DNA of 64,000 nt, taken from contig NC_090283.1 of the NCBI RefSeq assembly GCF_037392515.1, forward strand, positions 30,582,249 to 30,646,248, written 5' to 3'. The notes under the pieces are model-generated. The model saw only the letters and a program-made list of their open reading frames with translations. It was not told the origin of the DNA and searched no databases. Of the stretch, positions 1 to 64,000 are shown piece by piece (positions within the stretch are counted from its first letter, which is position 1; every line of letters begins with the position of its first letter). Origin of the DNA: Haliotis asinina. Lineage: Eukaryota; Mollusca; Gastropoda; Lepetellida; Haliotidae. The position numbers and the translations under genes were made by a program.

Positions 1-480
1 TAATTATATAAGGAGGTGCGAGATACACACAGACCAAGGACACATACATTGCATGTGTACGTCTGCATGGTGTTGGATGTACAAGATTCACAGAGCTTAG
101 GACAATCACTCTGACTGTGTACTTCTATGAGGTGTGAAATGTACAAGACACACACAGACTCGGGACACATGCATTGACTGTGTACTTCTATACGGTGCAA
201 GATGTACAAGATATACAGAGATTTGGGTCACATACGTTGACTGTGCTTATCTGTAAGGCGTGTGATATGTAAGATACAAGGTGCACACAAACTTGGAACA
301 CATACATTGACTGCATATCTGTAAGGTGTGTGATGTACAAGGTACAAGGTACAAGGTACAAGGTACAAGGTACAAGGTACACACAGACTTGGGACACATC
401 CATTGACTGTGTACATCTGTAAAGTGTGATGTACAAAGTACAAGGTACACGCAGACTTGGGACACATACTATAAAGTACC
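1..480. repeat. Imperfect ~70-bp minisatellite with internal 7-bp repeat
   Basis: About six degenerate copies of a unit of roughly 70 bp recur, each carrying variants of cttgggacacatacattgac and tgtaaggtgtgtgatgtaca. At about 337-388 the unit has a nested tandem run of the 7-mer acaaggt. Short open frames on the minus strand come only from the repetition and have no protein-like composition. The array runs off the left edge of the window. Confidence 0.85.
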
Positions 481-1050
481 ATCCTGTGTGTGTACATAAA
501 ACGTCATAGAATGGAAAGATGGGAAACTTCCATTTGCGTTATGGAGCCAGGCGTCCAGAATAATAAACATATACACAATGTTCAGTTCATGTTCACGGAG
601 GAAGAAATACATCTACAGCTACTCCGCTGTTCCTACAGTACACAGTGATGGGGGGGGGGGCGCACAAGGGTTTCACAGATTGTACTCAGACAGGACAGAG
701 ATAGGCAGGCATCATAGGTGTGAAAGCTGCGACGGACGCATAGCGGGATTAAATGAAACACAAAAGAAAATTTTGATACTGGGGATGAAGGAAAAGATAT
801 TATGTATAAGCAGACTTGAACACATAGCCGATCTCCGTCTTCCAATATAATCATGCGCTCATGGCATATAAAAGTACAATTTTCATTCTCATGATAATTC
901 CAATAAATAACTTGCTCATTGTTATATCCCTTGATCTAAAACTACTGACATCACATGAAAGGGTTACCAAGGATATATCTCCGTGTCTCTATTTCTGTAT
1001 GACCACGCACTTGTATATGATCAGGTGGATAAGTTATTACAAGTGTACGT
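481..1050. other. Spacer, no gene recognised
   Basis: This stretch contains a run of ten G at about 651 and short frames on both strands (for example 578-850) with no recognisable domain. I see no splice-flanked conserved block and no repeat family here. Confidence 0.5.
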
Positions 1051-1051
1051 A

Positions 1052-1195
1052 ACGAGTAAGTGAATGAGTGTAGTTTTGTGCCGTTTTAGCAATATTCCAG
1101 CAATACAACTTCGGGGGACAGCAGAAAGGGGCTTCACATACTGTACTCATTTGAGGAATCGGACCTGGGTCAACCACTGGACTATCCCATCGCCC
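1052..1195 (-). repeat. tRNA-derived SINE, family A, antisense copy
   Basis: The copy starts with the GTGAGTG-type tail (degenerate: aagtgaatgagtgtagtttt) and passes through the core gcaatattccagcaata. It ends in a degenerate tRNA-like head with a decayed B-box (aggaatcggacctggg) and ccactggactatccca. Read on the minus strand it runs tRNA head to core to tail, like the clearer copies at 3809 and 23201. It is old and diverged. Confidence 0.7.
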
Positions 1196-3808
1196 ATACA
1201 TAAGGGCATATTCAAAGAATTCGGAAATAAATTTTTTACATACTCACCTGTCTGTCCAAGGGTAGCAAACGTACCTGCCACTACAAGATATATACACAGG
1301 CCCAACAGCCTGTCCATGCCCAGGTCTCGCCACAAACAATTCTCACACGTGTTGCAATGTCAGAACAAATTCATGCTATCTCTGCAGCAAATACAGAAAT
1401 CACGACACCTTTCAAACACCGACACCTTAACATCGACCAGATCTCTACAAATCATATCGATAGGACCAACGCAAGATTAAGGAATGGGAACAACCACTAA
1501 ATCATCTTCCTTTATGGCAAGGTTTAATCTGGGGAGCGCTCGGAGTGGCTCGGAGTTTATCTCGTGTGAGATCCGGCCATCTGAGAGCCTCGGGTATTGC
1601 AGGATCACTGTCAAACATGGCCATACGTCATGTCGCCGCGCATTGACCAGGAGGATGACTCGAACAGAACCTGGCAGTAGCGAAATAATCTCTAAAACTG
1701 TACCCAACACGGCTTGCTTTAACCACCTGGATCCCTAGGGTCTTTTTCAGGCCAACATTTTCGTAAGGTTTGAAAAGTGAACGTTGTGCGAGAATTGCAC
1801 TCGCGTGGTCCAGAATCTGCGCACGGCTATAAAATTAAACAGAATGTAAAATGGAAAACATTTCATTTCCCATCCTTTGGTATAAATATAACTGCGACTA
1901 CCACAGGGGGTGAGAAATAGACACTGCTAAACGTTGTCCAAAGCTTTTGTTTGCGTTAAAATACAGTAAATTTCGATTTTTTTCGTTTGCCATCTTTAAG
2001 GAAAGTGTGAGAGAAGAAAATACAGCTTGATATCTGAACGACATAAGTGTAAATGAAATGAATGTATGTGCTAATGCTTGACGTTATACGCACAAGAAAT
2101 TACCTGCAATAAATGTCCAAAATCGATTTTCTTCTATGACGTCAAACGTCGACAGAGAGGTCATGCATGTATAAAGATAAGGGGGCAAAGCCATGACCAT
2201 GATCAACCGGACATTGATCGTCATCAACTACCAGACAGATTTTGATATTTCCAAGCAGTAAATATCTACTCTCGGACCTGAGGAATGTCGGGGAATACCT
2301 TTTCACAGCGAGGGAATTCCCTTGCACTCGGGTACCTTAATGAACCTTGGACAAACATTGAAGTGGTGCATTGTGGTTAACATAAACAAACAACTCAAAA
2401 TTATCATTGAACGTTAATAACGTTGTAACGCCTCGACAAGAGCATGCGCACGTTGGAACATTAGTTCATGGCATCGCAATCCCAGTCACATCACAGCCTC
2501 TTTCTTATTGCGCAAATACTGCTACCACTAACAATCTCAGTTCCACTAACTTCATGTCATTGGGCTTCATTTCCAATTCTCACTTTTCAAACCTTGTCTT
2601 TTAGTTCGCTGGTAATAATTCAAATATTTGAACATGAAACTTTGCTGTTACTCGTCACGTTGTGTTGTTCGGTTCTGATTCGCCACCCGATGTTAGCTTG
2701 GTTGACTGACAAGTGTTTGGGGTGCTCTATGCTAATTGGCTAATGGTTTGGTAGGCGTGTCGTGTTATGTAAATGAGTCACCTGAGTCATGTCACGCCAA
2801 TACCGAATTCTTACACCGAAAATGTTAATCGGTGGTAACAAAGATATCAGTTTCGATGAATTTGATTATGTTTAAATAAAATATTGCTGAAAGCCTATAG
2901 TATTTGTTGTTGAATTTAATTATAAGTATTGAGTGTGTATTTCTTTCTTTGCATTGAGGTATGAAACTAAAAACCAATGCGCAAACTTTTGTAAGAATCC
3001 GTTCCGCCGATTCATACAGTTGTTATCCATATAGAATCTTACTTTCTTGTGACTCAACAGACTTCTAAAATGCCCATCAAACAGATCATCTTTCTGAACA
3101 AACTATGAGCCTTCAGCGTGTAAGCAAATGAACCAGCCAATCGGAAGCCGTCGTTATACTTGAGTGCACATCCACCCGCTATGACTAGGTTCGGTCTCCC
3201 GAGGGCTTCGTTTCGAGGGAAGTAAGCCCAAGTACAAAATATTGTACTTTTGAATCGCGATGGTACGATTATAATTTTGTTTATTTGGTTTTTACAAGCA
3301 GCAATGTATATTATATGTCATGAATAATTGTAATTTAATTAGGTTTGATTTTTTGGTTGCATGTGACCTTTAACGATGACGAGAAGCAAGTACTTTTTGT
3401 TTGTGACAAGCATAATCAGCGTTCGAAATACTGCTTGAAGGAACGGGTTATATTCAAGAGGAACTGAGAGATTCTCGCTTTCATTATTAAGAAATTCTTC
3501 ATATTTCAGGATAAAAGATCATTCGTAAAAATAAATGATGAATTCCAACTGAATGTGAACTATGTCGAGGATGAAGTGTTTTAAAAATGTCTATGATCAG
3601 AAGTAATTTATATTGCACTTGCCAACAGTATCCCAGGCCTTATGGTTAAAATACTACTGAATAAACTTCTGTTCTGGTGTGCCAAGGTGCCCACTGACAC
3701 AACGAATTGGCTTAGTTTATGGTCTTGAAAGCAATATTCCATCAATGTGAGTGTTGGGGTGGGTCAACAGACATGGTCGTCAGACATTGTTGCCATGACG
3801 TGAATTGA
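1196..3808. other. Spacer, no gene recognised
   Basis: Frames are open on both strands at 1477-1738, but neither resembles a known family and no splice-flanked exon is evident. The rest is AT-rich single-copy-looking sequence. A short GC-richer patch lies at about 3170-3250, with a small hairpin around gggcttcgtttcgaggg. Confidence 0.45.
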
Positions 3809-3957
3809 GGGGTGGTGGCGAAACCTTATGGTTGATGCGTCCAATAGTCACACCCGAGTTCGATTCCCTAATGGGTACAATGTGTGATGCCCGTTTTAGG
3901 TGTCCGTCGCTGTGTTATTGTTGGAATATTTCCAAAACCATACACACTCACTCGTGA
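3809..3957 (+). repeat. tRNA-derived SINE, family A, sense copy
   Basis: The tRNA-like head contains ggtggtggcgaaacct and a B-box-like gagttcgattccc. The core follows (acaatgtgtgatgcccgttt, then tgttggaatatttcc), and then the tail with cactcactcg. The B-box fixes the orientation. This copy shows the element order well: head, conserved core with tggtgtccc-like motif, tail shared with family B. Confidence 0.75.
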
Positions 3958-4632
3958 ATATAACACTCCTCTTCCGTTAGACAAGTGAACGCCTTAACTT
4001 CAAGGTCCCCTGGTGTCCATCCGTGGCCTATAGACTACGATGGTTCTGAGGGACTGCCGTTTCATCCCTTTCAATGTTATAATTCATCTGCTTCTTTGCA
4101 CCAGATGCTGCGACAGGATAAACATTTCTGTTTCTGTGGGTACATGGTTCCCTCTGGGATACTGGATGTCCAGGATTCATTCCAGCAAAGGACGAGAACT
4201 GCTTCGTCCACAATGGGTCTGACCTTATCAAGTACATTACAGGTAGATACACTGGGGCATAAGAGTTAAATTATGTCATATTAGAGAACTGCTCTATGCT
4301 GAAAGACTATCTTCCTTTCATGTTATCACCCTAACGAGGTGTTTGGAATTTTTGGAATACTTCAAACGGTGACATTAACTGCCAAGAATCTGCCACTAAA
4401 ATGGCCATGTATCAAACCACGAAGACAGTAAGTTGGGAATTTTTGCCAAAGCATAGAATAACATTAATGACATTTGGACAGTTCGATTTTGGAACATGTT
4501 GAGCATGTCACTGGAACAGTGAGTATCAGTGCAGCACATTAACATCAGAGGATGGAGCATGGAGGGAGCAGTCACAAATGTACATCCAAGTTGGTATGGT
4601 GATAATGCAGTAATTTCAAGTACACAGTCAGT

Positions 4633-4876
4633 CAGTGAGTGAGTTTAGTTTTACATCGCACTTAGCAATATTCCAGCTATATGGCGACGGTCTGTAAATA
4701 ATCGAGTCTGGACCAGACAATCCAGTGATCAACAACATGAGCATCGATCTGCACAATGGGGAACCGATGACATGTGTCAACCAAGTCAGCTAGTCTGACC
4801 ACCCGATTCCGTTAGTCGACAAGCATAGTCACCTTTTATGGCAAGCATGGGTTGCTGAAGGCCTATTCTACCCCGG
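4633..4876 (-). repeat. SINE, family B, antisense copy
   Basis: The copy begins with gtgagtgagtttagttttac, then caatattccagctatatggc and ctgtaaataatcgagtctgg. It ends near ttgctgaaggcctattctac. About 245 bp are present with few gaps. Its gtgagtgagtttag tail matches that of family A, but the body is unrelated. Confidence 0.85.
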
Positions 4877-5142
4877 GACCTTCACAGGTATCAAGTACAC
4901 AGAATTTACAAGGAATGTCAATGGGGCTAATAAAAAAAAAAAAAAAAAAAAAAAAAACCCTTCCCATTATTATTAAGTCAATCCTTCCTTGTGCTGAAGT
5001 TGATTACCAGACAATACATAATTATCTCTTCGAAAACATTTATTCAAACTTGAAGTCTGTCATACATAACATTCATACTCTGTCATTCTGACATTAGCCG
5101 ACAGTCTGTGGTCACTGCTCAATCAGTGGGGGTGACACCAGG
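4877..5142. repeat. Poly(A) tract and AT-rich spacer
   Basis: A run of about 27 A lies at 4931-4957 immediately downstream of the family B SINE. The remainder to 5142 is AT-rich with no recognised feature. Confidence 0.6.
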
Positions 5143-5413
5143 ACTCAATTTTTCAAAACAAACTTTTTACTCAAATCTCAAACTGATTTTCACAATTTGA
5201 AAACAGCTGCATTCATAACTCAAACTGGATTTTTAAATTATAAAAAGCCATACAACTGAAGTAATCTCTATCCACCAAATTCAAATTGTCTACTTACGTT
5301 TGGATTTTACACCAATTTCAGTTCATTCTGTAAAACACATTTCAAATTTGAGTAAAAAGTCGAACTTGAGTCAAAACTCAGACTTAGGTTTGTTTTGAGA
5401 AATCTGGGCCAGA
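5143..5413. mobile_element. MITE-like inverted repeat, ~270 bp
   Basis: The left end reads ttttcaaaacaaactttttactcaaat. The right end, reverse-complemented, reads tctcaaaacaaac, then later gactttttactcaaatttg. The arms match in these two blocks with an extra segment in the right arm. There is no coding capacity. Such non-autonomous inverted repeats are mobilised by DNA transposases; the family is not identified. Confidence 0.55.
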
Positions 5414-5704
5414 ACTAGTCTGGGGTTCACCATCTACTACTTCAATTACACAAATCATTATTATTGTCACATACATCAGTTACAATAAATATTATTTAAT
5501 TATTTTTTTTCTCAGATTATCTCATATCCTTGTTAAGTATTCTTCGGCCACACAGTTCAAGTTGTATTAGTGGCCTGGATAGACATGAAATTGCTAACTT
5601 CTGCTGCTCATTGAGTCAGCTTTACAGGATGATTGTATCTGGAACAGCATTTCTACCATCTAAATCTGAATCTCAAACATTCTCACTGATTCAGCTGATA
5701 GGGT

Positions 5705-5890
5705 GATGAAATCTCATGTCAACACGTGGTCACATGTCAACCCATGAGGTCATATGTCAACACATGATATCACTTGTCAAGTCGACCAGTAAAGTCACAT
5801 GTCAATCCATGAGGTTACATGTCAACTCATGAGGACACACGCCAACCTACGAAGTGACATGTTATTCCACGAGGCTGCACGTCACTAGAG
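5705..5890. repeat. ~22-bp minisatellite
   Basis: Degenerate tandem copies of gtcacatgtcaacccatgag are present, about eight in number. Confidence 0.75.
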
Positions 5891-6454
5891 GAGCTCACAC
5901 CAAGGCCGTCACATGTAACAATGACCTCATGAAAAACATGGAAACTGTCCACCTCAAAACCACTTTTCTTATTATGCAAAATTACAAAGTAACTAACTGT
6001 CACGCGAGTACACATTGTGCTGGTACTATGTACTCATACACAATGTATCAAGCAGTGATGTGAACTTCAACATGGCAAGAATCACCTTAGAAATGAAAGA
6101 TTTAAATAGAATATACTTCACTAATCTTCATGTACATACAAATAAACTTTCTATTACATCACACTTGCTAAATACACAGAGCATGCTGAAACTCAGAGAA
6201 AAGTAACGATTTTGATACTTGGTCCATCTTCATCACAGACAGTGGTATCAAACGTGTAGATTATTCAGTCATCACAACACTGTCAACAGCCTTCATTTCA
6301 AAAATGGTCACATGATAATAGAGAATGACGGTATACAGGAACTCAGAAATAATGTTTTCAAAGTATTAAATTATCTTTTTCCTGACTACTGCACATTGTT
6401 TCATATGATCTACCAAATTCTGAATAACCATTTAACAGTAGGCTGATTATTCAT

Positions 6455-6815
6455 GCCACACTCAGTCACACACATAGTAGCACAGTCACAGTAGTCACAC
6501 ACAGAGTAGTACACTCAGTCACACAGTAACATACACTCACAGTAATGCACACACAGAGTAATGCACACTCACAGTCACACACACAGTAACAGTCACACAG
6601 AGTAACATACACTCACACACACAGTCACACACAGAGAAAAAGTCACACAGAGTAACATACACTCACACACACAGTCACACACAGTAACAGTCACACACAG
6701 TAACAATCACTCACACACACAGTACCATAGTCACACACACAGTAACAGTCACACACAGTTACATACAGTCACACACAGAGCAACATACACACAGAGTAAC
6801 ATACACTCACACAAT
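6455..6815. repeat. CA-rich compound microsatellite
   Basis: Irregular alternation of acacacag, agtaac and cagtcac motifs. It lies about 300 bp beyond the UBAC2 stop codon, in the 3' flank of that gene. Confidence 0.85.
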
Positions 6816-7123
6816 GAGTCAGGACCACGACAAACTCGCCATGTTCATGACACAGCAAATTAATTCTTCTCTGGGCAGGTTAAAGCCCACACAGTTACTA
6901 TGGAAGGCTCAATCACACCTGAGCATGCTTCAAGGGTGTTGAAAGTAATTGGTCCAATCAAATTCCATGATTCATGGGAAACATCCACTACCTCCAATGG
7001 CATGCAGCAACACAAGTGAGCGGTGTTGATGATTGGAAGTGAAACTTCCATCCCAGTACGTACTGTCTACATAATGACACATGGCAGTTTAATAAGACAA
7101 AGCTTGGCATTGTTAATCCTGTG

Positions 7124-7234
7124 TTATGTCTCCTGTAGCAGAACATTGGTTGCCATGGAAATGTCATTGTTGGTAACTTGAAGAGCATGCCGGACTCTAT
7201 CCTGGCTAAATCCCATCTCGACAAGTCGCTGGAC
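7124..7234 (-). CDS. UBAC2: UBAC2 last exon, UBA domain
   Basis: After acceptor cactttgtag the exon encodes VQRLVEMGFSQDRVRHALQ and TNNDISMATNVLLQET, then TAA. The MGF loop and LL near the C-terminus are the ubiquitin-binding signature of UBA domains. The exon lies 3.7 kb from its neighbour, across the 30-bp minisatellite intron. Confidence 0.93.
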   Translation of the reverse strand, partial: VQRLVEMGFSQDRVRHALQVTNNDISMATNVLLQET

Positions 7235-10200
7235 CTACAAAGTGAAAATGAGATACAAAAGTCAGGAATTGTACAGTTTTGCAATTTTTTGCCAGTCAGC
7301 AGTATCAATGCTATCTGTAGGTCAGCACTAGTGGTTAAAAGTATGAATAACATTATATGACATCATACATCTTTCCTGATCCTTGATCCCCCTGCAACTA
7401 TTCTCATTGAAACTCCCTATTTTGTTAATAAGTTTTAACATTAGGGCTGTGACAACCAGGACTTTCCCCTCAAGTCTGGAGTCTGGATAACCTAAAATCA
7501 CTGGAATATGCACTTCTGGTTCAATCAAATCACTTGCAAATAAACAAGATCTGAAACAGAAAGGACAATTTCCCTAACTACCTGAATATTCAGTTACTTG
7601 CATTTCCAGTTAAATGGCCTTGACCTTGAGATCTCATCATAAGATATCGAGCCTATTATACGCTATTAACATATGTCCAAGACATTTTATCTTACCTCTT
7701 ACATGAATGTCATTTTCCGATCAGCTAAGCGATCTTCAATTATTTCAATATACCCTACTCACAAGCGAGGTACATTGCAATGTACCATGCCGCAGCCAAT
7801 AGCAACTCATTCGGTACTTTGTGGTAGTACTTCTTTATCTCGAATAACATTGAACATTGGTAACATTGGTACCATCACCAGAACAGTGAATCACTCATGA
7901 TGCACAGAAAGCACTGATGCTGGGCGAATACAATTCGATGAAAGGGTGATAAGTCTATGTCTGTTTTCCTTGTTTCATCTGCAAAATCTAAGGATGGCTG
8001 CTAAAAGATTTGCCTCGCATTCCAAACAATAAATTTTGACAAAATGTTCAAATGTAGTCCCTGTGAATATTCAGAAGGGGAATTACACCACAGTGCCTTT
8101 ACTAAGACAATACCTCCAAGAAAAACAGCAAGACTTCAATCATTTGATTCACACAGGTTGGCTGTATGACCTGATACTCATGCTTAAAACAGTTCAGAAT
8201 TAACATTGAGGTGTTCGGTTAGATAAATATGTTATTCACCGGTCCTTCGGGTTCAGGGAACACAAACAAACATTAAGGGTGCATCAACCCATGCCCCTAT
8301 GTCCAGTGAACATCTTATAATGTATATACTATCAGTTGTCTGCTTCTCTCGAGGGTAATGCCGATGTATGCCTCTATGTATCAGTGTCACCCGAGCCAGT
8401 AGGTGAGGGATAACACCGGTACACAAAGGTATACGTCAGTCCGTACTGTCCAAGGGAGAAGCATACAGCGTATTTATCTTACCACTATGTTAAATGTACA
8501 AAATATCATTTTATTCTGAAGAACAATACCAACTTAATAACATGTAAACAAAATGGGGTCTGCCTCGCGAATGGACTTATAAAATCATTAAAACATATTC
8601 TGAGAGCGTGAAACTGCTATAAAATGGTAAGTGCAAACAATTCAATGTATAAAATATTGTAAAATGGGGCAGTGAAAGTCAGTAAAATAAATCTGTACAT
8701 ACTAAGCTCAATAATAGCTAATCGAGCGGTTTCCAAGTCCGGGAACTGTATGCATAACATTATGATGTCACATGATTGTTAGAAATTCAGCTTCTCAGTA
8801 AAGAGTTTGGCAGCGGGTAATTTTTTTTTACATGGAGACTTATCAAAGTGTTATAAACCAGTTAAACTAAATTATTTTACATGAAGGTATGATAAAAATC
8901 TTTCTGTGATCTTGTCTTTGACCTGACTTTGACACTCAGCTCCATCCAAACACATATGAGAAAAGTACTTGTTGCAGTCTATGGCATTCTTACAAAGAAG
9001 ATATCTCTTTACCAACCTAACACTACATCCTGAAAACAAGATGTCATCAATATCCCCTGCAATTGCAAAATACTGTTCATGAATATGTATACTAGTTATA
9101 ATGATGTCAACTGTTCTGACAAAGTAGAAGGAGAGTATTGACAATATTTTATTCAGAAATCCCAAACTACCAAAAGGCACCAGTACACCTCAAGATCTAT
9201 CTATGTGCCAGTTCTGGTGAAGAAATAGTGAATGGTTTTGAAGTTCTGGTCTGGAAAAGAGCACATCCACCAAATTTAGTCAAAGTCAAACTTGTTGCCA
9301 TGGAAACGTAAAAAATATTTTATTCAGAATTCAAAAACTACCAAAAGGGACCAGTACACCACCAGATCTATCTATGTGCCAAATTTGGTGAAAAAATAGT
9401 GAACAGTTTGAAGTCCTGCTCCGGAAATGTGCATGAACGCACTGACAAATACATGGAAGCATGGATGGAGTCTATTTTAATACCCATTGCAAAACGTGTT
9501 GTTGGGGATAAATATCATCAAAGCTTATTTCAAACTCAGTGACCTATCCCTTCAATGTTATCCAGATACACATGACCAGGTCTATAAAGAAAAACAGAGC
9601 AGGTATCAGATGCCTTTTGCATCTGTCATGACAGGTTTGAGAGTGAAAATGTGAGTCTTCAGAGACCTTTAATTGAGATATGATGAAATGATGACATGAG
9701 GTATGAAACATGAGTGAGTGAGTTTAAACTTAAAGTCACGTCAGCACTATTTCAGCCATATCGTGACTATGAAACATGATGACAAGGCAGATGAGACATG
9801 ATGACATGCTGGATGAAACATGAAGAAATGATGATATGCTGGATGAAACATGATGAAATGATGACATGCTGGATGAGACATGAGGAAATGATGACACGCT
9901 TCATGAATTATGATGAAATGATGACATACTGAATGAGACATAGGGAGATGACGACAAAATGATGACATGCTGGATGAGACATGAAGCAGTGATGAAATAC
10001 TGGATGAGACATGAGGAAATGATGACATGCTTAATGAATTATGAGGAAATGATGACATACTGGATGAGCCATGAGGAAATGATGACATACTAGATGAGAC
10101 ATGAGGAAATGATGACATACTGAATGAGAAAAGAGGAAATGATGACATACTGAATGAGAAAATGATGACATACTGGATGAGACATGAGGAAATGATGACA

Positions 10201-13200
10201 TGCTGGATGAAACATGAGGAAATGATGAAATATTGGATGAGATGTGAGGAAATGGTGACATACTGGATGAGACATGACGAAATGATGACATACTGAATGA
10301 GACATGAGGAAATGATGACATACTGGATGAAACATGAGGAAATGATGACATACTGAATGAGAAAAGAGGAAATGATGACGTACTGAATGAGAAAATGATG
10401 ACATACTGGATGAGACATGAGGAAATGATGAAATATTGGATGAGACATGAGGAAATGGTGACATACTGGATGAGACATGACGAAATGATGACATACTGAA
10501 TGAGACATGAGGAAATGATGACATACTGGATGAGACATGAGGAAATGATGACATACTGGATGAGATGAGGAAATGATGACATGCTGGATGAGACATGAGG
10601 CAGTGATGAAATACTGGATGAGACATGAGGAAATGATGGCATGCTGGATGAGACATGACAAAATGATGACATGCTGGATGAGACCTGAGGAAATGATGAC
10701 ATGCTGGATGAGACCTGAGGAAATGATGGCATGCTGAATGAGTCATGAGGAAATGATGGCATGCTGAATGAGTCATGAGGAAATGATGGCATGCTGAATG
10801 AGTCATGAGGAAATGATGGCATGCTGAATGAGTCATGAGGAAATGATGACATGCTGGATAGGGCATGATGACATGCGGAATATGAGATAATGAGATATGA
10901 TGAAGTGATGACGTCCTAGATAAGACACAATGACAGGCTGAATGATGACCACCATGTGATAAGTGTACTGACCTGTTCCTCAAGCTGTGGACCTGTGAGG
11001 TCAGAGTTGTGGTTGTCAGTGGGGACAGCATCTGCTGAATGACAACAAGACAGTTTGAAGTTCAAAATTTGCTTTACGGGTTGGTGTTAACAATACTTGC
11101 AACTGAAGCAAACATATCAGGACTTCTAGCAACAATAGACAACCTTTACTTGTGTATCACCAGTTCCGCAGACTAAGCCAGTGCAACATCTCAAAGTCAT
11201 GTAGATTTCATGTGTTGACAATGGCATATAATTACTACAACCAGATTTCCTGCAGAAGTCAGTCCATTGGAGATCATTGAAGTACACACCACCACTTTTC
11301 GAAGTCTCATCAGAAAGCAAATCTTTCCTGACAGCACTAAAAGGTCAGCCATGAACTTTAATCATGAACATATACTAAATGCACTCACCTTGAGAAACAT
11401 GACACATGCAAATTGCTTTCAGTTTCCCCAACTGGACATCCAACACACTAGGATAGCACAAAACAGGTGTCTTACTTACCACAGCAGCAAACACACGGAC
11501 AATATGTTAGTCCTTGACAAACATTGGGTAAACTGCATTTTACGGGTCCCCGGAAGTGTACGTGACAGACATGCGCAGAAGCCATATTTACATCGAAGCG
11601 AGCACTAACGCTGACGCCATTTTTTGTTTACTCCGGCGAGTTACTGCCGCTGTTCTATGGCCTTGTTTGACCTATTAAATTACCTTTGGGTTATAATCGA
11701 GAATCAGCTCAAGACCTTCATTCCTCAACATTATTTTAGGGTCAGTATTATGTCATGGTATTGTCAACTGCAGTGTTTATTCATTTTTTAAGATCACGAT
11801 ACAATTTCCCAGTGCTAACCGAATGTATGATTTTTTTGCAATCTCATATTTCAACAGAATGGGGGGTTTTAGGGGGGCAGGTGCCCCCCTACATTATTTT
11901 TACATATTACTTATCATTTCTTTTCTATTCCTAATAAACAAAAAGAGGTAAGTTTATTTGATGTCTAATATCAAAACGCTTCACTTACATTACAAGAAGA
12001 AACCTCCGCTTGCATTAAATTTATCCGAATCCTGAACACCATTTTCTTTATTTTCAATTTCAATCATTAAAGTATGCATGGTTTTTTTGGGGTTGTCAAA
12101 CGCACGGCGGATAAACGCAAGAAATGTTACAAAAGGATCATCAAAACAACGTAAATATTTTTACCTCACGATGAACTATCAAACAATCCTTTCGCAGTTC
12201 CATACCTGGGCAGGGACGCTTTCACCACTCTCCACGTACTCTCAGTTTTATTTGTGTACACACCATTCTCTGCATTCACAAATTCCTTACCATGATTTAC
12301 TGTCGCATGCACATATCCCATCTCATTCAAGTTGTGGCATACCTAGTAACCCACTACCTTATTTGGAACATTCGACACGTGCGTCCACATCTGACCAATC
12401 AGAGAAAAGGAACGTCATGAGGATTTCCCTTTGATTACTAACGATTGGATTAATGTTTTGGAGTATTACTAAAATTCGTGTTTAAAACTGTCGTCTTTCA
12501 GACGAAGTTTTAAACTAAACTTTTGCCAGTAAACACGAAAATGACCTCTAAATTCGTCTAAAATGCCTCCTAATGGAGATCAGCCCGCTCTCGCATGCTT
12601 TTCTTTTATATATGACGCGCTGCGCGCGTCGCTTACTGCCAAAGGCAGTAAGCTCGCGCCGAAGGCGCGTACACATTACTATAGAATACATTCTACTTCC
12701 GGGTGACTGCCGAAGGCAGGGACCCGTAAACTGCAGGTGTCCCCAAACATTTATGTACCTACCCCTATTATTCCGTTGCCGTAAGCCAGGTGGTATCAGA
12801 AAGTCTGGGTTTCCAAATATACCAGGCCCATTTGCTACGTTCTGTAAAAGACATGGAAGTAGGAGTTAGTGACACGACTATCAAAGAACCTCAACAGAGT
12901 ATCTGTATTGCCAACCCACCAGGGGCTCCTTTCATGAAGTAACCTTTGCAAAGGCTAACACTAATTTGTATATTTCAGACAATACAGTAATTAATAACCA
13001 TTCATTGTATTACTTATGATTACATAAAGTGTTACTTTTATATGTCAGCTTGTGAGAACTGTATTGTTATTACTCCATTCATTGTTGCAGGGTGTCAATG
13101 TGCCATCTGTATGAATTCAGTCAACGAATAAACAGTTCTCACATCCCAGCCTGTGTCATCGTGAATACACTCACCAGACCATCTTTGTGGGTATTACATT

Positions 13201-16200
13201 CATGATGTATAATCACCTTAGTGCCTTGTTAAAGGAGGCCAGTGGTGCCACTGCACAAAACAGTCTCATCACCCCTTGTTGGGAACTGAACCCTGGTCTT
13301 CAGCATGACAAGCAAACACTTTAACTACAAGACTATCCCACAGTCCTGACCAACCAAGAGTGAATCTGAGATTTCAAACAATGTTCACTGTATTCTTGCA
13401 TGCCCAGGTAGCATTATAATCTCTTTTGTGACTTGGTAGAATTTGATCTGGTATTGATAGCATGAAAACGCACCAAAGGCTGTGGCCTGGGAATGTCGAT
13501 GTTTGGGCGGTGGGCTGACTGTGAGTTTTGAAATGCCATGACCATCTGTTGTTCCAGTCGGTCCAGCTGCTCTTGTCTCTGCAGCTCCAGGGTGGCACCC
13601 ATTGGCAGCTCTGGTGTCTTCGGGGGTGGCGACTGTAGTATGCGTCCTAGCGTTGCATCAACCATGGAGGCAACACACCGTGGGATCATCAGCAGGGTCT
13701 TAACTTTGAGGAAGTTCAGTCTCCACAACAAGCCCCCAATCTGGCAGATAAAACATGGATTATCCACACAGTCTTTACATTTTGTAACCAATTTTTAATA
13801 TCAAAGTAGAACGCATCTACACAGTAGCCCCTCCGTGCCAGAAGCATGAGGTAACACTTGACCTGTCTCAGTGACATGTCATTCTGGATATGTCAGCAGC
13901 TATAAATGCATCTCCAGACACAAAAAAACATATTCCAAAAACCATTGCAATGCCCTGTGTTTACACACAAAAACAATGTACACTCTTCAAAGAAAGAAAC
14001 TTGACATAGGAACAATTTGAATTTTAGGAAAATATTGGACACAAACCAATCCATACTGAAATGGTTGCTGACAACAAAGTGTTTCAAAAAAAGAATGTTA
14101 AACAAAACAACTAATATTACACTCACATTTGTAGTGAATCACTAAAACACCAAATATGAAATGCAAGTGCATCATGAAATTGTGTATCACTCCAAACTGA
14201 AGTCTTTATCTGTAGGTCACTGTACATGTATTGCTTTAAGCCACTAAAGACAACCAAAGAATCTAAGGACTGACAGGAACTCAATAACACAATGTCACTG
14301 GAGATTTACAACGTGGGACACAGCATCAAGAAGTGGCAAGAATCTTTGGCATGTCAAGACGGACCATCTCAAACCTACAGAACCGTTACATCAATACAGG
14401 GAGTGACAGACCCATGTCGGGTCGATCTAGAGTTACCACATCCGGTTGAGACAGCTTTGTTGATGCAGAACGACCACAACATTCACAGCAATCCAAATCC
14501 CCTGACGCCAAATCTCCGACCAGTCCATCCGCAATCAGGAGGCCTGACATTTTGCTGGAAGACCAATGCGAGGAAATGTCTTGACATGTCAAAGGGCTGA
14601 ATGTCTACAATGGTGCAGACAATAAGCAAGATGGCCGCGGGAAAGATGGTGGACAATTTTGCCTTGAGATGAGTCAAGTTCTTCTCATGTGAATACAGAC
14701 ACTGGAAGGAACATTATGCTGATAACTGCACACAGCAGGTCAACAGATCTGGTGATGGAAGTGTCATGATGATAATGTACTGAATGGGGTTAGCTAGGGT
14801 ACAGGATTTAGCAATGTCACATCATTCTCTTCATCAATGTCACAGCAATGTCAGATCACACATCAACAGCATATCTTTCCAACATGACAATACTCAGCCT
14901 CATGTTGCTTGTGTTTGCCAGGGCTTCCTCCAGCAAAGCAATGTTCAGGCATTACCATGGGCTTCTCAATCACCCGATTTGTTCCCCACGGAACATCTAT
15001 GGGATACTCTCGATTGACACTGGTGCTTGCAAGCGTAATCCACCATCTTGGACACTACAAGAACCGCACTTCAGCAAGTATCAAAACATTCCTCAGGGCA
15101 GCATTCAACATCTTTCTTCTATGATCCACCACTGCCAACTGTTATCGACGCTCATGGTTGTCACGCCAGATAATGAAATTTTACTCCGATTGAGTGGCCA
15201 TAATAGCCCACTTTCTGGACAATAATGTTTGTAAAGTGATGATTTTACCATAACTGAGGAACATGTCATGTTTGAATCAGTTGTATGCACTCAGTAAAAC
15301 TCTAAAACATTATGCCAAGTTTCTTTTTTTTGAACAGTACATGAATGTTTAAAACTGAAAACAATGTTACTTTCTCGTGAATTGATGTAGTTTTCATTAG
15401 ACTTACAATTCCACAGACTGCGACAAGTCTTGTCTCAAATGTCGGGCTTGCTACCTGAAGACAGAATCGTTGTGTTCAGAAATAAAACAAAGCATGGGGC
15501 ATACAGAATAAAAAGGTCATGAATCTGCATAATTATGTCAAAGCAACACCATGTCTGCAATTCATCTCAAGCCTTGGTCTAGACTTAGTAATTTCTCATC
15601 AAACTGAAGCATTGCCATTCTTGATTTGGATGCGGTAATCTCATGCCAAACTGAAACATTGTTACCTACCAAGATTTATGCGACATATCTCTATGGTGCC
15701 TAAAACTACCTGATATCTCTCTATGATGCCTATGACTTCCTGATATCTCTCTATGGTGCGTAAGACTACGTGATATCTCTCTATGATGCCTAAAACTACC
15801 TCATATCTCTCTATGATGCTGAAGACTACCTGATATCTCTCTATGATGCCAAAGACTACATGTTTGAATCAGTTATATGCACTCAGTAAAACTCTGATAT
15901 ATGGTGCCTAAGACGATCTCATATCGCTCTATGGTGACTTAGACTACACGATATCTTTATGGAACCTAGACGGTCTGAGATCACTGCATGGTGCCTGAGA
16001 CCATCTGATATCTGTAAGGTAATCGAGACGACTTGATATCTCTTTATGCTCTCTATAACCATCTGATAACTCTCTATGGTGTTTAAGACCATCCGATTAT
16101 TGTCTAAGGTGCCTGAGATCATCTGATTAGTCTCTATGGTGTCCTAGACCATCTGACAACCATCTATGGAGTCTACTCACCTGTAGACCAAGGATGTAAG

Positions 16201-19200
16201 TCAGTGTCTTCCCAGTGACGGGCACACCCAGAATGTGAGTCATGGCAACACGTGGAATATCAAAGTAGTATGGCACGAACAGTGGAAACACAAAGCAGAT
16301 CCTAAATGAAAGATTAACAGTGGCAAAATCAGAGTATAGTATTCAGTCAGCTATTCAAGAAACACCACTTAATTTCAAAAGATGCATATTTCATATTATG
16401 ATGACTAAAGTTGTTGTTAAAGTATACATGGTCAGGGTAACAGGTGTTTGTTAGGATTAACGGGGCTTAACGGAGAAACAGGTATTTGGGGATCAGCTAC
16501 TGATTAAGGTGAGAGGTGTTTTTTGATGCCTAAGGCAAATGTTTCTCAAACACAGTCTGTGTGGGGGGGTTACAAGCTAGTGGGTGTTCCTCCCTCTTTG
16601 ATCAAGTGGGCGTGTCCGACTTCAAATCAGAAGGTCCATGGTTTGAATCCCAGCACAGGACTTGAAATTTTATGGCCACTAGACTTGTCACATTTAAAAC
16701 ATGGTCTTGGAACACACTAACTAGTGTGTGTTCCTTAGTAACACATATTTATACTTTCACATTTGGGCAGACTGACTTGAGTGTGTGAGTTTAGTTTTAC
16801 ACCACACTCAGCAATATTACAGCTATATGGCGGCAGTCTGTAAATATTCAAGTCTGGACCAGACAACCCAGTGATCAACAACATGAGCGTTGATCTGCGC
16901 AATTACTGACTTAGAAGTGAGCAGTGTTCCTTACGGTCCTGTGGGAAGATTCTCCACAGATATGTCCAGATGCTGACACGCCCACAATGACCCGACCTCC
17001 ACCCCACAGGCCAGTGCCCCAGAGGCAATCAGGTACGACTGAAACATACAATAAGCAGGATTTAAACCCCAGTCAAACGTTTCTGGGCAATACAAAGCCA
17101 TGATCATAGGATTCTAGGAAAATAAAATACACAATGACAATCTCCTGGTGCACCTAGCGGACTTAATCCCACACAGCAGGCCATCTGTGCCAACAGATAC
17201 TTATGATACGTTAGTGAAAAGGCAGAGTCCAGCTTCCTCAGGACAAGTACAAACATGCACGAACTTGAATGCCTATTTTAATTATTTCCACACATGTGTA
17301 ATTCTGACGCCAACTGAAGCAGCTTTGAGCGCTGAAATAAAGTGAAATGTGATTGGTTGATACTGGGATAATTTTCCAATGAGAACTGTTACTAGTAGAT
17401 ATCACCAAGTTAATAATGGATTTCACTCAAAAAAGCACTGTGAGTAATATGAAATCAAAGGTTTTTACCTGTATGAAGAATTGAATTGAAAATGATTGAA
17501 TAGTGGATCCAATATCAAATCAAGATATGGGTGAATCGCTGCACCTCTACTGATTAATGCCAGTAAACATAGTGAGGTGAAAATTCGAAATGCACTGTCA
17601 TACTTGGAGATTCACAAGTGCTTCATATAGAGTGCAATAATAGACTCTGAAAGATCAACTTGTTGGTGCATATAGCATTTCAACCGGTTAAGACTTTTCT
17701 CAGAATAATAAGGAGCTTGCAATCACGCACAACAAACCAGCTGATGCATGACAGGACAATATACCAGAAGTGTAGTGAGAATAACACCAATGTCAAACAT
17801 GCTGAAGATCACATACCGCAAACTTTCTGGATCCAAATCTGCGTTCAAAGATCCTGAAGTAATAGACCAGCATGCAGCACACAAACAGATCCTTCAGATC
17901 TAGGAAGGCCATACGAGATGACAGGAGCCGCCATATCTGCAACAAAACACTCACCATTTAAAATTTGACAGCATTTGCTTTACATGGTGTTTCTCCAGCA
18001 TCACCTGGGGGTTGTACAGGTACACTGTAGTGTTGCATCTTACCTGGTGTTTCTCCAACATCACCTGGGGGTTGTACAGGTACACTGTAGTGTTGCATCT
18101 TACCTGGTGTTCCTCCAGCATCACCTGGGGGTTGTACGGGTACACTGTGGTGTTGCATCTTACCTGGTGTTTCTCTTACCTGGTGTTTCTCCAGCATCAC
18201 CTGGGGGTTGTACAGGTACACTGTAGTGTTGCATCTTACCTGGTGTTGCTCCAGCATCACCTTTGTGTTTAACACATACACTGTAGTGTTGCATCGTACC
18301 TGGTGTTTCTCCAGAATCACCTGTGTGTTTAACACATACACTGTAGTGTTGCATCTTACCTGGTGTTTCTCCAGCATCACCTGGGGGTTGTACAGGTACA
18401 CTGTAGTGTTGCATCTTACCTGGTGTTTCTCTTACCTGGTGTTTCTCCAGCATCACCTGGGGGTTGTACAGGTACACTGTAGTGTTGCATCTTACCTGGT
18501 GTTTCTCTTACCTGGTGTTGCTCCAGCATCACCTTTGTGTTTAACACATACACTGTAGTGTTGCATCTCACCTGGTGTTTTTCCAGAAGTAGCTGTGGGT
18601 TGTACAGAAGGTAGCTCTTGTAATGCTGTAGTGGGAAGGAGAAGGCAAAGGATGTGGCCAAGGACAGCCACACAATCCCCTTACTCACAGGAGCTTTGTC
18701 TGGAAACACAGATTTGCATTCAATAAGCACTTTATCTTCCTTGAATCAGGAACACTGCACGTCCCTTGAGATTACAGTAGACATAAATATATTTCATCAG
18801 TGTCATTTCTCTACATTATGCCTACTTAAAATTTAAGTATACATGCACATGGGGGCCAAGCAATCAAGGGATGATCTGCTGAGTTGCAAATCCCAGGGAC
18901 CACAGGTTTAAACACAATGTATATGTTACCCACATATGTTATCAGTCTCCTTCAATATAAAGCATGTTTGTTTTTAACACACATGAAAATCAAGTTATAA
19001 ATCAAACTGATCCCGATTGCATTCTTTTCTATGCATACAGACCACTACCATTAAGCGCCCACCATCATACTTAAAGCATTCATTTAGTGTTAATTATGAC
19101 ATTTGTATTGGCTGTAGCACTAAAAGAATCATGCCAGTTTGTGGAATTTCTTCTTCAGCACCAGACGTGCAATCATAAGTCACTGTTAACACAAGCCATA

Positions 19201-22094
19201 GGCAATCATAAGTCACTGTTAACACAAGCCATAGGCAATCATATGTTACTGTTGACACAAGCCATAGGCAATCATAAGTTATTGTTAACACAAGCCATTC
19301 TGTTGGTATGTGTCTAAACATTCATGGGAAGCAATGGTCAGGTACAGACATCAGTCAGTTGGTGAGTGGGTATGGTTTTATACTGTCTTTTACAATATTC
19401 CTCAACATCATGCATAGAATACCAGAAATGCATACACAGAGGGGAATCAAGCATTGACAAGTATGAATCAGGGTGGGGAGATACAGTGTGTAGGGCCGTT
19501 CCGGATCACTAACCAAAAACCAAATTCATGCGCCTCCACAAAAATATATCTGAAGCACCTAAGGGTAATTTCTGGCTGAGCAATGTTTCATGTTACTTAC
19601 ACCAAAATATGAAATTAATTCGGTCCTGAAAGACTTTAGAAATATCGCAAAAGAAACGCTCCGCTGTTATGGCAGTTCTGAATCATTTCAAGGTATTCCG
19701 GATCACGTGACATTGCAGTTGATAACAACATCCGCTTGGTAGATAGTTTTAACACTTGCTGCTCATAACAACATACTCCAGAATCATGATTCCAGGTACC
19801 GGTGTGGGCTGAAAATATTTTCTTGGGGTTACTACATAAGTGGTTTATGGTACTGATCTCTTCAGTATTGATAGATAGTATTTTGTCGTGACTTTTACAT
19901 GCGACTTTAACTTGTAAAGTACAACTATCGAGGCAAAATCACCCATTTTTTCAGAACCTTTAACGCTCTATTCAGTCAGGAGCTTTTTAACATCACATCA
20001 TCAGCTACTGATCGTAGAGCTAACGAGCATAATCTATTAATACCAGCCTATTTGAACTCTTTATGGGTGTACGTGTATCTTCTTGTGTTTAAAAATGAAA
20101 CAAACTATAGCTCGAGTCTACTCCATCCTCATTGACTCTGCCTTTGGCATAAGTAACAGGGTATTTTTGGTTGTCATAAAAGGTCACTTTCTGTTGCTGT
20201 GGTTAATAACGTAATGACATAGTATGACCATGCCTCCTCTTTTCTCTACATAAAGAATTTGCCTGAATGACCCTGCAAGACTGCTTGGCACTTGTAGTGA
20301 GTTGTACCTTACTAAAATGCATCAAGTTATTAAAAAAAAAGAAGAATACGATTTGAAAACAAAACAAAACAATTTCAACCCCAAAGCATTGTCAAGTTGG
20401 TTATTTTCAGTATTCATAACCTTTTATCTGACAGACAGTTCTGTACCGCAAATTACATTTTGGCGAAATGAAGACCAAAACGTTTTATCTATCTACTCTG
20501 TGCAAAGAGCATCTAAGACAAACCATTGAGTGAGTACATATTTTAAATAAAGGCAACCGAAGTAAGATCGTGAAACTAATTACTTTATGTCAACAGTAAT
20601 TAACATTTTTCGGTGGTTGACATCTTGAGGTGATCCCTATTTTCTGGTGATCCAGAACTGACTCATTTCTCCAAAAATATGGCAGATGTAGAGAAGATTT
20701 TTGTTGCTTTTTACAGGTGAAAAGTATATGCATGCAATGGAGTGTTAACGTGAAGTAACTTGATTCTAGTCTTATTTGAGACGGGCCATTCCGAATGAGT
20801 TACCTTTTCCTGACGTGCCAACGACAAAGTACGCCATAACAAGTATCATCATTACAGGGCGCGCAAGTAAACTTCTGGTTTAGATCAAGTAAAACAAAAT
20901 ATATCACCTTAAAGAGCAAGTCTAGACTGCAGTTTACCGGGCGTGCGACCCGGGACTGCTGGGCGCTCGCTAATGAGCGCGCTATAGTGATAGCGCGCTG
21001 TAGAGCTACTGAACTGTCTCACTTTACCGCGCTGATGCATCCTTAGGGTTAGGGATCCCCCTTCTAGATCCTTAGGGTTAGGGACCCCCCTTCTAGATCC
21101 TTAGGGTTAGGGACCCCCCTTCTAGATCCTTAGGGTTAGGGACCCCCCCCCTTCTAGATCCTTAGGGTTTGGGACCCCCCCTTCTAGATCCTTAGGGTTA
21201 GGGACACCCCCTTCTAGATCCTTAGGGTTAGTGAGTAAAGGTTAGGGTTGGCTTACTTTAGATGCGATTATATCCATATATCCATCCATTGTCAAGTCAA
21301 ATGATAAACGTCATCATATATCATAGCTTCGCTGGATTGGCTGCACGACATCTTGAAAACAGTGCCTAGGTGTGGCTTCTCGCTTTGATGAATGGGTAGG
21401 CGGGGCCTAGCTCTGCGCATGTGCAGTAAATGAAAACAAACCATAATAGATTGTTTTCATTCACTGCGCATGCGCAGAGCTAGTGGGGTAATGACCCGTT
21501 AAACGAGCACTAACTAACTGTGATCGCACCGGTGGTCCCGAGGTAGCGTGTCCGCTAATTAGTCTAATTGGCACAGTTGGAATCCCACGACCCCTGCTGA
21601 AAGCGTTCGAGCCCCACCAGCACAGCGACAAAAATCGGAAAAAGTGCGCCCGGTAAAGTGCAGTCGTCCCAAGAGCAATGTCTCGGTTATAAAATGAGAG
21701 ACTGAGTGAAGAAATCCTTCGAGATTTACAGTTTCTAGGGGTTAATGTACGTGGCAGTGATCCGGAATAACCGTGATCCGGAATACCCTTACCCACTGTA
21801 GTAAGGTTTGGAAAATAATAGGCTGATTTGGCTGTTCAATATTTCTATTCAGTAGAACAAATTTCAGACTGCTTCACACAACATGATCATGTCAGTGATG
21901 TTTTGCGTAAAATAATACTTCTTTTATAATTCGATTAAGAAGCATGTATAAAGGATGACCCTCTGCCAGTTACGTGACACAAACATCCTGTGAGATTGAC
22001 CTTGTTTCGAACCTCAGAAATTTCTCGTCATCAGATATCACCGCTTATTCGTTTTTCACTTACAGAATCCCGAAGACCCGTAAACTGATAGCAT
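7124..22094 (-). CDS. UBAC2: UBAC2, ER rhomboid-like pseudoprotease with UBA domain (spliced)
   Basis: I rebuilt nine coding exons on the minus strand with consensus splice sites and matching phases: 22094-22064, 18699-18572, 17936-17817, 17038-16935, 16301-16181, 15454-15407, 13740-13474, 11031-10973 and 7234-7124. The product has about 329 residues; the human protein has 344. It matches UBAC2 throughout: GSSGFYKAPVSKG near the N-terminus, IWRLLSSRM, FRIFERRFGSRKF, VPYYFDIPRVAM, GKTLTYILGLQ, MGATLELQRQEQLDRLEQQ, and a C-terminal UBA domain (MGFSQ, NNDISMATNVLLQ). UBAC2 is an ER multi-pass protein related to rhomboid/Derlin proteins. The family is known to retain UBXD8 at the ER and to act in ER-associated degradation. 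One short linker exon between 13474 and 11031 (phase 0 to phase 1) was not found, so 15-25 residues are missing from the model. The introns are large and repeat-rich. Confidence 0.93.
8205..8330. repeat. Dispersed repeat, also present at 57015
   Basis: The block ggtgttcggttagataaata, then gttattcaccggt and a downstream ccagtgaac, recurs with small changes at about 57020-57110. The gttattcac and gtgaac motifs form a short inverted pair. No coding capacity and family unknown. Confidence 0.5.
9140..9430. repeat. 171-bp direct duplication
   Basis: Two copies, about 9142-9254 and 9313-9424, share aatattttattcagaa, aaactaccaaaaggcacc and atctatctatgtgcca with modest divergence. The copies lie in the last UBAC2 intron. 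The minus-strand frame at 8872-9180 overlaps this repeat and shows no family resemblance. Confidence 0.75.
9660..10950. repeat. 30-bp minisatellite in the last UBAC2 intron
   Basis: About 40 copies of a 30-bp unit (gaaatgatgacatactggat plus gagacatgag). Copies vary mainly by single substitutions and a few losses of whole blocks. Because the period is a multiple of three, long open frames appear on the minus strand. A degenerate SINE tail interrupts the array near 9712-9770. Confidence 0.95.
9712..9770 (-). repeat. SINE tail fragment inside minisatellite
   Basis: The string gagtgagtgagtttaaactt, followed by a decayed gcactatttcagccatat, is the shared 3' tail of SINE families A and B. It has been inserted or captured at the edge of the 30-bp array. 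Confidence 0.6.
10973..11031 (-). CDS. UBAC2: UBAC2 penultimate exon, linker before UBA
   Basis: The acceptor attcagcag and donor gtcagt flank 59 nt. In the only phase that joins the UBA exon it reads VPTDNHNSDLTGPQLEEQ, resembling the human acidic linker ending LEVSEEQ. It needs a preceding phase-1 exon, which exon 7 does not provide, implying an undetected small exon. Confidence 0.7.
11529..12745. mobile_element. Candidate non-autonomous DNA element in UBAC2 intron
   Basis: The left end reads aaactgcattttacgggtcc followed by ccggaagt. The right end, reverse-complemented, reads ctgcagtttacgggtccc, a 15-nt insert, then cccggaagt. These inverted ends enclose about 1.2 kb with frames but no recognised transposase. 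The right end carries a cluster of perfect small hairpins (12608-12725). A target duplication is not evident. Confidence 0.4.
12480..12725. repeat. Cluster of perfect short hairpins
   Basis: Hairpins occur in series. One is gtttaaaact...agttttaaac around 12478-12516. Others are cttactgccaaaggcagtaag, gcgccgaaggcgc and ctgccgaaggcag, each with a three-base AAA/GAA loop. The segment is much richer in GC than its surroundings. Confidence 0.75.
13236..13345 (-). repeat. tRNA-derived SINE head, antisense
   Basis: On the minus strand it reads tgggatagtcttgtagttaa, then a B-box-like gggttcagttccc, as in family A heads. It lies in a UBAC2 intron. Confidence 0.55.
13474..13740 (-). CDS. UBAC2: UBAC2 exon 7
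   Basis: The acceptor tctgccag is followed by IGGLLWRLNFLKVKTLLMIP, then a linker with PPPKTPELPMGATLELQRQ and LDRLEQQMVMAF, which aligns to human MGATLDIQRQQRMELLDRQLMF. I placed the end at the donor gtgcgt (phase 0). Reading through would reach a stop at about 13414, so this donor choice is the least certain of the gene. Confidence 0.85.
14290..15345 (+). mobile_element. Decayed Tc1-like transposon in UBAC2 intron 6
   Basis: On the plus strand, fragments of a Tc1-family transposase are readable in different frames. Near 14345 the helix-turn-helix part reads MSRRTISNLQNRYINTGS, followed by SGRSRVTT. Near 14875-15010 the catalytic part reads FQHDNTQPHVA and SPDLFPTEHLWDTL. The segment with the first catalytic Asp is not recognisable and frames change several times, so it is dead. 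The 3' flank contains aagtttctttttttTGAACA, like the ends of Tc1 relatives. It is opposite in strand to UBAC2. Confidence 0.8.
15407..15454 (-). CDS. UBAC2: UBAC2 exon 6 (48 nt)
   Basis: Sixteen codons, VASPTFETRLVAVCGI, lie between acceptor cttcag and donor gtaagt, phase 0 to phase 0. They align to human LFTSGSYIWIVAISGL. Confidence 0.85.
15690..16175. repeat. ~31-bp minisatellite abutting the UBAC2 exon 5 donor
   Basis: Sixteen or so degenerate copies of ctgatatctctctatgatgc plus cta/taagac. It starts within a few bases of the exon 5 donor. One position (15859-15895) is replaced by a 37-bp copy of unrelated sequence from 15267-15303. Confidence 0.85.
16181..16301 (-). CDS. UBAC2: UBAC2 exon 5, transmembrane segment
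   Basis: The first base completes the Pro codon from exon 4. The exon encodes FPLFVPYYFDIPRVAM and GKTLTYILGLQ, and ends at phase 0 before gtgagt. A ~31-bp minisatellite begins only about 6 nt into the following intron. Confidence 0.93.
16580..16740 (+). repeat. tRNA-like SINE head
   Basis: The string gatcaagtgggcgtgtccga is followed by a B-box-like catggtttgaatcccagc. A tRNA-derived head seems likely. A family B SINE copy follows directly at 16775. Confidence 0.45.
16775..16908 (-). repeat. SINE, family B, truncated antisense copy
   Basis: Contains gtgtgagtttagttttacac, gcaatattacagctatatgg and ctgtaaatattcaagtctgg, ending at ttgatctgcgcaatt. The 5' part of the element is missing. It lies about 30 bp beyond the exon 4 donor in UBAC2 intron 4. 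Confidence 0.8.
16935..17038 (-). CDS. UBAC2: UBAC2 exon 4, transmembrane segment
   Basis: The exon follows acceptor gtttcag and encodes SYLIASGALACGVEVGSLW, then NLPTG, which aligns to the human NLPSG. It ends at phase 2 before gtaagg. Confidence 0.88.
17817..17936 (-). CDS. UBAC2: UBAC2 exon 3
   Basis: Forty codons, phase 0 at both ends, with acceptor gttgcag and donor gtatgt. The exon encodes IWRLLSSRMAFLDLKDLF and FRIFERRFGSRKFA. This is the most conserved block of the family (human IWRLICGRI...LDLKD...FRIFERRYGSRKFA). Confidence 0.93.
17980..18571 (-). repeat. 60-bp minisatellite built from the UBAC2 exon 2 donor
   Basis: Nine units of about 60 bp plus three 16-bp partial duplications lie directly after exon 2. 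On the UBAC2 sense strand each unit is a copy of the last 36 bases of exon 2 (encoding LYNPQVMLEKHQ-like peptide), the CAG|gtaaga donor and the next ~18 intron bases. Ten copies have CAG|GTAAGA and one CAG|GTACGA, against CAG|GTGAGA at the true site. Two unit types exist, one with CTGTACAACCCCCAG and one with GTGTTAAACACAAAG. The 60-nt period keeps frame; the 16-bp duplications break it. Confidence 0.95.
18572..18699 (-). CDS. UBAC2: UBAC2 exon 2, first transmembrane segment
   Basis: The acceptor tgtttccag precedes AC AAA GCT, completing the Tyr codon from exon 1. The exon encodes KAPVSKGIVWLSLATSFAF and ends LLLEKHQ at the donor CAG|gtgaga, phase 0. The last 36 bases and the donor are the source of the adjacent 60-bp minisatellite. 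Confidence 0.9.
19168..19295. repeat. 33-bp tandem repeat, four copies
   Basis: Four near-identical units of gcaatcataagtcactgtta plus acacaagccatag. It lies in UBAC2 intron 1. Confidence 0.9.
21040..21238. repeat. 29-bp satellite containing telomere motif
   Basis: Seven units of ccttagggttagggaccccc plus cttctagat. Each unit carries TTAGGGTTAGGG, two copies of the usual animal telomere hexamer, next to a C-run. Units differ mostly in C-run length. Confidence 0.92.
21525..21625 (+). other. tRNA-like segment
   Basis: The string ggtggtcccgaggtagcgtg resembles a tRNA A-box region, and gcgttcgagccccaccagc a B-box and 3' stem. The spacing between them is too long for a normal tRNA gene. A decayed tRNA-derived SINE head is the likeliest reading. 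Confidence 0.35.
22064..22094 (-). CDS. UBAC2: UBAC2 exon 1 (start codon)
   Basis: Ten codons plus one base encode MLSVYGSSGF and the first base of a Tyr codon. The exon is followed by the donor gtaagtg. The GSSGF motif joins exon 2 to give GSSGFYKAP, very close to the human N-terminus, which fixes the start codon at 22094-22092. Confidence 0.85.
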
Positions 22095-23709
22095 TTGGAG
22101 ACTGTTGTTCCTTTCTACGATCAGATTGCTCTGTCTCCCTGATCAAAACACGGAAGCGGAAACAACTAGTTCCTAGCGTTCGCGCAAGTGCAAACACTTC
22201 GGTGATGTCATTTACACATCGCTTACGGCATTGATTTGCATAATGTCTAAATATGAAACAAACACAGGTCGGATTATCAATATCGAAAAGGTCAGGGGTT
22301 ATCTTAAGTGACTGCTAGTTCTATTCAAACGTCATATTGCCTTTGAACGAGTATACTCATTATTCTTTGCATGAGCGATACATAATGTAAGGGAGATAAC
22401 TATGTCCAGATGATGTTTGTAATACAACATATTAGACAATGTAACAAAAATGTGCTTCATTACAAATCTTCCCCAGCACAGTTTTGACGCATGAGTATTT
22501 CATTTGTGTCACTGCTACAGGATAAGTAAATTTAATTAGCGGTAGTTCAATTGACATATTTATGAACATGCCCTCAAAGGATATTGTTGGCATGATAACG
22601 CCGGCAGCTACTTGCGGGCTTGTGAATCACCTTCAACGTCTGACAAGGGGTGACATGGCTGTGGTGAAATACATCTTTTTCACTTTTTTCCGAATTCATG
22701 AATCTGAACAAGTTTAACAACAAATCCGTTTTGTTCAAGTGTTCATAAAGATTAATTAAAACATCCCCAGTTCATTTTCCGGAGTTGTAAACATTTGTTT
22801 ACGTTTTGACAGATCAATGCTGAATGAACCGCCGCCCTACACTAAACGAAACACTAGCTGAGTGTCGCGGTTTGTTTTCTTATATTTGGTACATGACAGT
22901 ATATAATCTGTTTATGAAGTAGGTCATTCTGTTAATTCTCTCATGCATTTTAACAGTGAGGCGTTGACATTTTTGTCTCCATTTCCATTATTTAAAAAAT
23001 GTGCCGTCAAATATTTTGGTTGGTGTTTCTCAAGTGGCGATTGAGAATACAGTTCCATCACGTGATGCAAGCCTCCGCATCCGTTTCGTATAAATCGTAT
23101 GACACGCTTTCTCGTGTAATAATTTCTATTAACATCACTCAAAGTTTGGTATTGTCGAAAGGTATCTGCGTTATAGTGCACACAACAATAACAACAAGAC
23201 TGACGGAGAGTAGCTTTACGCCGCGTTTAGCAACCTTCTAGCAATATCACAGCAGGGGACACCAGAAACGGGCTTTACACATTATATTCACTTGGGAAAT
23301 CGAACCCAGGTCTTCGGTGTGACGACCTATCCCTCCGCCCCGACAAGAAACATCCAATAATGATAACGCGTGTATTATATACTAACATAATACAACCAGC
23401 AGCTTCATTTGTTAAATGATACAGCATAAAAAGCAGTGGCTGATATGATAATGTAGAAGGTTTTTAATGAAATATCCTGCAGCAATCTTGACTTATATGT
23501 CGTTAGTTATTTAACATTTCCTTAAGGGTTGCTTGCTGCCAATGCGTGTGTGAATTAGTCGTAACGTATATGTGACAGGTATATTTGAGTTACTCCCCCT
23601 TGATGATTTGTCAACATATGCCAAACTAAAAACATTTTCTGGTTTTGTTATCAAATGGAAACATTTGACATGATATAATCTGCGAAGTGAGTCTGACACC
23701 AATGAAGAT
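22095..23709. promoter_or_regulatory. Head-to-head promoter interval between UBAC2 and RAB3GAP1
   Basis: The two start codons point away from each other across 1.6 kb, so both core promoters must lie here or in upstream non-coding exons. No TATA box is convincing at either side. An antisense family A SINE sits at 23201-23341. A 7-codon upstream frame (ATG at 23702) overlaps the RAB3GAP1 start codon. Confidence 0.5.
23201..23341 (-). repeat. tRNA-derived SINE, family A, antisense copy
   Basis: Contains gctttacgccgcgtttagca, agcaatatcacagcagggga and the B-box complement gaaatcgaacccaggtcttc. It lies about 370 bp upstream of the RAB3GAP1 start codon. Confidence 0.85.
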
Positions 23710-26700
23710 ATGCGCCATATGAATAGAATGAATTCGATCGGTGCAGATGAGGATGCAGATGTGTTTGAAATTACTGACTTTACGACTGCGTCAGATTGGG
23801 AGAGGTTCATCGCTCGCTTTGAAGAAATCATCCACGAATGGAAGTTAGCCAATCGACCGCCACTACCCCCAGCGCCAAAAGACGAGTATTCAAATGGAAC
23901 CTGGGATGAACGTTCTGAAGAATTACAATTTGCTGATTTTAAATTTAAGATTACTCACAAATTTCTGAAATCGTGCGTTGTAACCACTGAGGGTAGAACT
24001 TCCGAAGAGAAGGACAGTGGTCAGGAGACGGACGACATTGAAGATTTTGATGAAAAGACACCAACAGTGTACTCAGATTTAATGAACCTTGACAACGATT
24101 TTCCTTCTCGTGCCCACCCACTGTGTAGATGGTATGGACTCCAGGAATTCCTCATTTTGTCTCCCGCAGCAAACAATGAGATTATTGACTCTGAAAGTAG
24201 AAGCAAGCTACTTCTCAGCTCTGCCTCCATTGCAGTAAGCAACACGTCCTGCAGTGTGCCAGTGTTTGTACAGCAGTCACATAACTGGAGGAAACTATAC
24301 TGTGGAACATGTGTCGTTCCTGGAGCAAATGTTGAGTTTGAAATGGTTCATCTGAAAAAGATACCCTCCCAGTACGATCACCTAGCTGGTCTTATAGATG
24401 TCTTCAAATCGAAATTAGGGTGTGTGTACATCTCTATGCCTCCAGTCTCAGTTTCTGTGAGGTTCACATACATCTTATCTGACTGGTCATGTACAGCATG
24501 GCCACAGGCGCCTCCAGACCTGTCATCATTGATGGAGGATGAAGTTGGCTGCACTGATTTTGGTAACCTTCCATTTGGAGCATGTGAGGATCCAGTGAGT
24601 GACTTACATTTGTCCTGCACTTGGCCAAGTCTGTCAGAGGATATGATTGTTGAGAACCATGTTTATTCGGATCTTGACCCCCTTCAAGCACCTCAGTGGT
24701 CTGTTCGAATCAACATGGCTGATGATCCACTGTGTCTTCTAGGGGATTATATCAGAGAATTCCTTACTCTCACTGAAAGAAAAGAAACAACTGATGAACT
24801 CCTTGGAAACCTAGTACCTGAAGAGGGGGACAATGCAGACTTAAGCCAAGCACTGCAACGTTTGACTGAACCCAGCATGCCATATGCTATGCCTTCCATT
24901 GGATCTGTTGTATCGACTGCTACAACAAGACTGAAAATAAAACCAGAAGAAGCACCAATTGCTTCAGATATGCTAAATCAGATATTATTATTTCTATTTC
25001 CCGATGCCAAGGGGCCAAAATGTGAAGGGGAAGATGAAAATGAAGACGAAGAAGTGAAGGAAAAAACTGCAAGATACACAGATGTTTTGGCAGAGCTAAA
25101 GAAACAGATGAAAACTGCACCTCTTGATAGTTTAACACATCGCTTAGCTGTGTGTTTTGCTATAGTTAACCATAATTATGGTGGTTTAAGAGCTGTTGCA
25201 CACTTGTGGCAAGAGTTTGTCTTAGAGATGAGATTTCGCTGGGAGAATAATCACTTTGTATCAGGAGTGGAAAAGTCTCAACCCAATCTTGGAGCTTGCC
25301 TTCTGCACCAGAAGCTTCAGATGCTGAACTGCTGCATAGAGAGGAAGATGAAGAGAGAGTCAGTAGGCTACGGATATGGTTCAGAATGTGACAATTCTGA
25401 TGGAGCTTCACCTGATAGTCCTGGTGATCCTTTCAGTCGTGTGTCAGACAAACAAGACTCCTCCCCAGCTGAAGGACAAGTTGATCAGGTAAACAGTGAA
25501 CGTTTTGGCAGTATAGGAAGTGTAAGCGATGATGAATTCTACGACTGTGATGAGGATGATGATGAGGATGCAGATGGAGCTTCGGTCCCAAAGGAGAAGA
25601 CTAAAGACCGAAAGAACAGCAGGAACAGGGACAGCTCAGAAGACAGAGCCAAGTTGGAGGAAAGTATTGAGTCAGCATCTGTTGCCAGTGAATCATCCTT
25701 TAAGGATAGCTTTTCTCATAAACCTGAAGGTAGACTTGCACCTTTTAAAAACATGAAACTCCTGGGGTCTAGTGAGCAGATGTTTGTCCCCATTACACAA
25801 GAACCATCACCTATGACAGAAGACATGCTTGAAGAACATGCTGATGTGCTCTCAAAACTTGGGTCATCTCAAGAAAGCACACAGCTGCGTGCAAGAATGC
25901 AGAGTGCTTGTCTTCTCTCTGATATGGAGTCTTTCAAAGCTGCTAATCCGGGCTGCATCCTGGAAGATTTTGTTAGATGGTATTCCCCAAGAGATTACAT
26001 TGAGGATGAGGTTGAAACTGAAGATGGTAAGAAAGAAATTAAAGGCTGCCTTAGTCAAAGAATGCAAATTCCTGGAAACATGTGGGTGGAAGTATGGCAG
26101 AGTGCAAGACCCGTTCCTGCCAGGCGACAAAGACGGTTATTTGATGATACTAGAGAAGCTGAAAAGGTCCTCCACTGGCTTAGCTCCATGAAGCCTGCAA
26201 CTGTTGTGTTTAACTTAATGCCAATGTTAACTCATGCTGCTATAGTAAAGGTCCTTGATAATGAAGATGCCGATGTGCCTGCTGTGAAGACTCTAGTTGA
26301 CCAAATAGTGTCCAAGGGGGCCAAACTGACTCGAAACCCAATGGCTGATGTCAGGAAATATGAACATTTGGTCAGACTTATTGAAATGGCAGAAACCCTG
26401 ATTGCAAGAACAGTGTCCCTGAGATCCAAATTTTCTGAAGACCTCCTAGAACAACGAGGTGCAGAGAGTGAACTCCATCACTTTGTGTCCTGTCTTCATC
26501 AACATCCGGAGGTTACAGTTCGAGGTGGTCCTTGTGGTCCTGTAGGGGCCATCATCCACAAACTGTTTGTCCAGTCACAAAAGGCTTCCTACATGTTGCT
26601 AGATGAGGATGAGGAGCCCACTGAAGAAGTGGAGAAAGATGCACATAAACCTGCTAGCACTGTCCCAGATTTCCCACGAGCAACAGCTCGTGAATACATA

Positions 26701-26829
26701 CTGAGAGCTATGGTACCAAGGCCTGCTCCCTATTCAAGAGTGCTACCACAAAAGATGTTCTGTGTTCTGGTAGAAAATGACCACTTTCGGTTAGCAGGAG
26801 CATTTTCTTCTGATACAACTTTCCAGTGA
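23710..26829 (+). CDS. RAB3GAP1: RAB3GAP1, Rab3 GTPase-activating protein catalytic subunit (single exon)
   Basis: This 1039-codon frame is collinear with the human 981-residue protein from end to end. Landmarks are FEITDFTTASDWERFI at residues 19-34, FPFGACEDP-like LPFGACEDPVSDLHLSC, VAHLWQEFVLEMRFRWENN, LHQKLQMLNCCIERK, an acidic variable linker (about residues 570-680), SDMESFKAANPGC near 737, FVRWYSPRDYIEDEV, ARRQRRLFDDTREAEKVLH from residue 804, and the C-terminus RLAGAFSSDTTFQ. The Arg-rich block is where the human catalytic Arg (Arg728) lies. With RAB3GAP2 the family inactivates Rab3 and activates Rab18 at the ER. No intron interrupts the frame, whereas vertebrate RAB3GAP1 has over 20 exons, so a retrogene origin is likely. 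Methionines at codons 1, 4 and 7 are all possible starts. No stop or frameshift is present, so it looks functional. Confidence 0.97.
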   Translation: MRHMNRMNSIGADEDADVFEITDFTTASDWERFIARFEEIIHEWKLANRPPLPPAPKDEYSNGTWDERSEELQFADFKFKITHKFLKSCVVTTEGRTSEEKDSGQETDDIEDFDEKTPTVYSDLMNLDNDFPSRAHPLCRWYGLQEFLILSPAANNEIIDSESRSKLLLSSASIAVSNTSCSVPVFVQQSHNWRKLYCGTCVVPGANVEFEMVHLKKIPSQYDHLAGLIDVFKSKLGCVYISMPPVSVSVRFTYILSDWSCTAWPQAPPDLSSLMEDEVGCTDFGNLPFGACEDPVSDLHLSCTWPSLSEDMIVENHVYSDLDPLQAPQWSVRINMADDPLCLLGDYIREFLTLTERKETTDELLGNLVPEEGDNADLSQALQRLTEPSMPYAMPSIGSVVSTATTRLKIKPEEAPIASDMLNQILLFLFPDAKGPKCEGEDENEDEEVKEKTARYTDVLAELKKQMKTAPLDSLTHRLAVCFAIVNHNYGGLRAVAHLWQEFVLEMRFRWENNHFVSGVEKSQPNLGACLLHQKLQMLNCCIERKMKRESVGYGYGSECDNSDGASPDSPGDPFSRVSDKQDSSPAEGQVDQVNSERFGSIGSVSDDEFYDCDEDDDEDADGASVPKEKTKDRKNSRNRDSSEDRAKLEESIESASVASESSFKDSFSHKPEGRLAPFKNMKLLGSSEQMFVPITQEPSPMTEDMLEEHADVLSKLGSSQESTQLRARMQSACLLSDMESFKAANPGCILEDFVRWYSPRDYIEDEVETEDGKKEIKGCLSQRMQIPGNMWVEVWQSARPVPARRQRRLFDDTREAEKVLHWLSSMKPATVVFNLMPMLTHAAIVKVLDNEDADVPAVKTLVDQIVSKGAKLTRNPMADVRKYEHLVRLIEMAETLIARTVSLRSKFSEDLLEQRGAESELHHFVSCLHQHPEVTVRGGPCGPVGAIIHKLFVQSQKASYMLLDEDEEPTEEVEKDAHKPASTVPDFPRATAREYILRAMVPRPAPYSRVLPQKMFCVLVENDHFRLAGAFSSDTTFQ

Positions 26830-28719
26830 AAGTTTGCTGTTCACTCACTAACAAATTTAAATCAGATGTGAAATGTGTCATCAGGTTCTAATCCGGAACA
26901 GAATAGTGGACATGGATATCAGGTCCGTCGCTGATAACAGGGTTGTTGGGTGTTATTTATTTGAATGGGTGTGCCAGTTGCTTTAGCATTTTTGTCTTAA
27001 CCAATGACATATGATCTGCTTATATTCTATGCTTTACCAGTGTAGCCATTCTAGGTGCAGTTGTTTGTATTTTCTTCTGTTCTGGAGATATTTAAATACA
27101 TGTACATTAACAGAAATATACAAGGCACAGTTTGTCAAGATTCTATTCTTTCTTTCAAATTTACATGGAAGTCCTTCATTCTTTGCCATTGTTACCCAGG
27201 TAGAGAACAGTTTCTGTGGGTCAGACCATCCATACTTTTGTACAGGTTCCTTATCCATGCTACCTCCAACATCAGCGTCATGAGTCAAGAGGTCAGTTAG
27301 CTAGAAAAAATATGTTGTGTAGTTGTGTAAATTATTTTTGTGACATTTCATAGCTAGAGCACTTGGACTCAGTCCTTAAGTTGATTTGCAATATAATTTT
27401 TATTTTGAAAAGTACTTTTTAGTAACTTTAATGAAAAAAAAGATAGAGATGTCCTGCTTTTTTGTATGAGTGCCATGGTGTGAGGCTTTATATCACATTA
27501 GGGCATAAATTTCCTTCTAAAAAAAACCCTTCTAACTGATAACTTCGAACTGAATCAGATTTCTATTATCTGAAGGTAAATCTGTTCATGTAAAATTAGG
27601 CCTGTTTATAACACGTTTGTTGTAGTTAGGGAAGAGCCTGATTATTTCTGGCAACTAATTTCACATTGTTCTGATGGTTTTAACTAATCCCTGTCTTGTC
27701 ATTACAATACTATGTGTACGAGCCGGATTGAGAAATTATATTTTATTGCATTGGAATGAAAAACCCTGGCTAGCAGGAGATCGGAAACACAGGGATAATA
27801 TAGGTGCATCCTTACATACACAAAGATCTTAACTAAGCACCCTGTGTACTTTTGCAATGATAGGTTTTCCACACGTATGTTAACCTTCGCCTTTGGCTCA
27901 TAAAACACAATAAAGTGATTGGAATCCATGGTATGATTTTATAATGATGATTGCTCATTTTAAAAAGAACATGGATTTCCATACAAAATCATGTCTGTGC
28001 CAATATGGCCTTGGAATGTTAAAGGTCGAATTTATTGGTGAATGTGCATATTCAAAATGTCATTTTGCGTGTCTTACCCAATTCAAGGTCAGTGCTGAGT
28101 GTGATGACCTCCATGTGACTGTTTTACAGCAAGCAGTCTAGTCCTCATACCCCTGTCAGCCTCCTGATCCCCTGAAGGGGCAGTCGATGCCATTCCTTGT
28201 ATAAAGCAGCTTCTAATGTACCAGGTTCTGTACAGGAGGATCCTTTGTTGCACAGTCATGTACCAGTTGTTAATATCAGGACTCATTCAACCGTGAGATA
28301 TGTCCAGGTGCCTAACTAAGCTCTTCATTTATATTTAGGATGTATAAATGAGTAGACAACTACAGATTAATTTACAGTTTCATATTGCATATAATGACTT
28401 GCATAATAAAAACTTAAACCTGCTAAGGCTTATCTGGTTAGTGTGGCTGAAAGTAAATTACAGCATGTTCTGTGGAATGCCTGATTGCAGCCTTAGCTTG
28501 TAAAACAATATGTGGTATTTATTTTGTCATTATGCAGTCCCAGTGAAGATGAGCATGATTTACGGGCATGTCAAACTATAACATCTGATGGAGTACTTGT
28601 TGGAACCATGCACCACAGGGGCATAGCAGGACTATCTTGACAAACATATGTTTTATATCAAGTATGTCCACTGTATAAAGTATATGGTCCATGTAGAGTA
28701 TATGTTCTCTGTCAACTAG
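26830..28719 (+). other. RAB3GAP1 3' flank, no further gene seen
   Basis: AT-rich sequence follows the stop codon. A-runs at about 27434 and 27520 are short and not flanked by target duplications, so I cannot identify a retrocopy poly(A) tail. Short frames here have no family resemblance. Confidence 0.5.
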
Positions 28720-28856
28720 GGGCAGTGGGGTAGCCTAATCGTTAAAAGTGTTCGCTTGGATGGATACAATGTGTGAAGCCCATTTTATGATGTCCCCCGA
28801 CGTGACATTGCTTAATATTGCTACAAGCAGTGTGAATCTAAACTCACTCACTAAAT
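28720..28856 (+). repeat. tRNA-derived SINE, family A, sense copy
   Basis: Starts ggcagtggggtagcctaatc, has acaatgtgtgaagcccattt and gtcccccgacgtgacattgc, and ends aaactcactcacta. The B-box region is deleted, otherwise the order matches 3809-3957. Confidence 0.85.
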
Positions 28857-28997
28857 CAAGTAATTCTTCATATTAAGCAGAGCCTCTTTATAAAGCGTAT
28901 CCTCTATTTAACTCTGACAGACTATGGAGACAGGTCAAAAATAAAGGTTCCTGAAAAGAGTGTGTTTTACTACTCTAGAATCATTTACTCTTGGTCA

Positions 28998-29253
28998 CTG
29001 AAGTGAATAAGTGAATATAGTTGTACACGACACTCAGCATTATTCCAGCTATATGGCGGTGGTCTGTAAATAATCGAGTCTGAACCTGGCAATCCAGTGA
29101 TCAACAGCATGAGCATCAATCTGCACAATTGAGAACCGATGATGTGTCAACCAAGTCATCAAGTCTGACCACCTGATCCTGTTAGTCACCTCTTACTGAA
29201 AAATCACAGGTTACGGAAAGCCAGTATTCTAAGCGGGACCTCCACGGGTTCTT
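28998..29253 (-). repeat. SINE, family B, antisense copy
   Basis: Full-length but diverged: cattattccagctatatggc, ctgtaaataatcgagtctga and ccagtgatcaacagcatgag are clear. Confidence 0.85.
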
Positions 29254-29377
29254 GGTCATTGGAACTTGATACATGTTTTGTGGAGCCCTGATTGAAAACA
29301 TATTGAAGGTTAGTGTGAAAAGTGTTGGCAACATTTAACTGAAAGACTTTTTCCTACAAATGTGCATTATATGACAA

Positions 29378-29456
29378 GACCCATTTCTGTTGTTCTCAGC
29401 CATGATAGTGCAGGACTATTGCCAAAAGCGGCATAAAACTGAACTCACTCACTCCA
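29378..29456 (+). repeat. SINE family A 3' fragment
   Basis: Only the 3' third is present: gacccatttctgttgttctc to gccaaaagcggcataaaact and actcactcactcc. Confidence 0.75.
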
Positions 29457-30094
29457 AAACAATATAATTTTGGTTATCTGACTAGTATAATATACAACTG
29501 ATTGGTTGACTCTTTTGAACCTGGTCTGTAACAAACCTCATGTATTTATCAATGTAAACTTGCTACAGCTTTTACAGCTTGACCTGAGCTACTCTACATA
29601 TGCATGACCCAGGAGGTCAAATAGCACAAACGGCAGGTCAAGTTAAACTTCATGAAATAGGGGAGCAGAGAATGTTATAAATGCTGCTTTCATATTAAGC
29701 ATGTATACATCGAAAACATTAAACCATCTGTAGCTTCTTTTTGAAAGAAAGTTAAACATCACTGACAATTTCTCAACACTGAAATGTCAAACGGTAGCCA
29801 TGTCTCAGCTGTTCAGACATGTTATCAATCAACTGACAAAGATGCACCCCTTCACAATAATAGACCCAACCAATGATGTCTACTCAAAGCATTGGTCTTC
29901 ACTTGATCAAGCTGTAGGTGTAGAAAGAGAGAAAACTGTTGAGAGTTCTGCATCTCACATCCACTTCACTTCTTCAGCTTCAAGATGGCATACAGAGTAG
30001 TGTAATTGTCATATGGTTCATTCTGACTTACTTGTGGTTGAACAATAGCAAGAGAATGTAAATGTGTTGGGCTTTGGTGCTTTTTTGGATGGTT

Positions 30095-31215
30095 AAATAC
30101 CAAGCCTTTAGATTTGCACAAGCATATTTTCCTGGTTCAGTCCAGACCCTTGGATTTCTGATCTGGTTTGCTGGCTCTATCCATGGCTTTGGATTTCTGA
30201 GTCGGTTGGTTCAATCTAGGCCCCTGGATTTGTCAGCCGGTCAATTGGTTGTTTCAATCCAGTAACTTGGATTTGTGAGCCAGTTGGCTGGTTCAATCCA
30301 GGTCTGTGGATTTGTGACCTAGTTGGCTGGTTCAGTCCACCCCCTTGCATTTGTGATTCAGTTGGTTTGTTCAATCCAGGCTCATGGATTTGTGATCCAT
30401 CGGTTGGTTGGTTCAATCCAGTCTTTTGCAGCTGTAATGCAGTTGGTTGGTTTAATCCAGACCCTTACATTTGTGTTCCAGCTGCTTGGTTCAATGCAGG
30501 CTCATGGATTTGTGATCCCATTACTTGGTTTAGTCATGGCCCTTGCATTTGTGATCCAGTTGGCTGGTTCAATCCAGACCCTTGGATTTGTGATCCCATT
30601 ACTTGGTTCAGTCCTGGCTCTTTTATGTGCAGTCAGGTTGGTTGGTTCAATGCAGGCCCTTTGATTTCTTGAGCCATTTGGTTGGTTCAGTCTGTGCCCT
30701 TGGATTTGTGATCCAGGTACATGGTTGAGTCCTGGACCTTGAATTTGTGATCCAGCTGATTGGTTCAATTCAGACCTATAGATTTCTGAGCCAGTTGGTT
30801 GGTTCTGTCCAGGCTCATGAATTTATTAGCCCGTTACTTGGTTCATTCCAAGCCCATGCATTTGTGAGTCAGTTGGTTGGTTCCGCCCAGGCTCATGGAT
30901 TTGTTAGCCAGTTACTAGGTTCAGTCCAGGGCCTTCCATTTGTGATCCAGTCGGTCGGTTCAATCCAGGCCCAAGGATTTGTGATCTCATTACTTGGTTC
31001 AATCCAGGCCCTTTGATTTGTGATCCAGTTGGTTGGTTCAATCCAGTCCCTTGGATTTAAGAGCTGGCTAGCTGGTTCAATCCAGGGAAATGTATTGGTT
31101 CAGTTTCAGACCCTTAGAGTTTTGGAAGTTGATGTTTTAGTTCAGTTCCAACTCCTTGGATATGTAGAATTGATCAGTTGGTTCATCTCCAGGTTTTTGG
31201 TTGTGTTGAAGCTGG
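30095..31215. repeat. 39-bp minisatellite
   Basis: About 28 degenerate copies of ggttcaatccaggcccttgg plus atttgtgatccagttggtt. The period is a multiple of three, which produces repetitive open frames on both strands that should not be taken as genes. Confidence 0.92.
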
Positions 31216-31261
31216 TTGGTGGATATCACTTATTCAGCAAAGTTTGTTTATAATTTAATCC

Positions 31262-31412
31262 AAGAAATATGGCGGCGGTCTGTATATAATCCAGTATTTA
31301 CCATACAATCAAGTGATCAACAGTTTGATAATCAATCTATGCAGTTGGGATACAATGATGTGTGTACCAAGTTTGCGAGCCTGTTCACCCGCCTGAAATG
31401 TCAAGCATAGGT
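31262..31412 (-). repeat. SINE family B degenerate fragment
   Basis: Contains atatggcggcggtctgtata, taatccagta and aagtgatcaacag, then gtttgcgagcctgttcaccc and aagcataggttgctgaag, in the family B order. Confidence 0.65.
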
Positions 31413-31974
31413 TGCTGAAGACTGGTCCCAATCAATATAAGTGCCAGCATAAATACTACACAGGAAACGGATGGACATGTTGAAATCCATGTTCACTCAG
31501 CTCTTCTTGACATTAAAGTCTCAATGATGACTTGTACAACACAACATAGTTGGATCTTCTTGCCCAGGAAATCACTCCAAACATTGTAAGGCCATAATGA
31601 TTTAACTGCTAGAATTGCATTCAGTTTGTATGTTGGATCTCAGGCAGAAGGAATTCAATTTTATGTGCATGTCCTTTCAAATGGATGTAGTTAAAATCAA
31701 GCATTAATATGTGGTATGAAAACAAAAGGATGTTGGACAGTGTACTGAAAATCAAATAGTGTCATGATGACACTCTGCAGACAGTTTTTGAAGTTCAGTT
31801 ATTGATGAACAGGATTAACTGATATTTAGCTCATTCTCTTGACAATCAATATAACACAGCATCCATTAAACAGGGATAAAGCATTGATACCTTGTGAAAC
31901 TTGTAATGATGTCCTACCTCTAATATGGGATGAACAATACATAAAGGTTAAATGATTGACTGGAGGAGGGGTGT
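31413..31974. other. Spacer, no gene recognised
   Basis: AT-rich unique-looking sequence between the SINE fragment and the 30-bp array; nothing recognised. Confidence 0.5.
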
Positions 31975-32250
31975 GTGTGTGTCAGTCAGACCTGGGTTGA
32001 TTGACTGGCTTGCCGGGTTGATTGATAGGGTGGTCAGACTTGATGAGTTGATTGACTGGGTGGTCAGGATTGCTGGGTTAATTGATAGGGTGGTCTGGCT
32101 TGTATTGGTGATTGACTGGGTGGTCAGGCTTGTAGGGTGCACTGAGTGGGAGGTCAGTCTTGCCAAGTTGATTGGCTGGGTGGTCAGGCTAGCTGGGTTG
32201 ATTGACGGAGTGGTCAGGCTTTCTTTGCTTGATAGTCTGGGTTGTCAGAT
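31975..32250. repeat. 30-bp minisatellite
   Basis: Nine copies of ttgattgactgggtggtcag plus gcttgctggg with substitutions. Confidence 0.9.
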
Positions 32251-32399
32251 GGAATGATAGGGTTGATAAAGGGTTAATAAGGCCTATGGGTTGTCTGAAT
32301 GTGTGACAGTTTATCCTCATAGGTTGTTTTTTGCCAATGTTTTCTTTGTCAGTTTTACTCACAAATCAAAAGGAAACAAAAACAATCATCTGAAGGAGT

Positions 32400-32405
32400 T
32401 TTATT
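32400..32405 (-). terminator. AATAAA polyadenylation signal, GNAT gene
   Basis: AATAAA on the minus strand lies about 460 nt beyond the stop codon of the acetyltransferase gene. It is the first canonical signal I see downstream, so it is a candidate only. Confidence 0.35.
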
Positions 32406-32489
32406 TCCTCTTGAGGTGAAACACACCCAGAAAAGCTGAGGAAGTGCGTGAAAGAAGTCAAAAATGACTTTCCAGACTTTAGACCATGG

Positions 32490-32595
32490 TACCCGAGTCA
32501 CAAAGCGATCGTAGCGTGAAGACGATCTTAACTCTCAAACTATATTATAGACTAACAACAGATATAGCGCCACGATCGCTGTGTAAAACAGGCTC
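32490..32595. mobile_element. ~100-bp MITE-like inverted repeat
   Basis: The left arm gagtcacaaagcgatcgtag pairs with the right arm, whose reverse complement reads gttttacacagcgatcgtgg. It lies in the likely 3' UTR region of the GNAT gene. Confidence 0.5.
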
Positions 32596-32867
32596 CAGAA
32601 TTGACAAACACTCGACTAGTGAAGAGACCATTTGATAACAGTTCTGCTTTCTGTTGGTATAAAGATCAACATTTAATTTTCATTGCCCTTGTGAAATATT
32701 TCAGCTAGTATATACGTCTGGCTGCGAAGTCGTGTTTGCTCTCTTATATCCACTTTACTCAACTAATGTTTCAAATGTTCCAGTAGCTAATTCGTTCGGT
32801 ACATTCTCATTCTTCTACAGTACTTGATATAGTGCGTGTAAATTATAAGTTTACAGCATTCGCCCAT

Positions 32868-33044
32868 TTACTCCGAAACTATCTTTGAACAGGCTGTTTT
32901 CATGGCGTCGTTGTCTAACGTGAACGTCATGACGCTATCAGTGTTTGTTTCGACAGCATCAAATTTTTTGTAGAAATTGATTCCCATTGTGTTCCTTCGT
33001 TTGGCCATCCACTGCATATATTCACATCCCCAGGACAGAGCTAA
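32868..33044 (-). CDS. GNAT exon 5 (stop codon)
   Basis: Acceptor ttttgcag, then LALSWGCEYMQWMAKRRNTM and GINFYKKFDAVE, ending KIVSE and TAA. The intron before it is 4.3 kb and holds the 21-bp minisatellite. Confidence 0.9.
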   Translation of the reverse strand, partial: LALSWGCEYMQWMAKRRNTMGINFYKKFDAVETNTDSVMTFTLDNDAMKTACSKIVSE

Positions 33045-36000
33045 CTGCAAAAGAAAGAAGAAAAGAACCGTTGGAACAATGTCAGTGAGAATGAAACATG
33101 ATGAAATACGAGCAAGCGATCATGGTTACATCACATTACGTTCACAGGCGCTGGTTCCTCTCACATGGTTCTTTATCAGTGTAATCTTCAGAATGTAAAT
33201 TTGGATTTGACCCAAAGAAAGAATGTGTTAAAATGCTGGCAGAAATGCAACAAGGTGAACGTTACAAGTGGAGACAGGTTGCAACAGATTTTGGAAATGC
33301 CCATTTTTCGTTTTTTGCAACAGAAAAACAAGGGTTGACGCTTAAACATAATGACGCCAGACAACACTGTGCTCGTGTTGTTCATTCGTATCTGACCCGT
33401 GATGGTCCGAGGAAGAATAGGTCTTCAGCAACCATGCTTGCCATAAGAGGTGATTAACGGGATCGGGTGATCAGGCTCGCTGGCTTGATTGACAGATGTC
33501 ATCGGTTTCCAATGGCGCTGATCGACGCTCATGCTTTTGTTCACTGGATTGTCTGGTCCACATTCGATTATTTACAGACCGCCGCCATATAGCCGGAATA
33601 TTGCTGAGTGTGGCGTAAAACTAAACTCACTCACTCATTCGTATCTTAAAACAATGTTGATGCGTTAATTTAACGCAAACATCCGAATCATACAACAACG
33701 TAGCAAGAATTCTCCCCCTGTCAGTACAGGTTTAATGCTGATTCTGCTTAATTTTGTGTGTCACAATATTTTTTTTGCTTTGAGTAAGCTCCAAAGATCA
33801 CAGGTCACCTATCTCGACGCTGCCAGTACAGCCTTGACCTACTTAAAATCGCTGAATCGACACGCCAAGCGAGCCGCAATATCCTTAACAGTATTAGTAT
33901 CACGGCCTAAAACAATTCATTATCTACACTGAGCATACTTCCATTTACGTTGACGATATTTCATGCAGGAAGATGATACATGTGCGGATATGATATTAAT
34001 AATTGCCATATCTACATACACATATAATGTACTCAGGAAGTATCTCTATGGCTATGTTTCCATCGTCATATCGTAATCAATGATGTCTCGAGGAATCCAC
34101 AACAGTTCCTGGTCTGATGTATGTGTCATCCACGTAGATCTAAGTATCACCCACGTAGATCTAAGTATCACCCACTAGATGTAAGTATCATCCACGTAGA
34201 TCTAAGTATCACCCACTAGATGTAAGTATCACCCACGTAGATCTAAGTATCACCCACTAGATGTAAGTATCATCCACGTAGATCTAAGTATCACCCACTA
34301 GATGTAAGTATCATCCACGTAGATCTAAGTATCACCCACTAGATGTAAGTATCACCCACGTAGATCTAAGTATCACCCACTAGATGTAAGTATCATCCAC
34401 GTAGATGTACGTATCACCCATGTAGATCTAAGCATCACCCACGCAGATCTAAGTACCACCCACGTAGATCTAAGTATCACCCACGTAGATCTAAGTATCA
34501 CCCACGTAGATCTAAGTATCACCCACGTAGATCTAAGCATCACCCACGCAGATCTAAGTATCTCCCACGTAGATCTACGTATCACCCAAGAAGATGTAAG
34601 TATAGCCCACGTACATATCTAAGTATCACCCCTGTAGATCTAAGTATCACCAACGTACATCTAGGTATCACTAACGTAGATATATAAGTATCACCCCTGT
34701 AGATCTAAGTATCACCCACGTACATCTAGGTATCACTAACGTAGATATATAAGTATCACCCCTGTAGATCTAAGTATCACCCACGTACATCTAGGTATCA
34801 CTAACGTAGATATATAAGTATCACCCCTGTAGATCTAAGTATCACCCACGTACATCTAGGTATCACCAACGTAGATATATAAGTATCACCCACGCAGATG
34901 TTAGCATCACCCAAGAATATGTAAGTGTCACACACGTAGATCTAAGTATCACTCCCGTAGATCTAAGTTTCACCCACGCAGATCTAAGTATCACCCACGT
35001 AGATCTAAGTATCACCCAAGAAGATGTAAGTATAGCCCACGTACATATCTAAGTATCACCTTCGTAAATCTAAGTATCACCCACGTACATCTAGGTATCA
35101 CTAACGTAGATATATAAGTATCACCCACGCAGATGTTAGCATCACCCAAGAATATGTAAGTGTCACACACGTAGATCTAAGTTTCACCCACGCAGATCTA
35201 ATTATCGCCCACGTACATATCTAAGTATCACCTTCGTAAATCTAAGTATCACCCACGTAGATGTACGTATCACACACTTAGATGTAAGTATCACCCACGT
35301 AGATATATAAGTATCACCCACGTAGATCTAAGCAGCACCCACGTAGATATAAGCATCATCTACGTAAGTGTAAGCGTCATCCAAGGGTATGTAAGTTTTA
35401 TCCATGTAGCTCTAGTCCTCTCCACGTACATGTAAGTATCATTTACGAAGATGTAAGTATCACTCAAGTAGATGAGGGTCATTCACGTAGAAATAAGTAT
35501 CACATCTGTGGCTGTAACTATCAACTACGTGGACGTAAGTGTAAATGTATGTGTCATCCAGTTAGATATTTGTATCAGCCACGTTCCGGTAAATCCCACC
35601 CATGTATATGTAAGTGTCAGTGTCATCCACGTAAATGTAAGTATCATCCACATAGACATAAATACCATCTACGTAAACGTAAGTGTCATCCATGTAGATA
35701 AAAGTAAATCTACGTAAATGTAAGTGTCATCCACGTAGATATAAGTACCATCTACGTAAAGGTGTCACCCAATGACATGTAAGTATATCCACATGTAAAT
35801 ACCATGTACGTAGATATAAGTACCATCTACGTAAATGTAAGTGTCATCCAATGACATGTAAGTATTATCCACGTATATGTAAGTGTCATTCACGTAGATG
35901 TACATGTCACTCACGTTGATGTACGTATCTCGTACGTAGCTGTAAGTGTCATTCACTTCAATGTAAGTATCTTCTACGAAGATGATAAAGTATATGTCGA

Positions 36001-39000
36001 CTAAAACACTAAAATGCATTCATAAAGTAGTCATTAAATGTTTGGACAGTGCACAGTGCATTTTAACATGTTCGAAAATAATTCTAGAGCAAAATTTGGT
36101 CTTTGGTTTCATGGAAGAGTTTTGTCTAACAATCAGTCAGAAATAATCATAAACTATATCACAGATATTTTCCATCGGGTATGAAATAATTCCCCAAGGT
36201 AGTCGATGTTAAGAAGTTGCCTCCACTGACAACCATCTGGCTATGGAGGCCTAAAGTACTGTCGGAAATGGAAAAAAGACTGTTTTAGGCTGTGTTCGTC
36301 TGTATCCCTAACATTTACACAACTGTAAATAGCATGTGTCGAAATAACCCATATAGGCCTGACTGGGCGTTCAGTGGGATGCGTAATAGGATATCCAGAA
36401 AAGCATGTTTCTTCGTAGAATCGAACAAAAAGTAGAAAAAAAGAATAGCCGATGAAAACAATATATCAGACCATATATGGCAATACGTCGCCCATCCAGG
36501 CACGCGCTGCCTGCAAGCACAAGGGGTCATCTCATAGGTACTTTGTGCTCTTTCATGTGTGTTGAATATGTCTCATCTGTTGATTAACACCTTAGGTGTC
36601 TTTCTTTCGAAGGCATATGTTGAGATATTTAACGGGTATGATGCCCACAGAAAAGATTAAATCTGCCGTCGTATTAAATGTCACAAAATATATAGCTGGC
36701 AAGAAGATCGACAAGACTTGATATGATTAGTATGTTTTGGCATGACGTTCACTGACCCAGTTTAATTCCACTAACAGATTATACTGGGCTGATATCTGTA
36801 TCACCCCAACCAGTGTCTTCGACTCCCGTCCTGGTTTTGCTTTTGAGACACCATGGAAGCTACATTCTTAAGAGTTTCAGTATTAAAGTTATTATATTTT
36901 ACGCCACCTATCGTTTATAATGACGTCAGATCGAATTTCAAAATGGGCATTTGGCAGTGTCCTTTGTAATACAATATCATCGCGCACTAATTTGCATAAG
37001 GCCATGGTCTGTTCCAAATAAGTCGCTGTGGACTTTCTGCACCAATCTCTCTTCAGTAAAATCCCTTGCCTACGTATCCTATCTGCCTACCACTGAGACT
37101 GTAGTTAGGCCGAACTCAGCTGGACAGATATTTCACAGTTCACATATCAACTACACAAAATGTGGGTATAAATGTGAAAAAAATATTGTATTCTCCATTT
37201 TCTCCGGTACTTTAGTGTGACCTTGAATCTCCACAGCATAAAGCATAGTTGAACCCTGCGCAATGTGATCCTTGTCGGTTTGAAATACGGTACCTTCTGC
37301 CTACCGCTGTATACCTGTTAAACCTTCTAAAGTTGGATGCACTTAGAGCCAAGCCCTGCATTCATTGCACTGGCTCACGTTACCTTCATTGCCTTAGCCC
37401 ATAATAAGGATCCCACTCCCTTCCTTCTGAAGTTCTCCTCCACAAAGAGGTCTTCAACGAACAGGAAGCGCCCAGACATGGTTGTGAAGGACCACATATA
37501 CAAGAGGTAACCAACAAGCCGAGGTTTGCCTGGAAGAGGTGAAGTCATACTTTATGGGTTTACCTTAACTGGAAGATGGAGAACTTATACTTTCTGTGTC
37601 TGTTGATGCTTGCTGTTCTCTTTAGTAGTCAGACACAAAACCACAAACTAATTCGGTGACGAAAACTGTCTTTACATTTACACCATGATGCTGTATCCAG
37701 CGTTGTATTACAGACAGTACCTGTGACTCATTAAACAGTTGATGTGGCTGATGTGATATGTTTGTGTCAAACAGAGGGAGGTAATGCATTAAACCGGAGT
37801 TTGAAGAATTATATGTGGACCGTTGTGTAACCCAAGATTCTGCCATTTACGCAACAGATCTATCAAAAGTCCTGTATTGTGGAGCATCATTAAGAGGGGA
37901 ATTGCACGTGACAGGACTCACCAGTTGTTAGGGTTTCTTCAGCCACGAAACAGTCGAACACCTTCTGTTCTCCAAAGCCATCTCTTTTCACAGCTGGAAT
38001 GAACTGATCCACTGTTTCAACAATCACATAGCAGACATGGAGTTACTGGAGCAAATAAACCATTTAGACTCACCGTCGTTATCATAGTGCATATCACCCT
38101 GTAGAACTACTTCAGCGAAAGGCCTGGGAGAAGTGACTTAACTCACGTAATGACATCCACAATAACAGCGTCCCATGTGGAGAAGTCCAGTGTGTCCGTG
38201 AGGTCACTCCAATAGCTATTCTATAGGTACTATAGTTTCATCTAGAAATAATACCTATTACGACTGCGTCGACTGATACTTAGACGACGAATATATCACT
38301 GCTGATACAAATATAATGTTGCTACAACAACTACCACCACTGCCACTACTGATACTGTTGTTGCTACAACTACCACCACTGCCACTACTGATACTGTTGT
38401 TGCTACAACTGCCACCACTGCCACTACTGATACTGTTGTTGCTACAACTACCACCACTGCCACTACTGATACTGTTGTTGCTACAACTGCCACCACTGCC
38501 ACTACTGATACTGTTGTTGCTACAACTACCACCACTGCCACTACTGATGCTGTTGTTGCTACAACTACCACCACTGCCACTACTGATACTGTTGTTGCTA
38601 CAACTGCCACCACTGCCACTACTGATACTGTTGTTGCTACAACTGCCACCACTGCCACTACTGATACTGTTGTTGCTACAACTACCACCACTGCCACTAC
38701 TGATACTGTTGTTGCTACAACTGCCACCACTGCCACTACTGATACTGTTGTTGCTACAACTGCCACCACTGCCACTACTGATACTGTTGTTGCTACAACT
38801 ACCACCACTGCCACTACTGATACTGTTGTTGCTACAACTGCCACCACTGCCACTATTGCTACTGTTGTTGCTACAACTGCCACCACTGCCACTACTGATA
38901 CTGTTGTTGCTACAACTGCCACCACTGCCACTACTGATACTGGATACTGTTGTTGCTACAACTACCACCACTGCCACTACTGATACTGCATTACCATTCA

Positions 39001-40069
39001 GTTCGTGTCAATGACTCCTCAGTCTATCGTACCAAACACAATGCGTGTTACAAATCAACCTTTATATCTAATCCTATTTCTTAAATGAGCTGAAGATAAT
39101 TCAAGACAATTCGTTATTAATTAAAGGAAGTTTTCACAGCCAATAGTATCTACAGTGGCAAAAGTTCTCCTTTTTCATTTCCACTTTCTTTACCTCAACG
39201 AGTAAATGTATATCATCTATGAGTTTGAGACAACGTGATGGAAAGTGCAGGGATCAGTCTAAGTTTCTGAAACGCAAGGCTTTGTGTCACTGAGGATGGT
39301 TGGAGGCAAAGAACAGTGTGTTGGTAACAACTGAGACACATAGCACACTTACTGTGGATATTGGTCTTCACGAGATGCAGGTTGCCCTCGTGTTTGGCAA
39401 ATTCCTGTAACCAAATATACAGTCAGTCGTTAACGTGAACAGAAACAAAGCAGGGTACAAATCCAGGTACACATTTGCCAAGTGAAAGATTAACCGTTAG
39501 TTTATGATGTGTTGGCAATATGTAGCCATCCTGCCTTAGCTTCAATGTTAACTGCATACCTCAAAAAGAGTTACTGGGGATCTGTGCTACTGCAGAATTC
39601 TGGATGTTGGATTTTGAACAGCTGCTTATAAGTTGGGATGAACGTGAACTTGCAATTACAAACATCACATCAAAAGGTTCATGATTACAGATCGAAATCA
39701 TAATCAATTTAAAATCGAACAAAATAGAGTTGATTATTTCACCCAGTATTCGGTGTTCATCGTCATTTGAACAGAAGTTAGTACAACGTGTTAACACCTA
39801 TGATAATATCACCTCCTTGATGTTTACACCGGTTATGAGTTCTGGCTTCCAGCGAACTTTAGGATAGTTGCACAGATAGGGACCAAAGTTGTCAGAAGCC
39901 TAGCTCTGCACTATTTCAGCCAACCACAGCGAAATCACTGCCCGTGGATGTGTGTCTACCCAGGTATGTCTGTATCAGCCTGTGGTTCAACTTGGTTCCT
40001 TACCTGCATCAACCGTGTGATCTCCTCACAGTCGTCCTCGCGAGCCTCCCTCACTGAAACGTCGGCCAT
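32868..40069 (-). CDS. SSAT-type diamine N-acetyltransferase (GNAT), five exons
   Basis: I rebuilt five minus-strand exons with consensus splice sites and consistent phases: 40069-40004, 39404-39353, 37993-37922, 37529-37384 and 33044-32868. They encode 170 residues; human SAT1 has 171. The order follows SAT1/SAT2: VREAREDDCEEITRLMQ near the N-terminus, DGFGEQKVFDCFVAEE, LVGYLLYMWSFTTMSGRFLF, VEDLFVEENFRRKGVGSLLW with the acetyl-CoA-binding RRKGVG loop (Q/RxxGxG), then NFYKKFDAVE. SSAT enzymes transfer acetyl from acetyl-CoA to spermidine/spermine or, in the SAT2 branch, to thialysine-like substrates in the cytosol. The C-terminal quarter (VMTFTLDNDAMK) differs from the SAT1 region, so substrate is uncertain. 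Introns 2 and 4 hold minisatellites. Confidence 0.92.
33395..33640 (+). repeat. SINE, family B, sense copy
   Basis: Runs from aagaataggtcttcagcaac to cggaatattgctgagtgtgg and aaactcactcactc, with gattgtctggtccacattcg in the body. It lies in GNAT intron 4, antisense to the gene. Confidence 0.9.
33641..34115. other. GNAT intron 4 sequence, nothing recognised
   Basis: Single-copy-looking AT-rich sequence between the SINE and the 21-bp array. Confidence 0.5.
34120..36010. repeat. 21-bp minisatellite in GNAT intron 4
   Basis: About 85 copies of cacccacgtagatctaagta plus t. The left half is homogeneous, with alternating short and long higher-order units. The right half decays progressively toward 36010 and shows variants such as ccatctacgtaaatgtaagt. 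Confidence 0.95.
36011..37383. other. GNAT intron 4 sequence, nothing recognised
   Basis: AT-rich intron sequence with short frames on both strands and no domain or repeat family that I recognise. Confidence 0.5.
37384..37529 (-). CDS. GNAT exon 4, acetyl-CoA-binding core
   Basis: Acceptor ctcttccag, then GKPRLVGYLLYMWSFTTMSG, RFLFVEDLFVEENFRRKGVG and SLLWAKAMK, ending at phase 0 before gtaacg. It carries beta-strands 4-5 and the pyrophosphate-binding loop of the GNAT fold. Confidence 0.94.
37922..37993 (-). CDS. GNAT exon 3
   Basis: Acceptor cattccag, then VKRDGFGEQKVFDCFVAEE and TLTT, ending at phase 1 before gtgagt. SAT1 has LLEDGFGEHPFYHCLVAEV here. Confidence 0.92.
38310..38995. repeat. 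39-bp minisatellite in GNAT intron 2
   Basis: About 17 units of ctgatactgttgttgctaca plus actgccaccactgccacta. Period 13 codons gives long open frames on both strands (Ser/Gly-rich minus, Leu/Pro-rich plus). Its place inside a well-supported intron argues against coding. Confidence 0.95.
39353..39404 (-). CDS. GNAT exon 2
   Basis: The acceptor ggttacag is followed by EFAKHEGNLHLVKTNIH, ending at phase 1 before gtaagt. It corresponds to ELAKYEYMEEQV in SAT1. Confidence 0.88.
40004..40069 (-). CDS. GNAT exon 1
   Basis: Twenty-two codons, MADVSVREAREDDCEEITRL plus MQ, precede the donor gtaagg at phase 0. It aligns with the SAT1 start [20 protein letters not shown]. Confidence 0.9.
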
Positions 40070-40329
40070 ACTTGAAGTTGCATTATCGCGTTGAGATCAC
40101 TCGTTTCCGTGACCTGTAGGTATGACCGGGTAACTAGGTCAGAGTTAAGCATCAGTACAATGGAGTCATTACCCAAGTCTAACTCGAGTTAAGCCATTAC
40201 TTCAGTTTCAGAAAGTAAATATGTTTCCCATGTTTTAATCGAATTGGGCAGTATTAGACGAGTGTCAGAAAATAGGGTGGACTATTAGCGTTGTCTGATT
40301 GCCTTATGACCAGCAGATATGAATACAGA

Positions 40330-40620
40330 TTTGCGTGTAAGTATGTGGAGAGAACAGTGTTTAGATATCTTGAGATATCTGTGTGTACACATGCGTACAG
40401 ATCAGTATGTAGATAATCTGTATAGATCAGTACATATATATAGATATCTGCACTGATTAGTTTGTAGATATGTGTACAGATCAGTATGTACACATGTGTA
40501 CAGATATGTGTGTACATATCAGTACAGATTAATATATAGATCTGTTTACAGATATGTGTGTAGAAATGTGTACAGATCAATATATAGCTTTGTGTACAGG
40601 TCAGAGTGTTTATATACTGA
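40330..40620. repeat. Degenerate GTGTACAGATCAG-type tandem repeat
   Basis: Imperfect copies of tgtgtacagatcagtatgta plus gatat, period roughly 22-25 bp, upstream of the GNAT start codon. Confidence 0.8.
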
Positions 40621-40884
40621 GAGCCATTTACAACGCAATTGATATTTGTCGTCCTGGAACGTACAAAACTTCTATTGAAGATTTGTTTCCTGTGATACAG
40701 AGGGTGCATGGATAAAATGCTGATAATCTTGTCCATTTCGAGCTTGAGTCCCAGAACATGCCTCCTTTATGAACTTCTGTGCTTAATTCATGAAACACAT
40801 TGTGCACGTGCATTACCTGCACCCAGGCCCTTTAAAGGAACCGGAACTGTGCAAGTGAATCACTTTGAGAAAGCGTCACGCTTA

Positions 40885-41190
40885 ACACAAGACGAAGATA
40901 ATCAGAGTCTCGCTATGGTTCGCAGCGTGTCTTCAGATGTGTTGATTGGCAGACACTGTAATGTGCATCCATCTACTGTTGGTCAATTCAGACAACGTTT
41001 TAGGGCCACCGGAAGTGACGCATTTGTCCATGACCTGGTGCACCACTTTTGAAGACAGCTCGACAGCACCGCAGTATCCCAAGTCTCACACTTGCACAAT
41101 CGGTTCAAACAGCTGCTAATACTACAAAGAGGACACTTGGGACAAAGCACCCTCATGTCTGAGCCCAAACGGTGCGAAGATGCTTTAACG
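40885..41190 (+). mobile_element. Decayed Tc1-like transposase N-terminal fragment
   Basis: The paired helix-turn-helix part reads HPSTVGQFRQRFRATGSDAF near 40970. After a frame change the second domain reads AQSVQTAANTTKRTLGTKHP and HVSAQTVRR near 41095-41175, the typical Tc1 linker before the catalytic core. No catalytic DDE block is recognisable downstream. It is a dead 5' fragment. Confidence 0.65.
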
Positions 41191-41680
41191 CAAGTTTATC
41201 GTACCCTTTGCAGATGAACACCAACGGATTTATATACGTCGAGAAGAAATACGTGCGCCAAACTGTGTTTTTGAACATGGTTTTTTGGAAGGGCTGTGAC
41301 ATGACCAAAGACAAGCGCTGAATTGACACCGGCCCATCCACCTTACTGGGAGACCATTCCACAAATGTGTCTGAGACATCTGTCTCTTCCAATGCCCCCG
41401 GAGACTGTCATGCAGTGCACGGTGGACCCGTGCAAGTGACCCCTCCTTTGTTTGATGTCGTTGTTGCTGCACTGACGTTGTTGTTGACTGGACATTCTCC
41501 GATTAAGTCCTCCACAGATATTTATTTAAAGCATATCTGCCAGTTACATCTATATATGTTCACATTTGTGTGAGTGAAGAAAGTATGAGCGTCAAATTGC
41601 GTTTTTAATGGCTTTCAGTATATATGCGCAGGTAAGTATTTAGATATGTAAACAGATCAGTGTGTAGATATGTGTATAGA
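41191..41680. other. Spacer, no gene recognised
   Basis: Frames of 60-80 codons exist on both strands near 41230-41573 but I recognise no family. Confidence 0.4.
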
Positions 41681-41684
41681 TATG

Positions 41685-42185
41685 TGTGTATCCAGGCGTC
41701 ACCATGAACGTAGAGGACCTTTACATGTCTGTTCTGTGAGTGGGCCACAGTGTTGTGTATCCAGGCGTCACCATGAATGTAGAGGACCTTTACATGTCTG
41801 TTCTGTGAGTGGGCCATAGTGTTGTGTATCCAGGCGTCACCATGAATGTAGAGGACCTTTACATGTCTGTTCTGTGAGTGGGCCATAGTGTTGTGTATCC
41901 AGGCGTCACCATGAATGTAGAGGACCTTTACATGTCTGTTCTGTGAGTGGGCCATAGTGTTGTGTATCCAGGCGTCACCATGAACGTAGAGGACCTTTAC
42001 ATGTCTGTTCTGTGAGTGGGCCATAGTGTTGTGTATCCAGGCGTCACCATGAACGTAGAGGACCTTTACATGTCTGTTCTGTGAGTGGGCCACAGTGTTG
42101 TGCATCCGGGCGTCACCATGTATGTAGATGACTTTTACATGTCTCATCTGTGAGCGGGCCATTGCGTTGAGTATTCAGGTGTCAC
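41685..42185. repeat. 69-bp minisatellite
   Basis: Seven units of tgtgtatccaggcgtcacca plus tgaatgtagaggacctttacatg and the rest. Units are nearly identical, the outermost right one most diverged. It ends about 20 bp before the CARD start codon. Confidence 0.95.
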
Positions 42186-42205
42186 CATTTATGTAACATC
42201 AGAAG

Positions 42206-42394
42206 ATGGAGGCTAAACACGTTATCGTCAATCAGAGGAACCACAAGTTCCTGAAGGACTTCCTTTTGGTGGATCCTGTGCTGGACACCTTGTTGCAGGA
42301 CGGAGTCTTCACACAGGCCGACTATGACAACCGTAGACAGGCCGGGCCAGGGAAGTGTGAGATGCTGTTAGGAATACTGAAACAAAAGGCATGA
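42206..42394 (+). pseudogene. CARD domain, cut by an in-frame TGA
   Basis: The frame encodes FLLVDPVLDTLLQDGVFTQ, QAGPGKCEMLLGILKQKA, the classic helix 2 to helix 5 pattern of caspase recruitment domains. It stops at TGA (42392-42394). The same frame continues past it with RVFDSTQSFIKERLDATPL, which fits helix 6. The TGA is therefore probably a decayed CGA (Arg) codon. CARDs make homotypic contacts in apoptosis and immune signalling. It may be a pseudogene or a null allele. Confidence 0.65.
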
Positions 42395-43347
42395 AGGGTC
42401 TTTGATTCCACGCAATCGTTCATTAAAGAAAGACTTGATGCAACGCCTTTGGAAGGGGACAGATCTGCGTACAATATACAGCTGCTGTTTGATCGTTGGT
42501 TTGATACCTCTGTGCAACTCCTGAACCCAAACCAAAGAAACCTACGCCCATACGATGACGTTAAAATACACGTTCTTGATGTAGTTGGGATCTTAAAACT
42601 GATTCTAAAAATATATAAGGTTTGTCTGTTCTTATTTACACCTGGGTGTATCTATGGACGAGTGGCCAGGTACGTATGTAAATTTGCGCGTTTGAAATTT
42701 ATATCATGGACGTGGATGTTTCACACTGTTCTTTACCGAACTAAATTATATACAATGAAATGTTGAATTTGGCCGATATATTACACACAGAAATCTCAAA
42801 CCGACGTTATCTGATTCTTTTCCATTAAGTTAGACTCGTCAATGCTACACAAAGAATATGACGCGTCTCATATTAATATACCAGGATACGTCTTTACCTA
42901 CCGACATCAACGCAAATATAAAATGTCATGTCTCCAAAGAAAAATGCTCCATAATATGTGATCGTGTATAGAGTGAAATAAAGAAGAATGTTTACATGCG
43001 ACTATTGTAATTTTAAGGTAGTTCAGATCTGGTCTGTGTGAAAAAGTTCAAGCTGGAGGCTCAGTACTCCAAGGAAGAGATGTCTGAACTGTGAGTTATC
43101 CTGATACACATTTGTTCATTCATATGTTAAGACTCCTCCAGCAATACACACATGTGAAACATATTATAACATATCATGTCACAACTATAGTGATTCATAA
43201 ATGTACGATTACTGCAACATAAACACCAAGTTTTCACTAACTTTTCCGAAATACGTCACACAAATACATTCATGCCATAAACTACAATGTGGTACACTAA
43301 GGTCGGTATCTAAGATGTTTGATCGGGTCATTCATGTCTGTTTTCAG

Positions 43348-43479
43348 GCAATTGAAAAACAAAAAGAACAAGTCAGAAAAAAAAAAACTTGGAGCACGCT
43401 AAACTGGAGAAAGTACTTAAAAAGGAAGAATATGAACATATATTACAGACGGAAAAGCTGAGGGAGGAAGCTGAACTTC
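43348..43479 (+). CDS. Coiled-coil exon with homopolymer frame problem
   Basis: After acceptor gtttttcag-like ttttcag the frame reads AIEKQKEQVRKKK. After a run of 11 A, the next frame reads LEHAKLEKVLKKEEYEHILQ and TEKLREEAELR before a gtgagc donor. A one-base length change in the A-run would explain the shift, either a real lesion or an assembly error. Confidence 0.45.
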
Positions 43480-44759
43480 GTGAGCTGACATTTGTTCTCT
43501 TTTGAAAATCTTTTATAACTGCAACCATATATGCACCAAGTGTCAGTGGTCACACATGCGTCTCCTTTCTAATTATGTGGACGTGTTTGATATCACTAAG
43601 CGTAAGTTATTGCATTTCATTGAAAGTATCTACAATGGTTTTAGTTTTAGAATACTTTTAATGTTCAGCTAAATTTCTCAATACTCGTCAACACCTGAAT
43701 GGGTGGTGTACATCCAGCTAGGGTCCACGCATGTAGCTAGAGAACTGTAAGTCCCCATGGTCTCTGGTACGGTGATCAACCTTCAGGTGCTGGTGATCTG
43801 TAGCCTGTTTTCATATTGCATATTTTACAGTGATACACTTTATGATAACATGCTTGCTCTAAACCTAATCTACTCTTGTAGTTTTTTCTGTCCTTCAACT
43901 AAAGGTATTTATTGTCTACATTCATTTATGTTTAGTGTACAAATTGTTAACGTCACGATAAGGGTGAACAATTGCCGTCCACATGCTAAGTGATTTGAAT
44001 TATGGCAGAGGAAGGAAACTGTTCTGATGCGATCCTTACACCCATTCCGTTTCAGTGAAGGTGGCACTGTCCAAACCAAACGATGACTTGCAGCGCAGTC
44101 AAACCGGAATGTAACATATTGAAGAAGGTAGAAATATCATTTTGTCCATGAGTTCATGCTATCAAAGATCCAAAACCTAGCAAATAATGTGTAATATAAC
44201 ATGAACAAAACAAAGCAATGGTGAGTGATATCGGAGACAGTGCAAGAAGAACATGAGGATTATGAAGCTTTGTTCAGAGACATCTATGCATATATAATCT
44301 TTATATTCGGTACACTGCTGTAAGCTATCAGGCCTATGTACAACATGGCCCATACATTATAAACAACTTATGCAGGGAGGAGATTTAGGGCATGGAGGGT
44401 ATACCAAGTCAATATCCGGTGATACAAAACATGTACATGGAAGTATAACAGTCTGTATACGGGGCCACATCTGATTTTACAGATCACTTATACATAATTT
44501 TACATCTAGGTGAGTCCTTTTTGTCCTCTGGTCCTAGTGATAGAACATGTCGGTTTTCAGTTCGATCTTGCTGTGGGGACACTAACCTTTGTCTTCTTCC
44601 ATGTTCTCTCTACGCCTGCATTTATCAACATGCTGACGAAACAAACCTGAAGTCTGTCAAATATCCCTGTGGTCGTGAGTTCATCGTGGAACAGCTTCAC
44701 CTTGGCCTTGTTGGTGGTAACGAAGCTGCTTGTGCTGCCCTCGTTGGCGTGGAGAAGAA

Positions 44760-45327
44760 ATGTCACTACATGAACATCACAAGAATGAAGACTTAAGTCG
44801 TTCCCACGAGCTGGAGGAACAGCTGCAGAAGCAACGACTGAAGCTGAAAGATGTCAAAGACAAAATTGCTGCTGTGAACAGGCACCAAGAGGAACTGGAC
44901 AATAAGCAGAGGACGCTGGAACAAGAGGTTGCTGCCGTTTCCAAACGTGTTGCTGTGAAGTTGCTTCACCGACAGAGGAAGCTCAGAGAGGAGATCCAGA
45001 TGTCTCTGGACAATACAAATAAGGTCGTTCAGGAGATACTGGATAGTTTACACGATGTTCAGTCTTCTATCATATCAACGACAGACTACACCCAGAGAAC
45101 GCTTAAATCCACAAGACGAGAGGAACTCATTTCCCTCACATCTACAATACAGGAAAAGTGTGACGAAAATCTGAAGAGGGAACTTCCAGAAGATGACACG
45201 GGAGATACGAGTACCCTCCTTTTCTTTCAAGGTCAGACAGCTCTGGAGGAACTCATCGACACATTTGGCGGTCTCGCCTCCAGTCTTCACTTGAATCATA
45301 TTCCAGATTCACATCCTACATTAAAAG
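44760..45327 (+). CDS. Coiled-coil exon resembling the helical part of TRIM-type proteins
   Basis: About 189 codons are rich in Glu, Lys, Gln and Leu with heptad-like spacing: ELEEQLQKQRLKLKDVKDKI, RTLEQEVAAVSKRVAVKLLH and LDNTNKVVQEILDSLHDVQS. HEHHKNEDL just before the coil recalls the end of a B-box. I cannot confirm the upstream zinc ligands. The donor is AAAAG|gtacac, phase 1. Confidence 0.55.
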
Positions 45328-45803
45328 GTACACATAGACATGGTTAGATATTACTCAGAGATATATTCTGAGGTTGACTATAGAAAGTGAGCCTTTGCTT
45401 AAATGCCCCAAATGTCTTTAATCGTTATGCCGGTTCCAGTGCAAAATTAAAACGGTCAATCCAAGATATTGGTGAGAGACAAATTCTACATAAAAGTGAC
45501 TTGATGTAGACTGCTTTGTGAGTATTCATTGTCAGTAAAGTATTAGGTCTATCTGTGTTACATATTCTTCTTCAGATCTGCTTCAAAAGATAAACCTGCC
45601 GACAGAAAGAAATGCGATAATATGTTCTTTATAACGAAATTAGATTATTTGTGTCTTCAACGGATTTGAACGTTCTATACTGCTTCTTAAATATTCGACA
45701 ACGTCAAGTTATAGTCTGTCAGATGTTTTAATTCCGAAATGTGCATGGTGTGATCGTCACCGGATCTCCTTGATGCCAGTGTTGGTGTTTCAGCTGCATG
45801 AAG

Positions 45804-45845
45804 GGCGGAGGCGTCAGCTTCTACACATTATACGTCACATCACAG
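45804..45845 (+). CDS. Small candidate exon
   Basis: Using the AG at 45802-45803, the exon completes a Gly codon and reads RRRQLLHIIRHIT, ending at phase 1 before gtaggt. The stronger-looking acceptor at 45793 would give a stop in the required phase. Confidence 0.35.
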
Positions 45846-46020
45846 GTAGGTATAGTACCAGAATGGAGGACGGAAAGATCAGTTCAAATACCTATAATAA
45901 ATCATGTGCCATCTTTCATACTTGAACACAAATCATCTATGAATCCAACCGGCTCGAAATAAAGTCTTGATAACCTTCACGTGTAATTAATGCGAGTCAG
46001 ATGTTGGATTATTTCATGTA

Positions 46021-47304
46021 CAGTGTTCCCAGAAATTATTGAAAAAATCTTTGTTTTTTTCTAATGATACTACGATTGGAAAAAGGGCTTTCAATATGCA
46101 CTAAGCATACTAAATAAGGGAGACAACTCTTGGAGGCTTAGAAGGCAGCTCATTACGTCAAGAGATATCTCCCTTGTCTGAGCAGACGGCTTCCTGTGTT
46201 GACATGGCAGAATTTACAGCAAGAGAGAAATGAAAGCTCATTCTAGATGATTTTGAAAGGGGTGAGGCTGGTGCTAAAGTGTTAGCTTGTAGACATGGTA
46301 TTCCTTTGTCTACAGTATACAGAACTTTGAAGAATATTCAAACAGGAACCGGGATAGAGCACAAAGCAGGGGCAGGTCGGCCTAGGAAATTCAGTGTTGT
46401 GAATCGCCGAAGACTTGGGCAGATTGTGAGTAGGGGCAAAGTGAAAAGTGTTGAGAACATCAGAAATGAAATGATTAGCAGAGGAAGTCCTCAGGTATGC
46501 AATGAAACAGTTAGGCAGGAATTACAGAGATTTAATTGGGTGAAAAAGCGTGGAATTCCCTCGCCGTTGATGAAAGATGCACAAAAGGAAAAACGTTTAA
46601 ACTGGTGTCGGGCTAATGAAAATCAAGATTGGGATAATGTTTTCTTTTCGGATGAAAGTTCTGTTTGGCTTTTCCCTAATTGTGTGAAAATTTGGACCAA
46701 AGATACTGTCAAACCTATCTACCAGCGACCAAAACATAGCCCGAAGTTTCACATGTGGGGTGGCATATCGGCTCGCGGAGTGACGCCATTGTGTGTTTTC
46801 ACGGGAAACTTGACAAAAGAAAGATACGTTGACATTCTAAATGGTCACCTTCTTCCGACAGCACAAACATTGTATGAAGATGATTGGATTTTCCAGCATG
46901 ATAATGACTGACCCAAAACACACTGCGCGCTACACAAAACAGTGGTTGTCGGGCGACAATGTTCAAGTTTTAGACTGGCCCAGTAACAGCCCAGACCTAA
47001 ACCCAATTGAGAATGTGTGGGGAGTCATGAAGGACAGAATAAACCAAAAGGGACTGACAAATATTGAAGGCCGAGGTGGTCCAATATTGGGATACCCTGT
47101 CACACGATTACCTACAAACTTTGATGGGTAGTGTGCCTAGGCGTATTCAGGCATGCATTGCTGAGCGAGGAGGTCTAACAAAGTACTAAAACAAGACTGA
47201 GACTGTAAAAGGATGATGTTTTAACATGTTTATGTAAGTAAAACGCCATAAACGTAATGAGTTACATGACGCAACATGATTCTCAATAATTTCTGGGAAT
47301 ACTA
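46021..47304 (+). mobile_element. Tc1-family transposon, 1284 bp, with TA target duplication
   Basis: The ends are cagtgttcccagaaattatt and its inverted match (right end reads aataatttctgggaatacta). TA flanks both sides (46019-46020 and 47305-47306). The transposase spans ATG 46204 to TAA 47187-47189: FTAREK, then HTH (ACRHGIPLSTVYRTLKN), FFSDESSVW, FQHDND, and SPDLNPIENVWGVMKDRI. Thirty-four residues separate the second Asp and the Glu, the DD34E spacing of Tc1. Lesions are TGA at 46231-46233 (probably CGA), a tandem TGAC duplication at about 46906-46914, and a frame change near 47080. The copy is young but inactive. Confidence 0.95.
46204..47189 (+). pseudogene. Tc1 transposase, DD34E, three lesions
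   Basis: See the enclosing transposon. The longest intact stretch is 46234-46908 and carries the DNA-binding domain and the first catalytic Asp. The duplicated TGAC moves the second catalytic block (DPKHTARYTKQWLS, SPDLNPIENVWG) into another frame. The C-terminus AERGGLTKY is again in a different frame. Confidence 0.93.
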
Positions 47305-47324
47305 TATGTTCATCTTCCAAACAG

Positions 47325-47422
47325 GAAACAAGATGCCCGACGCTGGTGTAGCTGTATCAGAGAAGTTCCAACCTGCACAGATGACATCACAAGACGTCTA
47401 TGAAACTGTGACCAATGTATGA
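47325..47422 (+). CDS. Candidate last exon after the Tc1 insertion
   Basis: Acceptor cttccaaacag, then NKMPDAGVAVSEKFQPAQMT and SQDVYETVTNV, stop TGA. Only 18 nt of host sequence separate it from the Tc1 target duplication. The YETV motif is a possible phosphotyrosine/PDZ-like end, which is speculative. Confidence 0.45.
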
Positions 47423-48178
47423 CCATTAATCACATGGGTTTCTGGGATCAGAATATTTCCCCAACAGCCAATTCTGAATAAATGGATTGGACGTTGCACA
47501 TGCTATGTACCCATCATATCTGTTTCATAGTGTATAACACAGCGCTGAACTTTATAGAGGGAATATTACGGAGTGTAGTATGAGTGTAGTGTTAAATCAT
47601 TTCCAAAACATACTTATCTTTTATGTCTGCATAATCGTTTAATGTCCAGAGAAGAAAAGGGGAACTTAAGCTAGATGTTTGAAGTGTTCATTCTACATAC
47701 CGATCTATGAAACTGTCACCAAGATAAGTCCATTGCTCCCATGGGTCTCCGGCTCAGAACAAGTGCCCTGCTGAATAAATGGATTGGGTGTGGCACATGC
47801 TATGTATCCATCATCTCTGTTATACAATCTATAACAAGGCGCTGTTATAAAGTTGAAACAACAGGGCGCGGTTATATAGATGTAATATTGCGGAGTGTAG
47901 CATTTAACAACAACAAAAAAAATAGTTTATAAATGCTTATCATTCATCTCTGAAGTAATTTTAATGTCTAGTGAAGAAAGGAACTTAAACCTATTTATTA
48001 TTCTACATTAAGATATAGGTATGTACAAATAAAGCTTATACTATGTCACACTCATTTCACACTTTTCAGCTTACAAGAGCATCATCAACAAGATGCTCTT
48101 TCACGTGTGATCTTGTCACTGAAAAACATGTCACTGAGATTTTATGTTTTAGATATCATTGAAACTGATATTTTTCTA
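47423..48178. repeat. Spacer with a ~310-bp duplicated segment
   Basis: Segments near 47425-47660 and 47705-47980 are diverged copies: both have atgggtctccggatcagaa-like text, ctgaataaatggattggacg, gcacatgctatgtacccatc and taacacagcgctg. It looks like a tandem duplication beginning at the end of the candidate last exon (tatgaaactgtgaccaa versus tatgaaactgtcaccaa). Confidence 0.65.
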
Positions 48179-48446
48179 AGACCCGTGAAGGTCACGGGGT
48201 AGAATAGGCCCTCAGCAACCCATGCTTGCCACAAAGGGCGACTATGCTTGTCGTAAGAGGCGACTAACGTGATCGGGTGGTCAGGCTAGCTGACTTGGTT
48301 GACGCATATCAGCGGTTCCCAAATGCGCGGATCGATGCTCATGTTGTTGATCACTGGATTGTCTGGTCCAGACTCGATTATTTACAGACCGCCGCCATAT
48401 AGCTGGAATATTGCTGAGTAAAACTAAACTCACTCACTAACTCACT
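48179..48446 (+). repeat. SINE, family B, sense copy
   Basis: Runs from cacggggtagaataggccct through gtcgtaagaggcgactaacg, cactggattgtctggtccag and ccgccgccatatagctggaa to aaactaaactcactcactaa. The copy is close to full length. Confidence 0.92.
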
Positions 48447-49615
48447 GATATTTTTCTAAACTAATATTGTCATGCTGCATGCTTCTAGTACTTTTATACA
48501 GCATCTTTAAATTCATATTCCGGATTAAAATATTAACATCTAACATTCACTGCTTCCTGTACTAATTCTCTCCTGAGATAGCCAGATATCATGAAATCCA
48601 AATCGATACAAGTCTCCTCAGCTTCTACATGCCTATCAAGGCAAGTCACGTTTTCACACCCTTCGCCGTAGGACATCTGTATTAAGACTTATTCGATCTG
48701 TTTGTCTCGATTTTCGTTGTTCTCAGACAGACAGACAGACAGGCAACTATTTTGAGCCACCTCTCCACATCCTATGACATAAAACGTCAGACGTGCACGT
48801 CATTCCCCAGTAACAGGGGACATACCTCCAGAATATAACGGAGCGGTAAAATATCCCAATTGCTCAGACTGGAACATATCAATTAAATTTTCCGTTTGAA
48901 AAAAGAGCCCACTTACGTGTGTACAATTTCATTTGCGCTAACAAACCATGTTCTGTTTCTTCAAGTACCTATGAAATTACCAATCTTCCAATATTTTAAC
49001 TTCAAAATACCAGTATTAATTGATACTTAACGATCCGGTTGCCATAACTGACGTAACTCGCTATCTATAACTTAAAACTAAGGGAATGTTACAATATCGC
49101 CATGAGGAAAAGAGGGTTGCTCCCTTTTAATTATCTGCCTTTGATTTCCATGGCATCAAAACGTGCTCCAAAATGCTAGATATGCTCTTATTTCTGTTGG
49201 TTTCATATGACATTTTACTAATGAAAGTGTCTTTACAAGTGGCTCCAAAAGTGTCAAATATTCTACCAAATGCTTTAAGTTTTTAATTTTGTTTAACTTT
49301 ATTAGTTGAGACTGGCACTGGCTGACCATTTAACAATTCACATTATTTTGGTATTTTTGCTTGTTTCAAGCAGGGATATATCAGTTTATCCTAATAGCCT
49401 AAGTCTTAAATGTTTTTGTAGGACTGTAAAATGACAGTTTTATAGACAAAATATTTAACGGAAAGTATCATCACGCCTTGACTCCTCGTCGAACACAACA
49501 GAGTGTAATGAAACAAACTACCATTTCCGTCGGCTAATGTTATGTGAAAGTTAATGATGATGCACACGCACATGTCACATAGAACTTAACGTCCGACTTC
49601 CAAATTAGAGAGTAT
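48447..49615. other. Spacer, no gene recognised
   Basis: AT-rich sequence with a short (cagacaga)n run at about 48725; nothing else recognised. Confidence 0.5.
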
Positions 49616-49627
49616 CACTCATGAAGC

Positions 49628-51395
49628 ATGGAAACGACTGACGATATCCTGGCTAACGGTGTGTCATCATACACTGACGACATCCTGGCTGATGGTGTGT
49701 CATCATACACTGACGACATCCTGGCTGATGATGTGTCATCATACACTGAAGACATCCTGGCTGACGGTGTGTCATCATACACTGACGACATCCTGGCTGA
49801 TGATGTGTCATCATACACTGATAACATCCTGGCTGATGATGTGTCATCATACACTGATAACATCCTGGCTGATGATGTGTCATCATACACTGATAACATC
49901 CTGGCTGATGGTGTGTCATCATACACTGACGACATCCTGGCTGACGGTGTGTCATCATACACTGATGACATCCTGGCTGATGGTGTGTCATCATACACTG
50001 ATGACATCCTGGCTGATGGTGTGTCATCATACACTGACGACATCCTGGCTGATGGTGTGTCATCATACACTGACGACATCCTGGCTGACGGTGTGTCATC
50101 ATACACTGACGACATCCTGGCTGATGGTGTGTCATCATACACTGATGACATCCTGGCTGATGATGTGTCATCATACACTGACGACATCCTGGCTGACGGT
50201 GTGTCATCATACACTGACGACATGCTGGCTGATGATGTGTCATCATACACTGACAACATCCTGGCTGATGGTGTGTCATCATACACTGACGACATCCTGG
50301 CTGATGGTGTGTCATCATACACTGATGACATCCTGGCTGATGGTGTGTCATCATACACTGATGACATCCTGGCTGATGGTGTGTCATCATACACTGACGA
50401 CATCCTGGCTGATGGTGTGTCATCATACACTGACGACATCCTGGCTGGCTGACGGTGTGTCATCATACACTGACGACATCCTGGCTGACGGTGTGTCATC
50501 ATACACTGACGACATCCTGGCTGACGGTGTCTCATCATACACTGACGACATCCTGGCTGACGGTGTGTCATCATACACTGACGACATCCTGGCTGATGGT
50601 GTGTCATCATACACTGACGACATCCTGGCTCATGGTGTGTCATCATACACTGACGACATCCTGGCTGGCTGACGGTGTGTCATCATACACTGACGACATA
50701 CTGGCTGACGGTGTGTCATCATGCACTGACGACATCCTGGCTGACGGTGTGTCATCATGCACTGACGACATCCTGGCTGACGGCGTGTCATCATACACTG
50801 ACGACATCCTGGCTGATGGTGTGTCATCATACACTGACGACATCCTGGCTGATGGTGTGTCATCATACACTGATGACATCCTGGCTGATGGTGTGTCATC
50901 ATACACTGACGACATCCTGGCTGATGGTGTGTCATCATACACTGACGACATCCTGGCTGGCTGATGGTGTGTCATCATACACTGACGACATCCTGGCTGA
51001 CGGTGTGTCATCATACACTGACGACATCCTGGCTGACGGTGTGTCATCATACACTGACGACATCCTGGCTGACGGTGTGTCATCATACACTGACGACATC
51101 CTGGCTGATGGTGTGTCATCATACACTGACGACATCCTGGCTGACGGTGTGTCATCATACACTGATGACATCCTGGCTGATGGTGTGTCATCATACACTG
51201 ACGACATCCTGGCTGATGGTGTGTCATACACTGACGATATCCTGGCTGATGGTGTGTCATCATACACTGACGACATCCTGGCTGATGGTGTGTCATCATA
51301 CACTGACGACATCCTGGCTGACGGTGTGTCATCATGCACTGACGACATCCTGGCTGACGGTGTGTCATCATACATTAACAGGCAAATGTCCTGTT
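49628..51395. repeat. 36-bp satellite, about 49 copies
   Basis: Unit: gatggtgtgtcatcatacac plus tgacgacatcctggct. Both strands are open in several frames because 36 is a multiple of three. Three 4-bp GGCT slips (near 50448, 50668 and 50958) change frame, and one unit at 51226 lacks a cat triplet. Most variants between units are CG to TG or CA. Confidence 0.96.
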
Positions 51396-52443
51396 GTTGG
51401 CACTGCTAAAACAGACGTACATCAGTGACATCCATTAGACCCTCGTGTCAAGCTGTAGACAGTAAGTGGATGTGTGGTGTGATTAGATACATTGTCAAGA
51501 GTCGAACTTTTATACTTGGTGTGTCAAGCACTATAACCGCTGTGCTATTCCCCGAAGTTATGATATGCAGTATTCCATTTACCTACAGCCAAGTATCACT
51601 GCAGCCAATCAAACATCCTAACGTCTTCCTCCGCATGTTTATACATGAATATGAATACTGCGCTTTACATTTTGGGGAGACATTATTTTTTTGCAAATTT
51701 AATATAATTTCCCCGTAACTGTTGGTACAGATCCAGTCAATATATTTTTAAATCATAAAACATGTCATCACTGATGATTTTAATGTCAGATTTAACCGTC
51801 TAACAATAAATTCAGTTTGTATAAATGTTATAAATGTTAGCGCACTCATACAATGTGTTCAGACTGTGGTCAGTGATTGAAGCGGACGTAGAAGTTATCA
51901 GTTGATACTGCGTCTGTTCAACACAGATGTAAAAATGTCGTCAAACAACTACCTTGTCGGTCTTATTGTTTATTAATTGTATAAGAAGAGTTTAGAATTC
52001 CAATGACGATATTTTTAGTTTTGTAGTTTTATGATATGGAAACAGTTCTATATTTATGCACTGATTGTCGACACTTGAACGCTCAACTGCAACTTTGTAA
52101 AAAGTGTTTGAGATACTGTTTATTTGTTTATCAATGCTGATAAAAATGTATGAAAGACATTTAGAATACACATACAACTATTTTCACAGCGTCATATGAT
52201 GTCTATTTAAAGTCCAGTTATATGACACATTTCACACACTGACGAAAATGGCACCTGATATTCGGACATCCCACAGAATCCAGTCAAGCAGGAAAACAAC
52301 ACATTTAGCTGACCTCGTTACATTCTTGTACACAACAAACAGCACACAGACAGACAACTTATACGTCCGCCTCAATCACTACAATTACATTTGACAGTAT
52401 AAATAAGTAATACATACATGTTTATACATGTTTATTTTATTGT
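51396..52443. other. Spacer; tRNA-like SINE head at 51497-51556
   Basis: On the minus strand 51497-51556 reads ggggaatagcacagcggtta, then a B-box-like aaagttcgactc, a tRNA-derived SINE head. The rest is AT-rich with no recognised feature. Confidence 0.45.
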
Positions 52444-52868
52444 CTAATTCAATGCGTCATAGATAAGTGATTTCTTGGTGTCAGTCATGGTGATATCTGT
52501 CCCACTTATCACCTTCATGTTGACTGTATAGCCATCTGGCCACCCAGCACCAAACACGGGAAGAAGAGACCCCCTCCACTCAACATCCATTTGGCTAAAA
52601 CAACCTCTCTGTCCAGTCTGGCGAGTCCCCCCCTGCCCACATCCAGCACAACGCCATAGTGGAGAGTGGCCTGTGTGCTGAGTGTGTTAGACATTGTGTT
52701 TCTGTAACACTCCCCCTCCTCCCTCTTCTGCCACGCCCTGGTACAGAGACTCTCTCGGTGTGTGCCAAAGGTCCCTAGACTTTTCACACAGTGGGTAGTA
52801 TTCTCGGCAGGATAAAGCCAAAGGATATTTTCTGTATCCGTTGGGGTCATATACGGATATCGATGCAA
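52444..52868 (-). pseudogene. SPRY/B30.2-like C-terminal remnant with a frameshift
   Basis: The minus strand reads LHYGVVLDVGRGGLARLDRE, then after a one-base shift near 52590 continues DVEWRGSLLPVFGAGWPDGY, TVNMKVISG and ends at TAG. The order GVVLDVGRGxLxxxD, then LLPVFG, matches the last strands of SPRY domains. SPRY domains occur at the C-terminus of many TRIM-like proteins. No other exon of such a gene is evident nearby. Confidence 0.45.
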
Positions 52869-53065
52869 ATTAGAGAGGTCATATGCAAATTATAGGGACT
52901 GCCTTCAGAGGACACATAGGAATCCAGGTGCACAATGCCACGCGAACATTAAAGTGTAATTTTGTTCTGAAATTCCACGCGGATTGTTTGTTCTTTTTTC
53001 AAACGTAGGCTCTTTAGCATAAAAGCTGGGAACTATATAATGTAACGCAGTCAAATGAGTAATCA

Positions 53066-54660
53066 GTAGAGATAGATAGATAGATAGATAGATCTAAAGT
53101 TTAATAGGTGTTCGGAAAACAAGGCCCTTTTACACGTTGCCCATCATAAAGGTTTGCTAATTTTCTAAACGTTTATAAAATTGTAAGACTGCCACACGCT
53201 TTGATAAAAGCAAGAATTACATTCTGACTATCATTGCGAGAGATATTCCTTGAGCTCAAGAGTGCAGTCAAGGAGATGTCAATATTGAGAGATATGAGAG
53301 ATTCTGTCATCGTCTTACTTTGAGTTACGTATTTTTGGCAATGCAGTAAGTAATGGGCCACATTATCTAGCTGATTAGACACTGAGCAGATTTTAGGCAC
53401 CAAGACCACATTGCCAAAGACGAAGTCTTCTTAAAATCACGTCTTCTCTACCTTTACTTTTGGATAATTGTGACTCTGTTACAAAAGGCTTGATGCCATA
53501 GAGATGGCGTCCTTTTAAGTATGATGTCCATCTAATTCTGCACTCATTTCTAAACAGTCCAACATGAGCAGGTATCCATGAAAATTCAATATCTGAAAGA
53601 TCTTTACTTAAATCCTTAAAGAGATCAAGTACAATATTAATCAACATTTGCCGATCCGAATCGCTAGTAAAGCACTGACAGAATCACTGAAAATGACCGC
53701 GGATACAGGCCTCAACAAAACAATCCAACGCAAAGCTTCAATGATTGCTGCCAATTCAGCAGAAAACACTGATAAGCGATCAGCTAATCGAAATTTCTCT
53801 GTTGTCAGTGGCTAATGAAGATACATGCAGCAAAATGACCGGACACTGGCAACTTAGATCCATCGGTGTAAATCTGTATAGCATTGATCCACTGTATACA
53901 TCGGACATATTCCTCGGCTAGAGCTCCTACACCAGGTCCAGGCTCAGATTTAGTTGCTTGTTCCAGGATATCAAGGTAAACAGATGCACGTTCAAGCAAC
54001 CAAAGTGGATTCTTAGGCAGAGCATTCACATCGTCTATGGCAGCAGCATCAAGTACTTTATGATGGAAATCAGTTCTCTGAGAATTCATCCCATGTGGCC
54101 CCATACCTTCTTTCCGGGGATCTCGAAAACACTCAACACAATCTCCCAATACAGCTGACGTTGGGAGTGTAATCACAAATTCACGTTTAGCATGTATCTA
54201 ACTGTCTGAGATGCCATAGGCATTTCACATCATTCAGCATGTAGAGTCTCAACAGAGGTAGTTTTGAATGCTCAAAGGCGTATTCGTAGGGCTTTTGACT
54301 GAATAACATCTAGTCTTGCCTTCTGCGTAGCACGTGCAAATCCATATGTTTGACAGCGGAATCAAGTCGTGATCTAATGAGTGCACGATATAACAGCAAT
54401 AAACACTTCCTGTCGGCACCCCATTTGGTACTGGAAATATTTCTCAGTAGGTTCAAGACAGTTCATATGAGGTTTCTTGGTAAGCCCAAAGACGTATATA
54501 CGTCTTTGGTAAGCCTCATATCAAACCAGAGTCCCATAAAGTTCACTTTATCCACAAACTCCAAAGGAGAACAGCATTGAATTATGAGGAATCTTCTTCC
54601 AAGTAAAACCGATTGCAGATTTAGAAGCTTAAAATCTTAAAATCTTTTTGTAAACACCAA
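53066..54660 (-). mobile_element. LINE 3' fragment with RNase H domain, decayed
   Basis: From high to low coordinate the minus strand shows the end of a reverse transcriptase (FMGLWFDMRLTKDV, LLLLYRALIRSRLDS), then RNase H (IYTDGSKLPVSGHFAACIF, IEFSWIPAHVGLFRNE) and a C-terminal cysteine/histidine part (VAHYLLHCQKYV). It ends in a (TATC)n tail, plus-strand GATA repeats at 53069-53094. An RNase H domain after the RT places it in the I/R1-type group of non-LTR elements. It is 5'-truncated with several frame changes. Confidence 0.8.
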
Positions 54661-55799
54661 GTTTGGACAAGATGGAGAGTCATCAGTAGAAAATTGCGGC
54701 ACCGACCTTGTGACGTCACGTATTACTACGCACGTATTTGCCCCTCATGAACAGTTGTGGTAAAAGTGTTGCAGCTGTTCGAATCCACACACGTCACATT
54801 TAATGTCAGTGAAGATCTGTGGTGAAAGTGATTTTAGCGGACATAGAATATACCTATTTACTGCGTGTGTCCTGTTCACAGGATTGCACGGTATTACCGT
54901 TATACCAGAATATCGCAATTCGCTTTCAGACGATACGTATTGCAATACTGTTTTCCTGAGAACCGGTTTTGTGGGTAAAGAATAGAAAGTTCAGTTATAT
55001 GTAATGTAGAAAGTAGGACTGACTTGCACAGTCAGTGTCACTCACTGTCAAACTAAGTCCCAATGTGTCACAATACGGGTACTGCTGAAACGCAGTGAAA
55101 AGGGTCATTTTGTTTGATGGGACCATGGCATTACATCGAGATATCCGAACTTGAATATCGAGAAATCCGTATTCAGATAAAAGGGCTTGAATAATGATAC
55201 ATTATGAAGGGTTTTGCCTGGACTGAGAAGTTACATCAAGACAACAGACACATGAGTTATCATAGTTCGACACAACGGTGCTTGACTGCATATTTCAATA
55301 CAGTTCATTTGCAAGTACACATCCCTAGTGCACAGGTATGCAACGAAATTTACTGGATTGTTTCTATCTCAATTCTCCTGCACAGTGTTCTGTCTACAAA
55401 TCACATGGAATATCCACAGCAATATTTTCATTGAGTCATTTAATCTATTAACAACAAAATTTCAACGGTAACATTCCAACAACGCTGACTCATTGAGACC
55501 TCAACATTGATCAACTACACAATGTAGTTTACAGATTCCCCTCGAAGCTGCCAAGTCACTTTTCGGAGATAAATTGTTACCAGTTTAAACTGGCAATGTT
55601 GTGGTATGTGTCACCTGTCATTTTTGGCACTTCGACGGCTTTACTCAGACAGTGAGGTGACCATATGTTGTTTCTTATATGACCAATAGATACTATACAT
55701 TTTTGTGTTTATGCATATTTAGCAGACATAATATTTTCGAGGTAAATCAGTCCGAAGTCGGACGCCTTGTCCACATACACAAACCCCATCAGCAAGGTG
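54661..55799. other. Spacer, no gene recognised
   Basis: Short frames at 54745-54985 on both strands and at 55204-55434 have no recognised domain. Confidence 0.45.
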
Positions 55800-55804
55800 T
55801 TAAG

Positions 55805-55944
55805 TTAAGGACTCCTTTCAACAATATGCCGGTAATATCACGATTGGGAACATCAGAAACTGACGTCACACAATATACCCATGTGGAGAATCGCACCCGT
55901 GTTTTCGACGGGAGGGGTGAACGCTTTAACCATTAGGCTACTGT
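55805..55944 (-). repeat. tRNA-derived SINE, family A, antisense copy
   Basis: Contains caacaatatgccggtaatat, acccatgtggagaatcgcac (B-box complement) and cgctttaaccattaggctac (A-box complement). The SINE 5' end is at the right. Confidence 0.8.
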
Positions 55945-56400
55945 TACGAGATGGGTTTTCCGTGATTTGAGTTGCTAATAATCATTATGTAATTGGGTCA
56001 CAATATTTAAGGTTTTAGTATTAGTTATTATGGGTCACATTTCCTATAGAGAATTATTTTAGAGTCACGCCTCTAGGGCAATACTTTAGAGTTACCTCCC
56101 TTTGAAAAACATAAACACGAGACGGTTCTAGACCATTCCGCGTTATTGGCGATGGTCGTGTGAGCTCAAACCTTCAGGAAATGACTGAAGGTATATTTAA
56201 ATGCTAGTTGCCGTGTTGTCGACGGACACGGACACGTTTACTCGTGTACATATTCTGCCTCTGCGTCAACGCTTGATCTACGTAATCGCTGTCTGACCGC
56301 TCGCTGTGTTACATTCTGCATAACTGTTTCTCACTCTCGCACTAAGACTTATAAGTTGTTCACTGGTCACGAGAATGACATGGCTTGATGTACCCACGAT
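55945..56400. mobile_element. Possible solo LTR
   Basis: Directly at the 5' side of the SINE begins tgttacgag. A promoter-like tatatttaaatgc follows near 56190, and the block looks LTR-like. No internal region is present. The right end is not defined and no target duplication is clear. Named only as a possible fossil LTR, family unknown. Confidence 0.25.
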
Positions 56401-58699
56401 GTTTGTTTACGGTCCCTGAGCCCGAAGTGTGCCACAGAGACATATATGTACTTCCTCTTCAACCCTCACTTTCAAGTCCAATAAAATTCTAAATATATCA
56501 GGCACCGAAATACATGTATACGGAATATTTTGAATTCTATGGGAAATTTCCCGCTGCTTCTGGCTGCAAGCCGTAATATCTTGCTCAGACTAACATTCAG
56601 ACACCTGGCAACAGAAGATTGGTAATCTCCAGCATGCATTCTTTCAATGGCAATGTTCCATGTCACAGAGCCAAGACCTGACCTAGTGATTTGACCTTGA
56701 AATTCCGTCAAAACGAATGCCAGATTCCGAAAGTAATCTAGAATTACTGTGCATGCTCTTTGCTCCACAATTTCAAGTGGAATGTGATTTCTGTTGCATT
56801 TCGGTTATAACGTTTCAGTTCTTACAAGATATCTCATCAAAGTCAATATTTTCAGGTAAAATCGATTTTTTACTTGTGCAGTTGTACAAAATCATAGCAT
56901 CAACGGTTTTGTTACATATTTTGATCGGTTAAGCACAATAGGTAATGGATGGATGTTTTTCTAAATACAAATGACGGTTGGAGAGGAAGGACATATATGT
57001 TCCTGTGGCATCCAAGGGGTTAAGGTGTTCGGTACGATAAATACGTTATTCACTGGTACTCCGGGGGCCACATCATCCCATGACCTATTGAGACCAGTGA
57101 ACAACAGTCACTAAGTATGTACATCATTAAAAAACACACTCATATTTTTTGCACTCTTTTTCCCAGAACTACTTTTTACTAGTAGTTAAATCTGTATTTG
57201 AATCATGGTCAAAGGGATTTTGCATGACCCAACTTGTAACATAACGACTTCTTCAACGGAAACGAGGGGGGAGGGTTGACGAAGTGACAATACTGCGCGA
57301 TAAATTTCTTGCTACATTCAGTTGGTCTATAAACGTCCACTCACCAGTATGTAGGTACAAGTCTTATAATCCTAATTACTTTATAACCATATGTGTATGC
57401 ATTTTAAAATTTGAAAAAAGAAGCGATACTAAAAGCGAATGTATAACAGGAGTGTAATATCTAGACATTGTATCGTTTGCCAATGTGAATCATGATTCGC
57501 ACACGCGTCCTTGTGTGTTGTATGTATCATTACACTTTACGACGAAAACAATTACTCTTTGAATGCCATGACAAATTAATAAAAACAAATGCAAATATTA
57601 GAATTAAAACAAATTAAAGTTATTGGAGCAATGTCAGGCTATTACCTCGTTCGAGGAGTGTATCCATCAATATACACAAACACGAGTGATATGCCATTCA
57701 TCTGCAGTTTTACCAAGTGATGTGTCTTTTAACAGTCTAATATACGAAAAAGTGATGTATCGTTTCAGGTATTTTACATTGGTGTATAGTATCACTGGTC
57801 ACCCAAGATAGCACACCTGGCAAGTAATTGCATAATGTCCGTCATTATGTCAAAAAAGTAATTTAGTTAGCCAATAATGAGCCATCAATCAATGTACTGG
57901 CGATTTATCCTTTGAAAGAAGGGTGTTGTTTTTACACAGACACTGACACTGACACACACACAGACACGACAGAGTGTAATCAATATAGACTAGTAAATGG
58001 TACAGTACATTCATAAACACTACCTTTAGACAAATCCGCATTTATATCCACATAAATTAATCAATCAGCGTGTTATCGGTTAATCCTTTGATCGATCCAG
58101 ACACAAGAAATGCCAAATGGGGACCATTGTCGGGTAATCTAAGTGGCGTTACCACTAATTGTACCTGTTATATCTACATTAACTGACCATCAAGTGAATT
58201 ATGGCAAGTAACTTGCAGGTTTATACCACCTAACACGGGTTACAGTAAGGGAGTATTACTTGCTGTATTGCGCTGAAAACTTACGGGTCGACACTATTTT
58301 GAGGATTCGAACTGAACTTTAATGTTGCATATGAAATACATACAATACGTGTATACGCATTTGCCATGTGTCAAGACTGTATGTACCTATTTACCTAGGT
58401 AAATTTTCAGATTCTTCTAGCAGTGGCAAAGTAGGCTTATTTAGGTTACAGTTTCAAGTAAATCAAATGTCAGTTTTTATCATCATACGTAATAGACGTC
58501 ATATTTTTACATCACACGATTAAATATCAAAATACAAACAAACCCACAGAAATAGGATCAGTTTGGATCAGTTATTTTACGATCCGGGCATTAGAAAACC
58601 GCAATCGTGATGAGCGAGACTGACCATTGGTTTCACTATCACTAGCATCTGACTCGGAACACCTGGCTGTAACTCGGAAACTGGGCAAAGCAGGAGACC
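56401..58699. other. Spacer; dispersed repeat at 57015-57115
   Basis: 57020-57110 matches the repeat at 8205-8330 (ggtgttcggtacgataaata, gttattcactggt, ccagtgaac). A short CA run lies at about 57945-57965. No gene recognised. Confidence 0.45.
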
Positions 58700-58959
58700 A
58701 GAGTGAGTGAGTGAGTGAGTTTAGGTTTACGTCGCACATAGCAATATTCCAGCTATATGGCGACGGTCTGTAAATAATCAAGTCTGGACCAGTCAATCCA
58801 GTGATCAACAACATGAGCATCGATCTGCGCAATTGGGAACCGATGACATGTGTCAACCAAGTCATCTAGTCTGACCACTCGATCCCGTTAGTCGCCTCTT
58901 ACGACAAGCATAGCCACCTTTTATGGCAAGCATGGGTTGCTGAAGGCCTATTCTACCCC
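58700..58959 (-). repeat. SINE, family B, full-length antisense copy with target duplication
   Basis: The best-preserved copy: agagtgagtgagtgagtgag at the tail, gcaatattccagctatatgg, cgatctgcgcaattgggaac, tcgcctcttacgacaagcat, ending ggcctattctacccc. It is flanked by gcaggagacc on both sides (58690-58699 and 58960-58969). This shows insertion by target-primed retroposition and a young age. Confidence 0.93.
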
Positions 58960-59099
58960 GCAGGAGACCGGACTAAATGAGAGTAGATTGTGAAAACTTA
59001 TAGCTTTCAGTTTTTAAAACGGCTGTCGCGATTTCAGGTTTATACAAACCTGTATACGAAATATTTTACCTCCTGAAATGTAGATGAATTGTACATCGG

Positions 59100-59158
59100 C
59101 CCTCATATCTATACCCGCCATATAGCCGAGTGCGGCGTAAAACAAATCACTGACTGAT
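59100..59158 (+). repeat. SINE family B 3' fragment
   Basis: Contains ccgccatatagccgagtgcg and gcgtaaaacaaatcactgac, the sense 3' end with an internal deletion. Confidence 0.7.
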
Positions 59159-59159
59159 A

Positions 59160-60840
59160 CCTATACCCCATATCACGTCACAAAGACGCACCGCTCTGAT
59201 TGGTTGAAATCTCGTTCGCGGCTGTGAATTGTGCACTGTTGTCAAAAAGGTCGATTTAAGGCAATTAAAGATCGAAATGAGAAGTTTTAATGACAGGGTT
59301 TCAATTATAACGATGCCAATGAACGATTTAAGCATTTGCTCCCCTAGAGTATGTGTGATCTTTAAATTCAACGCATGCAAAAGTTTTCATAAGCTTATCA
59401 AAAAATGTAGGCGAACAGCCCAGAGAGCATCCAGCCATGTTTGCAAACAAACAAGATGCCCATGTGAAACAATTGTAAGGCAAGGATTCATGATTCCAGC
59501 AAATGCACATGACGCCATGCTTCAGTGAGCGTGAGAGGAAAACAGAGTGGGGACATTTGTGTTATTTCCGACTTTAAAACCAACGACAATGTAACTATGT
59601 GATATTCAACATTAATACGTCAGTTACAGCTAAGACACGTTAGTGAATGTTGATGATTCAAACTTCAATCTAACAGACTACTATAATTGTTGACAGCAAG
59701 GTACAATACGCAAGGCGGTGCCCACGCTGTCACGGAATGCATTCGCAATTCAATAAGGAGACTAACACGATCAATCAGCCATACTGATCCCATAACGACA
59801 ACTATTGCGTCATACTTGCAGGTGCCACTCAAAAGTCCTAGTTTCGTTTTCAAACTGAGCAGGACGGCAGCCATATTTGGTTTCGTCTGTCATGTAAGTA
59901 AAACATATCTGTTCATTACATTGTCATTATCTGTAGTACCATCCTCGTATGCCTCTGTGTGCAGCTATCAGAACGCAGACCGTGGGTAGGTCGGGTTGTA
60001 TGGGGTCTTGAAAGGGAACATGCTAGTCTGGTTCATGCATCAGCATAGAACTGTACGTGTTAGTCTCCAAGGTATGATAACAACGCCGTTAACTGCCAGG
60101 TAGATGTTTACCTGACAGAATCCCGCACCGGGGGTAGTGTTTCCTTACCCGAACTACAGTATACCACCCGTACTTCGGTCCTGACGACAGGGGATGTGCG
60201 AGAGGTACAGTGTCAGTACCCGGGGGCCCTGGAGTTTTACCGTAGTTCCTCCAGCAACCACAAGACGATGACCTTCGTTTAATAGTTTATTAAGACTGTG
60301 TTGCTGATCAACCCACTCTATGGTCACCCTACAGGACTTCGGCCGCGAAGCTTTCGTTTTAAGCCAAATGTTGTTGCTTTTTAAGATTCCTTGTGACCAA
60401 ACACCAAGGGTGGGAGCGCACTAGACTCCCGACCCTGTGCTCTGCTACCGCTTAAAGCTGGGTCCCCACGTCACAGCCAACACCCTCTTCTTTTTGCCCA
60501 TTGATCAACAACCCGTAACTCTGCCTAACTTTTTCACCCCCCCCCCCCTTCTATTTCGTACCCCCAATACCTGCGAGGTGGATTTCAAGAAACTCCAAGA
60601 AACTCAAAGTTTCTATCTCCTTACCAAATAATTCTCGTGAAATACTACGAACTGCTACCGAGTTGCTCCATATTGATAGTACAGTCATTTTCCCTTTACT
60701 TAATCTATGAATCATCTCAACTTGCCCCCAACAAGCTCTACCGACCTATTTTCGTGGTTATTTTCCTCCGCAACCGATAACCTCCCTCTCTTGCCTTGTT
60801 CATGTTTCCTACCTCTCAAGCTTCCATTTATCCTTTCCAT
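59160..60840. other. Spacer, no gene confirmed
   Basis: Overlapping frames at 59665-59989 are open on both strands. A minus-strand ATG at 59874 starts MAAVLLSLKTKLGLLSGTCK before a possible gtatga donor, but no partner exon was found. 59990-60680 is GC-richer than its surroundings, with a C-run at about 60537-60549. Confidence 0.35.
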
Positions 60841-60842
60841 TT

Positions 60843-61022
60843 TGCATGTATTATTAAACCGCCTTAATCACCTGTTATTAATAATATCATTCTTAGATCT
60901 AAATATTATAACAATAATTATAATTCCTCCTTTACATGTATTATTAAACCGCCTTAATCACCTGTTATTAATAATATCACTCCTAGATCTAAATATCATA
61001 ACAATAATTATAATTCCTTGGC
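60843..61022 (+). repeat. ~90-bp direct duplication
   Basis: Two copies of tgtattattaaaccgcctta, atcacctgttattaataata and aacaataattataattcc lie head to tail with three substitutions. Confidence 0.9.
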
Positions 61023-61503
61023 CATGATACACTATTATTATCGCAATAGTGATAATTCCATGCCTATGATACGATCCCCCTTCTGCCGAAGAGTGTGTCC
61101 CCACACTTTAAAGGATTGTGACTTCGAGATCCAAGCCTTCGTTGGTGATCCTGGTAGTTTGGCATTTATGACCATGAAGTTCATTGCTCGCAACCATATC
61201 ATACAGGTATAGGTTACAACATCACAAGCCAGAAAGGAATACATGACAATAATTCATACATGATAACAGATATATATGACACACGAGTATACACCCTTTA
61301 ATCATTTGAATAAAGAAAACGGACGTGTCAGGATAATTTTATATCGATACTGACACACATGTAGAATACAAGCACGACGTATACATGGTTATTAGGAATT
61401 TCTATGTGTTTGGCTTCCCTCGATGGCGCCGTTGGGTGGATTTACTATGGGGTTGGGGTTTTGTACTGATGGCCCAGCATCTCTAATTTGTCGATGCCCC
61501 CGG

Positions 61504-61794
61504 TCAGTCCACAAGTCTGTCCATACTTGCGCAAATGACAGTCGATCCCAGAAGCCCTGACTTTGTGAAGTTAAATAATTTTAATTTTGTGGTCACTAGG
61601 TCAATCGCATACGCGGCCATCCACCCCTTGACTTTTACGACGAGACCTTCAGGAAGGTCAGGTGATGCTGACATCTTCCCTAAATACAAATAGACTGCTG
61701 ACTCCTCGGTGACATTTTTTACCCTTTGTGGGCGGTAATAATGTATTAACGTAATGACGTCATACCGGTCAAGAAAGTTGCTGGGTGGGAACAA
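61504..61794 (-). CDS. Unrecognised open frame, 96 codons
   Basis: The frame includes YDVITLIHYYRPQRVKNVTE, SAVYLYLGKMSASPDLPEGL and WMAAYAIDLVTTKLKLFNF. It is immediately downstream of the spliced frame at 61807-62634, on the same strand. It could be another exon or a separate short gene. I recognise no family. Confidence 0.25.
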   Translation of the reverse strand: MFPPSNFLDRYDVITLIHYYRPQRVKNVTEESAVYLYLGKMSASPDLPEGLVVKVKGWMAAYAIDLVTTKLKLFNFTKSGLLGSTVICASMDRLVD

Positions 61795-61806
61795 TGCCGG
61801 ATGCTT

Positions 61807-62634
61807 TTAAAGGATGGGCGAAATGCAATCCGATACCTTTATAACAGAGCCCTCATATGGGACTTTACAATCCGGGCACTGTTTGGCATCCAACCAACAT
61901 GGTAGTCGTGAGAGTGACGGACCCCCGTCCAGGTAGGTCTCCAGTTCGTTGTTTCGGGGTACAACCAGGCGTACGCATGTTTGCTCCCCTGGTTCCATGT
62001 CCTCCCGGAGCACCTGGCGGAATTCACACCCCGCTATTTTCAAAAGTGTGGCCGCACACTCTGTGGTGAATACGACGACACCATTTACAAAAGGTTACAG
62101 GCGGAAGTTTCTTACGGACATCCCGGATTGGAAATATCCCCTGGATGCAAAGGGCACAATACCCCAGAGTCTCCTCCGCGAACCCGAATCCCGTCCTAGT
62201 AGGTTTGAAGTGGCATGCCGCTCGCTCTATACAAGCCGTTACCTCCTCCGATTGTGTATGGTAGAAACCAAACCCTAGACCTCGGAATAGGTAGGAGGTG
62301 CCAAATATTTCCGCGTAACCTCGAAGTTCCGCACCCATGTCAGTATGGAGTTGAGTCAGCTGGAACAAAATAGTCAAAACAGTATAGCTTGTTGCCAGCT
62401 AGAGACGCCTCTTTTCAGTTTTCTGCATGCTCGTTGAATAGTTGAATTTCGCGGGTCCCCCAAATCATAAACGTAAGAAAACAGTCATTTCAAGACAAAG
62501 GAGAGGTGACACAATTTACCCCATACTTTACAAGGGATACTAACCGTCGGGGATCGTTGAGAGAATGCGTCGTCGAGGATATCAAACACAAACCGTGTGA
62601 TATCAAACACACGGTTTGTGTTTGATGAAGCCAT
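61807..62634 (-). CDS. Unrecognised spliced frame, three exons
   Basis: Exon 1 (62634-62545) starts MASSNTNRVFDITRFVFDIL and ends at phase 0 before gttagt. Exon 2 starts at 62359 after ttttgttccag with LTQLHTDMGAELRGYAEIFG. A 55-nt interval with gtaaga and caccacag ends (62115-62061) can be removed in phase, joining to exon 3, which holds LREDMEPGEQTCVRLVVPRN and CWLDAKQCPDCKVPYEGS before TAA. Without that splice exon 2 stops at 62024. The CPDC pair suggests a small zinc-binding part. The family is unknown, and the 55-nt intron is short for an animal gene. Confidence 0.35.
62581..62626. repeat. Perfect 19-bp inverted repeat
   Basis: The arms atcaaacacaaaccgtgtg (62581-62599) and its exact complement (62608-62626) flank an 8-nt spacer. 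The hairpin covers codons 4-18 of the unrecognised frame starting at 62634. Confidence 0.9.
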
Positions 62635-62966
62635 GTTGCAAATAGGATTTACTAGAGTTACTAATTTGAACTCCACTACCGGGAAAAGAACCAGTTCAAC
62701 AAGGGACAATATGTAAACTCCTGCTCAATCTAATTATGCAAACGCCTTTTCTAAGAATATCTACTACCAATAGCCAATGGTGCTATCAAACTATTCAGTT
62801 CCAGGGGTAACACCCCTGCCGAACTGTCAAATTGGGAAGCGTGACTTCGGTAATCGGTACTGCCAAGATCAGCCGCCGATAATGTCACAACTATATCAAC
62901 AACACGGAATCGCAAGGCTGCACTGAATTGACTCCCGACATAGATTTGCCAGTAAAGGACTCCACT

Positions 62967-62967
62967 A

Positions 62968-63047
<80 letters not shown>
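62967..63047. repeat. (TA)n microsatellite
   Basis: About 40 uninterrupted TA dinucleotides. Confidence 0.97.
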
Positions 63048-63049
<2 letters not shown>

Positions 63050-64000
63050 CCCACGTGGTACTTCGTAAAAGTGTTTCATAACAAAGTTTTATGACACATA
63101 TGTGTCATAATACCTTCGAGTGATTTGATTGGCTAATGCGTGAACTTTGACATTACTGGTACTACTTTCATCACTCATTCCATTCATGATTTTCATTCAA
63201 GTTTTCACACCTGAGAGCATGTAAAACAAAAACAGTTCTATGGAATTAGATAAAATTTATTTCATTTAGTGTGGTTACCAGCATTATTTTCACTTCTATG
63301 ATAACTCAAGTTTCTGTAATAAAAACGAAAATAAAACGATCTATAAAGTACGTAAACAAATACGTCTAGTAGGTCTCTCATGAGTGTGAACAAATATGGC
63401 GTCGCCCGTAAAAGTTATTGATTTAGTCAAAATTGAGGGCAGTTGGTTGGAAGAGTTGTGAATGTTATCAAGAGATTGAATACCTTCTGCGTGTATGTTG
63501 TCAGGACTGCACAGTAACACACAACATCAAAAGACGAGCGGCGCTCTTGTATCTCTATCACTGCCACTGTCAGCCGCATCCATTCGCGTCCTCCCGCACA
63601 AACATATTGTCACTGCCATGCCTCCCGTGGTTTCTTATGTAGATCTAGGGGTCAAAAGTACTTCCCAGAATCTGAACACAATCTTCGTTCGAGGTTGTAG
63701 GCTGTGTTTTCAGACCCAATTTTCGGTGGAGTCTTCAACATAAACATCGAATCTCGACAAGTGGGAATTCCAAGCCGAGATGAGAAGGCGTCACTGGCAT
63801 CCTGCGCAAAGCGTCGCCGAATTATTTACAGTAACTCGTCCTCCGATGAAGAACATTAAACTCAGCTATTTAAAACATACATTTCCCTGTTATTCACAAT
63901 CATCTTTGCTGTTGAGTTTGCCGCTCCTAATTAAATGCTCCCTAGAATCTTCTTCTTTGACGACTAACCTAACAGTGATGGCCGACTGACGTTCAGGCAA
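63050..64000. other. Right-edge sequence, no gene confirmed
   Basis: Short plus-strand frames begin at an ATG at about 63398 (MASPVKVIDLVKIEGSW) and at 63617 (MPPVVSYVDLGVKS). Either may be a first exon of a gene continuing outside the window, but there is nothing to align them with. Confidence 0.3.

Follow-up and report, generated by a model that had tools for sequence, protein, structure and literature searches.

In a UBAC2-like gene, the end of exon 2 and its splice signal are copied into a tandem array that nearly fills the next intron. The gene lies on the minus strand of the window, the 64,000-nt stretch of DNA that was analysed. The array (17984–18571, minus strand) was composed of nine full 60-nt units and three partial 16-nt units, which together occupied 588 of the 635 nt of intron 2 (93%). 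The arrangement is probably a boundary-spanning minisatellite of the kind called "mirages" in lancelets, which evolves concertedly while position 18572 serves as the main donor.

The gene, the array and the surrounding window

The coding part of exon 1 (22064–22094, minus strand), placed by a pattern scan and an in-frame join, would encode MLSVYGSSGF plus one nucleotide and end at the donor T|GTAAGT. Exon 2 (18572–18699, minus strand; 128 nt) ended with LLLEKHQ in phase 0, and exon 3 (17817–17936, minus strand) read from IWRLL to RKFA. The in-frame join of the three exons gave 93 open codons, starting with MLSVYGSSGFYKAP and ending with FGSRKFA. The tblastn query was an approximate human UBAC2 sequence. 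Exon 3 matched it with 27 of 41 residues identical (E 3e-12), and further significant matches were found at 16291–16178 (E 2e-8), 13740–13534 (E 3e-6), and 7234–7133 (E 2e-6). Exon 2 gave an ungapped but weak alignment (E 0.73). When position 18572 was joined to exon 3, the junction Q|IWRL was gap-free, as expected from the human sequence; both the acceptor at 17936 and the native donor at 18572, which the initial annotation had proposed, agreed with the exon joins.

The exon at 7234–7133 contained a C-terminal UBA domain (PF00627, E 2.5e-11). The N-terminal part, where UBAC2 would have its rhomboid/derlin-like membrane portion, matched the Pfam family DER1 with an E value of 3e-4 and 21.2 bits, under the family cut-off of 26.6. 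A PDB search with the 93-residue protein gave three matches, all at chance level (E 0.73 to 0.97). The pattern search for exon 4 gave four open candidates, none of them UBAC2-like by eye, and the exon expected between 16181 and 13740 was searched for and not found. Because these two middle exons were not found, the gene is named UBAC2-like and no claim of intactness is made.

Starting at the exon and following the minus strand, the units are ordered A-16-B-16-B-A-A-B-16-B-B-B. The full units fell into two types, A and B, with pairwise identities of 82–100% (mean 91%); three B units were identical to each other, as were all three partial units (18496–18511, 18420–18435, and 18164–18179, minus strand), each of which shifts the reading frame. 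Unit 1 (type A; 18512–18571, minus strand) carries the native donor at its 5' end, and differed from the same-type unit at 18299–18240 at only two positions, both near the donor. TRF reported overlapping rows inside 17980–18606, with periods that included 60, 76, 136, 196, and 256. The non-array remainder of the intron (17937–17983, minus strand; 47 nt) carried the acceptor TTGCAG.

The copied part of exon 2 was its last 36 nt (18572–18607, minus strand), which was present in each full unit. It shared 30 of 36 positions (83%) with the unit consensus, with an alignment score reached by none of 5000 shuffles, which bears out the initial description of the array as copies of the last 36 bases of the exon and its donor. 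A longer exon-derived part was rejected, as the upstream match was 8 nt long, out of register, and equalled by 237 of 5000 shuffles. Over the 36 nt, the exon end was closer to type B (78–83%) than to type A (69–78%), so type B is probably the older form. Six differences separated the exon end from type B, four at codon position 3, two at position 1, and none at position 2. This pattern, which covers few sites, is as would be expected if constraint on the coding sequence of the exon persisted once the array had formed. The exact unit patterns had no match in the viral contig and genome contig collections, as expected for an animal gene.

Tandem repeats were common in the window. Twenty TRF arrays covered 9825 nt (15.4%), counted after overlapping rows were merged by hand and with a single-base run (4932–4957) and a TA run (62969–63047) left out. 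One of the eight mapped UBAC2 edges lay inside an array, and at least one did so in 63% of 20,000 random shifts; this null covers the overlap of edges with arrays and not the stricter fact of a unit copied from an exon edge. Two 30-bp arrays were located at 15688–16175, the upper of which starts 6 nt past the donor of the UBAC2-like exon that ends at 16181. The array at 15900–16175 was considered as a second mirage and rejected, its match to the exon end being equalled by 1013 of 3000 shuffles. At 38313–38988, a 39-bp array stayed open over long stretches in four or more reading frames, counting both strands. The 36-bp array at 49637–51374 consisted of 48 copies with 94% matches, and one of its frames reads TDDILADGVSSY.

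Other features of the window were unrelated to tandem repeats. A RAB3GAP1-like protein of 1039 residues was encoded by a single intronless open frame (23710–26829, plus strand) and matched PDB entry 8vyb_A (1042.8 bits), PF13890, and PF19533. No A or T run of 10 nt or more was present between 21,000 and 30,000, around this frame, which possibly represents a retrogene or an intron loss. A Tc1/Tc3-like transposase fragment was found at 46234–46911 on the plus strand (PF01498, E 2.2e-7). A SINE tail was recognised at 1085–1109 and 23226–23250, with 2 and 3 mismatches, respectively (chance 0.00), along with four more diverged pieces. Diverged copies or pieces of the SINE-like element were located at 1066–1171, 3852–3926, 23201–23350, 28761–28840, and 55834–55907. 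The tail type is one known from molluscs, and from abalone above all, and it hints at a molluscan host, in which case the UBAC2-like array would be of mirage type outside the lancelets; a literature search with the tail strings returned no match. An RNA gene was rejected as a candidate, with no Rfam match at the gathering score and none from ARAGORN.

Donor sites and reading frames

The native donor, CAG|GTGAGA, was located at 18566–18574 on the minus strand, with 18572 as the last exon base. Ten of the 12 extra junctions in the array carried CAG|GTAAGA, the number given in the initial annotation; one carried CAG|GTACGA (18300) and one was a dead copy, CAT|GTAAAG (17984). The sequence CAGGTAAGA had 10 matches on both strands of the window, all inside the array, against a shuffle expectation of 0.57. 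With an approximate donor matrix, the array site CAG|GTAAGA scored 7.01 and the native site 6.89. The corresponding duplexes with U1, calculated with the U1 pseudouridines left out, were −11.3 and −11.4 kcal/mol, respectively. The sites GTACGA (3.67; −7.4 kcal/mol) and CAT|GTAAAG (0.09; −2.0 kcal/mol) were weaker. By both models, the native donor is one of eleven near-equals and not a weak site among strong ones. Given this tie, stronger array donors were rejected, and the original view that CAG|GTAAGA is a better U1 match than the native site was not sustained.

The extra junctions differed in their consequences for the reading frame. Only 18512 gave an open in-frame product, extended by the 20 residues VRCNTTVYVLNTKVMLEQHQ of a retained unit 1, as had been proposed for the next donor. 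The other 11 of the 12 led to a premature stop, which goes further than the earlier statement that most longer choices truncate. The junctions at 18496, 18436, and 18420 shifted the frame and met a stop inside exon 3. The remaining eight, four of which are a multiple of three in length, ran into the TAA at 18416–18418 (minus strand), the first in-frame stop on read-through from exon 2, which arises from GTAAGA in the shifted frame. Since units without the 16-nt pieces stay open in frame, it is the 16-nt pieces that close it. Transcripts with a stop upstream of later exons are expected to be degraded, and decay would be expected for the array-donor stop transcripts because their stops precede later exons. 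On paper, the predicted isoforms are two, the native one and the one with 20 added residues. A change of copy number inside the array would alter how many decoy donors there are and leave the product of the first extra donor as it is.

The donor positions had no special conservation within the unit. Over the nine full units (the three partial units being left out of the count), the donor 9-mer had three changes, compared with a mean of 4.5 for all 60 circular 9-mers, and 36 of the 60, the donor 9-mer included, were as low or lower. These counts give no indication that donor function was selected for. When accessibility was predicted in a 300-nt fold window, the native donor had a value of 0.0006, the lowest of the 13 sites (others 0.0019–0.0293). 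In a 150-nt fold window its value was 0.0069, with eight of the 12 array sites higher and four lower. The predictions argue against accessibility as the reason for the choice of the native site, and structure was rejected as an explanation because the native site ranked last in accessibility among the 13 in the 300-nt window. Folding a 300-nt segment of the array as DNA gave nothing out of the ordinary (z −1.64; 11 of 200 shuffles did as well).

Explanations of the array

Under the favoured reading of a boundary minisatellite, tandem duplication would have started from a segment made up of the final 36 nt of exon 2, its donor, and some 24 bases of the intron. The copies would then have multiplied and been homogenised through unequal exchange, slippage, or conversion as the exon drifted under coding constraint. 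We infer that the spliceosome mostly takes the native donor at 18572 and that the array leaves as intron; occasional slips into array donors would yield mostly stop-containing transcripts, and the gene may tolerate the array because the upstream donor stays in use. This reading is favoured because copies of the boundary stand in tandem, alike in the interior and diverged at the edges: interior units reach 100% identity, and the edges are the exon at one end and the dead copy CAT|GTAAAG at the other. Main use of 18572 is favoured by the gap-free junction with exon 3, by the truncation that follows from 11 of the 12 extra junctions, and by the lancelet genes of like anatomy, for which normal splicing is reported or inferred (PMC3087553, PMC3902484). 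Against this explanation, the native donor is no stronger than the array donors and is predicted to be less accessible, the latter weighing somewhat against it, and human exon-edge repeats are reported to yield alternative splicing (PMC2812944). The two middle exons that were not found, and the predicted nature of the PGBD5 splicing claim (PMC3902484), also count against it.

The donor scores, the accessibility, and the human repeats lend themselves to a leakier picture, in which array donors would be used frequently, with many transcripts containing stops and being degraded and a few carrying the 20-residue insert. The array would then lower gene output in proportion to the number of donors, and there would be no regulated switch. 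Ten donors that equal the native one in score, a native donor predicted to be poorly accessible at both fold settings, and the alternative transcripts from human exon-edge repeats (PMC2812944) are consistent with frequent use of the array. However, lancelet mirages that carry AG/GT signals are reported to be harmless to splicing (PMC3087553), and a heavy load should favour the loss of donors, yet 10 of the 12 junctions are intact, although homogenisation could mask such loss. Frequent leakage is considered unlikely.

A related proposal, to which we give little credence, is that the length of the array sets UBAC2 output. Each unit would add one more decoy donor of equal strength, which would make the array a heritable, fast-mutating splicing rheostat. 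If so, individual copy number would tune the shares of full-length, 20-residue-extended, and stop-containing transcripts. The units might also serve as in-frame 21-nt microexons, an idea based on the acceptor-like CCCCCAG that precedes VMLEKHQ in the units.

The initial annotation had regarded the array as a candidate length-variable splicing switch, and selection for such a function appears very improbable. In its favour, splicing from the first extra donor would keep the frame open, the unit length of 60 nt is divisible by three, and the array would stay open if its 16-nt pieces were absent. Against this, a readable frame follows from only one of the 12 extra donors, the array donors tie with the native one and have no advantage over it, and donor positions lack excess conservation. 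The switch is weak because there is no second protein past the first extra donor, and the boundary minisatellite is favoured by the ordinary conservation of the donor positions and by the abundance of arrays in the window. There is just as slight a chance that the array is an assembly or haplotype artefact and the real one shorter, longer, or absent: three of the B units do not differ from one another, nor do the three 16-nt pieces, and one haplotype of the lancelet mirage BflGb6 was aberrantly assembled in a draft (PMC3087553), but the differences between units are structured (types A and B, with private changes in several units), and 588 nt should fit in a single ordinary read.

Comparison with known boundary repeats

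The anatomy described here is already known, being the same as that of the lancelet mirages described in PMC3087553 and PMC3902484. The name was given to boundary repeats in lancelet globin genes, with Adh3 and other loci cited alongside (PMC3087553); the Adh work is that of Canestro et al. 2002, as cited in both papers. Unit sizes were 10–72 bp in Adh3, 60 and 108 bp in PGBD5, and 150–160 bp in the globins (PMC3087553, PMC3902484). As in Adh3, BflGb6, BflGb9, TnC, and PGBD5, the repeats span or duplicate an exon–intron boundary, here with 30 of 36 exon positions and the donor. Many units carry splice signals, here CAG|GTAAGA at 10 of the 12 extra junctions. The interior of lancelet mirages evolves in concert with the edges excluded (PMC3087553), and the UBAC2-like array is likewise homogenised inside, with three identical B units, whereas the exon end stands at 83%. 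Unlike in the lancelet cases, the gene is UBAC2-like, and its donor-bearing units outnumber those of the globins (6 and 3 repeats in two haplotypes of BflGb6; PMC3087553).

Regular splicing appears to be undisturbed in the lancelet genes, as suggested by Adh3 data and globin RT-PCR (PMC3087553). In lancelet PGBD5, 60- and 108-bp repeats occur at splice sites, TnC is cited as a further case, and normal splicing was inferred; for PGBD5 this claim is a prediction, as the gene model lacks cDNA support across the repeats (PMC3902484). Tandem repeats at exon–intron edges of genes in human segmental duplications can give rise to alternative splicing (PMC2812944). These resemble the UBAC2-like array as minisatellites at an exon edge with potential splice sites. 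The human cases differ in having transcripts that demonstrate alternative splicing and novel introns, and in lying in segmental duplications, whereas no duplication is known for the UBAC2-like gene. Intron 3 of an abalone TSSK1-like gene contains a minisatellite whose repeat number varies among individuals (PMC6905558); it is likewise intronic, but its unit is not stated to copy an exon edge in the available portion of that report. Literature matches listed for mollusc cases were mostly off-topic, and UBAC2 was not mentioned in the matches listed by a separate search.

The locus shows clearly an exon edge that has become a repeat array, one in which ten donors match the native one in score. 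Should the host be something other than a lancelet, the locus would show that mirage-type arrays are not confined to lancelets. Loci like this one provide a natural setting in which to test donor choice by the spliceosome among many nearly equal sites, and also to test the suggestion that mirage-type repeats seed new introns (PMC3087553).
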